Below are positions 1 through 64,000 of a stretch of 64,000 nucleotides of DNA, piece after piece (within the stretch, counting starts at the first letter, position 1; each line of letters opens with the position of its first letter). Origin of the DNA: Mycolicibacterium sp. (GTDB taxonomy: Bacteria > Actinomycetota > Actinomycetes > Mycobacteriales > Mycobacteriaceae); assembly GCA_020637165.1 (NCBI GenBank), contig JACJWN010000008.1, positions 186,001-250,000 on the forward strand, written 5' to 3'. A program made the translations under genes and the position numbers. The notes beneath the pieces were generated by a model, which saw only the letters and a list, made by a program, of their open reading frames with translations, was not told the DNA's origin and did not search any database.

Positions 1-1
1 C

Positions 2-763
2 GCCCCTGCGCTGGCGTTCGACGATGTCAGTGTGGTGCGCGGGGGGCATCTGCTCTGGTCGGAGGGCACGTTTGAGGTTCCCGTCGGCGGCATTGTCGCG
101 GTCATCGGATCAAATGGGTCAGGCAAAACCAGCCTGCTCAAGGTGGTTCTGGGGCTGATACCCCCTGCGTCGGGTCACGTTCGTGTGCTGGGAAGGCCGC
201 CGGGCGAGGTCAACGAGTTCATCGGCTATGTGCCGCAGAACTACGCGTCGTCGCCGGGGGACGCCATCCGCGTTTGCGATGCGGTGATGTTGGGTCTCAA
301 CGGAACTCGGTGGGCGTTCGGACGCCCCACCCGCGAGGAGCGGCGGCGGGTCGCCGAGGTGCTGGACGCCGTCGATGCCCGGGCATTAGCCGGCCGTCGA
401 CTCTCCGAGCTTTCCGGCGGGCAGCGCCAGCGCGTCGCGATCGCCGAGGCGCTGGCCGCCCGCCCGAAGATCCTGATCCTCGACGAGCCGCTGGCATCTT
501 TGGACCTTCGGAATCAGCGCGAAATCGTTCAACTCCTCGATCGCCTCAATAGGCAACTCGGGGTGACGATTCTGGTCGTAGCCCATGATTTGAACCCGCT
601 GCTAAGTGTGCTGAGTGGCGCGATCTATCTCTTGGATGGGCATGCGCACTTCGACGCGCTCGACGGGGTGGTCGAGGAAGAACTGCTCAGTCACCTCTAC
701 GGAACCCCGATTCAGGTCGTCCGGACACCGCAGGGCGAGTTGTACATGAGGAGCACCCCGTGA
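2..763 (+). CDS. znuC: Zinc/manganese-type ABC transporter ATP-binding protein (5' end outside window)
   Basis: The reading frame is open to the left edge, so the start lies upstream. The protein is the ATPase of an ABC importer for divalent metal, working on the cytoplasmic face of the membrane with the permease that follows. Walker A (GSNGSGKT), the signature LSGGQRQ and Walker B (ILILDEP) are all present in normal order, followed by the switch His in VVAHD. Its stop codon overlaps the GTG of the permease (GTGA), so the two are translationally coupled. Zinc is inferred from the Zur gene and the YraQ/TIGR03943 pair downstream; manganese remains possible. The substrate-binding protein is presumably just outside the window. 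Confidence 0.9.
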   Translation, partial: APALAFDDVSVVRGGHLLWSEGTFEVPVGGIVAVIGSNGSGKTSLLKVVLGLIPPASGHVRVLGRPPGEVNEFIGYVPQNYASSPGDAIRVCDAVMLGLNGTRWAFGRPTREERRRVAEVLDAVDARALAGRRLSELSGGQRQRVAIAEALAARPKILILDEPLASLDLRNQREIVQLLDRLNRQLGVTILVVAHDLNPLLSVLSGAIYLLDGHAHFDALDGVVEEELLSHLYGTPIQVVRTPQGELYMRSTP

Positions 764-1686
764 CGGCGCAGCTGATGGCTTTCGGTTACCAGGACAACTG
801 GTGGCCGATCCTGACCTCGCCGTTCATGCGCAGCGCATTGGCCGGTGGCACGATTGTCGCCCTCGCGGCGGGCTTGATCGGATACTTCGTCGTCGTGCGC
901 AACACCGCGTTCGCAGCCCACGCATTGGCGCACATCGGACTGCCTGGCGCGACCGGCGCGGTGCTGCTCGGTCTGCCCGTCGCGCTGGGTCTCGGTGTGT
1001 TCTGTGTCGGCGGGGCGCTGGTCATCGGGGTCCTCGGTACCCGTCGATCCGACCGTGAAGTGGCCACTGGCACCGTTCTGGCACTGGCAACCGGCTTCGG
1101 ACTGTTTTTCAATTCACTGGCAACCAAATCGTCGAGCACGATGACGAACGTGCTGTTCGGCAATCTGCTGGCGATATCACACGAACAGCTGGTGACGTTC
1201 GCGGTGTTGCTGGTGCTGTTGGCCGCGTGCATCGGCTTCATCTACCGGCCCTTGCTCTATACCTCGGTCAACGTCGAGGTAGCCCAGGCCAAAGGGCTGC
1301 CGGTGCGCTTGTTGTCGATGGTCTTCCTGGCGCTGCTCGGCTTCGCCGTCACGATGGCGGTGCAGGCGGTCGGCACGCTGCTGCTCTTCGCGCTGGTCGT
1401 CACCCCCGCCGCCACCGCCATCATGCTGACCCCGAAGCCGCCCGGTGCGATGGTCATTTCCGCAGTGATCAGCGTGGTGTCGGTGTGGTTGGGTGTGGCG
1501 ATGTCGGCCATGTTCAACCTGCCGCCGAGCTTCGTCATCGTCACCATCGCATGCGGGGTGTGGTTGGTCGTGTGGACCCTCGAACGTCATGTCCGGCCAC
1601 GATCAACGACGGCGCAACGGTTATCCACGGCGTTCAAAGAGGATCAACAGCCGGACGTGGTTGGCGGCGACCACAGCCACCGATGA
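760..1686 (+). CDS. znuB: ABC-3 family metal permease (ZnuB-like)
   Basis: A 308-residue polytopic membrane protein of the ABC-3 family, the membrane half of ZnuABC/MntABC-type importers. About eight hydrophobic segments are visible, and the conserved family stretch around AVGTLLLFALVVTPAATA lies in the second half. The GTG start overlaps the TGA of the ATPase gene. The C-terminal tail is hydrophilic and ends in HSHR, a possible weak metal-binding tail. It would move the metal delivered by a binding protein (not in this window) into the cytoplasm. Zinc is inferred from the neighbouring zur; the fold alone does not separate zinc from manganese. Confidence 0.9.
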   Translation: MTAQLMAFGYQDNWWPILTSPFMRSALAGGTIVALAAGLIGYFVVVRNTAFAAHALAHIGLPGATGAVLLGLPVALGLGVFCVGGALVIGVLGTRRSDREVATGTVLALATGFGLFFNSLATKSSSTMTNVLFGNLLAISHEQLVTFAVLLVLLAACIGFIYRPLLYTSVNVEVAQAKGLPVRLLSMVFLALLGFAVTMAVQAVGTLLLFALVVTPAATAIMLTPKPPGAMVISAVISVVSVWLGVAMSAMFNLPPSFVIVTIACGVWLVVWTLERHVRPRSTTAQRLSTAFKEDQQPDVVGGDHSHR

Positions 1687-1772
1687 GCGGCATCGTGCAA
1701 CACGGCGACCGTCACCGGCGTGATCGGCCGAGCGACGATCGGTGAGGGCAGGATGGCTGGCGGGGTGAGCCT

Positions 1773-2777
1773 GTGACGCTTGCCGGGCGCACCCGCCCGC
1801 GTATTGCCGGGTCGATGCAACTCCTTTTCGCAGGTCTGATTGGGCTGGCCTTGTTCGCCGGCACTGTCCGTGCTTTCTTGGTGGGTCGGCCGGACCTGGC
1901 GAAAGCTGCCACGGTGTTCTGCGGCGTCTTTGTCCAAGCGTTGCCCTTCCTGGCTTTCGGCGTGGTGATCAGCGGCTTGATCGCGACGTATCTCTCCCCG
2001 GACCGTCTGGCTCGCTGGCTGCCAAGGCGGACGGGCGTGGCGATCCTGACCGCCGGGGTCGGAGGCGCGGCCTTGCCGGGCTGCGAGTGCGGAGCAGTTC
2101 CGGCGGCACGCAGGTTGTTCGGTGACGGCCGGTCGAGGGATCGGCAGGGCGCGGCCGCCTTGACCTTCATGCTCGCCGCTCCGGCGATCAATCCGGTGGT
2201 CCTGGTGTCGACGGCTGTGGCCTTCCCGGGCGAGCCGGTCATGGTCGGCGCCCGGTTTACCGCTTCGCTGCTGACGGCCCTCACCATGGGCCTTATGTGG
2301 TCACGGTGGGGCCGCGCCGAATGGATCACCCGGCGCCTGCCGCGACCGCCGCACAGCGGCGGGTCGAAGTGGACCGTGTTCAGCGAGGCGGCGCGCCACG
2401 ACTTTCTCCAAGCCGCGTCTTATCTGGTCCTGGGTGCTGCCACCGCTGCCGCACTGAACGTGCTGATGCCACCGACGGTGTATGAACACCTCGCGGGCCA
2501 ACTGCTGCTCGGCATCCTCACGATGGCGATATTGGCCTTCGTCCTGGCGCTGTGCTCGGAGGCCGACGCCTTCGTGGCCGCGAGCCTGACCATGTTGCCG
2601 TTGCTGCCGCGGCTGGTGTTTCTGGTCGTGGGACCCGCGGTAGACGCGAAGCTGCTCGCGATGCAAGCGGGCGTGTTCGGCCGCCCATTCGCCAGCCGGT
2701 TCGCCCCGGCCACGTTCGTCGTCGCCACGGTGGTCGCCACGGTAGTTGGCCTGTTCTTCCTGGGAGGTGCCCGGTGA
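1773..2777 (+). CDS. YraQ/UPF0718-type permease
   Basis: A 334-residue integral membrane protein of the permease family that includes YraQ (DUF318). Family marks are the cysteine pair in LPGCECGAVPAARR near residue 100 and LCSEADAFVAAS in the last third. The actual function of the family is not settled; proposals include metal or metal-ligand transport. It lies 86 bp after the ABC permease and its stop overlaps the GTG of the next gene (GTGA). A permease next to a TIGR03943 protein and a zinc importer is a recurring actinobacterial arrangement, which supports a zinc role. The GTG at 1773 is used here; an ATG at 1815 (MQLLFAG) would remove a 14-residue basic tail and is a fair alternative. Confidence 0.8.
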   Translation: MTLAGRTRPRIAGSMQLLFAGLIGLALFAGTVRAFLVGRPDLAKAATVFCGVFVQALPFLAFGVVISGLIATYLSPDRLARWLPRRTGVAILTAGVGGAALPGCECGAVPAARRLFGDGRSRDRQGAAALTFMLAAPAINPVVLVSTAVAFPGEPVMVGARFTASLLTALTMGLMWSRWGRAEWITRRLPRPPHSGGSKWTVFSEAARHDFLQAASYLVLGAATAAALNVLMPPTVYEHLAGQLLLGILTMAILAFVLALCSEADAFVAASLTMLPLLPRLVFLVVGPAVDAKLLAMQAGVFGRPFASRFAPATFVVATVVATVVGLFFLGGAR

Positions 2778-3508
2778 GCCGGACCACCGAGAACGTGATC
2801 CTGTTCCTATTAGGTACCTGCATTGCCGCCATCGTGGTCACCGGTACCTTCACCCGGTACGTCAAGCCCGCCCTCATGCCGTGGTTGGCCGCCACCGCCG
2901 TGTTGCTCGTGGTGCTGGCACTGTCCGCGGCCATCCGGGATGTCCGGGCCCGCGGAGGCCGTGGAGACGATGTCGATCAGCCCGACGGCGATCTCGAACA
3001 CGCGCACCGGTCCGTGGTGGTGTGGTTGCTGGTGCTGCCCGTTGCGTTGCTGGGCTTCGTGGTCCCGCCGGCGCTGGGCGCGCGGGCCGCCGCGCCCGCG
3101 ACCACCGGATCACCACGTCTGGCGATGTTGCGTCCCTTTCCGCCGTTGCCTGCCAGTCGCGCCCCGGAGCTTGCGCTTCCGGAGGTGGTGGTCCGCGCAA
3201 ATCGGGACTCGGCCTACACCCTTGAGGATCGGCTCATCACCGTCACCGGCTTCACCATCAAGGAGGGCGACGGAGTCGATCTGGGGAGGGTCGTCATCAT
3301 CTGCTGTGCCGCCGATGGACAGCTGGCTCGGCTCCATCTCGGGGGGCCAGCTGCGGCGACAGCGGCCGCCTTTCCGGAGGAGACCTGGCTGCGGGTGGAG
3401 GGTACCGTGGTCCCTAAACCCTCCGATATCGCCGGGTTGCCGACCCCGACTTTGACGGTCTCAGCGGTGACACCCATCGAGGCGCCCCAGAACCCCTACG
3501 CGTACTGA
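2774..3508 (+). CDS. TIGR03943 family membrane-anchored protein
   Basis: A 244-residue protein with three N-terminal hydrophobic segments (about residues 7-30, 36-56, 76-98) and a C-terminal extracytoplasmic domain. It matches the TIGR03943/YcgQ family, the usual partner of YraQ-type permeases. A vicinal Cys-Cys lies in VVIICCAADGQ. The start is the GTG at 2774, which overlaps the stop of the permease; the frame stays open further upstream, but that part lies inside the permease gene. Known: the family co-occurs with YraQ permeases and Zur/CobW loci, and its biochemical role is undetermined. Inferred: it forms a two-component metal-handling complex with the upstream permease. Confidence 0.8.
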   Translation: MSRTTENVILFLLGTCIAAIVVTGTFTRYVKPALMPWLAATAVLLVVLALSAAIRDVRARGGRGDDVDQPDGDLEHAHRSVVVWLLVLPVALLGFVVPPALGARAAAPATTGSPRLAMLRPFPPLPASRAPELALPEVVVRANRDSAYTLEDRLITVTGFTIKEGDGVDLGRVVIICCAADGQLARLHLGGPAAATAAAFPEETWLRVEGTVVPKPSDIAGLPTPTLTVSAVTPIEAPQNPYAY

Positions 3509-3599
3509 CAGAGTTCCGCTAACGACCTGCGAACGGCGGTAGCGCCATCTCAGGCGGCGGGTCCAGACGGTACGCACGCCGTCACGGCGTGAACCAGTG

Positions 3600-4025
3600 T
3601 CACTTCCTTGCCGAACATTCCGGGCAGAGCCCGAAGATCTCGATCGTGTGGTTGATGTCGGTAAATCCGTTCTCAACCGCGACTTCGGCGGTCCAGGTTT
3701 CGACTTTGGCGCCTTGCACTTCGACGGTCGCGCCGCATTGCCGGCACACCAGATGGTGATGGTGTTGTTGCGAGCACCGTCGGTAGACCGACTCGCCGTT
3801 CTCCGTTCGGAGCGTGTCGACCATGCCGGAGGCGGCCATGGATTGCAACCTTCGATACACCGTGGTCAGTCCGATGCCCTCGCCTCGGCGGCGCAATTCG
3901 TCATGGAGTTCCTGAGCTGAACGGAACTCGTCGAGGTTCTCCAGCAGATCCCAGACGGCTGCACCCTGCCGGGTCGCGCGGGTGCCGGGAATGCTCGGCG
4001 GGCTCCAGTCGCCTCTGGCGCCCAT
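3600..4025 (-). CDS. zur: Zinc uptake regulator Zur (FurB)
   Basis: A 141-residue Fur-family repressor. The N-terminal winged helix contains SAQELHDELRRRGEGIGLTT followed by VYRRLQSMAASGMVDTL, nearly identical to mycobacterial FurB. The metal sites are visible: a His cluster (QQHHHHLVC), and two Cys pairs, CRQC and CPEC, that form the structural zinc site. The start is the ATG whose first bases overlap the TGA of the upstream smtB-like frame (TGATG), as in the mycobacterial smtB-zur operon. An upstream extension is open but lies within smtB. With zinc bound it should repress zinc uptake genes; the palindrome at 4416-4434 is a candidate target. It converges with the transporter genes to its left. 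Confidence 0.93.
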   Translation of the reverse strand: MGARGDWSPPSIPGTRATRQGAAVWDLLENLDEFRSAQELHDELRRRGEGIGLTTVYRRLQSMAASGMVDTLRTENGESVYRRCSQQHHHHLVCRQCGATVEVQGAKVETWTAEVAVENGFTDINHTIEIFGLCPECSARK

Positions 4026-4246
4026 CACTGGCCCTCTTCCGCGTGCGCGACTGCAGCCAAGACGAGATCCCCAACTTGGTTTTCGGCCAGGCGATAGCAC
4101 ACTTCGCACCCCACGCGGTTGCCGGTTGCCACGCCGGCCGCCTTCAACACCCGCAAGTGCTGGCGGACTGAGGTGGGCGGCACCGGATGCCACTGCCGAT
4201 CGGGATTCAACCCTGACAGTTCGGCTTCGGAAGTGGCGGACTTCAT
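4025..4246 (-). pseudogene. smtB: SmtB-type ArsR regulator with the HTH half missing
   Basis: The second half (RQHLRVLKAAGVATG through AVAHAEEG) closely matches the C-terminal half of mycobacterial SmtB: end of the recognition helix, wing and last helix. What is absent is the block of about 45-50 residues carrying helices 1-3 and the start of the recognition helix. The chosen ATG at 4246 is preceded by a perfect AGGAGG six bases upstream, so a 73-residue product is probably still translated, and it overlaps zur by TGATG. This looks like an in-frame internal deletion in which the N-terminal tail was joined to the recognition helix. A frame open further upstream to 4423 has only a TTG start. 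It would not bind DNA normally; it may persist to couple translation of zur. Confidence 0.65.
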
Positions 4247-4415
4247 GGTCCTCCTGAGGTCATCATCGAGCGGCGGGGACCATTCCCAAATGGAAACGGT
4301 TTCCAGCTCGGGCAGAACTGTCTCATCCGTAATCGCGCATGTCAATGCGCCGCGTCCCGCAGCAATGGGTCCGCTCCAGAACCAATTTCCATACCGGGTG
4401 GGTGGGATTAGATAC

Positions 4416-4434
4416 AATGACAACCATTGTCATT
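4416..4434. promoter_or_regulatory. Candidate Zur box (perfect palindrome)
   Basis: AATGACAA-CCA-TTGTCATT is a perfect inverted repeat with 8-bp arms and a 3-bp spacer. It resembles the TGA-A-A-n7-T-T-TCA shape of actinobacterial Zur boxes. It lies about 170 bp upstream of the smtB-zur operon (minus strand) and 60 bp upstream of the plus-strand reading frame at 4494, so it could act on either. Zur next door makes it the obvious ligand; this is inferred from pattern only. Confidence 0.6.
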
Positions 4435-4493
4435 AATCGCAGCTTTGAAGCCGTCGGCCGCGCCGGCGCACTCAAGATTGGGAGGGCCGCCGA

Positions 4494-4969
4494 TGGCATC
4501 CACCGCTGAAGCCGGACGTGGGTTCCAATGGCTGATCGGCTTGCCCGCGCAAGTAGCAAGTTCGATCTCCGAACTGCGTACCGGCACTGTCCTTCTCAGC
4601 GTTCCCCTCCTGGATGACGTCATACAAGTGGGCGCCGCCGGCCCGTTGGCCAAAGGGACTATCGAGGTGGCCAAGACTCCGTCGGCCATGGTGGTCCGCC
4701 GCACCGACGGCAGGTGGCTGCAAGCCCAGATCGTCCACCAGCATGTGGGCGGCTTCGCCTCGAGGAGGCCCGTGTTCTCCGAGCCGGTGCGGTCTCTGCG
4801 CCTACAGCGCGTACCGCAGGCCGACGCCTCTGAGTTGTGGCTTGCGTTGCCTGGCGTGCGAATCCGCCGGAACCCCGATCTTGTCCAACTCGTTGAGACG
4901 ATTACGGCGTTCGGCTTGGAGAAGCAACGCGGGTGTTGCCGTCTTCCACAGGCGGCGACGCCGATGTGA
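4494..4969 (+). CDS. Hypothetical protein after the Zur-box-like site
   Basis: A 158-residue reading frame with no family I recognise. It starts at an ATG with a GGGAGG purine run about 6 bases upstream; an in-frame TTG at 4427 sits inside the palindrome and is less likely. There is no signal peptide or membrane segment. The middle contains two hydrophobic stretches (VLLSVPLLDDVIQVGAAG and the region around LWLALPGVRI). Its place just downstream of the Zur-box-like site suggests zinc-responsive expression if it is real. Codon usage looks less typical than in the flanking conserved genes, and the surrounding 1 kb holds no other convincing gene, so a decayed or recently acquired segment is possible. 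Confidence 0.35.
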
Positions 4970-5549
4970 TTCCGCATGCCGGCTGGCGCCTCTCTCGGAT
5001 TCGAGAAGAAGGCCGATATCGCTTCGCGGTCAAGCCCGGAAATTGGGTCAGCCACGCCGCTCAGGGGCGCTGCGCCGCCGAATCAGGATCTGCCAGGCAA
5101 GGAATTGGCATCGAAGGAGCGCTTGGCCCTATACCCCTCACCAGGCAGGTCGCGGCGTGCGCACCGTCTACGGCGATCCGGGCGTCGGCTGCCCGCGTGG
5201 GAACCGCGCGCACGCGTTCGGGCACGGTCGGTCTCGATGGCCCTGGGGGCGTGTGGGCATCCAGATGTTGCTCCTAGCGGTCCCCGCCTGCCGGTAGAAG
5301 CTCGGGGCTTAAGATATGGCAACTCTTAATGAGGCAACCCTTGATCCAATGCGCGGCATCGTCGACTACATGAACCTAGCCGGATTCGCGCGTGGCCTCG
5401 GCGACGCTCTGGTCAACTTTGATCGCTTCCCACTCGAATGGGCGCATCCGAAGTAGCTTGGCTGTCGATCCCGAACGCGCTTTCATCTCCGGTGCGGCTG
5501 CACATCCCCTGATAGCCTCCGCACTGCGGTTGGTTTTCCCGGCCGTTCG
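4970..5549. other. Gene-poor stretch before the cobalamin riboswitch
   Basis: Several overlapping open frames exist on both strands here, but none resembles a known family. A 46-codon frame at 5316-5456 on the plus strand (beginning MATLNEATLDPMRG) has an ATG but no convincing ribosome binding site; I do not call it. The stretch may be the remains of lost genes plus the promoter for the riboswitch transcript. Confidence 0.3.
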
Positions 5550-5755
5550 CAAGGCGCGTCCGGGAATCGAAGTAGTGCGAGCAGTCAGCGCACGGCGAGA
5601 GGGAACCCGGTGGGAATCCGGGACTGTCCCGCAGCGGTATGCAGGAACGAACGCCGTCATCAGCACTGACCCTGTTGGGGTTGGGAAGCGACGGTCATTA
5701 GGTACACCCGGGAGGGTGTGGGCCTGCGAGTCCGAAGACCTGCCAATCGTGCCGG
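5550..5755 (+). promoter_or_regulatory. Cobalamin (adenosylcobalamin) riboswitch
   Basis: The region carries the diagnostic blocks of a B12 riboswitch in order: the core GGGAACCCGGTGGGAATCC followed by CTGTCCCGCAGCGGT at about 5600-5640, a peripheral hairpin region, and the B12-box sequence GAGTCCGAAGACCTGCC ending at 5744. It sits about 115 bases upstream of a cbiM-like start codon on the same strand. Known: such elements shut off expression when the coenzyme is abundant and typically control cobalt or B12 uptake and synthesis. Boundaries are approximate. A GC-rich stretch between the aptamer and the gene may contain the expression platform. Confidence 0.92.
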
Positions 5756-5860
5756 GTGCGCCGCGCCCGGCGGCACATCGCCCCGTGGGATGGGCGCACA
5801 GCCGAATGGGTGTGCGTCCTTGGGCGATGGGCCATCGGTTTCGCCCCGAAGGAAATGAAC

Positions 5861-6538
5861 ATGCACATCGAACCCGGGATCGTTGAAGGTCCCAAGATCA
5901 TCCTCGGCTACCTCACTTCCGGCGGAGCCGGTCTGTACGCGCTGCGATCAGCCTTTAAGTTGGTCAAAAAGTGCGGCATCGTGCCGGTGCTGTTCCGCAG
6001 TCTGGCGACGACTGCGTTGGTGTTCACTTTCTTCCAGGTGTTTCCTCATGTGCACGTCGGTATTTCCGAAGTGCACCTGATCCTCGGATCGACACTGTTC
6101 CTGCTGTTCGGCATGGCGCCGGCGGCGATCGGATTGGCTACGGGCCTGCTGCTGCAGGGGTTGTTCTTCGCCCCGTTCGATCTTCCGCAGTACGGAATGA
6201 ACGTCACCACGTTGCTGGTGCCGCTGTTCGCACTGCAGTACGTCGCCGGGCGAGTCATCGGTGCGAACACCCCGTACGCGCAGCTGCGTTACCGGCAGGC
6301 CCTGGCGTTATCGACGAGCTATCAGGCGGGCATCGTCACCTGGGTGGGATTCTGGGCGCTCTACGGTGAAGGGTTCAACGTCCAGACCGTGCAGAGCATC
6401 GCAGCATTCGGCGCGGCCTACCTGACCGTGATCGCTATCGAGCCCTTGGCTGATCTCACCGTCCTGGCCGCGGCCAAGAGTCTGCAGCAGTTCAAGGAGA
6501 GCTCGCTGTTGAACAGGCGACTGCTCAACTCGGCCTGA
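5861..6538 (+). CDS. cbiM: CbiM-like energy-coupling permease (cobalt/nickel S component)
   Basis: A 225-residue membrane protein starting MHIEPGIVEG; CbiM proteins carry a conserved MHI-x-x-G N-terminus whose His takes part in metal binding. About six hydrophobic segments follow, with the family stretch VHLILGSTLFLLFGMAPAAIGL in the middle. The start at 5861 is chosen because it restores the MHI terminus and has AAGGA seven bases upstream; an ATG two codons earlier is too close to that site. A cobalamin riboswitch precedes it, so cobalt uptake for B12 is the natural role. No cbiN, cbiQ or cbiO is in the window, so energising partners must be encoded elsewhere or it works alone. Confidence 0.85.
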   Translation: MHIEPGIVEGPKIILGYLTSGGAGLYALRSAFKLVKKCGIVPVLFRSLATTALVFTFFQVFPHVHVGISEVHLILGSTLFLLFGMAPAAIGLATGLLLQGLFFAPFDLPQYGMNVTTLLVPLFALQYVAGRVIGANTPYAQLRYRQALALSTSYQAGIVTWVGFWALYGEGFNVQTVQSIAAFGAAYLTVIAIEPLADLTVLAAAKSLQQFKESSLLNRRLLNSA

Positions 6539-6600
6539 ACCGAGGTTTGACCTCAGGGGGCCCGGTACGAGAGATCGGCAAGTCTCTCGGGGCCGTTCGT
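6536..6600. terminator. Tandem hairpins after cbiM
   Basis: Two perfect stem-loops follow the stop codon: GAGGT-TTG-ACCTC and GAGAGA-loop-TCTCTC. There is no T-run, as is usual in mycobacteria. A terminator or 3' stabiliser is likely. Confidence 0.4.
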
Positions 6601-6604
6601 GTGA

Positions 6605-6986
6605 GTGATGCTCGCCGAGCTCGGTGTTCGGGCGGGCGACCTCCTGCAAGCGGCGGGTCCTCCCGGTGACCTGATCAGCCGCGATGAGGTGGTGTTGTCC
6701 ACGCTGCTCCGATTCTCCCGCCTCGATGTCCCCGAGCGTTACTGACGTCCAATGCCGTCATGTGGGAATTCTTCGACCAGAGCTACGGCGCCGCCTCGAT
6801 GACCTCGCCGGCGACGCCACGCTCAACTCCAAAGTCCGCGCAACTCTGGTCGAACTACTGCCCGCCGGTTGTGGGACTAGACAAGGCTTCGCCCGACATC
6901 TCGGTATCAGCACCCGGACCCTTCAACTGCGCTTGGGCGAAGAAGGCGTCACCTTCCAGCAACTTCTCGGCGACCTTCGCGAATAG
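6605..6986 (+). pseudogene. Decayed AraC-family regulator
   Basis: Two pieces of one regulator remain in different frames. The first (from the ATG at 6608, MLAELGVRAGDLLQAAGPPGD) resembles the N-terminal segment of AraC regulators with an arabinose-binding-like domain and stops at about 6746. The second, in another frame up to 6986, carries FARHLGISTRTLQLRLGEEG, the first helix-turn-helix of the AraC DNA-binding domain, and stops before the second helix-turn-helix. Most of the sensor domain is missing. Frameshift plus large deletion make function very unlikely. It is the first of several broken genes in the accessory stretch up to 16 kb. Confidence 0.65.
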
Positions 6987-7148
6987 CGGCTGAGTCGCGA
7001 GCTGACCAGCAGGGCTGCCGCGGCCCTTTTGCTGCTGATGGGCATCGCCAGCCAGCGCTACCTGTTGAGCGTTCCCGCGCTGGCGGCAGTCCTACAGCGC
7101 GGCGGTCATCGCGCTCGCAGCGCCCTCGGTGACGTCGCTCATCGACAC

Positions 7149-8150
7149 CTAGCCCGAGCCCGGCGGCGCGGTGCGCCGGGGCACCATCCGGATCGCCGGC
7201 AGCGGGGGAGCGGGCAACCGATCCGGCGTGCCGCGGTAACCCTCGACGCGCCCGAACCGATCCGACCCGTTGTGCCATTCCACCCGGAAGGAGGCGATCT
7301 CCTCGTGGCTGCGGCCCACGAAGTTCCACCACATCAGGATGTCCTCGCCGAATGGCATGCCGCCCAACAGAAGTGCGCGCCCCGGGGCATCAGTCGCATT
7401 GGTCACCGTCAGGCTGGCAAGCCCGGTGCCGAGGTAGCCGAGCTGGCTGCGGCGCAACGGTGTGCCACCCAGCACCAAGGCTTGGCTGTCGACCAGCAGT
7501 CCATGCTCGAAATCCGGGTCGACCTCCAGATCCAGCCGAGTCCGCGGAGGTAGCTGAAGTTCGGCCCCGAGTAACGGGGTGAACGTTTCCACCGGTGACA
7601 CCGCACCGCCGAGGGCGCCGAGGAAGACCCGGGCGGTGGCTCCGCCGAGATCGTGGGGAGCCGGTGCGTAGTGCTGGAAATCGCGGGGTGCGTAGCGCGC
7701 CGTGTCCGGCAATGCCACCCACAGTTGCACGCCGTGCAGGGTCGTCGTCGCCGGGGTGGAAACTTCGGAATGGCAGATGCCGCGGCCGGCCGTCATCAGG
7801 TTCAACTCGCCGGGACGCACCATCGCGTGCACTCCGCTGCTGTCGCGGTGCTCGACTTCACCGCTGAACAACCAACTGGCCGTTTGCAATCCGGTATGGG
7901 GATGAGGTGCGACGTCCATGCCGCCGGCGGTCGCGACGTCCGCCGGGCCGTAGTGATCGGCAAAACACCATGCCCCGATCAACGAACGTCCCCGCTGCGG
8001 CAGCGTACGCCGCACCGCGATCCCGCGCGGCCCGCCAAGTGGAACCTCGCGATCGGAGAGAACCTCCACGACCGGATTGCCAGCGCGGTCCCGTTCGCAC
8101 GGCGGGCAGTCGGTCCGCAGTTCGGCAGGACTGGTGTCGGTATCGCTCAT
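7149..8150 (-). CDS. Pirin family protein
   Basis: A 333-residue bicupin of the pirin family. The metal-binding cupin signature is visible in HPHTGLQTASWLFSGEVEHRDS, followed by MTAGRGICHSEVS (His, His, His and a Glu coordinate iron in characterised pirins). The C-terminal pirin domain includes LLLGGMPFGEDILMWWNFVGRS. Known: pirins are iron proteins, some with quercetin dioxygenase activity and some acting as redox-sensitive transcription cofactors. It lies 32 bp downstream of the MarR gene on the same strand and probably shares its promoter. A second, different pirin is encoded 1.3 kb away on the other strand, so the cluster may answer to an electrophile or phenolic stress. Confidence 0.9.
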   Translation of the reverse strand: MSDTDTSPAELRTDCPPCERDRAGNPVVEVLSDREVPLGGPRGIAVRRTLPQRGRSLIGAWCFADHYGPADVATAGGMDVAPHPHTGLQTASWLFSGEVEHRDSSGVHAMVRPGELNLMTAGRGICHSEVSTPATTTLHGVQLWVALPDTARYAPRDFQHYAPAPHDLGGATARVFLGALGGAVSPVETFTPLLGAELQLPPRTRLDLEVDPDFEHGLLVDSQALVLGGTPLRRSQLGYLGTGLASLTVTNATDAPGRALLLGGMPFGEDILMWWNFVGRSHEEIASFRVEWHNGSDRFGRVEGYRGTPDRLPAPPLPAIRMVPRRTAPPGSG

Positions 8151-8182
8151 GGCTTCGATGCTGCCAGGTGAGGGCCCCGGAG

Positions 8183-8653
8183 TCAGGACGGTCCGGGTTC
8201 GCCCAGCCGGGCCAGCACCCGGTCGACAACGGCGGTCATCGTTTCGAGTTCCTCAGGCGTGAGGTCGTCGAAGATCAGTCCCCGCACGGTCGCAGCGTGA
8301 CCGGGCGCGGCCTGTTCGATCGCCGAACGTCCCCGCTCGGTGAGCACGACCCAGGCGCCGCGGCCGTCGTCGTGGCACTCGGTGCGCTCCACCAAGCCGC
8401 GGCCGGCCATCCGGGTCACGTGGTGGGACAACCGGCTGCGCTCCCAATTCATCTCCCGTGCCAGATCGGTCACGCGCACCCGCTCCTCGGGTGCGTCGGT
8501 GAGATGGACCAGGACTTCGTAGTCCGGCAGCGAGATGCCGGCCTCGGACTGCAGTTCCCGATGCAGGACACCGGGCAGCAGCGCGTTCAGGCGCAGCCAA
8601 TGCCGCCACAGGCGCTGGGCATCGGGGGAAAGCCAGGAGGATTCGTCGGCCAT
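8183..8653 (-). CDS. MarR family transcriptional regulator
   Basis: A 156-residue winged-helix protein. The order is a dimerisation helix (WLRLNALLPGVLHREL), the helix-turn-helix VTDLAREMNWERSRLSHHVTRM, and the wing with the conserved D-x-R-G motif (ECHDDGRGAWVVLTERG). The length is normal for the family. It is divergent from yceI and heads a likely two-gene unit with the pirin downstream. Two inverted repeats in the 100-bp divergent region (8685-8697 and 8706-8719) are good candidates for its operators, suggesting it represses both itself and the yceI-pirin unit. The inducer is unknown; family members usually sense phenolics or oxidants. Confidence 0.92.
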   Translation of the reverse strand: MADESSWLSPDAQRLWRHWLRLNALLPGVLHRELQSEAGISLPDYEVLVHLTDAPEERVRVTDLAREMNWERSRLSHHVTRMAGRGLVERTECHDDGRGAWVVLTERGRSAIEQAAPGHAATVRGLIFDDLTPEELETMTAVVDRVLARLGEPGPS

Positions 8654-8675
8654 AGTTCCACTCTAAACCCAGTAG

Positions 8676-8719
8676 TTGACACATCACCAAACTGGTGGCA
8701 CCGTAGGTGACGCGTCACC
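8676..8719. promoter_or_regulatory. Divergent promoter with two candidate MarR operators
   Basis: Between the MarR gene and yceI lie CACCA-AAC-TGGTG (8685-8697) and the perfect 14-bp palindrome GGTGACGCGTCACC (8706-8719). A consensus -35 hexamer TTGACA (8676-8681) directly precedes the first. Overlap of a promoter by paired palindromes is the usual MarR design. Confidence 0.6.
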
Positions 8720-8754
8720 AAAATGCGTGACATGCCACTTCGGAAGGAGCACTG

Positions 8755-9324
8755 ATGTCCACCATCACCGCCACCCCCGCGGCCCTGGCCGACCTGACCG
8801 GCAGCTGGACCATCGACCCCACCCACTCCCGGGTGGGCTTTGTCGCCCGCCATGCGATGGTCACCAAGGTTCGCGGCGCGTTCAACGACTTCGAGGGCCG
8901 CGCCGTCGTTGACGGCGCCGACCTCTCCGGATCCCGGGTGAACCTGTTCATCCAGGCCGCCAGCATCGACACCCGCAACGAGCAGCGCGACGAGCACCTG
9001 CGCAGCAATGACTTCTTCGACATGGAGCAATACCCGCAAATCACCTTCGCGTCGACCTCGGTGACCCAGACCGGCCCTGCGGCGCTGGAGATCACCGGCG
9101 AGCTGACCGTCAAGGGCATCACCCGCGCTGTCAGCGTCCCGTTCGACTTCGAGGGCATGGCCGCCGATCCGTTCGGCAACCAGCGCGCCGGCTTCGAGGG
9201 CGCAGTGACGATCAACCGCAGGGATTACGGCATCACCTGGAACGCCGCGCTGGAAACCGGGGGCGTTCTGGTCAGCGACAAGATCGTCCTGGAGTTCGAG
9301 ATCTCGGCGATCAAGACCGTCTGA
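8755..9324 (+). CDS. yceI: YceI family protein
   Basis: A 189-residue YceI-domain protein, a lipocalin-like beta barrel that binds isoprenoid-type or amide lipids in studied members. It starts MSTITATPAALADLTGSW and shows the family opening WTIDPTHSRVGFVARHAMVTKV and the later SNDFFDMEQYPQITFAS motif. No signal peptide is present, so unlike the E. coli protein it is probably cytoplasmic. A good ribosome site (GGAAGGAG) is 6 bases upstream. It is divergent from the MarR gene and followed, after a strong hairpin, by a pirin gene on the same strand, a combination often seen in MarR-controlled stress operons. Confidence 0.92.
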   Translation: MSTITATPAALADLTGSWTIDPTHSRVGFVARHAMVTKVRGAFNDFEGRAVVDGADLSGSRVNLFIQAASIDTRNEQRDEHLRSNDFFDMEQYPQITFASTSVTQTGPAALEITGELTVKGITRAVSVPFDFEGMAADPFGNQRAGFEGAVTINRRDYGITWNAALETGGVLVSDKIVLEFEISAIKTV

Positions 9325-9333
9325 GCTTCCCAC

Positions 9334-9381
9334 GGCTGGGCCGGAATCCGCCGGTACCGACGCTGCGACACCGGCCCAGCC
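9334..9381 (+). terminator. Hairpin between yceI and pirin genes
   Basis: GGCTGGGCCGG (9334-9344) is perfectly complementary to CCGGCCCAGCC (9371-9381), giving an 11-bp GC-rich stem with a 26-base loop. No T-run follows. It may terminate some transcripts and lower expression of the downstream pirin, or stabilise the yceI mRNA. Confidence 0.55.
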
Positions 9382-9431
9382 CCCGGGCACTACCCATCCA
9401 CCTTCCACCCCGATAGAGGAGGACGACCGTC

Positions 9432-10412
9432 ATGCCCGCTGTGACCGTTGACACCCTGTCCCTGCCGCGGATCAAGGGACCCGCCCCCACCGACACCGAA
9501 CGCCCCGTCCGCTCGATCACCGCCGGACCACGCGGATTCGAGGGCGAGGGCTTCCCCGTCGTGCGGGCCTTCGCCGGCGTGAGTGCCGCCGACCTCGACC
9601 CGTTCATCCACCTGGATCAGATGGGCGAGGTGCAATACGCCCCCGGTGAACCCCGCGGCACCGACTGGCATCCGCACCGCGGCTTCGAAACCGCCACCTA
9701 CATGATCGACGGCCGCTTCGCCCACCAAGACTCCCACGGCGGCGGTGGGCTGATCACCGACGGCGCGACCCAGTGGATGACGGCGGGTTCGGGCATCCTG
9801 CACATCGAAACCCCGCCCGCTGAACTCGTCGAGAGCGGGGGAACGTTCCACGGAATCCAGCTATGGGTCAACCTGCCCCGCACCGAGAAGTTCGTCGAAC
9901 CGGCCTACCAGGGGATCGAGAGCACGGCGGTGACCCTGTTGTCCTCGTCCGACGGGGGCGCACTGCTGCGGTTGATCGCCGGCGAGGTCGACGGCCGCGG
10001 CGGCCCGGGTTCGACCCGCACCCCGATAACCATGGCGCACGCCACCCTGCAACCCGGTGCGCAACTCGACCTTGCATGGCGACGCGACTTCAACGCGCTG
10101 GTGTACGTCCTAGCCGGACGCGGAACCGTCGGGCCGGTTGGCCACCCGATTCACCAGGGCCAACTCGCGGTGCTGGGACCCGGCGACCGCACCACCGTCG
10201 CCGCAAATCGGCACCAGGATTCACCGGACCCGGCAATGGAGGTGCTGCTGATGGGCGGCAAGCCGATCCGGGAGCCCGTCTTCCACTACGGGCCGTTCGT
10301 CATGAACACCAAGGCCGAAGTGATCCGGGCCCTTGAGGACTACCGGTCGGGCAGGTTCGGGGCGATCCCACCGGGAGCCCTCCGACCGCACCGCGTTCGT
10401 CCCCCGAGCTAG
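9432..10412 (+). CDS. Pirin family protein (second copy, divergent)
   Basis: A 326-residue bicupin pirin, clearly different in sequence from the one at 7.1-8.2 kb. The cupin motif is HPHRGFETATYMIDGRFAHQDS followed by MTAGSGILHIETP, and the pirin C-domain has LLMGGKPIREPVFHYGPFVMNT. All three iron-binding His positions of the first cupin are kept. An AGAGGAGG ribosome site precedes the ATG. It is in line with yceI, separated by 107 bp containing a stable hairpin. Two pirins on opposite sides of one MarR gene suggest both are under the same signal. The enzymatic substrate, if any, cannot be read from the sequence. Confidence 0.9.
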   Translation: MPAVTVDTLSLPRIKGPAPTDTERPVRSITAGPRGFEGEGFPVVRAFAGVSAADLDPFIHLDQMGEVQYAPGEPRGTDWHPHRGFETATYMIDGRFAHQDSHGGGGLITDGATQWMTAGSGILHIETPPAELVESGGTFHGIQLWVNLPRTEKFVEPAYQGIESTAVTLLSSSDGGALLRLIAGEVDGRGGPGSTRTPITMAHATLQPGAQLDLAWRRDFNALVYVLAGRGTVGPVGHPIHQGQLAVLGPGDRTTVAANRHQDSPDPAMEVLLMGGKPIREPVFHYGPFVMNTKAEVIRALEDYRSGRFGAIPPGALRPHRVRPPS

Positions 10413-10655
10413 GGGCACGAATTCCGGCGAAAGCGCAGTCGGGGCCGGGAATCACGGCGACCGGCCAGTCGCCCGACCGGGACAACCTTACGGTTCTCGG
10501 AGTCGCCGCAAAAACCGGAAAGCCCGTTCGTCAGGTGTAGCGGGATAGTCAGCAACCCGGAGGCGCGCGACTCTTTCTCCGGCGGTCGGCGCGGCCTTGC
10601 CTGAAGAAAGCGGCCGTGAGCGTCGTGGTTCGCCGCTCCGGAGGGGAGGCCGACC

Positions 10656-10855
10656 ATGACCGCTTTACAACCCGGCACCGCCAACGGCGACCGGGTGCGC
10701 TCGGTGTTCATCCGCGTCTTCAAGCAACGGGATTTCATTGAGGCGCAGGACTTCTGGAGCGACGAGTCTACGAACTACTTCCTGGCCACAGCCGAGACCG
10801 TTTTCGGCCCCACGGCTCTGACCGCCTGGTTCACCGGCTCTTCGAAGCCAAGCGG
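10656..10855 (+). pseudogene. NTF2/SnoaL-like gene truncated by a transposase fragment
   Basis: A strong ribosome site (GGAGGGGAGG) and ATG begin a reading frame whose first about 55 residues (VRSVFIRVFKQRDFIEAQDFW to FGPTALTAWFTG) resemble the start of SnoaL/NTF2-like ester-cyclase proteins. Past about 10850 the frame runs into DNA that, on the other strand, encodes the end of an ISL3 transposase, so the original C-terminal half is gone. The remaining open frame to 10928 is a fusion tail without meaning. The fragment marks the left boundary of a mobile-element insertion. Confidence 0.55.
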
Positions 10856-11097
10856 GCAGCTGCGCGGTGGTGAATCTGGCGCTGGCCCGCTGGGTGCGGG
10901 TGCGGTGCAAGCGTATCCGGCGGCGTGAGTTCTCGGTGTCGCGGAAGCCGCAGGCGACGCGTCTGACCTGTTTGACCAGCCTGTTGAGACCTCCGGTGCG
11001 GGCGTTGCTCAGGGCGATGTGCAGGAACGCCAGGATCGCCCGCCAGGTCTCGATCGTGGTGGCCAGCCGGTGCAGTTCGGGGATGTTGGTCTCGACG
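10856..11097 (-). pseudogene. ISL3-family transposase, C-terminal fragment
   Basis: Translating the minus strand from about 11097 down gives VETNIPELHRLATTIETW and then ALSNARTGGLNRLVKQVRRV-ACGFRDTENSRRRI-RLHRT, which is the C-terminal signature of ISL3 transposases (the NARTEG-x-N-x-x-x-K block and the C-terminal GFRNxxN-x-RRI). No N-terminal part, no inverted repeats and no second copy are present. It is the debris of an old insertion that truncated the SnoaL-like gene on one side and possibly an antitoxin gene on the other. Confidence 0.75.
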
Positions 11098-11163
11098 TAA
11101 CCTCCAACGACTGCTGCTGTGGCGGCGGTTGGGGGGAGTCAATCAGCTTCGGCCGAGGTCAGT

Positions 11164-11235
11164 ATGAGCGCGAGTGTCGACCAGGCCTTCGTTGACGCCG
11201 TTCATCAGTTCAATGGCAAAGAATTTGTTCGGTAG
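11164..11235 (+). pseudogene. Possible antitoxin remnant upstream of mazF
   Basis: A 23-codon frame (beginning MSASVDQAFVDAVHQFNG) ends in TAG whose last base starts the GTG of the mazF frame (TAGTG). Such one-base stop-start overlap is typical of toxin-antitoxin operons. The N-terminal DNA-binding part of an antitoxin is absent because the upstream DNA is ISL3 debris. Assignment as antitoxin rests on position only. Confidence 0.35.
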
Positions 11236-11564
11236 TGGGGCGCGGCGAAATCCGGACCACCTCGGCCAACCAAAGTTACGCGGGCAAGCCACGCCCGGTT
11301 CTCATCATCCAAAATGACCGACTCGACGCCGATGAATCAACAATCCTCTGTCCGCTGAACGCTGACAGCGCCGATGTCCCGTTGCGTCGAATCACATTGC
11401 AGCCCTGCAGAACCAATGGACCAATTGCTCCGAGCAGCATCGTGATCGATAAGATCACCACGACCCACAAGTCGAAGCTAGGGAAACGCATCGGCTAGGT
11501 ATCGACGACTGAGATGCTGCAGCTGGAGCGCGGGCTACTGGTCCTCCTCGGCAGGACCGGCTGA
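11235..11564 (+). pseudogene. mazF: MazF/PemK-type toxin gene interrupted by an in-frame amber codon
   Basis: The first 87 codons encode the MazF/PemK core: MGRGEI at the start, AGKPRPVLIIQND (beta hairpin), the TILCPLN strand and IVIDKITTTHKSKLGKRIG. A TAG at 11496-11498 then stops the frame, but the same frame continues after it as VSTTEMLQLERGLLVLLG, which is just the family's missing C-terminal helix, and ends at 11562-11564. The gene is thus a full-length mazF with one nonsense mutation. The catalytic core is intact, so a shortened toxin might still be made, but family members normally need the last helix. It has lost its antitoxin partner, consistent with selection for inactivation. Confidence 0.75.
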
Positions 11565-11629
11565 CCAGCACAGTGTGTGGGCCGTCCCGCGCGATCGGAA
11601 TTTGTCAAGGTGTTTGAGTCCAGCGGGTG

Positions 11630-12643
11630 TTAAGCAGCTGTCGTCTGGTCCTCCGATTCTGGTGGTTTGGGCGGGTTGATGGCGGCTGTTGCGGGTAGGT
11701 CGATGATCTTGGGGGCGCTGTCACGGCTGAAGCGGTCGCGGTGACATGCTCGGGCCTCGGCAAGCACCTGTCGCCGCTGGGTGTCCTTCTCCTCGGCCAG
11801 GCCGTAGAACACATCGGCGGGGGTGTGTAGACCGATCCCGCTGTGCCGATGCTCGTGGTTATACCAGGCGACGAATTCATCCATGAAATCTCGTGCGTGG
11901 TGGATGGATGCGAAGCGTTCCGGGAAGGCCGGGGCGTACTTGAGGGTCTTGAACCAGGACTCGCTGTAGGGGTTGTCGTTGGAGACCTTGGGCCGCGAGT
12001 GCGACCGGGTGACGCCAAGATCGGAGAGCAGTCCGGCGACGGTGTTGCTGGTCATCGAGGTTCCCCGGTCGGCGTGCACGACATGCGGGATGCCGTAGGT
12101 GCCGAAGATCTGCTCCATCATCTCGGTGGCCAGCACCCCGCATTCGCGGGCGTGCACGTGCACCCCGACGATGTAGCGCGAGAAGATGTCGATCATCACG
12201 TAGGCGTCGTAGTAGATCCCCTTGGCCGGGCCGGGGAGTTTGGTGATGTCCCAGGAGTACACCTGCCGCGGGGCGGTGGCCACCAGCTCCGGGCAGACCG
12301 CCTTGCGGTGCCGGGCCAGCCGGCGACGCTCCTTGACCTGCTTGTTCGCCGTCAGGATGCGATACATCGTCGACACCGAACACAGGTAGGTGCCCTCATC
12401 GAGCAGCGTGGCCCACACCTGCAGCGGCGCGCAGTCAACGAAGCGGGCGCTGTTGAGCTCATCGAGAACCCGGGCGCACTCGGCGGCGGTGAGCTTGTTG
12501 ACCGGCACCGTCACCGCCGCGGTGCATTCACTGGGCTTGCGTGCTGAACGACGCAACGCCGTCGAGCGGTTCATGCCGGTCAACTCCGCCGCCGCCCGGG
12601 TGGGAATCCCCTGTGCCCGCAACGCCTTCCAGGCGTCCATCAA
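11630..12643 (-). CDS. IS3-family transposase OrfB (DDE integrase-type)
   Basis: A 337-residue transposase subunit carrying the retroviral-integrase-like core. The catalytic triad is complete: Asp132 in WDITKL, Asp192 in HADRGTSM and Glu228 in NPYSESWFKTLKY, with the 35-residue D-E spacing of the family. An N-terminal helix-turn-helix-like segment (TRAAAELTGMNRSTALRRS) precedes it. The start TTG at 12643 overlaps the TGA of orfA (TTGATG), with an ATG immediately after. OrfB lies in the -1 frame relative to orfA, so an OrfAB fusion by frameshifting is possible, as in other IS3 elements. No stop or frameshift is visible, so the element looks active. Confidence 0.92.
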   Translation of the reverse strand: MMDAWKALRAQGIPTRAAAELTGMNRSTALRRSARKPSECTAAVTVPVNKLTAAECARVLDELNSARFVDCAPLQVWATLLDEGTYLCSVSTMYRILTANKQVKERRRLARHRKAVCPELVATAPRQVYSWDITKLPGPAKGIYYDAYVMIDIFSRYIVGVHVHARECGVLATEMMEQIFGTYGIPHVVHADRGTSMTSNTVAGLLSDLGVTRSHSRPKVSNDNPYSESWFKTLKYAPAFPERFASIHHARDFMDEFVAWYNHEHRHSGIGLHTPADVFYGLAEEKDTQRRQVLAEARACHRDRFSRDSAPKIIDLPATAAINPPKPPESEDQTTAA

Positions 12644-13074
12644 CGCCGTCTCGGCGTGCTCGGCGGCTCCGCGCTCTCGGAGAGACTCTCCAAGAGCGCG
12701 TGTGCTTTTCCCATGATCTCCAAAGCGGCCTCGGTGCTGGTCAACCGCTTATTCAACCGGGCGTTCTCCCGCTTGAGGCGGGCGATCTCAGCCTGCTCGG
12801 CGGTCAGCTTGCCGACCTTGGCCCCGGCCGGCTTACCCTGCAGAACCCCGGCATCGCGTTGCTTGCGCCACTCGCAGATCAGCGAGGAATACAAGCCCTC
12901 ACGCCGCAAATAGGCCCCACCCCTGTTGGTCTCGCAGGCCTGCTCGTAGGCCGCCAGATGCGCCAGCTTCTCAGCCGGACTGAACGTACGCCGCCGCTGC
13001 GGCCCTTCCGAACGGGGACGTGGTGAACCCATCTGCCCATTTTCCCCAGCTGAAGCCAGGCTGGAAATCGTCAT
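12640..13074 (-). CDS. IS3-family transposase OrfA (HTH subunit)
   Basis: A 144-residue protein with a helix-turn-helix (RTFSPAEKLAHLAAYEQACE to YLRREGLYSSLICEWRKQRDAG) and a leucine-zipper-like coiled coil (LTAEQAEIARLKRENARLNKRL) for multimerisation, the standard OrfA layout. It binds the terminal inverted repeats. An in-frame ATG at residue 15 is an alternative start. Its end overlaps OrfB by three bases. Confidence 0.9.
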   Translation of the reverse strand: MTISSLASAGENGQMGSPRPRSEGPQRRRTFSPAEKLAHLAAYEQACETNRGGAYLRREGLYSSLICEWRKQRDAGVLQGKPAGAKVGKLTAEQAEIARLKRENARLNKRLTSTEAALEIMGKAHALLESLSESAEPPSTPRRR

Positions 13075-13144
13075 CGTTGCGTTGATCCGTATCTCGCCCT
13101 GCAGGCGGGTTGCTATGAACCACTGGACTCAACTCACCCTGACA

Positions 13145-13414
13145 CGCAGGGGATCGCTGCCAGAGCATCTGAGCGCCTTATCCGGATGAGGTGAGCCCAA
13201 ACCTTCCGCGGACAACGGCACCGCACGGTTCACTACCGCGACGCTGCTCCTTTCGCCCGCAATCACTGCATGGGTTGCCGACGGCAACTCCGCGACGAAA
13301 CGCTCGCCGAGATCCACGAAGCAGCAACCACGGGCAGCGGTGGATGAAGTAACGCCAGTGTTCTGCTGACTGCCGCATTGCTGTCACGCGAAAATTGCTG
13401 CCACGATGGTGCCC
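13145..13414. other. Flank between IS and VOC gene
   Basis: A 62-codon minus-strand frame (13129-13317) runs into the IS end and resembles nothing known. The stretch may be what is left of the gene hit by the insertion. Confidence 0.25.
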
Positions 13415-13984
13415 ATGTCTACTCTCACGTGGTTGGGCGTACCCGGTGATGAGCGGGCATGGATGGCGCTCGGGTTCGTTGTCGACGGTGGGGGAATCAC
13501 CGTCGGTCGGGTTCGCTGCAGCATCGGCGGCAGCGGCTGGGGATTCGACGCAATCCATTCGGATCCATCCGCTCTCGGCGTGCGAACCATCACATGTCCC
13601 CCGGCCGTTCCGACCACGCAACCCTGTGGGGTTACCGCCGCCGACCACATCGTCTACGCAGTGCCGAATCTGGACTCAGCGGTCGAGACACTCAACGAGG
13701 TGCTGGGCACAGCACCGCGCAGGCGCTTTCACCCACGAGGCCCACAGGGCCCGGAGATGGCTTTCTACCGTGTCGGCGAGGCCTTCATCGAGGTCGTCGC
13801 GACTGGTCGGGAACCCGCACTCATCGGGTTGGCGCTGAAGACGCCGGATCTGGACGCCACGGTGGCGCAGATCCGCCTCTGCGGTGGACCGGTATCCGAC
13901 CCCAAGCCTGCCGTGCAGGGCGGGCGGATCGCATCGGTCTGGAGTGAGCATCTCAACTGGGGCCTGGCGGTTATGGGAACCTAA
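13415..13984 (+). CDS. VOC (glyoxalase-like) domain protein
   Basis: A 189-residue protein. The second half begins AADHIVYAVPNLDSAVETLNEVLGTAP, the hallmark of a glyoxalase-I-like VOC module, and continues with EMAFYRVGEAFIEVVATG, whose His and Glu could be two of the metal ligands. The first half (LTWLGVPGDERAWMALGFVVDG) looks like a degenerate partner module. The ATG at 13415 is preferred over a GTG three codons earlier. No neighbours point to a substrate; VOC enzymes include dioxygenases, epimerases and antibiotic-binding proteins. It is the first intact host gene right of the IS element. Confidence 0.75.
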   Translation: MSTLTWLGVPGDERAWMALGFVVDGGGITVGRVRCSIGGSGWGFDAIHSDPSALGVRTITCPPAVPTTQPCGVTAADHIVYAVPNLDSAVETLNEVLGTAPRRRFHPRGPQGPEMAFYRVGEAFIEVVATGREPALIGLALKTPDLDATVAQIRLCGGPVSDPKPAVQGGRIASVWSEHLNWGLAVMGT

Positions 13985-14188
13985 CGCGATCATCAGGTGG
14001 CCCTGATCGGCGAGACCTCGAATTCCAGGACGGTCTACTCCCCGACGAGAACAGCGCTCCTCCCTGGCCGGTGATACCCGACAGACCCCGTGGCCGCGTG
14101 GCCGCGTCTCGGTCGGCGCGCAAACCTTTTCTGTCGGTGACGCCGGGTACAGATATTGGCAACACAGAACGCAACAGATGGGGGAGTC

Positions 14189-15172
14189 ATGACGGGCGCA
14201 ACGTCGGTGAGGATTGTCAGGGACCGGCTGGTGATGGGTCCGCTGACGGTGGAGTTCCAGCGAACGCTGCGCATCCCGGAGGCCGGGTTGCATCCGTTGC
14301 CGCCGGGTCTGGGGCCGTTCCCTTTGCGGCGGGTGGAGGACTATCCCGATACGGCACCAGGGGACTGGCTGGCCCGCGGCGGGGTGATGCTGCCGATTTA
14401 CCAGCGTGAGGCGATGTGGCTGTCCTTCGACGCTGCTGAGCCCACTGCGTTGCAGGTCGGGGTGGGCAAGGTGTGCGCGGTGAGTGGACTGCCGTGGATC
14501 GAGCACCTGGTCAAGGATCCGCAGAATTATGTTGTGCTGCCGGATCAGCCATGGCTGGACGGGATCAACGCCGGCGATGGTTTCATCCGCCAGTTCGTCG
14601 CCGTACCACTGGGTTCAGGGGCCACCGTCGAAGCGCAGGTGACCGGGCAGGAGACCCATGGCGGGGTGCAATTGCGGGCCGTGGGCCTGACCGTACAGGC
14701 GCTTGCGGCATGGCGCGCCGCACAGCGGATACGACCAGAGGTCTGCTTGAGTTCGGCCCCGATGCCGTGCCCGGAAGCGGCCGGTTCGGCGGACATGGGA
14801 CTCGGTGCCGGGGGGCGGATGCGCCAGGAGGTGTACACCGACGTTCGCCCGCTCGCCGACTACGACGGGGACGGTGCTCAGCGGGTGTTCGTGCACTTGT
14901 GCTCAGCCGCGCAGTGGACGGCCATCACCGGGGAGGTCCCCCCTCCGACTCCGGTCGACCGCGACGCCTACGTCAGCGCCGGCCTGCCATGGTTCGACTA
15001 TTACGACGCCGATGCCCAGGACCTGGCGCCTTCGCAGATCCTGGCGAAGGTCAAGACCGTCGGCGAAAAGTTCGGTGGCGGCGAGGATGAACCGTTCGTG
15101 CCGGTCGATCCGAAGACGGTGATCACACTGGGTGATGCCGGCTCTGACGCGATCACCGACGGAAAGTGGTGA
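14189..15172 (+). CDS. Conserved hypothetical protein, about 327 residues
   Basis: I do not recognise the family. The ATG at 14189 has a GGGGGAG ribosome site four bases upstream; the frame is open 11 codons further. There is no signal peptide or membrane segment. Features are a Trp/Tyr/Asp-rich composition, a repeated beta-strand-like pattern in the first half (LVMGPLTVEFQRTLRIPEAG), and a C-terminal segment with WFDYYDADAQDL and VDPKTVITLG. It looks like a well-behaved intact globular protein. Neither neighbour is on the same strand close enough to form an operon. Confidence 0.6.
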   Translation: MTGATSVRIVRDRLVMGPLTVEFQRTLRIPEAGLHPLPPGLGPFPLRRVEDYPDTAPGDWLARGGVMLPIYQREAMWLSFDAAEPTALQVGVGKVCAVSGLPWIEHLVKDPQNYVVLPDQPWLDGINAGDGFIRQFVAVPLGSGATVEAQVTGQETHGGVQLRAVGLTVQALAAWRAAQRIRPEVCLSSAPMPCPEAAGSADMGLGAGGRMRQEVYTDVRPLADYDGDGAQRVFVHLCSAAQWTAITGEVPPPTPVDRDAYVSAGLPWFDYYDADAQDLAPSQILAKVKTVGEKFGGGEDEPFVPVDPKTVITLGDAGSDAITDGKW

Positions 15173-15227
15173 CTCGCGGGTCGCCCGGGTTCGCGATTCC
15201 TTCGGCGGCGCAATCGGCGAGTCCCGG

Positions 15228-15856
15228 TCAAGGAAACAGCCTGCGCATGACGCGTCCGAACGTGCGCTGCGGCAAAGCGGCCTTCATCCGCGGTACCCAC
15301 TTGTCCTGGGCGCCGAGCGTGCGGGTCAGCGGAGGCGCCTCGTCGGCGATGAGGCGCTCGACGGCAGCCGCGACGTCGCTGGGCCTCACGCGGCTCTTCG
15401 CCCCTCCTCGGGCATCTGACGAACAATGGCTCTGCGCCTGACTTCGTAGACACTCTCGGGCGCTCTCACCTCGCGGATCGATGTATCGAGCGTGTCTGTT
15501 GCAACTGCACCCGGCACGATCACGGAAACGTAGATCTTGTGCTGTATCAGCTCAAGGCGCAACGACTCGCTGAAACCTTCCAGCTCGAACTTGCTCGCGG
15601 CATAGGCACTATTCATCGGTAATCCGCGCCGGCCACCTAGGGAGCTGACGTTGATGATGCGCCCGCCGCCCTGTGCACGCATGCTCGGTACCACGGCCTT
15701 CACCATGCGCACTGCGCCCATGAAGTTGGTGTCGCATTGTTCTTGGAATTCCTCCCAGGAGGTTTCTTCAAGTGCACCGTAGAGGTCGAAACCGGCGTTA
15801 TTGACGAGCGCGTCGATGCGGCCTGCTCGCATGTGTTGAAGGGGAACGGGTTCCAC
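15228..15856 (-). pseudogene. Short-chain dehydrogenase/reductase, N-truncated and frameshifted
   Basis: From 15856 the minus strand encodes the middle of a classical SDR: DALVNNAGFD, then INVSSLGG and YAASKFELEG with the catalytic Ser and Tyr-x-x-x-Lys. The N-terminal Rossmann part with the TGxxxGIG cofactor loop is absent upstream. The frame stops early at about 15386, but the expected C-terminus (SRVRPSDVAAAVERLIADE through to RVMRRLFP and a stop at 15228) continues in the neighbouring frame, so a one-base indel near 15400 has also occurred. Two independent lesions make this a dead gene. Confidence 0.8.
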
Positions 15857-16131
15857 GGAGGCCCCTCAGCAGTGTTGCCAGCGTGAACATAAGTCCAGCG
15901 CCTATGTTATTGATGTCAATATAGTCCGGCGGTGTCGGCTGTTCCGCCCAGTCAACCGTGAGCCCGTCGGCGCAATGACTACCGCGCAACGCCGCTTGTT
16001 CGCTCCGATCGAGAAGGCGACGCAGACCGGACTCATCGAGGAAGTCACCGTGATGCCGCCTGCCCTCGTGGGCACTCTCGCCGACAAATGGGGGAAGCCT
16101 GGCTTGTGCAGAACCTTGTTAGCCTTTTCGG
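15857..16131. other. Unassigned spacer
   Basis: A 58-codon plus-strand frame (15975-16151, MTTAQRRLFAPIEKATQTGL) is open, resembles nothing I know and overlaps the next gene's start; it is probably a remnant. Confidence 0.2.
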
Positions 16132-16572
16132 GTGCCGCGAAAACTCAATGATGAAGAAGTTGAGGCGTATCTCGATAGTCGCCCATGCTGGGCGATACTG
16201 AGCACCATCGACAAGGACGGTTTCCCGCATACGGTGCCCCTGGGGTACTTCCGCCTCGGCCGCGACATCGTCATGGGCGTGCGTGACGGGACGCGCAAAG
16301 TCGCCAACGTCGAAGGCAACCCGAACGTGAGTGTCCTGCTCGAGGACGGTTCGAGCATGGCGGATATCCGGGGAGTGATGTTCCAGGGTCGCGCCCGCAT
16401 CGTTCGCGAACCAAGCGAAGCACTTGAGCTTGCGAAGGAGGGCGCCCGGGCGCGAGGCGTGCCAGAGTCCGAATGGCCCACCGCGCCTCGACCGGGCACC
16501 GCATACATCCGCGTGACACCCGTCAGAACACTGTCCTGGGACTACGGAAGTTCGACCTCAGACCAGGCATAG
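16132..16572 (+). CDS. PPOX-class flavin/F420-binding split-barrel protein
   Basis: A 146-residue pyridoxamine-5'-phosphate-oxidase-like protein. The opening (VEAYLDSRPCWAILSTIDKDG, FPHTVPLGYF) is the typical first strand pair of the split barrel, followed by KVANVEGNPNVSVLLEDG and a return strand GVMFQGRARIV. In mycobacteria such small proteins often use F420 or FMN to reduce or detoxify quinones and nitro compounds. The start is a GTG at 16132 with no strong ribosome site. It is isolated from neighbours by strand and distance; no substrate can be assigned. Confidence 0.8.
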   Translation: MPRKLNDEEVEAYLDSRPCWAILSTIDKDGFPHTVPLGYFRLGRDIVMGVRDGTRKVANVEGNPNVSVLLEDGSSMADIRGVMFQGRARIVREPSEALELAKEGARARGVPESEWPTAPRPGTAYIRVTPVRTLSWDYGSSTSDQA

Positions 16573-16677
16573 CGCCACCTTGACAGCGGCGCCCGGGCGG
16601 GCCGGAATGTCGGCTCACGCGGGTGCCCGTCAGAGCGCCCCCTCAGCGGGGGACGGATACGCCGTGCGGCGTCGGCA

Positions 16678-18294
16678 CTACGAGGTGCGCACCGCCGCTT
16701 CGACAGTTTCGGTCGCGCAGTTGATCAGGGTGGGCCGTTGACGATCGGCGACACCGGCTCGAACGAGTTCGGTGACCTCGTCTGCGCTATGCGCCTCGTG
16801 GGCGTCGACGCCGTAGCTGGCGGCGGTGCCCACGACGTCGAGTCCGGGTAGGTCGAGGCCGGGAACCCCTGGGGTCTGCTCGATGAACCCGAACTCCTTG
16901 AGTACGCCGTATTCGGTGTTCGAGGCGACGACCACGGTGATCGGGATCTGGTACTTGGCCGCGGTCCACAGGGCGGTGACGGCGTAGTGCATGGAGCCGT
17001 CACCCATGAGCGCGACCACGGGCCGGTCCGGGGCGGCAAGCTGTGCCCCGACAGCGGCGGGCAACCCGTAGCCGAGACCGCCCCCGGCGGCCGAAAGGTG
17101 CGACAGCCGTTGACCGGGCCGGATGCAGTCGATGATCGTGGTCTCGTTGCTGCCGGCTTCGCTGACCCACAGGGCGTTCGGCGGGGCGGCCTCGGCGACC
17201 GCGCTCCAGAGGTTCGCCGGCGCGAGGGGTGCGGATGCGGGTTGGGCCGCCCGGGCTTCGGGGCGGGTGGGCGGGGCCGGCCGCTGGGCCGGGGTGGACG
17301 CATCGGCCAGCGCCAGCGCGGCGCTGGCCAGGTCGGCGACGATGGCGTCGCCCATGGGCGCGCGGGCGGCTTCGTCAGGGTCGTTGGTGATGTGGACCAG
17401 CGATGCCCCCTCGGGCAGGTAGGGGCCCGGAATCATCGGGTAGTAGCGGAAAACCGGCGCTCCGATCACCACGACCAGATCGTGGCCGTTGAGTATCTGG
17501 GCAATCCAGCCGGCCCCGGGCGGCAACATCCCCTGGTAGAGCGGGTGGTTCTCGGGAAATCCGCTCCAGCCGGTCAACGGCGCGGTCCAGACCGGCAGGC
17601 GGTTGCGTTCGGCGAGGGCGACCACGCTGCCCCAGGCGTCGTAGCGCTCCACGTCGCCCCCGACGACGAGGACGGGGGAGGCAGCCGACCGGATCCGCTG
17701 ACAGATTTGTTGAGCCAGCTCCGGCGGAAATCCAGACGCGCGAGTCACAGTCCGGTCCCGCACGACGGCGACATCGGACGCCTGCTTGTCGGTCAACTCG
17801 ACCGGCAGATCATCCATCGGCAGCGACACGAACACCGGTCCCATCGGTGGCGTGGTAGCCAGATGGATGGCATGTGCCAACACCGCCGGCGCCTCGCTGG
17901 CAATCGCCGGCTCGGCCGCCCACTTCACGAAAGGTTTCGGCACGGTGGTGGCCTCGAGGTTCGTCAGCAGGCAGTACTGGTTCTGCATGAACCGGCGCTG
18001 ATTACCGGCGGTCACGATCAACGGCGTCTTGTTGACGTAGGCGTTGTACAACTGGCCCTGTGCGTTTCCCATACCCGGGGCGGTGTGCAGATTCACCAGC
18101 GCCGGCCGACCCGTCACCTGCGCGTAGGCGTCGGCCATTCCGACCGGAACCATTTCCTGCAAACCCAGCAGGTAGCGAAAATCGGCCGGGAAGTCCTGCA
18201 GCAAAGAGAGCTCCGAGGATCCGGGATTGCCGAACCACGTGGTCAAACCGTGGGCGCGGAATAAGTCGAGAATGGCATCGCGAACCGTCGTCAT
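16678..18294 (-). CDS. mdlC: Benzoylformate decarboxylase-like ThDP enzyme
   Basis: A 538-residue thiamine-diphosphate enzyme alignable along its whole length with Pseudomonas putida benzoylformate decarboxylase, which converts benzoylformate to benzaldehyde and CO2. From the ATG at 18294 the residue numbers match exactly: Ser26 in NPGSSEL, the cofactor-activating Glu47 in LQEMVPVG, His70 in NLHTAPG. The ThDP-magnesium motif GDGSMHY...NTEYG is intact. One key difference: the position of P. putida His281 (FRYHQYDPG) is Tyr here (FRYYPMIPG, residue 285), so substrate range or rate may differ. The frame is open 42 codons upstream but the homology begins at 18294. No other mandelate-pathway gene is adjacent. 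Confidence 0.85.
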   Translation of the reverse strand: MTTVRDAILDLFRAHGLTTWFGNPGSSELSLLQDFPADFRYLLGLQEMVPVGMADAYAQVTGRPALVNLHTAPGMGNAQGQLYNAYVNKTPLIVTAGNQRRFMQNQYCLLTNLEATTVPKPFVKWAAEPAIASEAPAVLAHAIHLATTPPMGPVFVSLPMDDLPVELTDKQASDVAVVRDRTVTRASGFPPELAQQICQRIRSAASPVLVVGGDVERYDAWGSVVALAERNRLPVWTAPLTGWSGFPENHPLYQGMLPPGAGWIAQILNGHDLVVVIGAPVFRYYPMIPGPYLPEGASLVHITNDPDEAARAPMGDAIVADLASAALALADASTPAQRPAPPTRPEARAAQPASAPLAPANLWSAVAEAAPPNALWVSEAGSNETTIIDCIRPGQRLSHLSAAGGGLGYGLPAAVGAQLAAPDRPVVALMGDGSMHYAVTALWTAAKYQIPITVVVASNTEYGVLKEFGFIEQTPGVPGLDLPGLDVVGTAASYGVDAHEAHSADEVTELVRAGVADRQRPTLINCATETVEAAVRTS

Positions 18295-18563
18295 GCAGCC
18301 AATCGCTTTCACGGTCAGAGGGCAGGGTCTAGATCGTATGGCCAACCCGGGCCCGTCGAACCGGAATGCTCGGCGAAAGCCAATGCAACCTTCGCCGAAT
18401 TCCAGATTGCATAGAGTCATTCACCTCGTTCCGGAAACCAACTGCTGCTGGATCAAGCCGACAGTAACGGCAGCCTGCACGGGTAGCCGCAACGTGCAGT
18501 GCGCGACATGTGTCGACGAGATGCAGAAGAGAGCAATCGTCGAAAGACTTTTGGACCGGGTCG

Positions 18564-19091
18564 TCAGTAGCTCTGCCAGACCGCCTGCATGACTGAAAAC
18601 AAGAACGCCGCCGAACAGCCGAACATCAGCACCCCGGTAATCGCGATCAGCGTTCCGAGATGTCTCCAGGGGTGCTTCAGCAGTATGTCGCCGTAGCCCA
18701 GTGTGGTGATCGACGCAGCGGTGAAATACACGCCCTCGGTGACACTGGGCATCAGCAGTTTCCAGCGGAAAAACACGCCCCAAACCGCGGACTCCGCGAC
18801 GTGCGCCAACATGAGTGTGCAGAAGCTGACGAGCAGGATGGTCTTGCCGGTGTGATTGAGCCCCAGATGCTCGAGCATCCACGTTTTGTGCTGCAGCAGC
18901 TCGCCGAGCACATCGAAAATCACCATCACGTGGAGATAGAACAGCACAAGCGCCAGCAGCGTTGCAATGCCGTAGACCTCGACGACCTTTCCGCGGGAAG
19001 GGAGCCGATGCTTATCCACCACGGTTGGATCTGACGTGTTCTGACGCACGCCTTCAGCTTCGGACGGGGAATCAAATAACTTGTTGCGCAA
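18564..19091 (-). CDS. Two-TM potassium channel family protein
   Basis: A 175-residue membrane protein with the K+ channel pore. The selectivity filter TLGYGD (residues 130-135) sits between a pore helix (TEGVYFTAASITT) and a last membrane helix (LGTLIAITGVLMFGCSAAFLF). Two further hydrophobic segments lie before it (about 42-62 and 84-108), so the topology is closer to a four-segment bacterial channel than a bare KcsA. No RCK domain follows. Channels of this type set membrane potential or allow K+ flux. The gene stands alone. Confidence 0.85.
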   Translation of the reverse strand: MRNKLFDSPSEAEGVRQNTSDPTVVDKHRLPSRGKVVEVYGIATLLALVLFYLHVMVIFDVLGELLQHKTWMLEHLGLNHTGKTILLVSFCTLMLAHVAESAVWGVFFRWKLLMPSVTEGVYFTAASITTLGYGDILLKHPWRHLGTLIAITGVLMFGCSAAFLFSVMQAVWQSY

Positions 19092-19851
19092 GAGTTATCC
19101 ACCTCGAGGGCTATTACAGTTCCGCCCACCGAAAAAGCGCTTCACGAGCGACAACAGCCCGCAGGCGACCGATGTACTAGTTCGAACTGTGTTGGGCCAT
19201 GACGTCTGCTTTGGTTCAAAGCCTCTCTTCGGACTGTAGCAGGGGGACCTGGCCACTTGGCATCTGCGACGGTCGTGCTCGCCGTTGGATCATGGTCACC
19301 CCGTTGCTCCGTTGATGAAGATGCTCAGGTTTTGCGAGGTGCAGGCGGGTCACATCGGACTTTTTGCGAAGAACAGATCGAAATGCAGCGACCCCACCAC
19401 CTGAGTGGCGTGATCCGGGCTGGCACCGTCACGCAGGTGGCCGCGTTCTTCGGCGCGCAGAGGCGAGTCCGGCCCGATTTGCGATGTGGCGATACTCGAA
19501 TCGTTCGATGCCGCCGGACGCCGGGTGGCGGCCGGCTGCGGGAGGCACTCGCTGATGGAGCTCGTCGCGCTGGGGCTCGCGACTTGAATCCGCCACTGGA
19601 CCCATCCTCCCCGGGGCCGCGAGCATATCGGCAGGCGACCTGAAGCAAAGTTCCCGCCGGCGCCGCCGGTTCTAGACCAAGCAGACGTCAAAGACCCGCC
19701 GTGGTGGCCGTTCGGGCTGTATCAGAGCGGCCGCAGGGCCTGGGTTCTCGCCGCGCTCGACTCAGGTCGACGCCGTCGCAGCCGTCCGCTGGATTTCGCA
19801 GTTCGAACTGACCGCGGGCGGGTTAGGCTCCACCTGAGGTACTCCGATTAG
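19092..19851. other. Long stretch without a convincing gene
   Basis: Open frames exist on both strands (for example 19350-19691 minus and 19257-19643 plus) but none resembles a known protein and none has a good ribosome site. One plus-strand frame near 19470-19580 (VAILESFDAAGRRVAAG, then a stop) looks like the tail of some degraded protein. The stretch contains two copies of the palindrome AGTTCGAACT, at 19179-19188 and 19800-19809, the second about 60 bp before the aminotransferase gene. Confidence 0.4.
19799..19810. promoter_or_regulatory. Palindrome upstream of the aminotransferase gene
   Basis: CAGTTCGAACTG is a perfect 12-bp palindrome 57 bp before the aminotransferase start. Its 10-bp core recurs at 19179-19188. 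It may be an operator; no regulator is adjacent. Confidence 0.35.
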
Positions 19852-19866
19852 GTGAAGGTGGTCTCG

Positions 19867-21291
19867 ATGAGCCTAGGGACAGGCGTGCCGGTCACGTTTC
19901 CTGCGCATGATCCCGCCGGTTGGCGGCAGCTTCCTAAGTCGTACACCCCGCTGGACCCCGCCCGGGTTTCGGCGCTCATGGCCAAGGAGTGGGAGCGCTA
20001 CGCCAAGACCACTCCCGGCTCGGCCGATCATGCGGCACGGTCGGTGAAAACCCTGCCGCTGGGGGTGACCAGCAGCTTCCAATACTGGGATCCATATCCG
20101 ATGGGGGTGCAGTCCGCGCGGGGCGCCTACGTCACCGACTGTGACGGCCGCCAGGTGCTGGACTTGTCGATGGGCTTCGGCGCGATGCTCGTCGGCCACC
20201 TGAACCCCACGGTGGTGGCCAAGGTCAAGGACTTCCTCGATGACATCGGCACGCTGTTCGTGACCCCGTCGCCGATCTCGACCGAGGTGGCCGAAAAGTT
20301 CAAGGTCCGCTTCGGCCTGGACATGCTGCGCTTCACCAACTCCGGCACCGAGTCGACGATGTATGCGGTTCGCGCCGCCCGCGCCTACACCGGTCGCAAG
20401 GCGATCATCAAGATCGAGGGCGGCTACCACGGCGGCTATGACGGTCTGTCGGTGTCGGTCAAGCCGGGCATTGACGAGATCGGTCCCGCCGAAGACCCGA
20501 CCCCGCAGGTGCCCTTCGACGTGGAGGCCGGTGTGGTGCACACCGTGTCCTACAACGACCTCGGCCAGATGGAACGCAAGCTTGCCGCCCACGCCAAGGA
20601 CGTCGCCTGCGTGGTGATGGAGCCGGTCATCGAGAACCTGGGCATCGTGCTGCCCGACGCCGGCTATTTCGCGGGGGTGCGCAAGCTGTGCGACGACCAC
20701 AACGTGTTGCTGATCTTCGACGAGGTCAAGACCGGCTTGACCGCCGGCGCCCATGGCGCGGCCGCGCGCCTCGGCGTCAAGCCAGACCTGATCACGCTGG
20801 CCAAGTCCATCGGCGGAGGCCTGCCGCTGGCCGCCTTCGGCGGCACCGAAGAGGTCATGCAGGTCGTCGTCGACAACCGGATGGCCCACTTCGGCACCTA
20901 CAACGGCAACCCGCTGTGCATGGCCGCGGCCCTCGCGGTGGACGAGGTGGCCACCGAGCAGGCGCTGGCCGCCGCCGAACAGGTCAACGACAACGCCATG
21001 GAAGCCATGGACACGATCATCCGCGAGTACGAACTGCCCGCCCACACCGTCGGATTCGGTGTGAAGGGCGCGGTGACGTGGTCACCCACCCCGATCCGCA
21101 ACTACCGCGACTACAAGCTCGTCACCGACTTCCACGTCGCCGAGTTGGGGTGGCTGTGGGGCATCAACCGCGGCGTGCTGACACCCCCCGGGATGGACGA
21201 TCAGTGGCTGGTGTCGCTGGCCCACACCGATGCGGACATGAGCAAATGGGTGGACGCCTTCGGCGAACTGGCCAAGGAGCTGCGCGCCTGA
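19867..21291 (+). CDS. Class-III PLP aminotransferase (glutamate-1-semialdehyde aminomutase-like)
   Basis: A 474-residue fold-type-I aminotransferase of the acetylornithine/GSA-aminomutase subgroup. Visible landmarks: the phosphate-binding NSGTES turn, YHGGYDG, the Asp that contacts the PLP ring nitrogen in LIFDEVKTG, and the Schiff-base lysine in LITLAKSIGGGLPLAAFGG. The ATG at 19867 has GAAGGTGG upstream; the frame also has a GTG five codons earlier. It is not hemL itself (sequence features and location differ), so the amine donor and acceptor are unknown. It stands alone, with a palindrome in its promoter region. Confidence 0.88.
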   Translation: MSLGTGVPVTFPAHDPAGWRQLPKSYTPLDPARVSALMAKEWERYAKTTPGSADHAARSVKTLPLGVTSSFQYWDPYPMGVQSARGAYVTDCDGRQVLDLSMGFGAMLVGHLNPTVVAKVKDFLDDIGTLFVTPSPISTEVAEKFKVRFGLDMLRFTNSGTESTMYAVRAARAYTGRKAIIKIEGGYHGGYDGLSVSVKPGIDEIGPAEDPTPQVPFDVEAGVVHTVSYNDLGQMERKLAAHAKDVACVVMEPVIENLGIVLPDAGYFAGVRKLCDDHNVLLIFDEVKTGLTAGAHGAAARLGVKPDLITLAKSIGGGLPLAAFGGTEEVMQVVVDNRMAHFGTYNGNPLCMAAALAVDEVATEQALAAAEQVNDNAMEAMDTIIREYELPAHTVGFGVKGAVTWSPTPIRNYRDYKLVTDFHVAELGWLWGINRGVLTPPGMDDQWLVSLAHTDADMSKWVDAFGELAKELRA

Positions 21292-21325
21292 TCGTGCGCT
21301 GCTGCCGGTCTGCCGCGGGCCGTTA

Positions 21326-21480
21326 ACCCCGCTGATCAACGAAATCTCCGGCTCCCCGTATGCGGGGATGGGAAAGCTCGAGCCGCTCAAATGCGGACTA
21401 GCCGGAGCATGGTCAAGCCGCATTACCGACGAGCATCGACTCATCTACCGAATCACCAAGCGCGCTACCACTACTGAACG
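21326..21480 (+). pseudogene. yoeB: YoeB-type toxin remnant
   Basis: The frame reads LINEISGSPYAGMGKLEPLK, then GLAGAWSSRITDEHRLIYRI, the core of YoeB (helix, then the strand pair with the catalytic Arg and a His). The N-terminal about 25 residues and the C-terminal catalytic HY end are absent; after the core the frame runs into unrelated codons. No YefM antitoxin precedes it; the aminotransferase gene ends 35 bp upstream. It is a second decayed toxin in this window. Confidence 0.75.
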
Positions 21481-21535
21481 GCGGATTGGCGACCATGTTC
21501 CCTCGTTGTGGTCGGGCAGGCCGCCGGCTCGGCGA

Positions 21536-21721
21536 TCAGCGGTGGCGCGACATCAGAGTGAACAGGACTAGCAGCACGGCGGGGATCGTCGCGGGGATGG
21601 CCACGGCGGAGAGCGTCAGGACACCGTCGGATCGTCCGCCGGTCAGCACGACCGCGCTCGCGGCTGTCAGAACGAGGCCGATGATCATGACGATCAGCAT
21701 GAGGGTGCGCCGGTCAGACAT
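21536..21721 (-). CDS. Small two-helix membrane protein
   Basis: A 61-residue protein with two hydrophobic segments (LMLIVMIIGLVLTAASAVVL and VAIPATIPAVLLVLFTLM). The ATG at 21721 lies within the last codons of the YeeE-type gene (8-bp overlap), so the two are translationally coupled. The frame is open upstream, but those codons are antisense to nothing useful and belong inside the transporter gene. Function unknown; its coupling suggests an accessory subunit of the transporter. Confidence 0.6.
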   Translation of the reverse strand: MSDRRTLMLIVMIIGLVLTAASAVVLTGGRSDGVLTLSAVAIPATIPAVLLVLFTLMSRHR

Positions 21722-22943
21722 CGCGGACCCGCCAGAGTGCGTCGCGATAGACAAGTCTGGCCGTGAGGAACAACGCTGCCAGCATGGCGGCGGTGAAAAG
21801 CCAAGCGCTGAGTGACAACTGGACACCGCCGCTGAGGGTGTGGCCGCTGGTGCAGCCGCCGGCCATCCGCGCCCCGAACAGCACCAGGAACGAGCCCACG
21901 AAACAGCCCGCGGCGCGTTTGCCCGGGTGAGAGCCGAACCGACCTCGCCACGACGGTGGGATCACCGGACGAAACGCCGTGAAACGGCGGCTGATGAAGA
22001 TCGACGAGAGCATCGCTCCGAAGATCACGCCAAGGTCGGTCAGAGGCTCCCAGCCGATCGCCGCGAAGACCTCCCGGCTGTAGTCGAAGTTCGGCGCGAA
22101 CAGATGTCCGACCACCCAGGAGTACGTGGTCGACTGCCCGAACGCCTGGCGCAGGAAGAGCGAGGCGACCACGACCGCCGCGACCAGCACACCCACCAGG
22201 CGGATGGTTCTGGAATGCAGGTTGGCGCTGGAAACCTCGACGTCTGTGAGGCGGTCGAACCGGGACTCCCGCCCGGTTCGGAGCGGATCGACGGAACCCT
22301 CGGACAAGTAGGCCGCGGTGTCGCGTGCGAACGCCCGGTCGTGTTCGTCCTGTGTTGTTGTTGCCAGATCGCGAAGGTAGCTGCGTTTTCCGCCGGTGTA
22401 CCGCGGCAAAAAGGAGAGCAGCATCAGGCAGAGCGCCGCGTAGCCGACCGCGATCATCAGCATCGGGACCGGGCGGACGGTGTCGATGTCGCCGGTGACC
22501 ACCAGATCGCCGAAGTTGGCTGCGCCGACCAACCACTTACCGACGGGGGTCTGGTAGAGCAGGGTCCATGCGGCAGCGCCCAACAGGCCGCCGGGGATCG
22601 CGAAAAGCACGTCGCGCCTGCCCTCTCCGAGGGCCAGCATCTCGGTGCCGGGGAAGTACCCGCTGATGGCTGCGCCGATGCCGAACAAGACCCCGCCCAC
22701 GGTCACGCCGACCAGGTAGAGCGGACGGGGCGAGAAGTGCATGGCCAATCCCAGGGCATGCAGCCCGTAGAGCAGCACGGACCCCACCGCGGTGACCAGA
22801 AGAAAGCAGCCGAGAAGGAGTCGGTCGATTCTCCGCGCGGTCCTGATCACGGTTTCCGGGTTACCGATACCCCACAGCGACGCGGGGATACCGAACGCGA
22901 CGCCGACGAGAAGTCCAACCCACAAAGGTGCAGTCACCTGCAT
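21714..22943 (-). CDS. YeeE/YedE-type sulfur-compound transporter
   Basis: A 409-residue polytopic protein of the YeeE/YedE (sulf_transp) family, whose characterised member TsuA imports thiosulfate. The second half carries the family motif ARMAGGCTSGHTLSGG with the conserved Cys used for substrate relay; the first half has the related GAAISGYFPGTEM in which the Cys is replaced. About ten hydrophobic segments and a central cytoplasmic loop (about 190-240) are visible. No TusA-like gene is next to it. The small membrane protein at its 3' end overlaps it. Confidence 0.85.
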   Translation of the reverse strand: MQVTAPLWVGLLVGVAFGIPASLWGIGNPETVIRTARRIDRLLLGCFLLVTAVGSVLLYGLHALGLAMHFSPRPLYLVGVTVGGVLFGIGAAISGYFPGTEMLALGEGRRDVLFAIPGGLLGAAAWTLLYQTPVGKWLVGAANFGDLVVTGDIDTVRPVPMLMIAVGYAALCLMLLSFLPRYTGGKRSYLRDLATTTQDEHDRAFARDTAAYLSEGSVDPLRTGRESRFDRLTDVEVSSANLHSRTIRLVGVLVAAVVVASLFLRQAFGQSTTYSWVVGHLFAPNFDYSREVFAAIGWEPLTDLGVIFGAMLSSIFISRRFTAFRPVIPPSWRGRFGSHPGKRAAGCFVGSFLVLFGARMAGGCTSGHTLSGGVQLSLSAWLFTAAMLAALFLTARLVYRDALWRVRDV

Positions 22944-23008
22944 GTCGGGATCAGTCTGCCAGAAACGTCACTGGGCCCGCAGGTGTCGGCTGCCGGTGGA
23001 TCACGACC

Positions 23009-23812
23009 TCATGGGTGGAGATTCCACTGACCGCAGTCACCGGCCAGCACGTCGTTGACGTCGACTTCGATCCCGCCAACGATCGGACCTGGATTCGACG
23101 CGGTGCTCACGACGCGCTGGTACAGGACCGCGGCCGGGTCGATTTGATTGCCCGACCAGGCCCGGGTCTGCCAGGACCACCGGCGGCCGGGAGTGCGTGA
23201 ACTTCCGATGACGCCGTCGGCGGCGGCCCACCGGCACACGTCGATCCCGCCGTAGACGCCGGTGCGCTGCACTCCGAGCACTGAGTTGATGCCCCGGAAC
23301 CACTGCAGGGCGACGGTGTTCCAGGTGTCCCGGCTGATGTCGTCGTCGACGCTGAAGAAAATCGGTGCACTCTGACCACCGCCCGCCGCGGTGTGCAGTT
23401 GCCACGCGGTGCGGGCATCGGCAACGCCGCCGGCAAACCCGCGCGTGAAGTCCGACGGAGCCGTTCCGCCCGGCTTGCCGTACTGATAGTTGCTGACGAT
23501 GACCAAGCCGTTGGCGGTCAGCGACTCCGCGTAGGGCCGGGTGATCGGCTTGGCTCCGAACGAGGAGCCGGGGCGGGAGAGCGAGACGTAGTTGATCACC
23601 CCGGAATAGCCGGCCGCCCTGATGTGCTCCGCGGGAATCTGGCGCATGGCGAAGTCGATCAGCCGTGGGGTTGCGGCTTCCGCCGTCGGAGCACCCGCGT
23701 TCGCCGATACCGCACCCAACCCGGCGACGGCCGACGCCGCGGCCGCGTAGCGGAGTGCGTCGCGCCGGGACACGGGGTTCGATCCCCTGAACTCCCCCGA
23801 TGATTCGCGCAC
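23009..23812 (-). CDS. Tat-exported DUF1906 (Rv2525c-like) protein
   Basis: A 267-residue protein with a twin-arginine signal (SRRDALRYAAAASAVAGLG, residues 15-33) and a cleavage region around ANAGAPTAEA. The mature part is a DUF1906 glycoside-hydrolase-like TIM barrel, as in M. tuberculosis Rv2525c: RAAGYSGVINYVS near the start, FFSVDDD with acidic residues in the barrel, and EVDVND at the C-terminus. Known: Rv2525c is a Tat substrate affecting cell-wall properties; its catalytic activity is unproven. The start is a GTG at 23812. No operon partner is evident. Confidence 0.85.
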   Translation of the reverse strand: MRESSGEFRGSNPVSRRDALRYAAAASAVAGLGAVSANAGAPTAEAATPRLIDFAMRQIPAEHIRAAGYSGVINYVSLSRPGSSFGAKPITRPYAESLTANGLVIVSNYQYGKPGGTAPSDFTRGFAGGVADARTAWQLHTAAGGGQSAPIFFSVDDDISRDTWNTVALQWFRGINSVLGVQRTGVYGGIDVCRWAAADGVIGSSRTPGRRWSWQTRAWSGNQIDPAAVLYQRVVSTASNPGPIVGGIEVDVNDVLAGDCGQWNLHP

Positions 23813-23943
23813 CGCGCGATGTTACCAATGTGACAGTTGTTGATGATGTGAGGCGCGCTGTTCATGCTGAATATGGGCGACGGCCTCTCAGTTTCGCCCC
23901 GGTCAATACCGCCGCACGGCACTTCTCGGCCCGGGACGCTTCA

Positions 23944-24825
23944 TCACGCCGGTGCCCGGTCTCCCAGTTTCCTCAGCATCCCGGCCACGATGTCGGGCAC
24001 CTCGATCGGGGCCAGGTGGCCGCAGCCCGCAGCGATGCCGACCGTCGCTCTCGGGATGCTTCGGGCGAACGGCAACAGCCGCTGCACCGGACAAAGCTGA
24101 TCTTCCGCGCCGAGGAGGACCCCGGTGGGCACCGCGACCTGCGGTAGCAGATCGACCAGGCCAGGTGAACGAGTCAGTACGGTCCGGACGGTGGTGGACG
24201 CCGCCGCCGGGTCGAAAGAACTCATCGCGGAGACGAATTCGTCGACTCGGCCGGGGTGGTCGCGACGCGTCGTCGTGCTGATCATGGACCGGGCGACTCC
24301 GCGGCCGAAGATCGTGGTGGAACCGATCCATCGGGTCCCGGGAACCAGGGCGGATCGTTGGCCCAGGTTCGGATCGACGGGGGTGTTCATCAGCAGCAGG
24401 GCCCGCGCCCGGCGTGGATGCCGGAGGCTGAAATGGACCCCGACCTGGCCACCCCACGAACACCCCGCGAAGAATGCCGTTTCGATCTGCAATTCATCGA
24501 GAAGCTCGCTGACCGCATCGGCGTAGCGGCTCGGCTGGACATCTCCGGGGGGCGGGTCGCTGCGACCGAAGCCCGGACCGTCGATGCAGATCGTCCGCCA
24601 CCCCGAACCGAGATTCCCGACCATCAGGTCGACAAGCCGATGATCACTGAACAAGGAGGGCCAGAGCACCACCGGCCTTCCCGCCCCGTGATCGGCGACG
24701 GCCAGCATCCCCACACTGGTGGCGATTCGGCGGTTAACGTCCATCGCCGTTCCGCATCGATCCCCGGCCGCGGGCAATGATGGCGCTCGAGCGGGTTTGG
24801 GAAGCGTCATACCGATTCGGTTCAT
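23944..24825 (-). CDS. Alpha/beta hydrolase
   Basis: A 293-residue alpha/beta-hydrolase-fold protein. The catalytic triad can be read: Ser in GCSWGG (nucleophile elbow), Asp in LLGAEDQLCP and His in GCGHLAPIE. The oxyanion region is VVLWPSLFSDHR and the Asp-Gly-Pro-Gly-x-Gly-x-Ser strand is CIDGPGFGRSD. The ATG at 24825 overlaps the TGA of the MFS gene (ATGA), so it is the last gene of the tetR-MFS-hydrolase unit; an ATG at 24810 is an alternative. Together with the efflux pump it may detoxify an ester or lactone. Confidence 0.85.
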   Translation of the reverse strand: MNRIGMTLPKPARAPSLPAAGDRCGTAMDVNRRIATSVGMLAVADHGAGRPVVLWPSLFSDHRLVDLMVGNLGSGWRTICIDGPGFGRSDPPPGDVQPSRYADAVSELLDELQIETAFFAGCSWGGQVGVHFSLRHPRRARALLLMNTPVDPNLGQRSALVPGTRWIGSTTIFGRGVARSMISTTTRRDHPGRVDEFVSAMSSFDPAAASTTVRTVLTRSPGLVDLLPQVAVPTGVLLGAEDQLCPVQRLLPFARSIPRATVGIAAGCGHLAPIEVPDIVAGMLRKLGDRAPA

Positions 24826-26381
24826 GCCTGGCTCCGAAGCGGATGAGCCGGCAGCACCGCCAGCACGAACAACGCTCCGGCCAGGCAGATCCCCGCCGCC
24901 GTCAGGCAACCGGCGCCCATTCCGGAGAGGAACGCCTCGGTCACCGTGTCCCGGACGGCGCCGGACGCGGTGCCCGGTGACTGGGCGGCGACGGCGAGGC
25001 CCTGCGCCAAGCCTTCCTCGGCCACCGATCGAACCGGTGCCGGAAGTCCCTGCAGCACCGGACTGTCGGCGAGGTGGCGGATATACAGCGTCGAGAAAAT
25101 GCTGCCGATCACCGCGACGCCGAGTGTTCCGCCCACCTGACGGGTTGCGTCGTTGACCGCTGAACCGGCACCGGCCTGCTCGGGTCGCACAACCCCCATG
25201 ATCGAGTCGGTCGCGGGTGCGGTCGTCAGGCCGAGGCCGGCGCCCAACAGCACCATCTGAGCGGCCATCTCCGGATAGCCGACGCTCAGGTCGATGACGT
25301 TGATCCATGCGAAGGCCGCCGCCATCATCACCAGGCCGACGAACACGACGATCTTGGTGCCGACCCGACTAACCGCCAGCCGGGTCCCCAACACCGATCC
25401 GACGGCGATCGACAGGGCCACCGGCAGAATCCGCACCCCGGTGCCCAGCGGGCCGAAGCCCTGGAGCAGCTGCATGAACTGGGTGATCAGGAAGATGAAC
25501 CCGAACAGGGCGAAGAAGGCCACCGTTACTGCGCCGCTCGCCGCGCTGAACCTGAGGTTGGCGAACAGGGTGATGTCGATGAGCGGGTCGGCCTGCCGGC
25601 GCTCCCACACCGCGAAGCCGATAGCGGCGGCCAGAGCCGTCCCGAAGCCGGTCAGGGTCGCCGCTGAGGTCCAGCCGCGCTCCGGCGCCTCGATGATCGT
25701 GTAGACCAGCGATCCGAGCATCACCACCGAGAGGACCAGCCCGCCGCGGTCCAGCCGGGAGCCGTGGTCAACCGATGAGGGTGGAATGACCAGTGGAGCC
25801 GCCACGGCGGCGATCAGGGCGATGGGCACCAGCGCGAGGAACAGGCTGCCCCACCAGAAGACCTCCAACAGCGCACCGCCGAGGATTGGCCCGATCGCGA
25901 CGCCGAGGCCGGTGACCGCCCCCCACAGCCCGATGGCTGCGGCGCGCTGCTTCGGGTCCCGGAAGGTATCGGTGATGATCGCCAGCGTGGTCGGGTAGAT
26001 CAGCGCCGCGGCCACTCCCATCACCAGCCGGGCCACGACGAGCGAATCGGTGGTGGTGCACAGCGCCGCTCCGACGCTGCTCAGCGCGAGGAGCGTCAGA
26101 CCGGCGATCAGCGTTCCCCGTCGGCCGAACTTGTCGCCGAGCGTTCCGCCGGCCAGCACCAGTGCGGCGAACGCCAGGTTGTAGGCGTCGACGATCCACT
26201 GCAGACCACGGGTGGACGCCCCGAGCGCCGAATTCAGCGTCGGGAGGCCGACGTTGACGATGGTCGTCTCGACGTTGATCACCAGCGATGCGACCAGAAC
26301 GACGGTGAGCACGGCGGCGGGCCGAATCCGCCGGGGTTGTGCGATGTCGGGGTGAGGCGGGATTGGCGGTGCGATGGTCAT
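24822..26381 (-). CDS. MFS drug-efflux transporter (DHA2/EmrB-QacA family)
   Basis: A 519-residue, 14-segment major facilitator. Family motif A is GGTLGDKFGRRGTL in the loop after the second segment, and motif C appears around GAVTGLGVAIGPILGG in segment five. The N-terminal segment begins VVLVASLVINVETTIVNVGL, with the Asn-x-x-x-Val-x-x-x-Leu pattern of the QacA group. It exports drugs or metabolites in exchange for protons. It lies 76 bp downstream of a TetR gene on the same strand; paired operators occupy that gap, so it is probably induced when TetR binds its ligand. Confidence 0.92.
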   Translation of the reverse strand: MTIAPPIPPHPDIAQPRRIRPAAVLTVVLVASLVINVETTIVNVGLPTLNSALGASTRGLQWIVDAYNLAFAALVLAGGTLGDKFGRRGTLIAGLTLLALSSVGAALCTTTDSLVVARLVMGVAAALIYPTTLAIITDTFRDPKQRAAAIGLWGAVTGLGVAIGPILGGALLEVFWWGSLFLALVPIALIAAVAAPLVIPPSSVDHGSRLDRGGLVLSVVMLGSLVYTIIEAPERGWTSAATLTGFGTALAAAIGFAVWERRQADPLIDITLFANLRFSAASGAVTVAFFALFGFIFLITQFMQLLQGFGPLGTGVRILPVALSIAVGSVLGTRLAVSRVGTKIVVFVGLVMMAAAFAWINVIDLSVGYPEMAAQMVLLGAGLGLTTAPATDSIMGVVRPEQAGAGSAVNDATRQVGGTLGVAVIGSIFSTLYIRHLADSPVLQGLPAPVRSVAEEGLAQGLAVAAQSPGTASGAVRDTVTEAFLSGMGAGCLTAAGICLAGALFVLAVLPAHPLRSQA

Positions 26382-26392
26382 CAGCGGTCCTT

Positions 26393-26448
26393 ATGTTGAC
26401 GGCAGTAACATCCCCGAGCATGACAGAGGAAGTTAGCGCCGTCAACAT
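26393..26448. promoter_or_regulatory. Two inverted copies of a TetR operator before the MFS gene
   Basis: ATGTTGACGGC at 26393-26403 recurs as a perfect inverted copy at 26438-26448. Extended, each is a 19-bp imperfect palindrome: ATGTTGACGGCAGTAACAT and, on the other strand, ATGTTGACGGCGCTAACTT. The pair fills the 76-bp gap between the TetR stop and the MFS start and includes a TTGAC promoter element. Confidence 0.7.
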
Positions 26449-26457
26449 CGGAGGTTC

Positions 26458-27069
26458 CTAACGGATGCCGTCTTGCACCAAATCGAGGAGGCGATCGGTG
26501 ATCAGCTGCTTGCGGTCGACGTCGGCGGCGGCCAACGGGCCGTCGAGGTAGAGCACGGACAAGCCGTGAACGGCGGCCCATGCGGCTTCGTCGAGCCCAT
26601 CGCGACGGTCGGGGGAGAGGACGCCGGTGGCGACGAGATCGTCGATGCAGGCGCTGAGTATCCGGAACGGATGCCGATCCGGCGAGACGCTCGCATCAGT
26701 GTGGTGCAGGCCGCCGGGGGCGAAAGCCGTCCGGAAAAGGCCAGGTTCGGCCAGGGCGAAATCGACGTAGGCCTGCCCCGTGGCGCGCAGTCGGGCCAGC
26801 GCCCGGCGGTCTTTGCGGCCACGCGGGGGCAGCGCGGCCAGTGCCTCCATCATGGACTCGCCGAGCAGGGTCATTCCGTGGATCTGAACCGCGGTCAGCA
26901 GGGCCTGCCGGTCGGAGTAATGACGATAGGCCGCGGAGTTGCTGACCCCGGCGGCCCGCTGGACATCGCGGAGCACGACGGCGTCGGGTCCCCCTCCGCG
27001 GGCCAACTCCACTGCGTGCTCCAGCAGTGCTTCGCGCAGATTGCCGTGGTGGTAAGTCGCCGGCGCCAT
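26458..27069 (-). CDS. TetR family regulator of the adjacent efflux pump
   Basis: A 203-residue repressor. The N-terminal helix-turn-helix (VLRDVQRAAGVSNSAAYRHYSDR, about residues 33-55) is standard, and the rest is a helical ligand-binding domain with a WAAVHGLSVLYLDGP stretch typical of the WHG group of TetR proteins. The ATG at 27069 is chosen because the helix before the HTH (THHGNLREALLEHAVELA-like) starts there; 42 upstream codons are open but basic and unlike the family. It is upstream of, and co-directional with, the MFS gene and is the likely ligand of the two operators in between. Confidence 0.88.
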   Translation of the reverse strand: MAPATYHHGNLREALLEHAVELARGGGPDAVVLRDVQRAAGVSNSAAYRHYSDRQALLTAVQIHGMTLLGESMMEALAALPPRGRKDRRALARLRATGQAYVDFALAEPGLFRTAFAPGGLHHTDASVSPDRHPFRILSACIDDLVATGVLSPDRRDGLDEAAWAAVHGLSVLYLDGPLAAADVDRKQLITDRLLDLVQDGIR

Positions 27070-27361
27070 GTCGTCAAGTCTGTCACCAGGCGAATCTTGA
27101 CACGGGCGGGCCGCTGTGACCTCGACGCCAAAACCCGGTGTACCGGCGTTGATGCGTAGCCGCGACCTCGGCGAGTTGGAATTCCGTGCTGTCACGGGTT
27201 ACCGTCGCGGGTCGGCCGATGCCGACTGCAGCTGGGTGCGGCCACCGAGCCATGAGTTCACAGCTGATTCCTAACCTCATCGTTGGACAACGGTGAGACC
27301 GTTTCGTAACCTGATCGAGACCTAACGTAGATCGACAGGTAGATCGGCGGAGAAGTCGCCG

Positions 27362-28336
27362 ATGGTAGGCAAAGGACTCGCAGTTTTGAAGTTTCACGCC
27401 CCGGTTGTCGCAAAGTCAGGTTTCCGCAGCCGTTTCGCCGGAGTCGTCCTGGCACTCGCAACGCTAGCCACGGGGTGGGGTGGCGCCGCCTCCGCTGAGC
27501 CGTCCCAGGACCTGCTGACCAAACTCAACGAGTTGAACAAGAAGGTCGAGCAGCTGAGCAAGACCATCAACGCGGCTCAGGCGGATTTCGACAACAAGAT
27601 GCGTGTTCTGGCCGAGGCGGACGCCAAGCAGATCGAGGATCTGGCCGCGCTCGATAGCGCGAGGATGCGACTGGCGGATTATCAACGCGGCGTCGACAAG
27701 ATCGCCGCCGCGGTCTACATGGGTGGGCGGGCCGACGCCCCCACCGCGATCCTCACCTCTTCATCGCCCACACGGCTGATCGACAAGCTTTCTGTGCAGC
27801 GGGTGATGGCCGTGCAGGCTTCCGGGCAGATGCGGGACTTCCGTCAGGCGATCGCAGACATCCAGATCATCGAGGCCGCCTCTGCGAAGTCCGCGGCCGA
27901 GGCCAGGATCGCCGCCGATGCGGCTGCCACGATCCGAGCGGACCTGCAGAAACAACAATCCGAACTGAAGGCGCAACTCGCGGCCGTCGCCGACGAGGCC
28001 GCGCTGACCGCCCAGCCCTCAGCGGTGCTGGCGGCGATGGGCATAGTGGCCCCCATGCCCACGGTCGGGGTGAACGGGCTGGTCCCCAACGCGCGACGGC
28101 TGCTGCAGTACATCATGACCACCTATCCCGGTGTTCGGTCCATCGGCGGCGTGCGTGCCGATCCGCTTCCGGATCACCCCAGCGGCCACGCGCTGGACGT
28201 CATGATCGGCTCCGATATGGGGCTCGGGGATGCCATCAACGCCGACATCCAGAGTCAGGCCGCACGGTTCGGTGTCTCATACACGATGTGGCGGGTGGCC
28301 GCACACTTCGACCACGTCCACATCACGGTCAACTGA
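27362..28336 (+). CDS. Exported coiled-coil protein with ARB-07466-like C-terminal domain
   Basis: A 324-residue protein with a signal peptide (VVLALATLATGWGGAASA, cleavage near residue 45), a long heptad-patterned coiled coil (about residues 50-210, like the N-terminal region of NlpC/P60 cell-wall enzymes such as RipA), and a C-terminal domain (ARRLLQYIMTTYPGV to AAHFDHVHITVN) of the ARB-07466 type. The C-terminal HxxGxALDVM and HFDHVHI elements are reminiscent of metal-dependent peptidase folds, so peptidoglycan binding or cleavage is plausible but not shown. The start ATG is at 27362. Confidence 0.8.
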   Translation: MVGKGLAVLKFHAPVVAKSGFRSRFAGVVLALATLATGWGGAASAEPSQDLLTKLNELNKKVEQLSKTINAAQADFDNKMRVLAEADAKQIEDLAALDSARMRLADYQRGVDKIAAAVYMGGRADAPTAILTSSSPTRLIDKLSVQRVMAVQASGQMRDFRQAIADIQIIEAASAKSAAEARIAADAAATIRADLQKQQSELKAQLAAVADEAALTAQPSAVLAAMGIVAPMPTVGVNGLVPNARRLLQYIMTTYPGVRSIGGVRADPLPDHPSGHALDVMIGSDMGLGDAINADIQSQAARFGVSYTMWRVAAHFDHVHITVN

Positions 28337-28382
28337 TCGCCCTGAGCCGGATCCCCGATCCGGACCGAATAGGGTCCGAGGT

Positions 28383-29276
28383 ATGAGCACCGGGGTGAAC
28401 ACCGCAGCTGACCAACCGGCCGTTGTCGCGGGTATCGACGGATCCGAGGCCGCGCTCGGCGCCGCCCGGTGGGCCGCGGAGTTCGCCACCCGCGCGGCGT
28501 TGCCGCTGACGCTGCTGCATGCGGTGCGGAAGTTGGACCTACACTTCCTTGGCCCCGGCGCTACCGCCGAACTTGGAGCGGCTCCGGACGGCGACAGCGT
28601 GCTCGCCGCGGCAGAGCAAGCTGTGCGCTCCAAGCATCCTGATCTTGAGATCCGCATGGTAGCCGTCAAGGACGCTGTGGCGACTGCGTTGGCTGAGGCG
28701 ACGCCGTCGGCCCGGCTCGTGGTGGTGGGCACGGGGGACTCAGATCATCGCGTACTGGGTGGTCAGGCTCTGCGGATCGTGCACCGCGCCGAATGCCCGG
28801 TCGTGGTCTGGCGCCCTCCGCTGGCCAAACGGACCGGAAAGCCGCTGCCCGTCGTCGTCGGCATTGACGAATCCGATAGGTCGGACCACGCGCTCGCCGA
28901 GGCGTTCGATATCGCCCGCACGCTGCGTGCGCCGTTGACCGTTGTGCACATGTGGGAGATCGGAGCGGCGGTCGGCATGGGCGACCTGGGAGGCCAGGGA
29001 AACATGGATTGGCCGTTGTTGAAGATGCTGGAGTCCCGACAGCGCCAACGGATGGACGAGTTGGTCGCACCGTTGGCCGCCAAGTACCCGAACGCTCATG
29101 TGAACAAGGTCTTTCAGGACGTCAGCCCGGCCAAAGGCCTCGCCGATCTGTCCCGGGAGGCGCAACTATTGGTGGTGGGCAGCCACGGCCGTGGGAAGCT
29201 CTCCGATGCGATCCTCGGCACGGTCAGCCAGAACCTGGTTCACCACGCCGAATGTCCGGTGTTGGTGGTTCGGTAG
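28383..29276 (+). CDS. Universal stress protein, tandem UspA domains
   Basis: A 297-residue protein with two UspA domains (about residues 12-140 and 155-297). Each begins with the ATP-site Asp (VVAGIDGSEAA and VVVGIDESDRS), and the second ends with the nucleotide-binding GSHGRGKLSDAILGTVSQNLVHHA, while the first has the related GTGDSDHRVLGGQALRIVHRA. Tandem ATP-binding Usp proteins are common in mycobacteria and are often part of the dormancy response. The ATG at 28383 is chosen; the frame extends into the upstream gene. cutC follows 15 bp later and is probably co-transcribed. Confidence 0.92.
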   Translation: MSTGVNTAADQPAVVAGIDGSEAALGAARWAAEFATRAALPLTLLHAVRKLDLHFLGPGATAELGAAPDGDSVLAAAEQAVRSKHPDLEIRMVAVKDAVATALAEATPSARLVVVGTGDSDHRVLGGQALRIVHRAECPVVVWRPPLAKRTGKPLPVVVGIDESDRSDHALAEAFDIARTLRAPLTVVHMWEIGAAVGMGDLGGQGNMDWPLLKMLESRQRQRMDELVAPLAAKYPNAHVNKVFQDVSPAKGLADLSREAQLLVVGSHGRGKLSDAILGTVSQNLVHHAECPVLVVR

Positions 29277-29291
29277 CCGGCGCAACGCACG

Positions 29292-30059
29292 ATGGTGGCC
29301 CGTAGGGAATTTGCCGGTACGGAGTTGGAGGTCATCGCCTTCGATCTCGCGTCCTGCCGGATCGCGCAAGACCGTGGCGCGGATCGCATCGCGCTGTGCG
29401 CCAATCCCCACGAGGGGGGCACCACACCGTCCTACGGCATGATCGCCGCCGCCAGACGCAGCACCCTCCTTCAGCTGTTTCCGATCATCCGCCCGCGGGG
29501 CGGCGACTTCCTCTACACCCCAATGGAATTCGACGCGATGCTCGCCGACGTCAAGCAGTGTGCGGCATTGGGGTGCGACGGCGTGGTGATCGGCATGCTG
29601 GCTGACGACGGCAGCATCGACATTCAGCGATGCGCCGAGCTGATCCACCACGCGGGGTCGATGCAGGTCACTTTTCACCGCGCCTTCGACCGGGTCAGGG
29701 ATCCGCTGGCGGCGCTGGAGGAGATCATCGGTCTGGGATGTAGCCGGATCCTCACCAGCGGTCTGCGTCCGAACGTCGAGGAGGGCAAGGAGGTCCTCAA
29801 GGCCCTGGTCGAGGCGGCCGGCGACCGCATCACGATCATGCCGGGATCCGGTGTCAGGTCCACCAACGTCCTCGAGATCGCGACGTTCACCGGTGCCACC
29901 GCCTTTCACAGTTCGGCTCGGACGCTACGTGCGAGCCGGATGCATTACGCGAATCCGGCGCTTCGGGAGTCACTCGATTCGGTCAGCATCGATCCCGACG
30001 AGGTGACTCGACTCAGGCGGATTCTCGACGCTCTGGAAGAGGGCCCGTCCCGGCGTTGA
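29292..30059 (+). CDS. cutC: CutC family protein
   Basis: A 255-residue TIM-barrel protein of the CutC family. Motifs are ADRIALCANPHEGGTTPSYG at the start of the barrel, IIRPRGGDFLYT, VTFHRAFDRV, and RILTSGLRPNVEEG, all conserved in the family. Despite its name, a direct role in copper homeostasis is doubtful; the fold suggests a phosphate-binding enzyme. It lies just behind the Usp gene, and its last 47 bp overlap the 3' end of the convergent ClC gene, so antisense interference between the two transcripts is possible. Confidence 0.9.
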   Translation: MVARREFAGTELEVIAFDLASCRIAQDRGADRIALCANPHEGGTTPSYGMIAAARRSTLLQLFPIIRPRGGDFLYTPMEFDAMLADVKQCAALGCDGVVIGMLADDGSIDIQRCAELIHHAGSMQVTFHRAFDRVRDPLAALEEIIGLGCSRILTSGLRPNVEEGKEVLKALVEAAGDRITIMPGSGVRSTNVLEIATFTGATAFHSSARTLRASRMHYANPALRESLDSVSIDPDEVTRLRRILDALEEGPSRR

Positions 30060-31308
30060 AGGGTGCGCTGGGTGGCTCGTCGCCAAGCCGCGTCACCAGC
30101 CTCGCGAGTAGCTGGGCCGCCAGCGCGGCGGCGCCGAACACGATCAGCAGCCAGAGCGGCGGCCGGGCCAGTTCCCAGACGAACAGCGCCGACCACAGCC
30201 AGGCCCCCTGAGTAACGGCGAGCACCGCCGCGGCAGCGGCGAGGGACACCGCCGGCACGCTGACATGCAACGGCGTCCAGGTGTTGATCGAAAAGGCCAC
30301 CAGCGATCCCATGGCCGCCCCAGTCGCCAGGGCCGGCGTCAACATCCCGCCGACGGCCCCGGTGCGCAGGAAGAAGGCGGTGAGCAGCGGCTTGAGAACC
30401 AGCACGGCCGCCGCGGAGGTGAACGTCAGCCCACTGCTGATGCTGACCGTCAGGACGCTCTTGCCGTTGCCGGGCAGTTCCGGCAGGTAACGCGAGCACA
30501 GGCCGACCGCCAGCCCTGCCGTGGCGATGGCCGGGATCAACAGCCACGAGTCGCTCACCCGACGGGCACGGGCGACGTTCATCAATCGGTTGAATGCGAT
30601 GCCGACCGCCACGGCCACCGGAGCCAGCGCAATGGCGAGGCCGGTGAGCAGGTAGGACACGTTCGCTTCGGGCCAGTGCAGCGGCACCTCGAGGTGGGTG
30701 ATCGGCGCGGCCACCGCGACGGCCAGGCTGGAGGTGATCAGCGCTGTGCCGGCGATCCGCAGGCTCCACTGCCGCAACAGGATCTGGATCGCGAACAGCG
30801 CCCCACCAAGCGGAACGCTGTAGACCGCGGCCAGGCCGGCGCCGGCGGCGCAGCTCAACAGGATCTGCCGGTCCTCCGCCGTCAGTGCCCATCGCGACGT
30901 TCCGCGATCACCGAGGGCCGCGGCGACCTGACGCGGCGCACCTTCGCGGCCCAGCGAGGCTCCGGTGCCGACCACCAGAATCTGCAGGGCCGCGTCGAGG
31001 GACAGCGCTCGCAGAGGGAGCCGCCTCCCGCTGGCGATGGCCTCCGACAGCGGCGGAACCCGGGTGTGGCGCCGCAGCAGCCACCACCCCAGCCCGGCCA
31101 GCGCCCCGCCGATCGCCGGGCCGAGGGCGCGCCGGATCCGGCTGGCGCCGGTCACACCGTCGAGCAGGCTGCCGAACTTGTAGTGGTAGGTGAGGTGCTC
31201 GATGACGTGCAGCAGCCAGGTGGTGGCGGCGCCGGCGAGCCCGGCCAGCAGGCCGATCGCGAGGACTGCGCAGGCGAATTCCAGGTTCCTGCGGTGCGGG
31301 GCGGCCAT
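30013..31308 (-). CDS. ClC family chloride channel/transporter
   Basis: A 431-residue ClC protein. The selectivity motif on helix N-terminus reads GREGAP (in place of GKxGP-type), and GGMLTPALATGA replaces the GxFxP motif, so the anion-binding backbone is recognisable though divergent. The gating Glu of GREGAP is kept. Ten or more hydrophobic helices; no CBS domains follow. The ATG at 31308 is used; the open frame upstream lies inside the GH3 gene. It follows the GH3 stop by only 1 bp, so the two are co-transcribed. Its 3' end overlaps convergent cutC. Confidence 0.87.
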   Translation of the reverse strand: MAAPHRRNLEFACAVLAIGLLAGLAGAATTWLLHVIEHLTYHYKFGSLLDGVTGASRIRRALGPAIGGALAGLGWWLLRRHTRVPPLSEAIASGRRLPLRALSLDAALQILVVGTGASLGREGAPRQVAAALGDRGTSRWALTAEDRQILLSCAAGAGLAAVYSVPLGGALFAIQILLRQWSLRIAGTALITSSLAVAVAAPITHLEVPLHWPEANVSYLLTGLAIALAPVAVAVGIAFNRLMNVARARRVSDSWLLIPAIATAGLAVGLCSRYLPELPGNGKSVLTVSISSGLTFTSAAAVLVLKPLLTAFFLRTGAVGGMLTPALATGAAMGSLVAFSINTWTPLHVSVPAVSLAAAAAVLAVTQGAWLWSALFVWELARPPLWLLIVFGAAALAAQLLARLVTRLGDEPPSAPFNAGTGPLPERRESA

Positions 31309-31309
31309 C

Positions 31310-33493
31310 TCAGCGCGCTCCACTCGGGTGGAGGACGCTGTCGAGAGCCGCCGGATCGCCGGCGTAGGAGGCTGCCCGGATGATGATCGTGTGGTCGTCG
31401 AGGACGAAACGGCCACCGACCCAACGCTGCACCGGTCGGATGGAGCAGTCGACGATCACCAGTTTCGATATGCCGGGATCCAGAGCCACAGAACGGAAGC
31501 CGATGAGGTGGTGGGCTAAGCGCCCGGTATCGGTGGGGAGCATCGCATAGACCTGCACGACGTGCCGCCCGGGCCGCGGCCCGGTGTTGGTGACGGTGAC
31601 CGACGCCTCGAAGCGCTCACCGCCGAGACGTCCGACAACCAGATCGGTGATCGTGAAAGTGGTATAGCCCAAACCGAATCCGAGCGGATAGGCGGCCGGG
31701 GTGCCATCGCGGTCGAGCTTGCGCTGCCCCCACCACCGGCCGTAGCTGACGGTGCTCGCGTCCCAGTCCACCACCGGCAGGTCGGCCCGGCGGTGCGGGA
31801 TCGCCATCGGCAGACGCCCGGACGGCTCGGTATCCCCGAGCAGAAGGTCGGCGACGGCGTGGCCGCCCTCCATGCCGGGGTACCAGGCCAGCAGGACCGC
31901 TGCGACCTGGGCGTCCCAGGGGTCGAGCACAATCGTTCCCCCGCCGATCACCACGACGACGGTTCGGGGATTGGCCGCGGCCACCGCCACGATGAGGGCG
32001 ACGTCATCGCTGTGCAGTCGAAGATCGCGCCGGTCGCCGCCGAACTTCTTCTGTTTAGCCACCCGGGCGGCCAACTTGACCAACGCCACGGCGAACGGCC
32101 GGAATCGGGCGATGCCGCCGAGCAACTGCGTCGATTCGACGTCCACCCCGATCAGCGACTCGCCCTCGTCCACTGAGGACAGGCCCACCACGACCACCGC
32201 CGCATCGGCCCCACGCGCCGCGGCGGCGCCTCTCGCCGGGTCGCTGCTGGCGACGTGGGTCAGCCTCTCTCCCAACCGTTCCCGCAGCCCGTCGAGGATG
32301 GTGGCCGATGAAGGGGGAGTCACCATGGATGAGCCCACGTCGCCCTGGTTGGGCTGGTCGGCCAGCGGGCCCAGCAAAACGACCCGTGACACCGACTCAT
32401 CGGCCAACGGAAGTGCCGGCGCGCCGTCACCGCACCGGTTGCGCAGCAGCACCGCCCCCCGACTCGCCGCTTCCCGGGCCAGGCGCCGGTGCCGGGCCGA
32501 TGCCACGACCTGCATTGGTGGCGTGGGCCGGGCGCGCCGGGCGAGTCGAATCTGGGCAGACAGGTGTCGGCGAGCGGCTCGTTCGACGTCGCCGCGCGAA
32601 AGGGTCCCGGCGGCCAGGGCGGCCGGCAGGGCGGCCGCACGCTGCTGGCGAAAGGGCATCTCCAGGTCCTGGCCCGCGCCGACCGATCCGACGGGATCTC
32701 GCAGCCCCCAGACGAAGTCGGTCATCACGAATCCGCCGAAGCCCCAGTCCCCGCGCAGGATGTCGGTGAGCAGGTACCGGTTCTGCCCCGCCCACGTCCC
32801 GTTGACGGAGTTGTAGGCGCTCATCACGCAATCCGCCCCGGCCTCCACGACGGCGCGGAAGTGCGGCAGATACACCTCGCGCAGCACATCCTCGTCGACC
32901 CGGACGTCGACCCGGAACCTCGCCTCCTCCATCGAGTTCAGGGCGAAATGCTTCACGCAGGTCATCAACCACGGGCCTGCCCCCCGGACGGCCGCCGCCC
33001 CCATGGCCCCCAGCAGCAGAGGGTCCTCGCCGTAGGACTCCTGCGTCCGGCCCCAGCCGGGGGCGGGGGCGAGGTTCACGCAGATCCCCGCCCACAAGTT
33101 CGCGCCCTGCGCTCGGGCCTCGGCCCCGATCACGTCGGCGACGGCGCACTCCAACTCGGGATCCCACGTAGCGGCCCGGGCCAAGGCCACCGGGAACGCC
33201 GTCGAGGTTCCCAGCGTGATCCCGCGCGGGCCGTCGGTGAAACGGATGCCGGGGATGCCGAGCCGGTCGATACGTCCGGCGGCGAACGGAACGCTGTTGT
33301 AGCGCTGCGACATTCCGGTGATACCCCGCAGCATCGTCAGGTCGCCGTCGAGCAGCCAGAGCAGTTCATCGTCGGTCAGCCGGCCGGCCAGAGCGGCCGC
33401 GGCCTCGGCGACGCTTTGATGACCGCGGCGGACGGCGTCGACGGCGGCGGCAAAAGGGGTGCCGGCGGGGCATATCGGGTCGGATGCGGGCAT
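31310..33493 (-). CDS. Glycoside hydrolase family 3 beta-glucosidase-like enzyme
   Basis: A 727-residue GH3 protein: (beta/alpha)8 domain, alpha/beta sandwich and C-terminal fibronectin-III-like domain (FEASVTVTNTGPRPGRHVVQVY). The catalytic nucleophile is Asp259 in GFVMTDFVWG (the common SDW is TDF here) and the substrate-binding Lys-His pair is CVKHFALN (181-182). No signal peptide, so it acts on imported oligosaccharides or glycosides. The stop of the upstream serine hydrolase gene is 3 bp before its start region, implying one operon: serine hydrolase, GH3, ClC. Confidence 0.9.
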   Translation of the reverse strand: MPASDPICPAGTPFAAAVDAVRRGHQSVAEAAAALAGRLTDDELLWLLDGDLTMLRGITGMSQRYNSVPFAAGRIDRLGIPGIRFTDGPRGITLGTSTAFPVALARAATWDPELECAVADVIGAEARAQGANLWAGICVNLAPAPGWGRTQESYGEDPLLLGAMGAAAVRGAGPWLMTCVKHFALNSMEEARFRVDVRVDEDVLREVYLPHFRAVVEAGADCVMSAYNSVNGTWAGQNRYLLTDILRGDWGFGGFVMTDFVWGLRDPVGSVGAGQDLEMPFRQQRAAALPAALAAGTLSRGDVERAARRHLSAQIRLARRARPTPPMQVVASARHRRLAREAASRGAVLLRNRCGDGAPALPLADESVSRVVLLGPLADQPNQGDVGSSMVTPPSSATILDGLRERLGERLTHVASSDPARGAAAARGADAAVVVVGLSSVDEGESLIGVDVESTQLLGGIARFRPFAVALVKLAARVAKQKKFGGDRRDLRLHSDDVALIVAVAAANPRTVVVVIGGGTIVLDPWDAQVAAVLLAWYPGMEGGHAVADLLLGDTEPSGRLPMAIPHRRADLPVVDWDASTVSYGRWWGQRKLDRDGTPAAYPLGFGLGYTTFTITDLVVGRLGGERFEASVTVTNTGPRPGRHVVQVYAMLPTDTGRLAHHLIGFRSVALDPGISKLVIVDCSIRPVQRWVGGRFVLDDHTIIIRAASYAGDPAALDSVLHPSGAR

Positions 33494-33496
33494 GGG

Positions 33497-35008
33497 CTAG
33501 CTTCCGTAGAGATGCAGCGCACGGGCGGCGGTGGTGGCCACCTCGCCGCTCAGCGTCGCTATGGGCGGGCCGCCACGCTGATGAATCACGTTGCCCAGCA
33601 CCACCACGTAACTGTCCGATCCGGGGTCGATCCATATCGTCACCCCGGTGAATCCGGTGTGGCCGAAGCTGCCTACCGGGAAGATCATGCCGCGCGGGGT
33701 GGACTGGTAGGTGTCGATGTCCCACCCGAAGCCGCGCAGGAACTGCCCCGGAATCGCCGGGTAGTGGGGCGCCAGCAGCGGATTGTCGAGGTTGGGGCTT
33801 GCCGCGATGGCCGCCCGGGAGGCGTTCTCGGCGGCCTGGACCTGACCGGGGTGGTGCCCGGGCTGCTGAGGCGTGGTCATCAACTCCAGGGTCGCCTGTC
33901 GCAAGGGGAATGAGCTCGGGCGCCCGGCGAGCCGGTCGAGCAGACTCTGGGCGTACCTGCCGACGTCCGAGGCGGTGGAGAACACTCCGGCGCTGCCGGC
34001 CACACCACCCATCCGGCGGGCCGTGGGATCGTGGACGGTGCCGCGCAGCAGCCGGTCGAAGTCGGGGTTGATGCCAGGGGTGTCCTCGTCGCGGGCCGTC
34101 GGTGCGACGCGGGCCAACAGGGCGGTGCTCCACGTGCCATCCGGGCAGGTTCCGTTCGGAGTTTCGGCGGGGCTGACAGCGATGGCGTTGCCGATTGTTT
34201 GGTGGGGTCCGCAGGCCTTGGCCGCGGGCAGATAGCGGGTGTCGCCCATGCCCAGCGGCTCGAAGATCTCCTGCTGGGCGTAGACGTCGAGGGTCTCCCC
34301 GGTGAGCCTCTCGACCATGCTGCCGAGCAGAATGAACCCGATGTCGGAGTAGTGGAAGACCTCCCCGGGACCGAACTCCAGTGGTGTGGCCAGCGCGCGC
34401 TGAATGCCGTCGGCCTTGTCCGCCGCCACCAGCCCCCACGGCCCTTGCCGGCTGAGGTCCCCACCGAGCCCGGAGGTGTGGGTGAGCAGCATCCGCAGCG
34501 TCACCCTGGCACGTTTGGGGTCACCGTCCGGGTTGAACTCGGGAAGGTAGTCCTGCAGGGGATCGTCGATGCCCACCAGGCCCCGTTCGTAGAGCTGCAG
34601 GACTGCGGTGGTGGTGGCGAGGATCTTCGTCAATGACGCCAGATCGAAGATGGTGTCGGCGGTCATCGGCTCGGCCGGTGAGAGGGCGCCGTCCAGTCCC
34701 GGCTCGGTAGCGAGCCGTCGAGCGCCGAAGGCTCGGCGAAAGACGACGGTGCCGCCGTGCCCGATCTGGATCACCGCGCCGGGCATCCGGGGTGCGGCGA
34801 TGGCGTCGTCGACGAGCCGGGACACCGCGGGGAAGGCTTCCGGGGCGATGTCGGGTTCCGGTTGTGCCGACGTCGTTGCCGGGGCGGGTGCGACGGTGGC
34901 CGGCGGGGGTGGCGGTTCCGGACGGCCGCAGGAGGGCGCGACCGCGACACCGAGCGCGAGGGCCCCGGCACCGCAGGCCCGCGAGACTCGCGCCCCTGAG
35001 AACGTCAC
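33497..35008 (-). CDS. Beta-lactamase-fold serine hydrolase, probable lipoprotein
   Basis: A class-C-type serine hydrolase of about 503 residues. The nucleophile motif is SLTK (in FDLASLTKILATT), the second motif YSD (in VFHYSDIGF), and the third region is GHTGFTG near the C-terminus. The GTG at 35008 gives an N-terminus with basic residues, a hydrophobic run (GAGALALGVAVAP) and a Cys, followed by a Pro/Ala-rich linker, which fits a lipoprotein facing the cell wall; the lipobox (APSC) is not ideal. A TTG at 35071 would add 21 residues. Related enzymes act as D-aminopeptidases, esterases or peptidoglycan hydrolases. It heads the unit with GH3 and ClC. Confidence 0.82.
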   Translation of the reverse strand: MTFSGARVSRACGAGALALGVAVAPSCGRPEPPPPPATVAPAPATTSAQPEPDIAPEAFPAVSRLVDDAIAAPRMPGAVIQIGHGGTVVFRRAFGARRLATEPGLDGALSPAEPMTADTIFDLASLTKILATTTAVLQLYERGLVGIDDPLQDYLPEFNPDGDPKRARVTLRMLLTHTSGLGGDLSRQGPWGLVAADKADGIQRALATPLEFGPGEVFHYSDIGFILLGSMVERLTGETLDVYAQQEIFEPLGMGDTRYLPAAKACGPHQTIGNAIAVSPAETPNGTCPDGTWSTALLARVAPTARDEDTPGINPDFDRLLRGTVHDPTARRMGGVAGSAGVFSTASDVGRYAQSLLDRLAGRPSSFPLRQATLELMTTPQQPGHHPGQVQAAENASRAAIAASPNLDNPLLAPHYPAIPGQFLRGFGWDIDTYQSTPRGMIFPVGSFGHTGFTGVTIWIDPGSDSYVVVLGNVIHQRGGPPIATLSGEVATTAARALHLYGS

Positions 35009-35153
35009 CGGGCCGACGGTAGCGAACTCGCCACCGACGGTGCGACGGGTATCGCCAAACCATGCTGGCAACCATTGATGCGGCTGGCCGGGTTGTCATT
35101 GCTCATGAGGTCCGGTAGAGGACGCGAGCCGGACTAGCGGCCGGCGCTCGGGG

Positions 35154-36221
35154 CTACCGGGGGAAGCGTGGTCGTAGGGCGAGGGAGACGTAGACCAGCG
35201 CTACCAGAACGGGAACCTCGATGAGCGGGCCGACCACGCCGGCCAGCGCCTGACCGGAGGTGGCGCCGTAGGTGGCGATCGCGACGGCGATGGCCAGTTC
35301 GAAGTTGTTGCCGGCGGCGGTGAAGGCCAGCGTCGTCGTGCGCGGGTAGCCCAGGTGGAGTGCGGCGCCGAGCAGGTAACCGCCGCCCCACATGATGGCG
35401 AAGTAGGCCAGCAGGGGCAGCGCGATGCGGGCGACGTCCCAGGGGTGGGTGGTGATCTGTTCTCCCTGTAGCGCGAAGAGAATGACGATGGTGAACAGCA
35501 GTCCGTAGAGCGCCCACGGTCCGACGGCGGGAAGGAACCGGATCTCGTACCACTGGCGTCCTCTGGCTCGTTCGCCGAGGCGCCGGGAGAGATAACCGGC
35601 CAGCAGGGGTATACCGAGGAAGATCAGGACGGACTTGGCGATCTGCCAGGGCGAGGCAGTGATCGAGGTTTGCGGCAGTCCCAGCCAGCCGGGCAGCACC
35701 GAGAGATAGAACCACCCCAGCACGGCGAACATCAGCACTTGGAAGATCGAGTTCAGCGCGACCAGGACGGCCGCGGCCTCGCGGTCGCCGCAGGCGAGGT
35801 CGTTCCAGATGATGACCATCGCGATACAGCGGGCCAGTCCGACGATGATCAGACCCGTGCGGTACTCCGGCAGGTCGGGCAGCATCAGCCAGGCCAGGGC
35901 GAACATCAACGCCGGTCCCACGATCCAGTTGAGGATCAGTGAGCTGATCAGCATCGGCCGGTCGGCGGTCACGGTGTCGAGTCGGTCGTAGCGCACCTTG
36001 GCCAGCACCGGGTACATCATGATCAGCAGGCCCAGCGCGATCGGTAGCGAAATGCCGTCGATCTGAACCTTTTCCAGCGCCGTGTTCAGCCCGGGGATCG
36101 ACCGGCCGAGCAGCAGGCCTGCCGCCATGGCGATGCCGATCCACAGTGGCAGGAAGCGGTCGAGGGTGGACAGCTTGCCCACGACGGGTGCTGCGGGTTC
36201 GGAGGTGCGGGAATCGACCAT
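35154..36221 (-). CDS. acr3: ACR3 family arsenite efflux transporter
   Basis: A 355-residue, ten-segment transporter of the ACR3 group that extrudes arsenite. The essential Cys is in GLARCIAMVIIWNDLACGD (fourth segment), with the family GNNFELAIAVAIA motif in the ninth. The ATG at 36221 is selected because the protein family begins with a short tail before the first segment (FLPLWIGIAMAAGLLLG). It is the last gene of arsR-arsC-acr3, 25 bp after arsC. It removes the arsenite made by arsenate reductase. Confidence 0.95.
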   Translation of the reverse strand: MVDSRTSEPAAPVVGKLSTLDRFLPLWIGIAMAAGLLLGRSIPGLNTALEKVQIDGISLPIALGLLIMMYPVLAKVRYDRLDTVTADRPMLISSLILNWIVGPALMFALAWLMLPDLPEYRTGLIIVGLARCIAMVIIWNDLACGDREAAAVLVALNSIFQVLMFAVLGWFYLSVLPGWLGLPQTSITASPWQIAKSVLIFLGIPLLAGYLSRRLGERARGRQWYEIRFLPAVGPWALYGLLFTIVILFALQGEQITTHPWDVARIALPLLAYFAIMWGGGYLLGAALHLGYPRTTTLAFTAAGNNFELAIAVAIATYGATSGQALAGVVGPLIEVPVLVALVYVSLALRPRFPR

Positions 36222-36246
36222 GGGTGGCTCCTGCCGGGGTGGCGGC

Positions 36247-36663
36247 TCAGCGATCGGTGGAAGACGGAACGAGTTCGGCGATGAGGGCCTCGACGCGGGT
36301 GCGAATCTGATCGCGGATCGGACGTACGGCGTCCAGACCCTTGCCGGCCGGGTCGTCGAGGACCCAGTCTCGGTAGCTCTTGCCGGGGAAGAACGGGCAG
36401 GTGTCACCGCATCCCATGGTGATCACCACATCTGAAGCCTCGACAGCGTCGCCGGTGAGGATTTTCGGGCTCTGGGTGGAGATGTCGATACCGACCTCGG
36501 CCATGGCGGCAACGGCGGCCGGGTTGACCGCATCGGCCGGCGCGCTGCCGGCCGAGCGGACCTCGACGGTGTCGCCGGCCAGGGCGGCCAGGAATCCGGC
36601 CGCCATCTGGGAGCGCCCGGCGTTGTGGACACAGACGAACAGCACCGACGGTTTGGCGCTCAT
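36247..36663 (-). CDS. arsC: Arsenate reductase, low-molecular-weight phosphatase type
   Basis: A 138-residue arsenate reductase. The P-loop is VCVHNAGRSQMA (Cys-x5-Arg), and a downstream Cys-rich segment MGCGDTCPFFPGK supplies the resolving cysteines; the DDPAG motif provides the catalytic Asp. Actinobacterial members use mycothiol/mycoredoxin or thioredoxin as reductant. The ATG at 36663 overlaps the TGA of arsR (ATGA); an ATG two codons upstream exists. It converts arsenate to arsenite for export by ACR3. Confidence 0.93.
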   Translation of the reverse strand: MSAKPSVLFVCVHNAGRSQMAAGFLAALAGDTVEVRSAGSAPADAVNPAAVAAMAEVGIDISTQSPKILTGDAVEASDVVITMGCGDTCPFFPGKSYRDWVLDDPAGKGLDAVRPIRDQIRTRVEALIAELVPSSTDR

Positions 36664-37037
36664 CGGCATTTCCGCCCGGCCACGAGGTGCGCGGTGGCCT
36701 CGGGGGCGAGGACCGCCGAGAGCCGTTGGAGCGCGGGCGGGATCACCCAGTAGTACACCCAGGTTCCGCGGCGTTCACAGTCCAGCAGGCCCGCTTCGCG
36801 CAACGTCTTGAGATGGTGGGAGATCGTCGGTTGGGACACCTCGAACGCCGGGGCGATATCGCAGACGCAGCACTCGCCGCCGGCGTGGCTGGCGATGAGG
36901 CTCAAGATCCGCAGCCGCACCGGATCGCCGAGGGCCTTGAATATCCGGGCCAGCTCAGCGGCCCGGTCCGAATCCAGTGGCTGGTTTGTCAGCGGACGAC
37001 AGCAGGGCTGCTCGTCAATAGACCGGTGGATCGACAC
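36660..37037 (-). CDS. arsR: ArsR family arsenic-responsive repressor
   Basis: A 125-residue ArsR/SmtB repressor. The winged helix includes FEVSQPTISHHLKTLREAGLLDCERRGTW, and the metal-binding cysteines are in GGECCVCDIAP before it plus CC near the N-terminus (EQPCC), a pattern able to bind As(III). The GTG start is four bases downstream of a perfect palindrome (37041-37050) that is the probable operator; the transcript may be leaderless. It represses itself, arsC and acr3 until arsenite binds. Confidence 0.93.
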   Translation of the reverse strand: MSIHRSIDEQPCCRPLTNQPLDSDRAAELARIFKALGDPVRLRILSLIASHAGGECCVCDIAPAFEVSQPTISHHLKTLREAGLLDCERRGTWVYYWVIPPALQRLSAVLAPEATAHLVAGRKCR

Positions 37038-37040
37038 CCG

Positions 37041-37050
37041 TCAATATTGA
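37041..37050. promoter_or_regulatory. Candidate ArsR operator
   Basis: TCAATATTGA, a perfect 10-bp palindrome in the TCAA...TTGA shape of ArsR operators, ends 3 bp before the arsR start codon, so a bound repressor would block a leaderless promoter. Confidence 0.65.
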
Positions 37051-37087
37051 TGCAGGTCGATTCAGCAGTCAACTGCGGGGTCGGTGC

Positions 37088-38287
37088 TCAGCGAGTCCCC
37101 GGCCATGCCCGGTGGGCCGAGAGTTCTGCGGCCGCCGCATCGAAGGCACGCAACGTATCGAGCAGGACATGCGGGCCGTGGGTGTGCGGCTGGGTGGACA
37201 ACTTGGCCGCCACCGTCTGCGCGACCCGGTTGATGTAAATCACCTGGCCGCACATGCCCAGACAGAGCGCGACGTTGTTGCCCGGGTACGGGAACCACAT
37301 CTGGTTGCGGTACATCCCGCCAGGCAGTCCGGTGTCGGTGGCGGCGAACGCCTGCCGCGAGTCGGGTCCGCCATCGAGGGTATCGGCGATCCATGCCTCA
37401 TGGACCACCTGTTGATCGTTCAGGGAGACGCCGTCGCGCAGGAACAACGACCCGAACCGGATCATGTCGGTCAGGCAGCCACTGATGCCGCCGTTGAACA
37501 TGCCGGTGCCAACCCGGTCCACACCGATGGTGGCGTCGGTCTGCGCACCGATCCGGCTCCACAGCACTTCCGACATCAGCCCGGGCATCCGCTGGCCGCC
37601 GACGACCTCGCAGACCCAGCCCAGCACGTCGGTCTCGCACGATCGGTATTCGAATGGGCCGCCGTGCGGGGCCGTCTGCCGCAGCGTCACCAGGAAGTCA
37701 TAGAGCGTGGACGGTATGTCCGGACTGCTCCGGGGCGCCCACCCCATGGCCTGGTCGAGGATGTGGATGTCCGCGTTCGGGTCGCTGTAGTCGTCGGAGA
37801 AAGCGACGCCCGAGCGCATGTCGAGAAGATGGCGCACCGTCGCCCCGGCGTAGCCGCTGCGCGCCAGGGCGGGAACGAAGGTGGTCACCTCAGCATCGGT
37901 GTCGAGGGCGCCGGCGCCGTGCAAGACCCCGGCAACCACCCCGATCAGCGACTTGCTCACCGAGAACATCAGGTGCCGGGTGTGCGGCCCCATCCCGTCG
38001 CGGTAGTGTTCGGCAGCCAAGGAGCCGCGGTAGGCCACCGCCCAACCGTCGGTCTCGGTGCCGTCCATGACCCCGCCCACGGTCGTGGCGGTGCCATCGG
38101 TGGTGGTCACCGGGATCTCGGCGACCGGCGAGTGGACGGGCGGAAGGGCCACCGCAGGCGCGTTGCGGCGGGAGATCACCGCCGTCGGCACCATGTCCTC
38201 GACGTGCTGGTAGGACCAGTGCGAGTAGGGCTCCCACAGCCAGTTCGACAGGGAGATGCCTGCTGGGCGGCGGCCGTCGTCGCTCAT
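37088..38287 (-). CDS. NylB-like serine hydrolase (6-aminohexanoate-dimer hydrolase family)
   Basis: A 399-residue beta-lactamase-fold hydrolase related to 6-aminohexanoate-dimer hydrolase (NylB). The nucleophile motif is SVSK (residues 109-112, in MFSVSKSLIGVVAG), followed by the NylB-type second motif Tyr-x-Ser (EYRSCETDVLGW, about 214) and GGISGCLTDMIRFG. No signal peptide is visible. The family hydrolyses linear amides and esters. It lies 16 bp downstream of the ATP-grasp gene and is surely co-transcribed, which pairs an amide-forming enzyme with an amide-breaking one. Confidence 0.85.
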   Translation of the reverse strand: MSDDGRRPAGISLSNWLWEPYSHWSYQHVEDMVPTAVISRRNAPAVALPPVHSPVAEIPVTTTDGTATTVGGVMDGTETDGWAVAYRGSLAAEHYRDGMGPHTRHLMFSVSKSLIGVVAGVLHGAGALDTDAEVTTFVPALARSGYAGATVRHLLDMRSGVAFSDDYSDPNADIHILDQAMGWAPRSSPDIPSTLYDFLVTLRQTAPHGGPFEYRSCETDVLGWVCEVVGGQRMPGLMSEVLWSRIGAQTDATIGVDRVGTGMFNGGISGCLTDMIRFGSLFLRDGVSLNDQQVVHEAWIADTLDGGPDSRQAFAATDTGLPGGMYRNQMWFPYPGNNVALCLGMCGQVIYINRVAQTVAAKLSTQPHTHGPHVLLDTLRAFDAAAAELSAHRAWPGTR

Positions 38288-38303
38288 CGTCGAGACGCGG
38301 GGT

Positions 38304-39758
38304 TCACGCCCGCGCGACGAGGCGGGAGACGATTTGTGCGGACGGCGCCAGGGGCGTCGAGGTGAACTTCGCCTTGATCGCCTTCAGCCAGCGCTGGCAG
38401 CGCTCGGTGAGCTGATAGTCCTCGGACTGCAGGTGCCCGGGGGTTACCAGCACGCCGAGTTGGGCGCCTTCGCAGCGCAGGTCACCCGGGGCTGCGACGC
38501 GCATGTAGAAGGCCTCGGATTCATCGGTGATCGAATCCCAGTCGTCGGCGGGGCGGGCGAACGATGCGCGTCCGGCGTCGTCGAGCCGGTAGACACCGGT
38601 TCGCGGCGTCTTGGTGAAGAGTTCGACCTCGGTCGAGGTCTCGGCGATGATCACCTGGCCCCAGACCTCGTCCTCCCCGTAGCCCCGCTGCCAGCGCGCG
38701 TTGATCTCGTCGACGTCGAGTTCGTAGTCGACGTCCATGAACTCCAGGAGGTGGAAGAGAAACAGCGGTATGTCGGCGTAGGCCTCGGTGGTCAGGTTGG
38801 TCATCGGGCTGGCGCCGCTCAGCCGCGGGTTGACCTCGCCGAGGTAGAGCTCGTCGGAGTCGAGATCATGCAGCAGGTCGACCTCGAAGTAGCCGAGATA
38901 GCCCTCACCTCCCAGGACGTCGCCGAGCTTGCGAACCATCGCCCGGGCGGCGCGTGTCTGGGCCGGCGGCAGCGCCTCGCGCCAGACGTCGTTGCCACAC
39001 CAGCTGCCCCGGTACGGGGTCAATTCGGGGTAGCCGACCAGGCTGGTCATGGCCGGTCCGACGACGGTGCCGTAACGGGTCACCGCGCCTTCCAGGCACA
39101 CCTCGACGTTGCGGATACGCTTCATGACCTTGACCTCGCGCTGTCCGGTCAGATCGTCGGCGCACTGGTCCCAGTCGGATCGGCTGCGCACGAAATAGGT
39201 TCCGCTACCGGCATTTCCGTAGGGGTCCTGGACGACGAGGTCATCGCCGAGTCCGGCGCCCTGGGCCAGGGTCAACAACTCGTCGTAGGTGCCGGCCCGA
39301 CCGATCGCGTGCGGCACGCTCGGCACCCCCGCCTGCTCGGCGAGCCGGGTCATGACGATTTTCGAGTCCAGGCGGCGGCGCAGTTCCGACGGTGGCTCCA
39401 TGACGTGCAATCCCGCGCGCCGGGCGAGGTCAGAGGTCTGCTCGTCGGGCATGACGAAGCAGGCTTTGCCCCCGGGTCCGCGCTCGGCGATGAACTCCAG
39501 CGTCTCCGGATCGGAGAGCAGGTGATTGCACACGTCACCCATGGAATCGAAGTCCCTGCGGTCCCGGTTCCGTGGGACGAACACCCGCGGGTGGTTGCCG
39601 TCGAAAGAGTCGAAATAGTTCAGGTAGTAGAAGTTTCGTACCCAACGGTCGATCCCGAGAAGGTTGAACGGGGTGGGGGAGATGAAGTAGAGCGGCACCG
39701 TGTTGGTGTGGAAGAAGGCTCGGACGTCGGCTAGGCCCTTGAGATCTTGCAGCGTCAT
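38304..39758 (-). CDS. ATP-grasp carboxylate-amine ligase-like protein
   Basis: A 484-residue ATP-grasp protein, loosely called biotin carboxylase in annotation. The ATP-grasp core spans about residues 120-310: the lysine strand near LVVQDPYGNAGSGTYFV, the metal-binding YFEVDLL and LGEVNPRLSG, whose Glu and Asn bind magnesium. The N-terminal part (TVPLYFISPTPFNLLGIDRW) and the C-terminal part are unlike true biotin carboxylases. The ATG at 39758 has GGCGGG upstream; a GTG two codons earlier is possible. Substrate unknown; the downstream NylB-like hydrolase suggests peptide or amide metabolism. Confidence 0.78.
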   Translation of the reverse strand: MTLQDLKGLADVRAFFHTNTVPLYFISPTPFNLLGIDRWVRNFYYLNYFDSFDGNHPRVFVPRNRDRRDFDSMGDVCNHLLSDPETLEFIAERGPGGKACFVMPDEQTSDLARRAGLHVMEPPSELRRRLDSKIVMTRLAEQAGVPSVPHAIGRAGTYDELLTLAQGAGLGDDLVVQDPYGNAGSGTYFVRSRSDWDQCADDLTGQREVKVMKRIRNVEVCLEGAVTRYGTVVGPAMTSLVGYPELTPYRGSWCGNDVWREALPPAQTRAARAMVRKLGDVLGGEGYLGYFEVDLLHDLDSDELYLGEVNPRLSGASPMTNLTTEAYADIPLFLFHLLEFMDVDYELDVDEINARWQRGYGEDEVWGQVIIAETSTEVELFTKTPRTGVYRLDDAGRASFARPADDWDSITDESEAFYMRVAAPGDLRCEGAQLGVLVTPGHLQSEDYQLTERCQRWLKAIKAKFTSTPLAPSAQIVSRLVARA

Positions 39759-40080
39759 GATCACACCCGCCGTGAGGTTGCCGGAACCCCGTTGGTGAGG
39801 TTGGGAATTCGTGCACTCGGGTGGGTTTCGGACTCTTCGTTGGCCAAGCGATAGCGCGGGATCATCCCCTGAGTCTGCACTCCGCAGCGGGCGATGTGCC
39901 ACGGTTTGCGGCGTCGGCCCAGCACCTGTCCGCTGTCATTCGGGTGGGGAAAGTGCTGTGGCCAGCGCTGAACGGTGCCGTGCAGGCTGCCGGAATCGCG
40001 ATAACCGGGAAGGCACTCACAGGATTCTGATAGTTTCCTGCCAAGTTTTTAACAGCGAATCTTCAGCGTCAGGAGTCGAC
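39759..40080. other. Divergent intergenic region
   Basis: No gene is visible. The right part is AT-richer (AAGTTTTTAACAG near 40040) and presumably holds the promoter of the exported protein; AGGAG lies eight bases before its ATG. Confidence 0.4.
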
Positions 40081-41103
40081 ATGGAAGCACTGACCCGACC
40101 CGCTCTCGCACTGGCGGCCGCCACGGCTGTGGCCATCGGCTCGACGATGACCGCCGCCCCCGCCGCGCTGGTCGCAGCGCCCGCCGTCGTGCCGGCGTCT
40201 TCGGCGGTCGCTGCCCAGAACGTCATGCTGGCCGGTTTAATCGCCGATATCTACAACGACATCGAGGCCGTGGTGGCAGAGGTCGTCTACGGCGTCAGCG
40301 ACGTGATCGGCAGCATTCCCCTGGTTGGTCCGCCGATCGCCGATCAGATCGACATCCTCTACTTCTACGGCGAGCAGGCGGTGGGCGGCACGGTGTACTG
40401 GGTGGACGATCTGGTGACTCCGTTGGTCAACCTCGATTTCTGGCCGATCTCGGGCCCTCCCGGAAATTATCTGTCCAACGCCGCCTACGCGACGGTCGAT
40501 TGGGTCGAAGGTCTGGTCGACACCGCGGTCGGGTTCGTGGAGGCCGAGATCGACTACTTCTTCGGTTGGATTCCCAACATCCCGAACATCATCAACGATG
40601 TCATCAACACGGTCGAGAATGTCATCAACTGGATCATCGGGTGGATCCCGGGCCCGCTGGCCGCCGTTGAGGCGCCCGGCGCCGCGGCCGCGGCTGTCGC
40701 GACCGCGAGGGGTGCGGTGGCGGAGCGTTCGGTTGCGGAATCGGCCGTTGCCCCGGCGGCGGCCGCTGAGGCCGCGCCGGCTGCGGTCTCCGAGGCTGCC
40801 GCCGAGGCGGCGCATCCTGGATCGGCTCCCGCGACTGAGGCCGCGCCGACTGTGGCCGACAAGCCCGCTGCCCCGGCCGTGGAGGCCCCGGCCGCGGATG
40901 ACGCTGCCGAGGTTGCTTCCGAGGCTCCCGCAGCTGTGGTTGCAGGTGGGGCGGTTGCGGAGGCGGCGAGCCAGATTCGCCGCGCCACGCGGGCCGGCGC
41001 CGGCGCCGAGAGCACCGATGATGCGGCAGGCGCAATCAAGCAGTCTCGCGCTCAGGGTCGCAGCGCGAACGCTTCGCGGGCGGGGGCGCGAGCATCTGGG
41101 TAA
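40081..41103 (+). CDS. Exported protein with a disordered Ala/Glu-rich tail
   Basis: A 340-residue protein. It has a signal peptide-like start (LALAAATAVAIGSTMTAAPAA), a middle domain rich in aromatic and acidic residues (about 55-200, for example YFYGEQAVGGTVYWVDDLV, VNLDFWPISGPPG, NIINDVINTVENVINWIIGW) and a tail from about 205 that is almost entirely Ala, Glu, Pro and Val, predicted to be unstructured. Similar proteins occur in mycobacteria as surface or secreted proteins of unknown role. AGGAG precedes the ATG; a strong hairpin follows at 41139-41185. Confidence 0.75.
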   Translation: MEALTRPALALAAATAVAIGSTMTAAPAALVAAPAVVPASSAVAAQNVMLAGLIADIYNDIEAVVAEVVYGVSDVIGSIPLVGPPIADQIDILYFYGEQAVGGTVYWVDDLVTPLVNLDFWPISGPPGNYLSNAAYATVDWVEGLVDTAVGFVEAEIDYFFGWIPNIPNIINDVINTVENVINWIIGWIPGPLAAVEAPGAAAAAVATARGAVAERSVAESAVAPAAAAEAAPAAVSEAAAEAAHPGSAPATEAAPTVADKPAAPAVEAPAADDAAEVASEAPAAVVAGGAVAEAASQIRRATRAGAGAESTDDAAGAIKQSRAQGRSANASRAGARASG

Positions 41104-41138
41104 CCGGGTCAATGAGTAGTTAGGGCACCACCGGAGGC

Positions 41139-41185
41139 GGCGCCACCGGGGCGGTCGGATTGGTTCTGGCCGCTTCGGTGGCGCC
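41139..41185 (+). terminator. Stem-loop terminator
   Basis: GGCGCCACCG (41139-41148) pairs perfectly with CGGTGGCGCC (41176-41185), 27-base loop, extendable with one mismatch. It lies 36 bp after the exported-protein gene. No T-run. Confidence 0.6.
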
Positions 41186-41237
41186 GTCGCCGTTGCCGGG
41201 ATTGCCGCTGGCAGCGACCGGGTCGCCGCCTCGAAGG

Positions 41238-41295
41238 TGACGAATTCGTCAAAAGAACTTGACCGGCGATCTTCTCGCATGTGACGATTTCGTCA
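41238..41295. promoter_or_regulatory. Operator pair before FAD monooxygenase gene
   Basis: TGACGAATTCGTCA (41238-41251) is a perfect 14-bp palindrome; TGACGATTTCGTCA (41282-41295) is a near copy 44 bp downstream (start to start). The second lies 20 bp before the GTG. Both sites probably bind one dimeric regulator that is not encoded next to them. Confidence 0.65.
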
Positions 41296-41315
41296 GATCC
41301 TTGTGAGGAGTCCCC

Positions 41316-42845
41316 GTGGTTATTCGGAGCCACTACCCGGTGGTCATCGTCGGCGCCGGTCCGGTGGGCGTCACTGCCGCGACGCTGCTCGCCCAGTACG
41401 GCGTCGAGAGCCTGATCCTCGACCGGTGGGCCGGGGTCTATCCGCAACCGCGGGCGGTCCACCTCGATGACGAGGTCTACCGGATCCTCGGCCGGATCGG
41501 GATCGGTGAGCAGTTCGCGGCGATCTCCCGGCCTGCTCTCGGGTTGCGCCTGCTCGATCCCGATCTGCGGGAGTTGGCGGAGTTTCGCCGCGACCCCAGC
41601 CTCAGTCGGCACGGCTACCCCCAGGCCAACATGTTCGACCAGCCGGAGCTCGAGGCGCTGCTGCGCAGCAGTCTCGAACGCCACCCGATGGCCCGGCTCA
41701 GGATGAACTCCGAAGTCACCGATCTGGGCGGCCTCGGCGACGGCCGGACCCGCATCACCTTCACCGACCGCGCCGACGGTAGTGAACACAGCCTCGAGTG
41801 CGACTATCTGCTGGGCTGTGACGGCGCCAACAGCCTTGTGCGCAAACACATCGGGGCGAGGATGCGGGACCTGCGCTTCGAGCAGCGCTGGTTGGTGGTC
41901 GACGTCGACTCGTCTGTCGATCTGGGACAGTGGGACGGGGTCCACCAGGTCTGCGACCCGAACCGCGGCGGAACCTTCATGCGGGTCGGTCGGTCGCGCT
42001 ACCGATGGGAATTCCGGCTCCTGCCCGGCGAGTCATCGGAGGACTTCGGCTCCCTCGCCGCCCTGCGCCCGCTGATCGCACCGTGGCTGGGATCGGTCAC
42101 CGACGACCGACTTCTTCTCATCCGTGTCGCGGAGTACACCTTTCGCGCCCAGTTGGCGGACCGTTGGCGTCGTGGGAACGTTTTCCTGCTCGGCGACGCG
42201 GCGCACCTCACCCCTCCCTTCATCGGTCAGGGACTGTGCGCGGGGTTGCGTGATGCGATGAATCTGAGTTGGAAGCTTGCCGGTGTCATCAGTGGCAACC
42301 TGCCCGCCGAGGCGCTCGACACCTACCAGGCCGAACGCAAACCCCATGTGCGGCAACTGATATTGCTCGCCCTGACCGTCGGTCAGGTGATGACGGCCGG
42401 GGGCCGGTTCGGTACGGCGTTGCGCGGCTTTTTCGCGCCCCGCCTTCGACTCGTCCCCGGGCTGGCGGCCAGGCTTCTCGACTCGCGTACGCCAGCGTTG
42501 AGCCGTTCGGCCCTCGTCCGCTCCGGGCGAAGGGGCCCGGGTCTCCGAGGCTCCAGACTGGCGGGAACCCTGTGCCCCAATGCCGTCACCGCGACGGGTG
42601 AGCGGCTCGATGACGTCCTCGGCAGCGGATTCGCGCTGATCACCACAGTCCCGGTGACACAGGAGCAGAAAGAAGCCATCGAGAAGCGCCACGTCACCAT
42701 CCATTTCGCGCCCCCGGGAACGGAGCTGGCCGGATGGCTGCATCGCGACGGTGCCCGAGCCGCGATCGTCAGGCCCGACTTCACCGTGATGAGCGCCGGG
42801 CGGGATCACGCCGCGCTGTGCGCGACGCTGCCGAGGTTCGGCTGA
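41316..42845 (+). CDS. FAD-dependent aromatic monooxygenase (MhpA-like)
   Basis: A 509-residue flavoprotein monooxygenase of the p-hydroxybenzoate-hydroxylase fold, most like 3-(3-hydroxyphenyl)propionate hydroxylase. The FAD-binding GAGPVGV (residues 12-18), the DG motif (LLGCDGANSLVRKHIG) and the second FAD motif (NVFLLGDAAHLTPPFIGQG) are intact. A C-terminal thioredoxin-like domain of the family is visible from about 390 but is short. GAGGAG lies upstream of the GTG start. It hydroxylates an aromatic ring using NAD(P)H and O2; no ring-cleavage dioxygenase is adjacent. Confidence 0.87.
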   Translation: MVIRSHYPVVIVGAGPVGVTAATLLAQYGVESLILDRWAGVYPQPRAVHLDDEVYRILGRIGIGEQFAAISRPALGLRLLDPDLRELAEFRRDPSLSRHGYPQANMFDQPELEALLRSSLERHPMARLRMNSEVTDLGGLGDGRTRITFTDRADGSEHSLECDYLLGCDGANSLVRKHIGARMRDLRFEQRWLVVDVDSSVDLGQWDGVHQVCDPNRGGTFMRVGRSRYRWEFRLLPGESSEDFGSLAALRPLIAPWLGSVTDDRLLLIRVAEYTFRAQLADRWRRGNVFLLGDAAHLTPPFIGQGLCAGLRDAMNLSWKLAGVISGNLPAEALDTYQAERKPHVRQLILLALTVGQVMTAGGRFGTALRGFFAPRLRLVPGLAARLLDSRTPALSRSALVRSGRRGPGLRGSRLAGTLCPNAVTATGERLDDVLGSGFALITTVPVTQEQKEAIEKRHVTIHFAPPGTELAGWLHRDGARAAIVRPDFTVMSAGRDHAALCATLPRFG

Positions 42846-42865
42846 GCCCGACGGTTGAGTTCCGG

Positions 42866-44245
42866 CTACAGTCCGGCGAGCTGCGGAATGGTCAGATGGG
42901 CGATCGCGAAGTAGATCATCAGTCCGGTGCCGTCGACGATCGTGGAGATCATCGGCGCCGAGACGACGGCAGGATCCAGTCTGAGTCTTTTGAGCGTCGG
43001 CGGCAGAATCGATGCTACTAGCGAGGACCAGAGGACGATCGCGGTGACCGTCAGGCACACCGTGATGGTCACCTCGACCCCGACGCCCAGCATCCAGGCA
43101 CGTATGAGTGCGGCGGCGGCCATCGTGGCTGCGACGAGGAATCCCGTCGACATCTCCTTGCCCACGATGCGGGGGAGGTCGCGCAGCCGCACCTGCTCTG
43201 TCGCCAGGGCACGCACCAGGGTGGTGGTGATCTGGGTTCCCGTGTTACCGCCGGTGCCGATCAGCAGAGGGATGAAGAAGGCCAGCGCGATGACGGTCTC
43301 CATCTCCTGTTCGAAGGCCCGCAACACTGTGCTGGTGTAGGCCTCCGCGGCGAACAGCACGAGCAGCCACACAATGCGCTTTCGCCATAACCGGCCCGGT
43401 GAGGCGCGAAGATATGGGACTTCGAGTGGCGCGGAGCCGCCCTGACGCTCCGCATCGGCGGTCGCCTCCCGGCGGAGGATGTCGGCAGCGATATCGGCGG
43501 TCAGGACTCCGAGAAGCTTGCCGTCGTCGTCGACGACCGGCAGCGCCGCAAGTTCACGGTCGGTCAGCGCCTCGGCCGCTTGTTCCGCCTCGACCAGTGG
43601 GCCAACCGAGAACGGATCGCCGGCCATCAATTCCGAGATCGTCTGGTTGGGCTCGGCAAGCACCAAGTCCTGGAATTCCAGCAATCCGACCAACCGCTGG
43701 GCGGCGTTGGTTACATAGATGTATGCGTCGGCCCGGGCCCGCACTTTTGCGCTCTGGGCTCGAACGGTCGTCTCGGCCTCTGCCGCGGTCACCGTGTCGG
43801 TCACCACAAAGACATCCGGGAGGATATGTGCGGAGACGGACTTCGGCGGGCAGCGCAAGATCTTGCTCAGCGCTTCTGCCTGTTCGGCTCCGATCTGGGC
43901 GAGCAACGACTCGCGAGTCGCATGTCCGACCTTCCGAAGTACTTCGGCGCCCTGGTCGGGATCGAGCGCTTCGAGCCAGCCGGCCGCCGGGACAACGCCG
44001 GCCGATTGAGCCACTCGGGCCGCCAGATCGGGATCGATGGAACCGAGCAATTCCGGTCCGGTCTCGGAGTCCAGTAACGCAACGAAATGGGACAGTTTGT
44101 CTCTCGACATCGACGAAAGTTGGCGGCTCCGTTCGGAAGCTCCGGCGGATCCCAACCACTGCGCGATCGCTTCGGGGGAGTCCAGTTCAGCGGCGCGAAT
44201 CGGCAGAACGCCGAGCACTCCGAGGTCAACGCCGGGTTGGTTCAT
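42866..44245 (-). CDS. mgtE: MgtE magnesium transporter
   Basis: A 459-residue MgtE. The domain order is N-terminal superhelical domain (about 30-130), two CBS domains (about 135-260, with LVGLLEFQDLVLAE and LGVLTADIAAD) and a five-helix membrane domain (about 285-459). The Mg2+ pore signature GTGGNTGTQ is at about 340, and ...DGTGLMIYF near the C-terminus contributes the conserved acidic site. In the family, high cytoplasmic magnesium closes the channel through the N and CBS domains. The gene stands alone. No M-box riboswitch was recognised upstream. Confidence 0.95.
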   Translation of the reverse strand: MNQPGVDLGVLGVLPIRAAELDSPEAIAQWLGSAGASERSRQLSSMSRDKLSHFVALLDSETGPELLGSIDPDLAARVAQSAGVVPAAGWLEALDPDQGAEVLRKVGHATRESLLAQIGAEQAEALSKILRCPPKSVSAHILPDVFVVTDTVTAAEAETTVRAQSAKVRARADAYIYVTNAAQRLVGLLEFQDLVLAEPNQTISELMAGDPFSVGPLVEAEQAAEALTDRELAALPVVDDDGKLLGVLTADIAADILRREATADAERQGGSAPLEVPYLRASPGRLWRKRIVWLLVLFAAEAYTSTVLRAFEQEMETVIALAFFIPLLIGTGGNTGTQITTTLVRALATEQVRLRDLPRIVGKEMSTGFLVAATMAAAALIRAWMLGVGVEVTITVCLTVTAIVLWSSLVASILPPTLKRLRLDPAVVSAPMISTIVDGTGLMIYFAIAHLTIPQLAGL

Positions 44246-44698
44246 CAGAACGCACTCCTCAGTCTGGGCTCAATTTGGTTACTTCAACCTGAACAAGGCG
44301 GTGAGTGGGGACCTGGGTCGGTGGGGCCGAAATCGAGACGCTGGATTCGTCGCATTCATTGGGGCAAATCAAAACCGTCGTGATGCCACTGTAGGCCAAT
44401 GGTGGCCGTCGGGGACGAAGTTTCAAGCGGCGGGGCTAGGCAACCGACATGCGGGTCCGGCCTCATCGATGCCGGGTGGAGGATTCCGGTTTCTCCGCGC
44501 GAACTCCTGTTGCCGAGCGTCTCTGCGCCAGGTCAACCACATTCGACTAACTTGGGTCGCCTCGGCGGCAGACAACCTGCCGAAACCCACCATCGCCATA
44601 TCCGTGCAATGCTCTCGGGGAACGCCTTATGTGCGCGAATGGGGTTGCTGTGCAGCATCATTCGCCCGGAATGGCTCCAGGCATCGGAGCGTATGCCA
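44246..44698. other. Intergenic stretch between mgtE and the pnuC/nadR-like operon
   Basis: About 450 bp with no recognisable gene; plus-strand frames extending from inside mgtE antisense are composition shadows. It should contain the mgtE promoter. I looked for M-box motifs and found none. Confidence 0.4.
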
Positions 44699-44716
44699 GC
44701 AGGCTTCGCCTGCCGC
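44697..44716 (-). terminator. Stem-loop terminator of the pnuC/nadR-like operon
   Basis: On the minus strand GGCAGGC-GAA-GCCTGCT forms a tight hairpin (core GCAGGC/GCCTGC at 44699-44713) 10 bp after the kinase stop. No T-run. Confidence 0.6.
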
Positions 44717-44722
44717 CTCGGC

Positions 44723-45292
44723 TCAACCGTGCCTGAACGCACCGTCCTGGCCGGTAGCGGTGCCCAAATGGTCCAGAACCGTCTCGACGCGCTCCTCGAG
44801 CGATCCGCGTACGGCCAGCACCGGAAGCTCGGGATGCTCGGCGAAGATCGCCGCGAGGATCTGCTGGGACCGGGACCTGGCGTGTGAGCCGTCGCGCTGC
44901 GGTTCGGGTTGCCAGGGAAAGTCGTCCTGGCACCACACCACCCGATCGCTCTGCGTCGTCCACCGCAGGGCCGTCGGCAGCAGGGAGGTGTCGTCGTAGT
45001 ACTGGATGCTGTACACAGCGGTCATCAGCGGTCCGCTGTCGGAGACCACCCACGAACGCGGGTTCCGACTCTCCCGCCGCAAGGCAGACGCCTCCGACTC
45101 CCGGTGTGCCGACATGATGGTGACCTGCTCGGCTGCCAGCGGGACCCGCCCGTGGCGATCGACCCAGCTCCGGAGGAACTCCGGTACGACCGTCGCGGGC
45201 AGCCGATCCCCGAGCGCGGTGGCCAGTGTCGACTTGCCGGTGGACTCCCCGCCGACTACCGAGATCAGCCGTGCGCGGTCCGGCTCAGGCAC
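44723..45292 (-). CDS. NadR-like AAA_28 family nucleoside/vitamin kinase
   Basis: A 189-residue P-loop protein similar to the ribosylnicotinamide-kinase domain of NadR but without its HTH or adenylyltransferase parts. The Walker A is VVGGESTGKST; the acidic metal-binding stretch is WVVSDSGPLMTAVYSIQYYDD; a C-terminal Arg-containing lid follows. The N-terminus overlaps the PnuC-like gene by 8 bp. In the classical pair, PnuC brings in nicotinamide riboside and this kinase traps it. The TPP-like riboswitch upstream makes thiamine (or a precursor) an alternative substrate for both. Confidence 0.82.
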   Translation of the reverse strand: MPEPDRARLISVVGGESTGKSTLATALGDRLPATVVPEFLRSWVDRHGRVPLAAEQVTIMSAHRESEASALRRESRNPRSWVVSDSGPLMTAVYSIQYYDDTSLLPTALRWTTQSDRVVWCQDDFPWQPEPQRDGSHARSRSQQILAAIFAEHPELPVLAVRGSLEERVETVLDHLGTATGQDGAFRHG

Positions 45293-45887
45293 GGGCGGTC
45301 GCCGTCAGGGTGGGGCCGTCGGCACGTGCGGACCAGGCGCGCCAGCCGGTGACCGCTATGACGACGAGTACCGCGTAGAACGACGAGGTGAAGTAGAGGC
45401 CCTGGCTGGCGTAGAGAATCGTGCCAACCGTGTTGACCGCGATCCACACCGGCCAGGCTTCGACCTTCTGCAGCACCATGAGCAGCTGCCCAGCCAGCGA
45501 TCCCACCAGCATAAAGGCATCACCCCAGGTCGCGACCCCACCGATGGCGCGAAGCAGGGGAGCCACCAGCGCCCACAGTGCGAAGGCCGCGACCACACCG
45601 CGCACTCGCCCGGTCGGGGTCAGCCGGCCCGGAATTCGGACACCTTCCTGACCCCAGGAGAACCAGCCCCAGACCGCGGCAGCCATGAAGATCAGTTGCA
45701 TGGCGGCGGAAGCGAATAGGTCGAACTCCACGAACAGCCAACCGTAGAACACGCTCGAGAGGAAGTACGGCGGCCAGGCCCACCGGGTTCCCTTGATGCT
45801 GAGCCCGATGGCGATGAAGGCCAGGATTACCGAGGCGGCCTCGATGGCGGTGAGGTCATAACCCCATACCGTGAACAGAACAGACAT
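45285..45887 (-). CDS. PnuC family vitamin transporter (PnuC or PnuT)
   Basis: A 200-residue, seven-segment PnuC-family transporter (YFLSSVFYGWLFVEFDLFASAAMQ in the middle; the substrate-site W-x-x-W type motif GWFSWG follows). PnuC proteins facilitate diffusion of a nucleoside-like vitamin that is trapped by phosphorylation: PnuC takes nicotinamide riboside, PnuT thiamine. The preceding TPP-riboswitch-like leader argues for thiamine. It is co-translated with the kinase gene downstream. Confidence 0.85.
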   Translation of the reverse strand: MSVLFTVWGYDLTAIEAASVILAFIAIGLSIKGTRWAWPPYFLSSVFYGWLFVEFDLFASAAMQLIFMAAAVWGWFSWGQEGVRIPGRLTPTGRVRGVVAAFALWALVAPLLRAIGGVATWGDAFMLVGSLAGQLLMVLQKVEAWPVWIAVNTVGTILYASQGLYFTSSFYAVLVVIAVTGWRAWSARADGPTLTATARA

Positions 45888-45892
45888 TGTGA

Positions 45893-45990
45893 ACGCTCCC
45901 TGCCCGGCATTACCCGGACGGTCATGCGGTCGGCGGCGCGGTGTGCCACCTTCTCAGACCGGTTGCCCCGGCCTCCCGCGGTTGTTTCTT
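45893..45990 (-). promoter_or_regulatory. TPP riboswitch-like element upstream of the pnuC-like gene
   Basis: On the minus strand the leader holds the main parts of a THI element in order: GCGGGAG, a P3 hairpin GCCGGGGCAACCGG, the invariant pyrimidine-sensing CTGAGA, an extra P3a hairpin GGTGGC...GCCGCC, the P2 return strand ACCGC, then the P4/P5 block CCGGGTAATGCCGG and the 3' CAGGGA. The P2 pair GCGG/CCGC closes. The J2/4 strand that is usually ACCTGAT reads shorter (ACCGT), a deviation close to the pyrophosphate site. The 3' end lies 6 bases from the start codon, so control of translation start is likely. Confidence 0.75.
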
Positions 45991-46097
45991 CCGCACGCCA
46001 GGCTATCGCCTCGGAAGCCTCGACTCGGCCCCGGTTCGATATCGGCCGAACGCCGGCTGGCCCAGGCGTCGGGCGCAGCCGCTTTCGGTCACCGGCA

Positions 46098-47381
46098 TCA
46101 GGAGTCGAGGCGGGTCGGTTTCTCACTCATGGGTTCGGCCGCCACCGGCTTGGCCGGGCGGCGGGCGAACTGCGGCGCCCGTTCGGGCCGGACTCCGACG
46201 CCGATCAGGTACGCCGGGATGACCGCGGCCTTCGGGATCCGGGTCCACAGCGCGATTGCGGTGCGGGACACGAACGCCGGCGGCTTGGGCATCGGCTTTC
46301 CGGACAGGATCCGGCCGAACAGCCGGTGCAGGACGCGCTGGCCGCCCTGAGTCATCGCCGATGGCAGGTTGCGGCGGCGCTGCACGGCGGCGAGATCGGA
46401 TTCGCCGACACAGTGTTGCTTGAGAGGTTCGGCCAGTATCCCGGCCGCGGCGACGGCGTCGGCGATGGCGAGGTTGACTCCCACGCCGCCGACCGGGGAC
46501 ATGGCGTGGGCCGCGTCGCCGATGCACAACAGCCCGGGCCGGTACCAGCGATGCAGCCGGTTGAGCTTGGCATCGAGGATCTTGACGTCATCCCACGACG
46601 TCAGTGAGTCGACCGAGGCCTCGGGGACCAGGGCCGCGATCTGGGCGCGAAAGGTGTCCAGGCCCCGTGCGCGAAGCTGATCCTCACTCCCCTTCGGTAG
46701 CAGGGCGCCGGTCTGGAAGTAGCCCTCCCGTGGAATCAGAATCAGCATCAGTTCGCCCGACATCCGTGGCCCGAGTTCGTATTTGATCGCTGATGTGGCC
46801 TGCAGGCGGAACCATCCGATGTCGAACGGCACGGGGTACTCGTGTGGCACCATTCCGGCCTCGCTGCGGAGGGTCGAGGTACGTCCGTCGCAGGCCACGG
46901 TGAGATCGGCGCGCAGTTCGCCGGGTCCATCGGGACCCTGGTAGCGCACCCCGACGACGTTGTCCCCCTCACACAGCAGCCCGGTGACTTCGGTTCCCAT
47001 CCGCAACGTGAAGGTGGGTTCCGACTTCGCGGCCTCGGCGAGCAGGTTCAGTAAGTCCCACTGTGGAGCCAGCGCCAACATGGGGTGCGGTTCATTCAGT
47101 CGGCTGAAGTCGGAGACGACCACCTTGCGCCCGCCGGCCTGCACTTCGAACGTCTCGACCTCGCTGTGCGGCATCGCTTTGAACTCGGGGAACAGACCGA
47201 GATCGTCGAGCAGGGTCAAGGTGACCGGGTGCACTGTGTCGCCGCGGAAGTCCCTGAAGAAGTCGACGTGTTTCTCGAAGACGGTGACCTCGATGCCGGC
47301 GCGTGCCAGCAGCAGTCCCAGCACCATCCCGGCGGGGCCGCCGCCGACCACGGCACAGGTGGTCGATTCTGGTTGTGTCAT
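46098..47381 (-). CDS. FAD-dependent oxidoreductase/monooxygenase
   Basis: A 427-residue flavoprotein of the PHBH fold. The N-terminal Rossmann motif is VVGGGPAGM, the DG motif ACDGRTSTLRSEAG and the ribityl motif GLLCIGDAAHAMSPVGGVGVN. The substrate domain is short and the last about 60 residues are a Pro/Arg-rich tail. It is divergent from a TetR-like gene with a palindrome in the 120-bp gap, which suggests regulation by that protein. Similar mycobacterial proteins hydroxylate phenolics or hydrophobic compounds; no substrate can be named. Confidence 0.85.
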   Translation of the reverse strand: MTQPESTTCAVVGGGPAGMVLGLLLARAGIEVTVFEKHVDFFRDFRGDTVHPVTLTLLDDLGLFPEFKAMPHSEVETFEVQAGGRKVVVSDFSRLNEPHPMLALAPQWDLLNLLAEAAKSEPTFTLRMGTEVTGLLCEGDNVVGVRYQGPDGPGELRADLTVACDGRTSTLRSEAGMVPHEYPVPFDIGWFRLQATSAIKYELGPRMSGELMLILIPREGYFQTGALLPKGSEDQLRARGLDTFRAQIAALVPEASVDSLTSWDDVKILDAKLNRLHRWYRPGLLCIGDAAHAMSPVGGVGVNLAIADAVAAAGILAEPLKQHCVGESDLAAVQRRRNLPSAMTQGGQRVLHRLFGRILSGKPMPKPPAFVSRTAIALWTRIPKAAVIPAYLIGVGVRPERAPQFARRPAKPVAAEPMSEKPTRLDS

Positions 47382-47486
47382 CGGGCGCGCCTCCCTGGGC
47401 GATGTCTTGACGTGTCCAGCGCCGACGGCAGCAATCGAATTGAAACACTCTTGCAGTCAGCTTTGAATAACGTATCACTCGTACCA

Positions 47487-47498
47487 TGTTCTCGAACA
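47487..47498. promoter_or_regulatory. Candidate operator for the tandem-HTH regulator
   Basis: TGTTC-TC-GAACA is a perfect inverted repeat ending 3 bp before the ATG of the regulator, in the divergent region with the FAD gene. Confidence 0.5.
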
Positions 47499-47501
47499 AC
47501 C

Positions 47502-48344
47502 ATGAGTGATCAGATCCCGTCCACCGCCGCCCAGAAGCCCTCGGCAGCGCGGGTGGACCCCGAGTTGGTCGCGGCGGCCTTGAGTGCCGCCGAGGCCCTC
47601 GGTTGCGGCGTCGCCGACGTTCCGCTCACGGTCATCGCCGAGACCGCGGGTATCTCCCGCAGCACACTGTGGCGTCGGCTCGGCGGCGCACGCGAGGTTC
47701 TGGATGAGGCGGTGCGCGCGGCCGGGGTGGAGCCCGGCGGTCAAGCGCCGGTGCGGACCCGGGCGGTCGACGCCGCGGCGGCGTTGATTAGCGAATCGGG
47801 TCTGGCTGCTACGACGATGGAGGCGATCGCCCACAGCGCCGGCTGCTCGGTCTACAGCCTCTACGCCGCATTCGGCGGGCGCGATGAATTGATGCGTGCG
47901 GTTTTCGAGCGGCACAGCCCGATTCGCGACCTCGAGGACTATCTCGCCGGGGAGCAAGGCAACCTCAACACCGAGGTCAGGGGGTTCATGGAGACCATGG
48001 CCCGGTCGTTCGAGCGCGAACCGCGGCTGGCCCCGGCGATCCTCTCCGAAATTTTCGCGCGGCCGAGCAGCCCCGCGGTGCGCAAAGTCACCGCTTACAC
48101 CGGTCCTCGCATCCTCGGAATACTCAACCTCTGGCTCGAGCGAGAGATTCGAGCCGGTCGCATCCGCGACTTGCCCCGCCCATTGCTGGCGCAGCAGTTG
48201 CTGGGCCCGATAACTCTGCACCTGCTGACCCGGCCCGCTGCCCCGGACACCCCCGATTACCCCAAGAGCGACATCGACACCGTTTGCACCGTCTTCGCCA
48301 ACGCCTTCATCCGCTCGGCGGCTGTGTCGCCGACTGCCGATTGA
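47502..48344 (+). CDS. TetR-like regulator with two helix-turn-helix motifs
   Basis: A 280-residue protein with two successive DNA-binding-like motifs: one at about residues 42-65 (VIAETAGISRSTLWRRLGGARE) and a canonical TetR HTH at about 104-130 (TTMEAIAHSAGCSVYSLYAAFG). The rest (from about 140) is a TetR C-terminal helical domain. Tandem HTH arrangements occur in a subset of TetR proteins and may read an extended operator. The ATG at 47502 is used; the upstream open frame is antisense to the FAD gene. It probably represses itself and the divergent oxidoreductase gene. Confidence 0.83.
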   Translation: MSDQIPSTAAQKPSAARVDPELVAAALSAAEALGCGVADVPLTVIAETAGISRSTLWRRLGGAREVLDEAVRAAGVEPGGQAPVRTRAVDAAAALISESGLAATTMEAIAHSAGCSVYSLYAAFGGRDELMRAVFERHSPIRDLEDYLAGEQGNLNTEVRGFMETMARSFEREPRLAPAILSEIFARPSSPAVRKVTAYTGPRILGILNLWLEREIRAGRIRDLPRPLLAQQLLGPITLHLLTRPAAPDTPDYPKSDIDTVCTVFANAFIRSAAVSPTAD

Positions 48345-48450
48345 TGCTGCGGTCTGCGACCGCTGACCCAGTAAAGTCGGCTCGATCGCCGGTTCGGAAA
48401 CGCAGCCGAACCGACCCCTGGCGAAAGCGCGAAGGGTGGTGAGGTCGACC

Positions 48451-50046
48451 GTGACGGACACGAATCAGATCGGGCTGTCCCCGATCGAGGCCGAACCGGC
48501 ACCGCCCGCCAAGCCACGGTCCGCCCGGCGTCGTTGGCCGCAGCGGTGGCCGCATCTTCAGATCGAGGACCGCCGGTCGATCATCGAGGACCTGATGGTG
48601 GTGCCGAGCGGGGCGGCGTTGGCCCGGTTCTCGGTCTTGATGTTCTTGTCCAGCATGGTCGCGGCGGTCGGACTGCTGCAGAACTCCGCCGCAGTGGTGA
48701 TCGGCGCGATGATGATCGCACCGCTCATGTCACCGATCATGGGAGTCGCCGCTTCACTGGTCATGGGCTGGGGGTTGCGGTTGTTCCAGGGCCTGCTGCT
48801 GGTGGCGACATCGGCGCTGGGCGCTATCGCGGTCGGCTGGGTGTTCGCCGTGCTGCTGTCCCCATCCGGAACCGGTCTGCCGACCGAAGTCGTGGCACGG
48901 TGCAGCCCGGACATTCGCGACCTGCTGGTCGCGCTCGGGGCCGGTGCCGCCGGCGCGTTCGCCACCGTCCACAAACGGATTTCAGTGGCGCTGCCCGGTG
49001 TCGCGGTCGCGGTAGCGGTGGTGCCGCCGCTGGCGGCCGTCGGTGTGCTGCTGGGCCGGGGTCAGCCGGAGTTGGCGCGCGGGGCGGCGCTGCTGTTCGT
49101 GACGAACCTCATCGGCATCGTGTTGATGGCGGCGGTCGTGTTCCTGCTGAGCGGCCTGGTGCCGCGCCGCACCTTCAGCGGACGACGATCACAGATCCTG
49201 GCCTCACTGGCGGCCGCGGCGGCACTCGCGGTGGGGGTCGCCCTGGTCCTCATCCCCAAGTTCGTCGCACTGACCGGCCACGCCCGCGATCTTCAAACCG
49301 CCACCGCGACGATCACCAACATGCTCGGACCCGGTAACAACCTCGGCCGGATCACCACCTCGGGCGACACCGTCCGCGCCGAGATCGTCGGACCAACACA
49401 ACCGCCCGCGCTGCAGGACGTCGCGGTCAAACTCACCAGTGCGCTCGGCCGGCCGGTGACGGTGCAACTCGGCTGGATACCCGTGCAGACTCCACAGGAA
49501 GAGAAGCCGAAGGTTCCTCTACCGCCCCTGACTGAACTCGCGCCGATGATCGAGCAATGGCTGGCACCGCAATCGCTGAGCCTGCAGGGCCTGAGCTTCG
49601 AATCCACGACACTGGTGATCTCGACGGCAGGCCCGCGTCCGCCCCAGCATGCGGAGAAGCTGGCGGCCCAGATCAGGGAGCGCTACGGCCAGCAGATTCC
49701 GATCAGCATGGGTTGGACTCGGACTCCCGAGGACAACGGACCCAGCGACGACGAAACCGCCCTCGCGGCCGCGCGCACCAACGCCACGAGCTGGGCAGCC
49801 TCGCGGCCAGAGGCGGCGGTCCTCAGCGTGACCGGTACGGCCAAGGAGATCACCGTCACCCTGATCGGCCGCGATCAGCCGGATGTCGCCGAATTGGAGG
49901 CCGACCTGCGCGCCACCCTGCCCCAGGCCATCATCACGATCCAGTGGGTGTCCGGCGGTCAGTTGGTCAACGCCGTGCCACCTCCACCGCCGGTCACTCC
50001 AACCCCGATCCCAGGGGCGGCACCGACGATGAAACCGCCCCGATAG
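48451..50046 (+). CDS. DUF389 (TIGR00341) membrane protein
   Basis: A 531-residue protein of the DUF389 family. The N-terminal membrane part (about residues 45-265) has six or seven segments with FLSSMVAAVGLLQNSAAVVIGAMMIAPLMSPI, the family hallmark; the C-terminal half is a large soluble domain with repeated strand patterns, and the end is Pro-rich. Function in the family is unknown. The GTG at 48451 has a GTGAGG six bases upstream; the frame also has GTGs at 48436 and 48439. A tandem repeat cluster lies just behind the stop. Confidence 0.8.
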   Translation: MTDTNQIGLSPIEAEPAPPAKPRSARRRWPQRWPHLQIEDRRSIIEDLMVVPSGAALARFSVLMFLSSMVAAVGLLQNSAAVVIGAMMIAPLMSPIMGVAASLVMGWGLRLFQGLLLVATSALGAIAVGWVFAVLLSPSGTGLPTEVVARCSPDIRDLLVALGAGAAGAFATVHKRISVALPGVAVAVAVVPPLAAVGVLLGRGQPELARGAALLFVTNLIGIVLMAAVVFLLSGLVPRRTFSGRRSQILASLAAAAALAVGVALVLIPKFVALTGHARDLQTATATITNMLGPGNNLGRITTSGDTVRAEIVGPTQPPALQDVAVKLTSALGRPVTVQLGWIPVQTPQEEKPKVPLPPLTELAPMIEQWLAPQSLSLQGLSFESTTLVISTAGPRPPQHAEKLAAQIRERYGQQIPISMGWTRTPEDNGPSDDETALAAARTNATSWAASRPEAAVLSVTGTAKEITVTLIGRDQPDVAELEADLRATLPQAIITIQWVSGGQLVNAVPPPPPVTPTPIPGAAPTMKPPR

Positions 50047-50050
50047 GTTC

Positions 50051-50119
50051 GGCCCTGTCTGAAATTTAGGCCCTGTCTGAATCTTGGCCCTGTATGAGTT
50101 CAGGCCCTATGTGAGAATC
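50051..50119. repeat. Four tandem imperfect copies of a 17-18 bp unit
   Basis: Units start with GGCCCT at 50051, 50069, 50086 and 50103: GGCCCTGTCTGAA, GGCCCTGTCTGAATCTT, GGCCCTGTATGAGTTCA and GGCCCTATGTGAGAATC. Identity falls along the array. It fills the gap between the DUF389 and DUF2207 genes. Confidence 0.8.
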
Positions 50120-50163
50120 GGCACCGCATGGGCGGGCGTCGCGGAACCGGAGGCGGACATTCG

Positions 50164-51945
50164 ATGGCGTGGCTGAGAAAGCTCAGATGGCCGATCGGGC
50201 TAGTGGCCATCGCGATCGGTGTTCTGACTCCGCTGTTCATCACGGTGTACGTCGAACCCACCGGCGTCTCGGACCCGGTCGTGTTCAGTGAGTACCGGGC
50301 CGACTTCGCGGTCGCGGCCGACGGCACGCTCGACGCGACCGAGACGATCACCGCCGAGTTTCCGCTCTGGCGCCACGGGTTGTTCCGATATTGGGATGTG
50401 GCCAACCCGAACGATCCACATATCCGGCAACCACCGGACATCACCGACATCACGGTGGATGGGGCGCCGGTTCCCTACGAGCTGTCCTGGGAGGACGACC
50501 GCAGGTTCCGGGTCGCCAAGATCGGCGATCCAGACCGCTACCTCGACGAGGGAACCCACGTCTTCACCATCCGGTACCGCATTGCCGGAGTGCTCGATCC
50601 CGGTGGGACGGGAGCCGAGAAGGCTTTCCCCGGCTCGGAGGGCAGGCCGTCGGATGCCCGGTCGGTGTTCTTCTGGAACGTCATCCCGCCGGGGTGGAAC
50701 AACCCCATCACCGAAGCCCGCATCGCGGTTACTCTCCCCGGGCCGCCCACCGGCGCCCAGTGCGTCGTCGGCGCCGGTGAGGGCGCGCCCTGCGGAGCCC
50801 TGAGGATCGACGGGCGAACCGTCGAGGTCTCCGCCCGCGCACTTCCCCCGCGAACACCGCTGACTGTGCGCATCGGCGTCGATGTCGCCACACCGCCCCG
50901 CCCGACGGTGCCGTGGACGCAGAGGTGGGATTCGGTGCTCGGATCCTCGCCCGCCGGGCTGATCGCGGTCGGCGTCATGGCGGTGGCGGGACTGGTCGCC
51001 GCCATGGCGCTGATGCGGACGACGGCTGAGCCCTCGCCGGGCTTCGGAGTTCAGTACGCCCCGCCGGAAGGCCTCGGCCCGGTTCAGAACGAGTACATCC
51101 GCACCGAGGCGGTGCCCAAACACGGGCTTACCGCGACCGTCTTTCATCTCGCCGAACACGGATTGCTGACGTTGGACCAGACCGAGCCGAAGAAGTGGGT
51201 GATCCGCTCGACCGGGACGGCGCGGGACAGGAGGGCGATGGATCCGGTGAGCGCGGCGGTGGCCACAGCGCTGGGGGTCCGAAAGCCCGGCCGGGAGTTC
51301 CGGGCCGACGGGACGGTGTCGGCCGGCGCGACGCTGGAGCGTGCCACGGCGAAGATGGGCGAGGCGGTGCGTCAATGGGCACTGGACGCTGGTCTGGTAG
51401 TGCCCAAGCGCAGCGAGTGGTGGGCGCGGGTGGCCAACGGGGTGGCGTTGGCCTTGGCGATCGCCGCGTTGTTCCGGCTCTTCGGCGGCACCGTGTGGAT
51501 CGTGCCGTTCGGGCTGTTCTTCGTGGCGACCATGACCGCCTGGAGGCCTGGCGTCGGATTGCGGCGCACCGCGGCCGGTCGTGAACTGTGGTCGCGGGCC
51601 GGCGGATTCCACCGCCTGGTCGCCACCGACTCCGCGGAGTCCCGTTTCGATTTCGCGGCGCGTAAGGACCTCTACACGGCCTACATCCCGTTTGCCGTCG
51701 CCGCGGGGTCGGCAGCACTGTGGGCGAAGAAGTATCAGGCCGCGACCGGCGCACCTGCACCGCAGCCCGGCTGGTATCACGCCGCCGGTGCGCACGGCAT
51801 GCTCGGCGGGTCGAGTTCAGGATTCGACAGTTTCGAGTCGGCCCTGTCGTCGTCGATCGGTGCCTACTCGTCCTCGCGGTCGTCCAGTGGTGGCGGGGGC
51901 GGTGGCGGTGGTGGCGGGGGCGGGGGTGGTGGGGGATCCTGGTGA
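50164..51945 (+). CDS. DUF2207 membrane protein with poly-Gly C-terminus
   Basis: A 593-residue DUF2207 protein. After a signal/anchor segment (GLVAIAIGVLTPLFITVYV) comes the extracytoplasmic DUF2207 domain (about 50-240, with FDA-type strands such as TITAEFPLWRHGLFRYWD), a membrane helix at about 265-285, a cytoplasmic region, two more helices near 440-475, and a tail of Ser then about 16 Gly ending in SW. The Gly tail is typical of the family and of the TPM group. Function unknown. ATG 50164 is preferred over 50128, which would put basic residues before it. Confidence 0.8.
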   Translation: MAWLRKLRWPIGLVAIAIGVLTPLFITVYVEPTGVSDPVVFSEYRADFAVAADGTLDATETITAEFPLWRHGLFRYWDVANPNDPHIRQPPDITDITVDGAPVPYELSWEDDRRFRVAKIGDPDRYLDEGTHVFTIRYRIAGVLDPGGTGAEKAFPGSEGRPSDARSVFFWNVIPPGWNNPITEARIAVTLPGPPTGAQCVVGAGEGAPCGALRIDGRTVEVSARALPPRTPLTVRIGVDVATPPRPTVPWTQRWDSVLGSSPAGLIAVGVMAVAGLVAAMALMRTTAEPSPGFGVQYAPPEGLGPVQNEYIRTEAVPKHGLTATVFHLAEHGLLTLDQTEPKKWVIRSTGTARDRRAMDPVSAAVATALGVRKPGREFRADGTVSAGATLERATAKMGEAVRQWALDAGLVVPKRSEWWARVANGVALALAIAALFRLFGGTVWIVPFGLFFVATMTAWRPGVGLRRTAAGRELWSRAGGFHRLVATDSAESRFDFAARKDLYTAYIPFAVAAGSAALWAKKYQAATGAPAPQPGWYHAAGAHGMLGGSSSGFDSFESALSSSIGAYSSSRSSSGGGGGGGGGGGGGGGGSW

Positions 51946-51964
51946 TGGTGTGAGCACCCCGGCC

Positions 51965-52405
51965 TCAGGCAGCGACCGGCACGTGCACGTCGCGCATGCC
52001 CACCGCGTTGCGCAGTCCCGAGCAGTTGTGGCAGCCCACACAGCCGACGCAATCCTGACAGTTTGAGCAGGCGATGCACGCCCGGCAGCGCCGACAGGCG
52101 ATGCAGGCCAGACAGGCCGCGCAGCCACTCATCATCAACGACAAGGCGGTGACGGCGCTGCCGGCGACGGCCACGCTGTCGAAAGTGGCGATCGATCCGG
52201 CGACCGCGACGCTGGACACCGTTCCCAGCGAACCGGCGACCGCCATGCTGCCGGCGGTGCCCATGGAGCCGGCGACCGCCACACTGGACACCGTTGCGGC
52301 TGACCCGGCGACCAGTGCGCTGCCGACGGTGGCGACGGACGCAATCACTCCGACGCCGGCGGTGGTGGCGACGGACAGCGGTGCTAGGAAAAACTTCATC
52401 AACAT
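51965..52405 (-). CDS. Cys-x-x ladder protein with 12-residue repeats
   Basis: A 146-residue protein of three parts. Residues 1-24 look like an export signal (MLMKFFLAPLSVATTAGVGV). Residues 25-96 are six 12-residue repeats with consensus A/G-T-V-x-S-V-A-V-A-G-S-x (for example GTVSSVAVAGSI). Residues 95-128 carry 12 cysteines at exactly every third position (CAACLACIACRRC and so on). A repeat-built beta-solenoid followed by a cysteine ladder is a plausible fold; metal binding or a disulfide rod are possible uses. It is divergent from the DUF202 gene by 110 bp. The opposite-strand frame at the same place is a shadow. No known family is recognised. Confidence 0.6.
   Translation of the reverse strand: MLMKFFLAPLSVATTAGVGVIASVATVGSALVAGSAATVSSVAVAGSMGTAGSMAVAGSLGTVSSVAVAGSIATFDSVAVAGSAVTALSLMMSGCAACLACIACRRCRACIACSNCQDCVGCVGCHNCSGLRNAVGMRDVHVPVAA
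52200..52343. repeat. 36-bp coding repeats in the ladder-protein gene
   Basis: CCGGCGACCGC followed by a variable stretch and CTGGACACCGTT recurs at 36-bp spacing; the repeats encode the 12-residue units of the protein on the minus strand. Boundaries are approximate. Confidence 0.6.
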
Positions 52406-52515
52406 CGAACCAGCGTCTCAAGCACCTGGCGATCGCGCCGGGGTTCAGCGCGCATCGACTCCGATCCGCTCGGTGGCCGGAGCCGTCCGTTGCGGCCGAA
52501 CGTTACCGTGAAGGG

Positions 52516-52923
52516 GTGGCCGACAACGAGGTGATGGACTTCGACGGCAGTGCCGTGACCGGGTCTCGTTACCCGTCCGGGGTCTTTGACGTCGGCTGGG
52601 AGCCGGACCCTCTTTACACGCTGGCAAACGAGCGCACGTATCTGTCCTGGCTGCGCCTCGCGATCACACTGCTGGCCGCCGCCGTCGCTATCGACCGGCT
52701 TTTCCTCGAGCATCCCTGGTTCGGTAGCCAGATCCTCGCCCTGGCGCTGGTCCTGATCGGCTTCGGCACCTGCGCCGTCGGGGTGCGGCGCTGGTGGGCG
52801 ACCGAGAGGGCCTTGCGGCTGCGCCGGCCGCTGCCGGGTTTCAGCGGTCCGCTGCTGAGCACGGTGGCGATCGTGTTGGCGGGCCTCGGGGTCGTGCTAC
52901 TGGTCCTGACCCCACGGCGTTGA
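52516..52923 (+). CDS. DUF202 membrane protein
   Basis: A 135-residue protein with the DUF202 hallmark LANERTYLSWLRLAITLLA and three membrane segments (about 41-58, 70-91, 111-130). DUF202 proteins are small inner-membrane proteins of unknown role. GTG at 52516 or ATG at 52534 are both possible starts. A second small membrane gene follows after 6 bp and is co-transcribed. Confidence 0.8.
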   Translation: MADNEVMDFDGSAVTGSRYPSGVFDVGWEPDPLYTLANERTYLSWLRLAITLLAAAVAIDRLFLEHPWFGSQILALALVLIGFGTCAVGVRRWWATERALRLRRPLPGFSGPLLSTVAIVLAGLGVVLLVLTPRR

Positions 52924-52929
52924 GCTGCG

Positions 52930-53262
52930 ATGCGCGATACGTCGGGAAAGCTCTGGGGAAGGCAATACCCCTTCGAGCGCAACCACTTGCAGCGGGCCAT
53001 GGCCTTGACCGGCCTGGCCGGTGTCTTCGGCGTGACCACCGTCCTTCTGGTTCACGCTGATGTCCAAGCGGTGTTCGGTATATCGCTCCTCTACGCTGGC
53101 GTCGTTTCCGCTGTAGCGGCGGTATCGCGACACCGGTATGTCCGGGAAACTCGCATCGGCTTCGCCATTTTGCGGAGTCGCGGCGGCGGCTTCGTGATCG
53201 GCTCTGCGCTGGCTTTCCTCGCAGTCGGCATTCTTGTCACGCTTCTCGTTCTGCTCGAATAA
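52930..53262 (+). CDS. Small membrane protein following DUF202 gene
   Basis: A 110-residue protein with three or four hydrophobic segments (MALTGLAGVFGVTTVLLVHA, VFGISLLYAGVVSAVAAV, FVIGSALAFLAVGILVTLLV). The N-terminal motif ERNHLQRAMALTGLAG is a DUF202-like variant. It lies 6 bp behind the DUF202 gene, so the two probably form a complex, as paired DUF202 proteins often do. The ATG at 52930 follows a weak purine stretch. Its stop TAA at the 3' end leaves 65 bp before the PGRS gene. Confidence 0.7.
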   Translation: MRDTSGKLWGRQYPFERNHLQRAMALTGLAGVFGVTTVLLVHADVQAVFGISLLYAGVVSAVAAVSRHRYVRETRIGFAILRSRGGGFVIGSALAFLAVGILVTLLVLLE

Positions 53263-53327
53263 TGTTGTTCTGCAAAGGAATGGGTGTGGATCGCGCCGCG
53301 CAGGGGCGGGGCGAAGGGGGGTGCTCT

Positions 53328-55403
53328 ATGGCCATCGGGCGGATGGGCGCGCTGGCGGTCGGCCTGGGTATCGGCGCGGCAATTGCGGCGATGCCCTCGG
53401 TCGCCGCAGCCGACACCGGTCCTCCGTCCGGATCCTCGAGCGCCTCGCCATCGAGATCGTCGGCCCAGGGGTCCCGGCCGGCCACCGCGCGGTCGTCATC
53501 CACAGCGAGCGTGCTGAAGAAGACCCGTCCGACACTCGGGTCCGGCCCGCGCGTGTCCGGTCCACGCGGGTCGGCTACGGCGGTGCCGGCCGGCAGCGCC
53601 GCCGTGTCGAACGATGCGGTGTCATCGGCGCTCGACGTCTCGGCGGCCATACCGATGCCGTCGACGCATCCGGCGGGCATCGCGCCGCCAGCGGTTCGGC
53701 CCGCAAAGATCTCCCGGCCAGGCCGGACGAACGGACAGCGCAGCGGAGGCGGTCCAGAGGTTCCGGGGGCGGCGGCGTTGGAATGGGTGACCGCCGCCGC
53801 GGACCGCGACATCCTCTCCGCCAACGCCGCGGCGGGCGAGACGGCGGTGGCACCTCGTGCCGCCGCGCCGCCCGGGACCGCCGTGGCGCGTGCGGCGGTC
53901 GTCGGTTCGACAACCGGTGCGCATTCGATCCTCTCGTTCTTTGTCGGTGACGGCACCGCGGATAGCCCCAACGGCGGAATCCTGATCGGCAACGGCTTCA
54001 GCTATGACGCCGAGACCTGCCCGGGCGTCACCGCGTGCAACGGCGGTAACGGCGGCCTGCTGGGCAACGGCGGCAACGGCTGGAACGGTGGCACCGGAGG
54101 ATCGGGGGGCTGGTTCGGGGCCGGCGGCAACGGCGGCGCGGGGGTTCCCGACGGTGACGGCGGGCCGGGCGGCAACGGCGGATTCTTCGCAGGCGACGGC
54201 GGCAATGGCGGTGCGGGCGGAGTCGCCCTCACCGCCGGTGGGGCCGGCGGTGACGGCGGGGCGGGCGGTGACACCGGGCTGCTCTCGCTGTACGGCAGCG
54301 GCGGTGACGGCGGGGTCGGCGGCAAGGGGGGCGACGGCGGTGACGGGGGAAACGGCAGCTGGGTCTTCGGCTTCGGCGGTGACGGCGGGGCTACCGGCAC
54401 CGTCGGGGCGGCCGGGCAGGCCGGGCGGGGCAGGCTGCTGTTCGTGATTCCCCGCGACGGCGAAACGGGCCTGGACAATTCGCTGGTCTACTTCCTCGAC
54501 GACACCTCGCAGGTGTCCAGCACCCCGGCCGCCTACGGAGTGATCGGGGAGTTCGACGTCAACGGCCGCAGCGCGCTGACCGCCACGGGCCGGATCGTGG
54601 GGGAGTCGGTGGCCCTGCATAACAACGACGGCACCGACGGCTACAGCCTCTGGCCGCTGCTCTCCGGGCTCTTCACCACATCGGCTACGGTGCCCGACGG
54701 CGAGAAGATGCAGCTGGCGCAGAACATTCTGTCCGCAGCGCTGGTGTACCCGGATGAGTTCCCCACCTCGGCGGAAGGCACCCCGACAGCCGCGGGCGGC
54801 TACGTCTTCTGGGCCCAGGATTTCGAGTTCACCCCCGGTGCCACCTCGACTGACGGGGCCTATGCCGGGGTACTGGCCGTCCTGTGGGCCGGCAAGCAGG
54901 TTCTCGGCGACGCCGTGAAGATCCTCCCAGTGCCCTCCAGCAGCCTGTTCAAGACACTGGGCAGTGACACCCAGGGCGCCTACAACTCCGAGCACATCAT
55001 CAACGGAGACGGCACGACGCCGTACCTCGCGTCACTGGGTCTGGTCGGACTTCCCGAGAACCCGAAAGCGGGTAGCGATGGGGAATGGAACTTCTTTTCG
55101 CTGGCCTACGCCAACGGCCTGATCGACGGGTTCATCGGCCAGCAGTACAACAAGGCCGCCACCGGCACCGTTACGAAGGACACCCGGGCGTTCTACACCG
55201 ATGATCTGCCGTATGCGCTGATGTCCTCTTACACCGACCCCGACCAAGTCGCCACCGGCGGGCCGTGGGACACCGACTACTACGGTCAGATCCCGTTCCA
55301 CGGCGGGGTCTGGTGGGAAGGCGCGGTCGACCCGTCCTGGGGGCAGCCGCCGTCGACGAACCAGCAACTCAAGCCGACGCCGGTTCCGCTGCCCACGCAC
55401 TGA
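53328..55403 (+). CDS. Secreted PGRS-type glycine-rich protein without a PE domain
   Basis: A 691-residue protein. It starts with a signal peptide (MAIGRMGALAVGLGIGAAIA to AAADTG), then a Ser/Pro/Ala-rich linker (to about 215), a PGRS-like Gly-Gly-Asn/Asp/Ala block (about 225-388; GNGGNGWNGGTGG, DGGNGGAGG) and a C-terminal domain of about 300 residues (from LLFVIPRDGETGLDN) of unknown function with acidic, aromatic-rich strands. In place of a PE domain it uses a signal peptide, a type found in non-tuberculous mycobacteria. ATG 53328 is chosen because the signal peptide begins there; the frame extends 22 codons upstream. Confidence 0.85.
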   Translation: MAIGRMGALAVGLGIGAAIAAMPSVAAADTGPPSGSSSASPSRSSAQGSRPATARSSSTASVLKKTRPTLGSGPRVSGPRGSATAVPAGSAAVSNDAVSSALDVSAAIPMPSTHPAGIAPPAVRPAKISRPGRTNGQRSGGGPEVPGAAALEWVTAAADRDILSANAAAGETAVAPRAAAPPGTAVARAAVVGSTTGAHSILSFFVGDGTADSPNGGILIGNGFSYDAETCPGVTACNGGNGGLLGNGGNGWNGGTGGSGGWFGAGGNGGAGVPDGDGGPGGNGGFFAGDGGNGGAGGVALTAGGAGGDGGAGGDTGLLSLYGSGGDGGVGGKGGDGGDGGNGSWVFGFGGDGGATGTVGAAGQAGRGRLLFVIPRDGETGLDNSLVYFLDDTSQVSSTPAAYGVIGEFDVNGRSALTATGRIVGESVALHNNDGTDGYSLWPLLSGLFTTSATVPDGEKMQLAQNILSAALVYPDEFPTSAEGTPTAAGGYVFWAQDFEFTPGATSTDGAYAGVLAVLWAGKQVLGDAVKILPVPSSSLFKTLGSDTQGAYNSEHIINGDGTTPYLASLGLVGLPENPKAGSDGEWNFFSLAYANGLIDGFIGQQYNKAATGTVTKDTRAFYTDDLPYALMSSYTDPDQVATGGPWDTDYYGQIPFHGGVWWEGAVDPSWGQPPSTNQQLKPTPVPLPTH

Positions 55404-55438
55404 CTCGGGTTGTGCGGCGAGGTGCGACGATTCATGCC

Positions 55439-57103
55439 ATGACCGGAACGCTCGTCGCCAGCAACGTGGCCGGCGGGTTCGCCCACCGGACCCTGTTCGA
55501 ACGACTCGACCTCACCGTGGCCCCGGGCGACGTCATCGGGGTCGTGGGCGCCAACGGGGCCGGAAAGAGCACCCTGCTCAGAATCCTCGCCGGAGAGATC
55601 GAACCGCTCGAAGGGACGGTCAGCACCGCCCCGGCCGATGCGTTCCTCGGATGGCTTCCGCAGGAGCATCAACGGATTCCCGGCGAGACCGTTGCCGGCT
55701 ACATCGCCCGCCGGACCGGATGTGCCGCGGCGGCCGCGGCGATGGAAGCGGCGGCCGCGGCGATGGCGGCCTCCGCCACTGCCGATGGGGATGGCGATTC
55801 CGCCGAGAACTATTCGGCGGCCCTGGATCACTGGCTGGCGACCGGGGCCGCAGACCTCGAGGAGCGATTGCCCGCCGTGCTGGCCGATCTCAGTCTCGAC
55901 TCGCATCTGATTCGACCGGAGTCGACGCCGATGACCTCGCTGTCCGGAGGGCAGGCGGCCCGCGTGGGCCTGGCGGCACTGATGCTGTCGCGGTTCGACG
56001 TGGTGCTGCTCGACGAGCCGACCAACGACCTGGACCTCGACGGGCTGGACCGGCTGGAGCGGTTCGTCGCCGATCTGCGCAGCGGCGTGGTGCTGGTCAG
56101 CCATGATCGGGAGTTCCTGGCGCGCAGCGTGACTCGCGTCCTCGAACTTGATCTGGCGCAGAACACCACCACGGTGTTCGGCGGGGGATACGAAAGCTAT
56201 CTTGAAGAGCGTGAGGTGGCCCGCCGGCACCGGCGAGAGCAGTACGCCGAGTTCGCCGAGAAGAAGGCCGACCTGGTGGCACGGGCCCGCAAACAGCGGG
56301 AGTGGTCCAGCCAGGGGGTTCGCAACGCGATACGCAAGTCTCCGGACAACGACAAGATCCGGCGGCGCGCCGCCGCGGAGTCCAGCGAGAAGCAGGCGCA
56401 GAAGGTGCGACAGATGGAGAGCCGCATCGCCCGGCTGGAGGAGGTCGCCGAGCCCCGCAAGGAGTGGCGGCTGCAGATGAGCATCGGAACCGCTCCCCGG
56501 TCCAGTTCAGTGGTCGCAACGCTCGCCGATGCCGTTGTGCAACAGGGCGATTTCGTGTTGGGTCCGGTGTCGCTGCAGGTCGAGGCCGGCGACCGGATCG
56601 GAATCACCGGGCCCAACGGGGCCGGTAAGTCGACCCTTCTGCAACTCCTCCTGGGCCGCCGTGCACCCAACAGTGGTCGGGCAAGCCTGGGGGCCAGCGT
56701 CGCCATCGGCGAGATCGACCAGGTGCGAGCAGAATTCAGCGGCCCTGGACGGCTGGTCGATCTTTTCGAGTCGCACGTTCCCGACTGGTCGAGTGCAGAC
56801 GTGCGAACACTGCTCGCCAAATTCGGGCTCCGGGCCGATCATGTGGAACGCCCGGTCTGCGAGCTGTCGCCCGGCGAGCGGACCCGCGCCGGCCTGGCGC
56901 TGCTGCAGGCCAGGGGAACCAATGTGCTGGTTCTCGACGAGCCGACCAACCATCTGGATTTACCCGCGATCGAGCAACTCGAGCAGGCGCTGGAGAGCTA
57001 CGACGGCGCACTGCTGTTGGTTACCCATGACCGGCGGATGCTGCGCAACGTCCGGTTGGACCGGTCGTGGGTGGTGGACGCCGGTCGCGTCGAAGAGAAG
57101 TGA
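55439..57103 (+). CDS. ABC-F family ATPase
   Basis: A 554-residue ABC-F protein with two nucleotide-binding domains. NBD1: Walker A GANGAGKST, signature LSGGQAARVGLAAL, Walker B VVLLDEPTNDLDL. NBD2: GPNGAGKST, signature LSPGERTRAGLALL, LVLDEPTNHLDL. The two are joined by a charged helical linker (EREVARRHRREQYAEFAEKKADLV), as in ribosome-acting ABC-F factors. No membrane domain. Some members protect ribosomes from macrolides, lincosamides or pleuromutilins. It is followed by convergent RF3. Confidence 0.92.
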   Translation: MTGTLVASNVAGGFAHRTLFERLDLTVAPGDVIGVVGANGAGKSTLLRILAGEIEPLEGTVSTAPADAFLGWLPQEHQRIPGETVAGYIARRTGCAAAAAAMEAAAAAMAASATADGDGDSAENYSAALDHWLATGAADLEERLPAVLADLSLDSHLIRPESTPMTSLSGGQAARVGLAALMLSRFDVVLLDEPTNDLDLDGLDRLERFVADLRSGVVLVSHDREFLARSVTRVLELDLAQNTTTVFGGGYESYLEEREVARRHRREQYAEFAEKKADLVARARKQREWSSQGVRNAIRKSPDNDKIRRRAAAESSEKQAQKVRQMESRIARLEEVAEPRKEWRLQMSIGTAPRSSSVVATLADAVVQQGDFVLGPVSLQVEAGDRIGITGPNGAGKSTLLQLLLGRRAPNSGRASLGASVAIGEIDQVRAEFSGPGRLVDLFESHVPDWSSADVRTLLAKFGLRADHVERPVCELSPGERTRAGLALLQARGTNVLVLDEPTNHLDLPAIEQLEQALESYDGALLLVTHDRRMLRNVRLDRSWVVDAGRVEEK

Positions 57104-58744
57104 TCAGTTGTCTCCGGCGGCCACCAGCGAGCTCAACCGCACCTCGGGGTTGTCCTGCTGGAACCCTTGCAGCCGCCACTTGGTGGGAAACAACGCGAGC
57201 ATGACGCCGTCGGTACGGGTCAGCACCTCCACCGACACCTGCTTGTCGACGAACGGCGCGTCCTGCGGGTCGACGGCGCGTGCGACGGTGTAGGGCAACG
57301 ACTCCAACGAGATGGGCGCGTTGAACTCCGCGGCCATCCGGTGGCTGGCCACCTCGAACTGCAGGGGTCCGACCGCGGCGAGGACGGGCGCCTGGTCGCC
57401 GCGGCGGTCCGACGTCAGGATCTGGACGACGCCTTCCTGCCCCAGTTGCTCGATGCCGCGCCGGAACTGCTTGTGCTTACTGGGGTCGGTGCCGCGAGCG
57501 ACGGCGAAGTGCTCGGGGGAGAAGCTGGGTATCGGTGGGAAACGTACCGGGACGTCCCGAAACAGCGTGTCGCCCGGTCGTAGCGCCGCCGCGTTGGCCA
57601 GGCCGATCACGTCTCCGGGCCACGCGCTGTCCAATGTGGAGCGCTGCTGGCCGAACACCGACTGCGCGTACTTGGTGACGAACGGCTTTCCGGTGGCGGC
57701 GTGGGTCAGCACGTCACCGCGCTCGAAGGTGCCCGAGCAGACGCGGGCGTAGGCGATCCGATCGCGGTGGGCGGAGTCCATACCGGCCTGGACCTTGAAG
57801 ACGAAGGCGCTGAACGGTGCCTCGACCGGCCGGACATCGCCGTCGGCGTCGACCTGCCCGCCTGGGGCGGGCGCGAGGCGGACCAGATTGTCCAGCAGTT
57901 GGTTCACCCCGAAGTTCAACGCCGCCGAGGTGAACAGGACGGGAGTCGTCTCACCGCGCAGGAACGCCTGCTGATCGTGGTCGCCGTCGTCGGCGGACAG
58001 CAGTTCGCACTCCTCGCTGGCGGTCAGCCAGTCGGCGCCGGCGGACTCCTCGGCACGGTCCGGGCTGATGTGCTCCTCGGGAGCCGCCGTGGCTCCGCCG
58101 GCGGTGCGGGTGAACCGGATGAAATTGCCGGTGCGCCGGTCCAGGACGCCGTGGAAGTCGCCGGCGATGCCGACCGGCCAGGTCAACGGCGTGGGCTTGA
58201 GGCCGATGCGCTCGGTGATCTCGTCGAGGAGTTCCAGCGCGTGCCGGCCGGGACGGTCCCACTTGTTGATCACCGTGAGGATGGGGATGCGGCGGTGACG
58301 GCAGACCTGGAAGAGCTTGAGGGTCTGCGGTTCCAGACCCTTGGCCGCGTCGATCAGCATGACCGCGCAGTCGACGGCGCTGAGCACCCGGTAGGTGTCC
58401 TCCGAAAAATCGGCGTGCCCCGGCGTGTCCAGCAGGTTGATGACGCAGTCCTGGCCCTCGGGCGAGGTGTAGGGGAACTGCAGTGCGGTGGAGGTGATGG
58501 AGATGCCGCGGGCCTGCTCCATCTCCATCCAGTCCGACACCGTCGTCCGACGGCCGGCCTTGCCGTGGATGGCGCCCGCCTCGGTGATGATCCGGGCGTG
58601 CAGTACCAGCGCTTCGGTCAGGGTCGACTTGCCGGCGTCGGGGTGGCTGATCACGGCGAAGGTGCGCCGGCGAGCGGCTTCGGCCGCCACCCGGCCCGCG
58701 GCCCGGCCGCCCGCGGGCTCGGATAGGTCAATGTCGTGGTCCAT
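57104..58744 (-). CDS. prfC: Peptide chain release factor 3
   Basis: A 546-residue translational GTPase. G1 is SHPDAGKST, G3 DTPGHADF, G4 NKWD, and a second EF-Tu-like domain and the RF3 C-terminal domain follow (GPLQFEVASHRM). The ATG at 58744 is used; the 30 upstream codons have no homology. RF3 recycles RF1/RF2 after peptide release. Not all mycobacteria have it, so its presence is informative. Convergent with the ABC-F gene, divergent from cydA. Confidence 0.95.
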   Translation of the reverse strand: MDHDIDLSEPAGGRAAGRVAAEAARRRTFAVISHPDAGKSTLTEALVLHARIITEAGAIHGKAGRRTTVSDWMEMEQARGISITSTALQFPYTSPEGQDCVINLLDTPGHADFSEDTYRVLSAVDCAVMLIDAAKGLEPQTLKLFQVCRHRRIPILTVINKWDRPGRHALELLDEITERIGLKPTPLTWPVGIAGDFHGVLDRRTGNFIRFTRTAGGATAAPEEHISPDRAEESAGADWLTASEECELLSADDGDHDQQAFLRGETTPVLFTSAALNFGVNQLLDNLVRLAPAPGGQVDADGDVRPVEAPFSAFVFKVQAGMDSAHRDRIAYARVCSGTFERGDVLTHAATGKPFVTKYAQSVFGQQRSTLDSAWPGDVIGLANAAALRPGDTLFRDVPVRFPPIPSFSPEHFAVARGTDPSKHKQFRRGIEQLGQEGVVQILTSDRRGDQAPVLAAVGPLQFEVASHRMAAEFNAPISLESLPYTVARAVDPQDAPFVDKQVSVEVLTRTDGVMLALFPTKWRLQGFQQDNPEVRLSSLVAAGDN

Positions 58745-58785
58745 CGGCGATCGATGGTAGTGGGCGCGGTGGGCAGGATCACGCT

Positions 58786-58807
58786 TGCATACCACCGGGG
58801 GTATGCA
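58786..58807. promoter_or_regulatory. CsoR-like palindrome upstream of cydA
   Basis: GCATACCACCGGGGGTATGC, extended by T/A on each side, is an inverted repeat with 8-bp arms TGCATACC/GGTATGCA and a 6-bp spacer, 68 bp before the cydA ATG. The ATACC...GGTAT shape with G/C-rich centre is that of CsoR/RcnR-type copper (or nickel/sulfide) operators. No csoR is in the window. Confidence 0.5.
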
Positions 58808-58875
58808 GGTAGCATTTGGCGGGTCGCGCACCACAGTTCGGAAATCAACGTTCGGCAGGCCCCGGAGAGCAACTT

Positions 58876-60324
58876 ATGGACGTCGTCGATGTGTCCCGCT
58901 GGCAATTCGGGATCACCACGGTCTACCACTTCATCTTCGTTCCGCTGACCATCGGGCTTGCCCCGATGGTCGCGGTGATGCAGACACTCTGGGTCGTCAC
59001 CGGAAACCCGCACTGGTATCGGATGACCCGGTTCTTTGGGAAGATCTTCCTGATCAACTTCGCCATCGGGGTGGCCACCGGCATCGTCCAGGAATTCCAG
59101 TTCGGGATGAACTGGAGCGAGTACTCCCGTTTCGTCGGGGACGTTTTCGGTGCACCTCTGGCAATGGAGGGCCTGGTCGCCTTCTTCCTCGAGTCGACGT
59201 TCATCGGACTGTGGATCTTCGGCTGGAAGCGGATCCCCAAGCTGGCCCATCTCGCGTCGATCTGGCTGGTGGCACTCGGGGTCAACTTCTCGGCGTTCTT
59301 CATCATCGCCGCCAACTCGTTCATGCAGCATCCGGTCGGCGCCCGCTTCAACCCGGTGACCGGGCGGGCCGAGTTGGAGAGCTTCGTGGCGCTGTTCTCC
59401 AACAACACCGCCGTGGCGGCCTTCTGGCATGCGGTGGCGGCATCCTTCCTGACCGCGGGAACCTTCGTCGCCGCGGTGTCGGCATGGTGGATGGTGCGCT
59501 CCAAGGGGCTGCCCGACGCCCGCGCGATGTTCCGCCCCGCGACGATTCTGGGGTCCTGGTTCGCCTTGGTCGCCGCTGTGGCGATATTCATCACCGGCGA
59601 TGTGCAGGGCAAGCTGATGTTCCATCAGCAACCTATGAAAATGGCGGCCGCGGAATCGTTGTGTCACACCGAACTGAACCCGAAGTTCTCGATCCTGACG
59701 GTCGGCACGCACAACAACTGCGACGGCATCACCCGCGTCATCGAGGTGCCCTACGTGCTGCCGTTCCTGGCCGAGGGCAGATTCTCCGATGTCACCCTGG
59801 AGGGCGTTGAAGACCTGCAGGAGTCTTACCAAGAGAAGTTCGGTCCGGGGTGGTACGTGCCCAACCTGTTTGTCACCTACTGGTCCTTCCGGGCGATGAT
59901 CGGGTTCATGGCGATCCCCATGCTGTTCGCCCTCACCGCACTGTGGCTGACCCGGCGGGGACGGGTCCCGGACCGGAAATGGTTGTCCCGCTTCGCGGTA
60001 TGGACCATTCCGACCCCGTTCCTGGCGAGCGCGGCCGGCTGGGTCTTCACCGAGATGGGGCGCCAGCCCTGGATCGTCGCGCCCAATCCCGACGGCGACC
60101 AGTTGATCAGGCTCACCGTCCGGGAGGGGGTCACGCCGCACGGAGCGGAGGTGGTGTGGGTCTCGCTGATCGGGTTCACGCTGGCCTACGCCGCACTCGC
60201 GGTCGTCTGGTCTTACCTGTTGCGCCGCTACGTGGTCAACGGTCCGCAGGACCACGACTCCGAGCCGGTGACGCCGACCCCGCCGGACGACGCCGACGTC
60301 GCACCGTTGTCCTTCGCCTACTGA
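58876..60324 (+). CDS. cydA: Cytochrome bd oxidase subunit I
   Basis: A 482-residue quinol oxidase subunit I. His18 in TTVYHFIFVPLTIG is the axial ligand of heme b595/d by position, and the heme ligands further on lie in AFWHAVAASF (His) and RAMIGFM (Met). The N-terminal and Q-loop (TVGTHNNCDG) regions match the short-Q-loop type of actinobacteria. Nine membrane segments. It is the first gene of cydABDC and accepts electrons from menaquinol to reduce O2, with little proton pumping; it tolerates hypoxia and nitric oxide. Confidence 0.97.
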   Translation: MDVVDVSRWQFGITTVYHFIFVPLTIGLAPMVAVMQTLWVVTGNPHWYRMTRFFGKIFLINFAIGVATGIVQEFQFGMNWSEYSRFVGDVFGAPLAMEGLVAFFLESTFIGLWIFGWKRIPKLAHLASIWLVALGVNFSAFFIIAANSFMQHPVGARFNPVTGRAELESFVALFSNNTAVAAFWHAVAASFLTAGTFVAAVSAWWMVRSKGLPDARAMFRPATILGSWFALVAAVAIFITGDVQGKLMFHQQPMKMAAAESLCHTELNPKFSILTVGTHNNCDGITRVIEVPYVLPFLAEGRFSDVTLEGVEDLQESYQEKFGPGWYVPNLFVTYWSFRAMIGFMAIPMLFALTALWLTRRGRVPDRKWLSRFAVWTIPTPFLASAAGWVFTEMGRQPWIVAPNPDGDQLIRLTVREGVTPHGAEVVWVSLIGFTLAYAALAVVWSYLLRRYVVNGPQDHDSEPVTPTPPDDADVAPLSFAY

Positions 60325-60380
60325 TTCGCGCCTACCGATTCGCGCCCACCGATTAGCAAGGCCACGAGGAGCCGTCAGCC

Positions 60381-61436
60381 ATGCACCTGCAAGAGTTCTG
60401 GTTCATCGCCGTTGCGGCGTTGTTCCTCGGCTTCTTCGTCCTCGAGGGATTCGACTTCGGCGTGGGGATGCTGATGGAGTGGGTCGGCCGACGCAGCGCA
60501 GATGCGGCCGGCGGCACCGTCGACTCCCACCGCCGGGCGGTGTTGAACTCGATCGGGCCGGTATGGGACGGCAACGAGGTCTGGCTGATCACTGCGGCCG
60601 GCGCCATGTTCGCGGCCTTCCCGAACTGGTACGCCACGGTGTTCTCCGGCTTGTACCTGCCACTGCTGGTGATCCTGCTGTCGATGATCGCCCGCGTCGT
60701 GGCCATCGAATGGCGCGGCAAGATCGATGACCCCCGATGGCGCACCTGGTGCGATATCGGTATCGCCGCCGGATCCTGGCTACCGGCACTGCTGTGGGGC
60801 GTGGTGTTCGCCGCGCTGGTCAGGGGTCTGCCGGTAGGGCCGGACAAGAACGTGGTGGGATTGACGGTGGCCGACGTGCTGAACCCCTACACGCTGTTGG
60901 GGGGTGCGGCCACCTGCTCCTTGTTCCTGTTCCACGGCGCGGTGTTCCTCGCGCTCAAGACCGGCGGGACGGTGCGCGCCGACGCGGTGAAGTTTGCCAA
61001 GGTTCTCAGCATCCCCGCGATCGTTGTGGTCGGCGGGTTCGGCCTGTGGACCCAGCGGGATTACGGCAAGCCCTGGACCGCCGCGGTCCTGGCGGTCGCG
61101 GTCCTGGCACTGCTGGTCGCCGCGGTCGCCGTGGCGCGCGACCGCGAAGGCTGGGCGTTTCTGTCCACCACGGTGGTGGTCGCCTCGCTGGTGATCCTCA
61201 TCTTCGGATCGCTCTACCCGAATCTGGTGCCCTCGACGATCGATCCGGCCTACAGCATCACCGTCGCCAACGGGTCCTCCACCCCGTACACACTGAAGGT
61301 GATGAGCTGGGCGGCGGGCATCGTCAGCCCGGTGGTCCTGGCCTATCAGGCCTGGACCTACTGGATCTTCCGGAAACGGATCTTCGCGGAATCGATCCCG
61401 CCGTCCATCGGGCTGTCACCGAGGCGAGTGTCCTGA
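60381..61436 (+). CDS. cydB: Cytochrome bd oxidase subunit II
   Basis: A 351-residue subunit II with eight segments. Family marks are EGFDFGVGML near the start and VWDGNEVWLITAAGAMFAAFPNWYA. It lies 56 bp behind cydA and its stop (TGA) overlaps the CTG with which cydD appears to start (CTGA). It scaffolds the oxidase core with CydA. Confidence 0.96.
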   Translation: MHLQEFWFIAVAALFLGFFVLEGFDFGVGMLMEWVGRRSADAAGGTVDSHRRAVLNSIGPVWDGNEVWLITAAGAMFAAFPNWYATVFSGLYLPLLVILLSMIARVVAIEWRGKIDDPRWRTWCDIGIAAGSWLPALLWGVVFAALVRGLPVGPDKNVVGLTVADVLNPYTLLGGAATCSLFLFHGAVFLALKTGGTVRADAVKFAKVLSIPAIVVVGGFGLWTQRDYGKPWTAAVLAVAVLALLVAAVAVARDREGWAFLSTTVVVASLVILIFGSLYPNLVPSTIDPAYSITVANGSSTPYTLKVMSWAAGIVSPVVLAYQAWTYWIFRKRIFAESIPPSIGLSPRRVS

Positions 61437-63097
61437 GCGAGGTTCGAACCGGGCCGCCCCTGGACCCTCGACTGTGGCAGGCATCGCCGGCCGTGCGTCG
61501 CTACGTGCTCGCCTCGGTCCTCTGGGGGGTGGTGATCGCAGCCTGTGCCATCGGTACCGCGGTGCTTCTCGGCCACCTCGTCGCCGGCATCATCACCGAG
61601 CCGGCGACCCGGACCGTCGGCCACTGGCGAACCGAGTTGCTCATCCTGGCAGCGCTGTGGACGGTGCGCGCGCTGAGCCAGACGCTGCAGGCACGCCTCG
61701 GCCAGCACGGAGCCAGCGCGGTGATCGCCGATCTGAGTAGCCAAGTGCTGCAGAGCATTACCGAACGTCCCCCGAGCGAGCAGGCGGCGCTTCGGGCAGA
61801 CGCCGCGACACTGGTCACCAGCGGCCTGGACGGACTGCGGCCCTACTTCGCCGCGTACCTGCCGGCCCTGGTCTCCGCGGCAGTCCTCACCCCTGCCGCG
61901 GTCGTGGCCATAGCGGTCACCGACCTGGGCTCGGCGCTCATCGTGGTGATCGCCCTGCCGCTCATCCCGATCTTCATGGTTCTCATCGGTCTGGCCACTT
62001 CGGAGCGATCCCAGGCGGCCCTGGCCGCGATGACGGTCCTGCAGTCACGGCTGATGGACCTGATCGCCGGAATCCCCACCCTGCGTGCTCTCGGCCGCGC
62101 CGACGGGCCAGCGGGCAGGATCACCGAACTCAGTGCCGAGCATCGGCGTTCGGCGATGGCCACGTTGCGCATCGCTTTCCTCTCCGCGCTGGTGCTGGAA
62201 TTGATCGCCACCCTGGGCGTGGCGTTGGTTGCGGTCAGCGTCGGTCTTCGGTTGGTGTTCGGCGAGATGGCGCTGTCCGCCGGGCTCACGGCACTGCTGC
62301 TGGCGCCGGACGTGTTCTGGCCGCTGCGCAGAGTGGGAATGGAATTCCATGCCGCCCAGGACGGGAAGACGGCCGCGGACAAAGCCTTTGAACTGATCGG
62401 GGACGGCCCCGACGTCCTTGGCGGCGATCGCTTGGTGAGGGCGGGCGGGGCGAGGATACGGCTCGAATCGGTGTCGGTCGGAGGACGGGACGGCATGGCG
62501 CCCTACCGGGTGTCCGCGCTCATCGCGCCCGGCGCGGTCACCGCACTCACCGGCGATAACGGCGCGGGAAAGAGTACGACGCTGCAGGCGATCGCCGCAC
62601 TGGTGGCACCCACCGAGGGCCGGATCACCGTAGACGGGGTGGACGTCGGCAGCCTCGACCGGTCGCAGTGGTGGCGCCAAGTCGCCTGGCTGGCTCAGCG
62701 CCCGGTTCTCGTCCCGGGCACCGTTGCTGAGAATCTGTCCCTGTTCGGACCCCTGGCCGACCCGGAAGGCGCCTGCAGGGCAGCGGGTCTGGACGAAGTG
62801 CTCGCCGACCTGCCGGATGGAATGGAGACGGTCATCGGCCGCGGCGGAACGGGTCTGTCGCTGGGACAGCGGCAACGGATCGGCCTGGCGCGGGTTCTGG
62901 GATCCGGTGCCCCGCTGCTCCTGCTCGACGAGCCGACCGCGCACTTGGACGATGCGACCGAGGCGCGGGTCCTGCGCACCCTCGGCGAGCGCGCGGCAGC
63001 AGGTGCCACCGTGGTGGTGGTGGCCCATCGGCACAGTGTTCTGGCGATCGCCGACGAGGTGGTCCACCTGGAAGCCGGCAACCGTGTCGGCGGCTGA
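61433..63097 (+). CDS. cydD: Heterodimeric ABC exporter subunit CydD
   Basis: A 554-residue ABC exporter half: six membrane segments, then NBD with Walker A GDNGAGKST, signature LSLGQRQRIGL and Walker B LLLLDEPTAHLDD. With CydC it exports cysteine/glutathione-type thiols (or handles heme) for assembly of cytochrome bd. The N-terminus is odd: homology (PLDPRLWQASPAVRRYVL) begins upstream of the first GTG in frame (61493), and the only earlier initiator-like codon is CTG at 61433 overlapping the cydB stop. A rare CTG start is therefore proposed. Confidence 0.9.
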   Translation: MSEVRTGPPLDPRLWQASPAVRRYVLASVLWGVVIAACAIGTAVLLGHLVAGIITEPATRTVGHWRTELLILAALWTVRALSQTLQARLGQHGASAVIADLSSQVLQSITERPPSEQAALRADAATLVTSGLDGLRPYFAAYLPALVSAAVLTPAAVVAIAVTDLGSALIVVIALPLIPIFMVLIGLATSERSQAALAAMTVLQSRLMDLIAGIPTLRALGRADGPAGRITELSAEHRRSAMATLRIAFLSALVLELIATLGVALVAVSVGLRLVFGEMALSAGLTALLLAPDVFWPLRRVGMEFHAAQDGKTAADKAFELIGDGPDVLGGDRLVRAGGARIRLESVSVGGRDGMAPYRVSALIAPGAVTALTGDNGAGKSTTLQAIAALVAPTEGRITVDGVDVGSLDRSQWWRQVAWLAQRPVLVPGTVAENLSLFGPLADPEGACRAAGLDEVLADLPDGMETVIGRGGTGLSLGQRQRIGLARVLGSGAPLLLLDEPTAHLDDATEARVLRTLGERAAAGATVVVVAHRHSVLAIADEVVHLEAGNRVGG

Positions 63098-64000
63098 CTC
63101 GTTACGCAGCGCGCTGGCACTGCTCCGGCCGCGGCTGCGCCTTCTGCTGCTGGCGGTGACACTGGGCGCCTTGTCGCTGGGCAGCGCGTTGGCGCTGGCC
63201 GCCGTGTCGGCCTGGCTGATCACCCGGGCCTGGCAGATGCCGCCGGTTCTGGACCTGTCGGTCGCGGTCGTGGCGGTCCGGACGTTCGGCATCTCGCGGG
63301 GCGTCCTGGGCTATATCGGACGGCTGGTGTCCCACGAGACCTCGCTGCGGGCGGGCGGAGAGGCCCGCAGTGAGTTGTATCGCCGGCTCACCCACGGGCC
63401 GGCGCGGCTCACCGCGCGGCTGCACAGCGGGGATCTCCTCGCGCGGGTCGGTTCCGACGTGGACACCCTCGCCGATGTACTCGCCCGGGCATTGGTGCCG
63501 ATCGGGGTGGCCGTTGTCCTCGGGCTCGGCTCGGTCACGTTGATCGCAATGATCTCCCCGGCTGCGGCCGCCCTGTTGGCGGTGTGCATGGTGATCGCCG
63601 GTGGTCTTGCGCCCTGGTTGTCGGCCCGGGCGGCCCGCGCCGAGGAACAGGTCGCGCGGCGCCATCATGCGCAGCGCGACATCGCTGCGATCACCGCGCT
63701 GGATCACGCCCCCGAACTGCGCGTCGCGGGGAGGCTGCCGGCACTGATCGCCGAGTCCGGGCATCGGCAGCGGCAGTGGGGACGTTCGATCGATCGCGCG
63801 GTGGCACCGATGGCGGTCGCCGCGGCAGTGCCCGGCATTGCCGTCGGGGTCAGCACGATCGGAGCGATCCTGATCGGGATCCTGATCGCGCCGACGGTCA
63901 GCCCCACCACGCTGGCGGTGCTGATGCTGTTCCCGCTGTCGGCCTTCGAGGCGATCGGGGTGCTTCCCGCCGCGGCGGTGGCGCTCGTCCGGGCGCGGAT
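63084..64000 (+). CDS. cydC: Heterodimeric ABC exporter subunit CydC (3' end outside window)
   Basis: The frame begins with a GTG at 63084, overlapping the end of cydD by 14 bp, and is open to the right edge (305 full codons). It shows the family N-terminus SALALLRPRLRLLLLAVTLG and SAWLITRAWQMPPVLDLSVA, then RTFGISRGVLGYIGRLVSH with the characteristic loop, i.e. the first three or four membrane segments of CydC. The ATPase domain lies beyond the window. It pairs with CydD. Confidence 0.92.
   Translation, partial: MSAADSLRSALALLRPRLRLLLLAVTLGALSLGSALALAAVSAWLITRAWQMPPVLDLSVAVVAVRTFGISRGVLGYIGRLVSHETSLRAGGEARSELYRRLTHGPARLTARLHSGDLLARVGSDVDTLADVLARALVPIGVAVVLGLGSVTLIAMISPAAAALLAVCMVIAGGLAPWLSARAARAEEQVARRHHAQRDIAAITALDHAPELRVAGRLPALIAESGHRQRQWGRSIDRAVAPMAVAAAVPGIAVGVSTIGAILIGILIAPTVSPTTLAVLMLFPLSAFEAIGVLPAAAVALVRAR

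Follow-up and report, generated by a model that had tools for sequence, protein, structure and literature searches.

A 96-nt leader RNA on the minus strand (45890..45985) of the window, by which we mean the whole 64,000-nt stretch of Mycolicibacterium sp. DNA analysed here, is a real, conserved, THI-derived RNA. It lies immediately 5′ of the ATG at 45887 (-) that starts the gene of a PnuC-family transporter, with the gene of a NadR-like kinase overlapping the transporter gene's end. We consider it likely that, whatever the ligand may be, a translational OFF riboswitch of mycobacterial TPP-riboswitch descent runs a thiamine uptake-and-trap operon at this locus. Homology, conservation, a changed binding pocket, gene order and gene inventory provide the evidence, and from these we infer translational control, the substrate of the transporter and the reaction of the kinase. 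That PnuC and PnuT transporters are THI-regulated is already known.

The element was assessed against the Rfam model RF00059 (TPP), the leaders of related loci and a variant model, R1, built from the window leader and 22 relatives' leaders. The whole of RF00059 (1-105) aligns to 45879-45989 (-) at 34.7 bits, with E-values of 1.5e-5 for a 201-base stretch and 6.9e-5 for the whole genome, in which the leader is the sole RF00059 match at E <= 0.001. A preliminary description of this DNA had recognised the CTGAGA sensor (45957-45952), P2, P3, P3a, P4/P5 and CAGGGA, all of which were found on the minus strand as described; its placing of the leader beside a PnuC-family and a NadR-like kinase gene was borne out by matches to PF04973 and AAA_28. 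It had also treated a score below the Rfam threshold as speaking against the element, and, taken literally, this applies, since the full-length alignment stays about 20 bits short of the gathering score of 54.3. This failure is outweighed by the leader's conservation, with all but one of 23 close relatives carrying it, and by the contrast that R1 draws within the window, where the leader, itself a training sequence, reaches 117.6 bits and the next-best place 13.3. The leader probably works like a TPP riboswitch, yet we would not class it as a true TPP riboswitch, since neither its score nor its pocket fits that family. A larger Rfam run, with weaker E-values, reported RF00059 for L055, L063 and L064 and not for the likewise leader-bearing L056 and L061. 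The folding energy of the whole leader is ordinary for its composition (z -0.99), that of the P4-P5 hairpin somewhat unusual (z -2.57). Elsewhere in the window, at 5565-5761 (+), a cobalamin riboswitch (RF00174, 79.7 bits) is found just 5′ of an ORF (5756-6538) whose translation looks like that of a hydrophobic membrane protein.

Conservation of the leader was assessed across contigs encoding a downstream PnuC-like protein, a scan that returned 24 loci, 23 at 66-97% protein identity and one at 37%. The leader is present in 22 of the 23 close relatives of the gene pair and missing from L066, a natural leaderless copy in which a reading frame upstream of 5001 appears to reach almost to the pair's ATG. 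The window and the 22 relatives give 23 aligned leaders; the 96-nt stretches of the window and L077 are identical. Mean pairwise identity is 98.7% from P4 through the GGGAG ahead of the start codon and 92.5% over the core (columns 7-90), compared with 64.1% at the third codon positions of pnuC. The codon comparison comprises the window and 22 relatives, with L066 in and L077 out, as the L077 assembly has a broken pnuC frame. Standard pairs fill 96.5% of the cells of P2, P3, P3a and P4-P5, against 24-44% in slid controls. Two-sided changes affect a single pair, in P3a, and 319 of 500 shuffles yield as many; no shuffle attains the covariation score. A 3-bp P1 is unsupported, being paired in 42.4% of cells, and this helix is nearly absent. 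In canonical TPP riboswitches, P1 is the helix stabilised by the ligand. As regards provenance, 20 of the 23 relatives carry record titles naming Mycobacterium, Mycolicibacterium, Mycobacteriaceae or unspecified Actinobacteria MAGs. L064, L069 and L072 are titled Bifidobacterium breve, but these loci align well with the others, and with 73-76% PnuC identity and a mycobacterial leader the titles look wrong.

The binding pockets of the leader have fared differently. According to passages of PMC3764141, the TPP aptamer grips the pyrimidine through U39-A43 (J3/2) and holds the pyrophosphate at U59, G60, C77, G78 and A80, and C77 and G78 are also named at the pyrophosphate in part of PMC7824784. 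The UGAGA of J3/2 (45952..45956, minus strand), whose role as the pyrimidine-binding loop is taken from these two sources (PMC3764141, PMC7824784), shows no variation across the 23 leaders. The departure from canonical elements sits in P4 and J5/4, where U59 and C77 are absent. By alignment and fold, the P4-P5 arm (45899..45921, minus strand) reads CC GU CCGG (GUAAUG) CCGG GC A GG and constitutes a remodelled pyrophosphate pocket. Relative to the canonical mycobacterial element of L169 (GAACCUGUCCGGGUAAUGCCGGCGUAGGG), the variant (GACCGUCCGGGUAAUGCCGGGCAGGG) lacks U59 in its 5′ strand and, in its 3′ strand, one of the two bases of the CG step; base 79 is C or U, base 78 is paired and either G or A (A in L055 and L062), and G60 and A80 retain counterparts. 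Bases 59-62 and 77-79 can be aligned in more than one register, but each of these leaves P4-P5 a base shorter per strand than in L169 and without the CG step. This C77-G78 step is seen in none of the 23 variant leaders and in all 59 canonical elements inspected, the latter being fetched loci, mostly top-scoring matches, so that the sample leans canonical; the parsing pattern seeks CG first, and the parsed strings were checked by eye. A canonical/THI-type element in L049 (2050-2139, plus strand), oriented away from its pnuC gene, has UG where the canonical elements have CG, i.e. a U in place of C77.

In the predicted fold, CC-GU-CCGG pairs with CCGG-GC-GG around one bulged A; with U59 and the C77-G78 step missing, P4 and P5 therefore form a nearly continuous helix. 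Two natural pair changes fit this fold. The stronger support comes from L055 and L062, in which U-G has become U-A, whereas the G-C to G-U change of L064 and L070 counts as weak because the short hairpin of L064 (U79) prefers G60 unpaired. The preliminary description had located the change elsewhere, in a J2/4 strand said to be two or three bases shorter than consensus. J2/4 is in fact 4 nt long, one under the Rfam consensus and inside the canonical range: it reads AUGA in the variant and AGAA, of equal length, in L169, and it measures 4 nt in all 23 variants and 4, 5 and 6 nt in 17, 17 and 1, respectively, of the 35 canonical elements (out of 59) that could be parsed. With its length normal, J2/4 shortening was rejected as part of the pocket loss, and the suggestion of a shifted ligand preference passes from J2/4 to the pyrophosphate residues U59, C77 and G78, which every one of the 23 leaders has lost or altered.

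In a sample of 101 genomes from the family, RF00059 itself matches 100, and 91 have a match above the cut-off. R1 matches 292 of 297 Mycobacterium genomes, so widely because it also recognises canonical elements, and its scores are bimodal, with 13 genomes at 101-118 bits and the next at 64.9; the scan used strict filters, by which weak matches may be lost. The 13 high-scoring genomes measure 1.9-4.0 Mb, and some are apparently the same MAGs as the relatives from the PnuC search. Five genomes without an R1 match (G684, G739, G754, G756 and G804; 2.2-4.5 Mb, 55-100% complete) are perhaps further thiamine auxotrophs. A generic pocket pattern, run over a 396-genome sample of the phylum and over viral contigs, matched one of the 396 genomes, the window's own; a match in the viral contig L189, which has no RF00059 match at E 0.01, looks like chance. 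A PnuC homologue is found in 52 of the 151 genomes searched from the family and in 20 of the 396 from the phylum; both counts include the window's genome, and the best non-self identity in these tables is 41%. The variant model found the variant in none of 54 PnuC loci (L003-L054, L066 and L078), a set smaller than the full list of family and phylum PnuC matches; four further R1 matches at 12-14 bits were dismissed as noise. Canonical THI elements with variant-like flanks (GCGGGAG, GGGUGGC, GACCGC) are present in L171, L172, L173, L176 and L180, and this type is a possible parent of the variant judging by these shared motifs.

The two genes under the leader form a compact unit. The first (45285..45887, minus strand; PF04973, E 4.7e-37) encodes a clear member of the PnuC family and fold: it matches PnuC 4qtn by profile (E 6.8e-7), and its predicted structure (pLDDT 83.9) aligns with 4qtn in Foldseek at a TM of 0.79. 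It is probably a PnuT, i.e. a thiamine transporter. The second gene (44723..45292, minus strand; AAA_28, E 4.7e-20), whose first 8 nt lie within the end of pnuC, encodes a NadR-kinase-like P-loop kinase and probable thiamine kinase. Its profile match to NadR 1lw7 has an E-value of 1e-4, and its model (pLDDT 86.9) has NadR 8x7f as the top Foldseek match (TM 0.75; 1lw7, TM 0.72), with thymidylate, deoxynucleoside and many other P-loop kinases close behind. Against TIGR01526, whose cut-off of 341 is set for a two-domain protein, it scores 37.7 bits through the profile's kinase part only, and domain and family profile searches reported no adenylyltransferase domain in it. Both genes occur together in 23 of 23 relatives and in L078. 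In the latter, a contig titled Burkholderiales, the pair (2207-3287, plus strand; PnuC 37%, kinase 43%) sits behind enolase-like and FtsB-like ORFs, named by reading, and the locus gave no variant-model match.

What the pair may handle can be approached through the genes that surround it in the genome. The window's genome (94.3% complete) has matches for thiL, thiD and nadA and none for thiC or thiE, a pattern that favours thiamine as the substrate. Across 24 genomes (the window's and 23 others), thiC is matched in 2 and thus missing in 22, the widest loss; thiE is matched in 12, thiD in 21 (20 above the cut-off), thiL in 24 (21 above the cut-off) and nadA in 21, the window's included. These genomes are MAGs, with completeness known for the window's only, and gene absences may therefore be gaps; the inventory covered these five genes, none of them for a thiamine kinase such as ThiM, ThiK or ThiN. 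RF00059 matches of at least 47 bits occur in 8 of the 24 genomes, all of them thiE-bearing, and of the 12 genomes without thiE none has a canonical-scoring THI element and 11 have an RF00059 match in the variant range. Seven genomes carry both the variant leader and a canonical element (G533, G538, G540, G546, G547, G552 and G553), the last of which looks like a mixed bin. For 8 of the 12 canonical elements in this set of genomes, the next gene is of ThiD type (3), ThiO type (4; DAO family, with TIGR02352 checked for one) or ThiC (1). Without ThiE, the thiamine monophosphate (TMP) consumed by ThiL would have to come from thiamine and a kinase, which argues for the NadR-like protein being a thiamine kinase. 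Most likely, then, the pair imports and phosphorylates thiamine and not nicotinamide riboside, as the preliminary description had proposed; the THI-derived leader and the gene inventory speak for this, the substrates themselves are deduced and the element stays under the gathering score. On sequence grounds, the thiamine role of leader and gene pair is well supported.

Expression signals flanking the aptamer suggest how control might be exerted. A TAGCCT (46000..46005, minus strand) fits a −10 box of the form TANNNT and may belong to the leader promoter; this motif lies 19-30 nt 5′ of P2 in 21 of 23 leaders, the nearest in L061 and L071 being at 43 nt. At the other end, GGGAG (45896..45900, minus strand) is by its spacing to the ATG the likely Shine-Dalgarno sequence, its first two G's are paired in P4, and it is found 7-10 nt 5′ of the ATG in all 23 leaders. 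This spacing leaves no room for a terminator ahead of the start codon, and since P1 is nearly absent and the Shine-Dalgarno sequence shares bases with P4, a ligand-stabilised P4 would be expected to hide it. Transcription would start shortly downstream of the −10 box, and the leader would fold into a two-arm aptamer of TPP type, in which the pyrimidine grip is retained and the pyrophosphate pocket has collapsed into the nearly continuous P4-P5 helix. Bound ligand would keep P4 closed and, through the overlap with the Shine-Dalgarno sequence, lower translation of the PnuT-like transporter and the overlapping kinase gene. The transporter would admit thiamine, the NadR-like kinase would convert it to TMP and ThiL would convert TMP to TPP, in mycobacterial hosts of a lineage that appears to have lost thiamine synthesis genes.

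The ligand itself allows several readings. In the literature, canonical RNA is given as binding thiamine at 50 µM and TPP at 50 nM (PMC4112796), a difference that indicates the size of the normal phosphate contribution, and phosphate contacts are described in parts of two papers as essential for affinity and switching (PMC7824784, PMC4112796). The loss or change of U59, C77 and G78 in all 23 leaders lends weight to the suspicion of an altered ligand, and a change of ligand is plausible from this pattern. Thiamine or TMP as the preferred ligand is a strong candidate that we stop short of calling probable, and we tentatively propose that a riboswitch class has arisen from the TPP riboswitch through dismantling of the pocket and may now sense thiamine or TMP, the substrate or product of its own operon's kinase. 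That the ligand is still TPP is likewise a serious possibility, held here without conviction; another ligand, or none, is unlikely. With TPP as the ligand, the leader would be an ordinary sensor that has drifted within tolerance, with an altered arrangement of Mg2+ and phosphate and with feedback like that on other THI-regulated pnuT genes, a reading we regard as credible though not as established. The retained UGAGA, L5 and overall fold, the counterparts of G60 and A80, the published THI-controlled pnuC and pnuT genes and the canonical-type L049 element, which likewise departs at position 77, all agree with it. It is harder to square with a CG step that all 59 canonical elements inspected have and none of the 23 variants has, with the phosphate contacts deemed essential in the papers cited (PMC7824784, PMC4112796), with an A at base 78 in L055 and L062 and with canonical and variant elements side by side in seven genomes, G553 perhaps being a mixed bin.

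Two further readings concern what is imported. If the pair salvaged nicotinamide riboside, as PnuC with a NadR-type kinase might, the leader would be a relic or an NAD-related sensor; the top NCBIfam and structure matches do bear nicotinamide riboside names, but the window's genome is one of 21 (of 24) with a nadA match, the kinase has no reported adenylyltransferase domain and the leader is RF00059-homologous and strongly conserved, all of which make this reading very improbable. Import of the precursor HMP, with an RNA sensing HMP or its phosphates, would agree with thiC, stated to serve HMP synthesis in PMC4112796, being the most widely missing gene (22 of 24 genomes without a match) and with thiD in 21 of 24. 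However, 12 of the 24 genomes, the window's among them, have no thiE match, which would make the step from HMP to thiamine impossible; ThiD already phosphorylates HMP, and in other mycobacteria a CytX-like putative HMP transporter stands under a canonical element (L171). We therefore give HMP import hardly any credence. The preferred reading, a translational riboswitch over a thiamine uptake-and-trap operon, has points against it as well: L066 retains the pair without the leader, the gathering score is not reached, P1 is nearly absent and covariation is modest.

The locus matters beyond its own operon. A lineage with replaced phosphate contacts and, in some of the same genomes, canonical copies makes ligand switching testable on an RNA of ~100 nt; a pair of PnuC and NadR-like kinase gains a thiamine reading where annotation would say NAD salvage; and thiamine dependence is indicated for an uncultured group of mycobacteria. 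In the open-licence literature, we found no description of this pocket or of a thiamine kinase beside PnuC; such a TPP variant may be in print elsewhere.

Among known systems, the closest in gene content are the THI-regulated pnuT-tnr3 of Bacteroides (PMC5613172) and the THI-regulated pnuC genes of Helicobacter pylori (PMC2258182) and of acI freshwater actinobacteria (PMC5301498), which, as far as these sources describe them, share with our locus a PnuC-family transporter under a THI-type element. Here, however, the partner is NadR-kinase-like and not tnr3, and the element is a variant; the pockets of those systems lie outside the comparison. With the ribosylnicotinamide kinase domain of NadR, our kinase shares the P-loop kinase fold (TM 0.75), but it consists of the kinase domain alone, its sequence similarity is weak and the genome context points to thiamine. 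The HMP-PP riboswitch (thiS motif, PMC6478431) is reported to sense a thiamine-pathway compound other than TPP, as our leader might, yet it is described as a different RNA, a terminator-embedded aptamer. The nearest relative of the leader remains the TPP riboswitch (RF00059), of what is stated to be the most abundant single riboswitch class in bacteria (PMC10043782): the two have in common the UGAGA loop, P2/P3/P3a, P4-P5 with L5 and a site ahead of thiamine-type genes, and the variant differs in its missing U59 and C77, a paired G or A at base 78, a nearly absent P1 and a score 20 bits below gathering.
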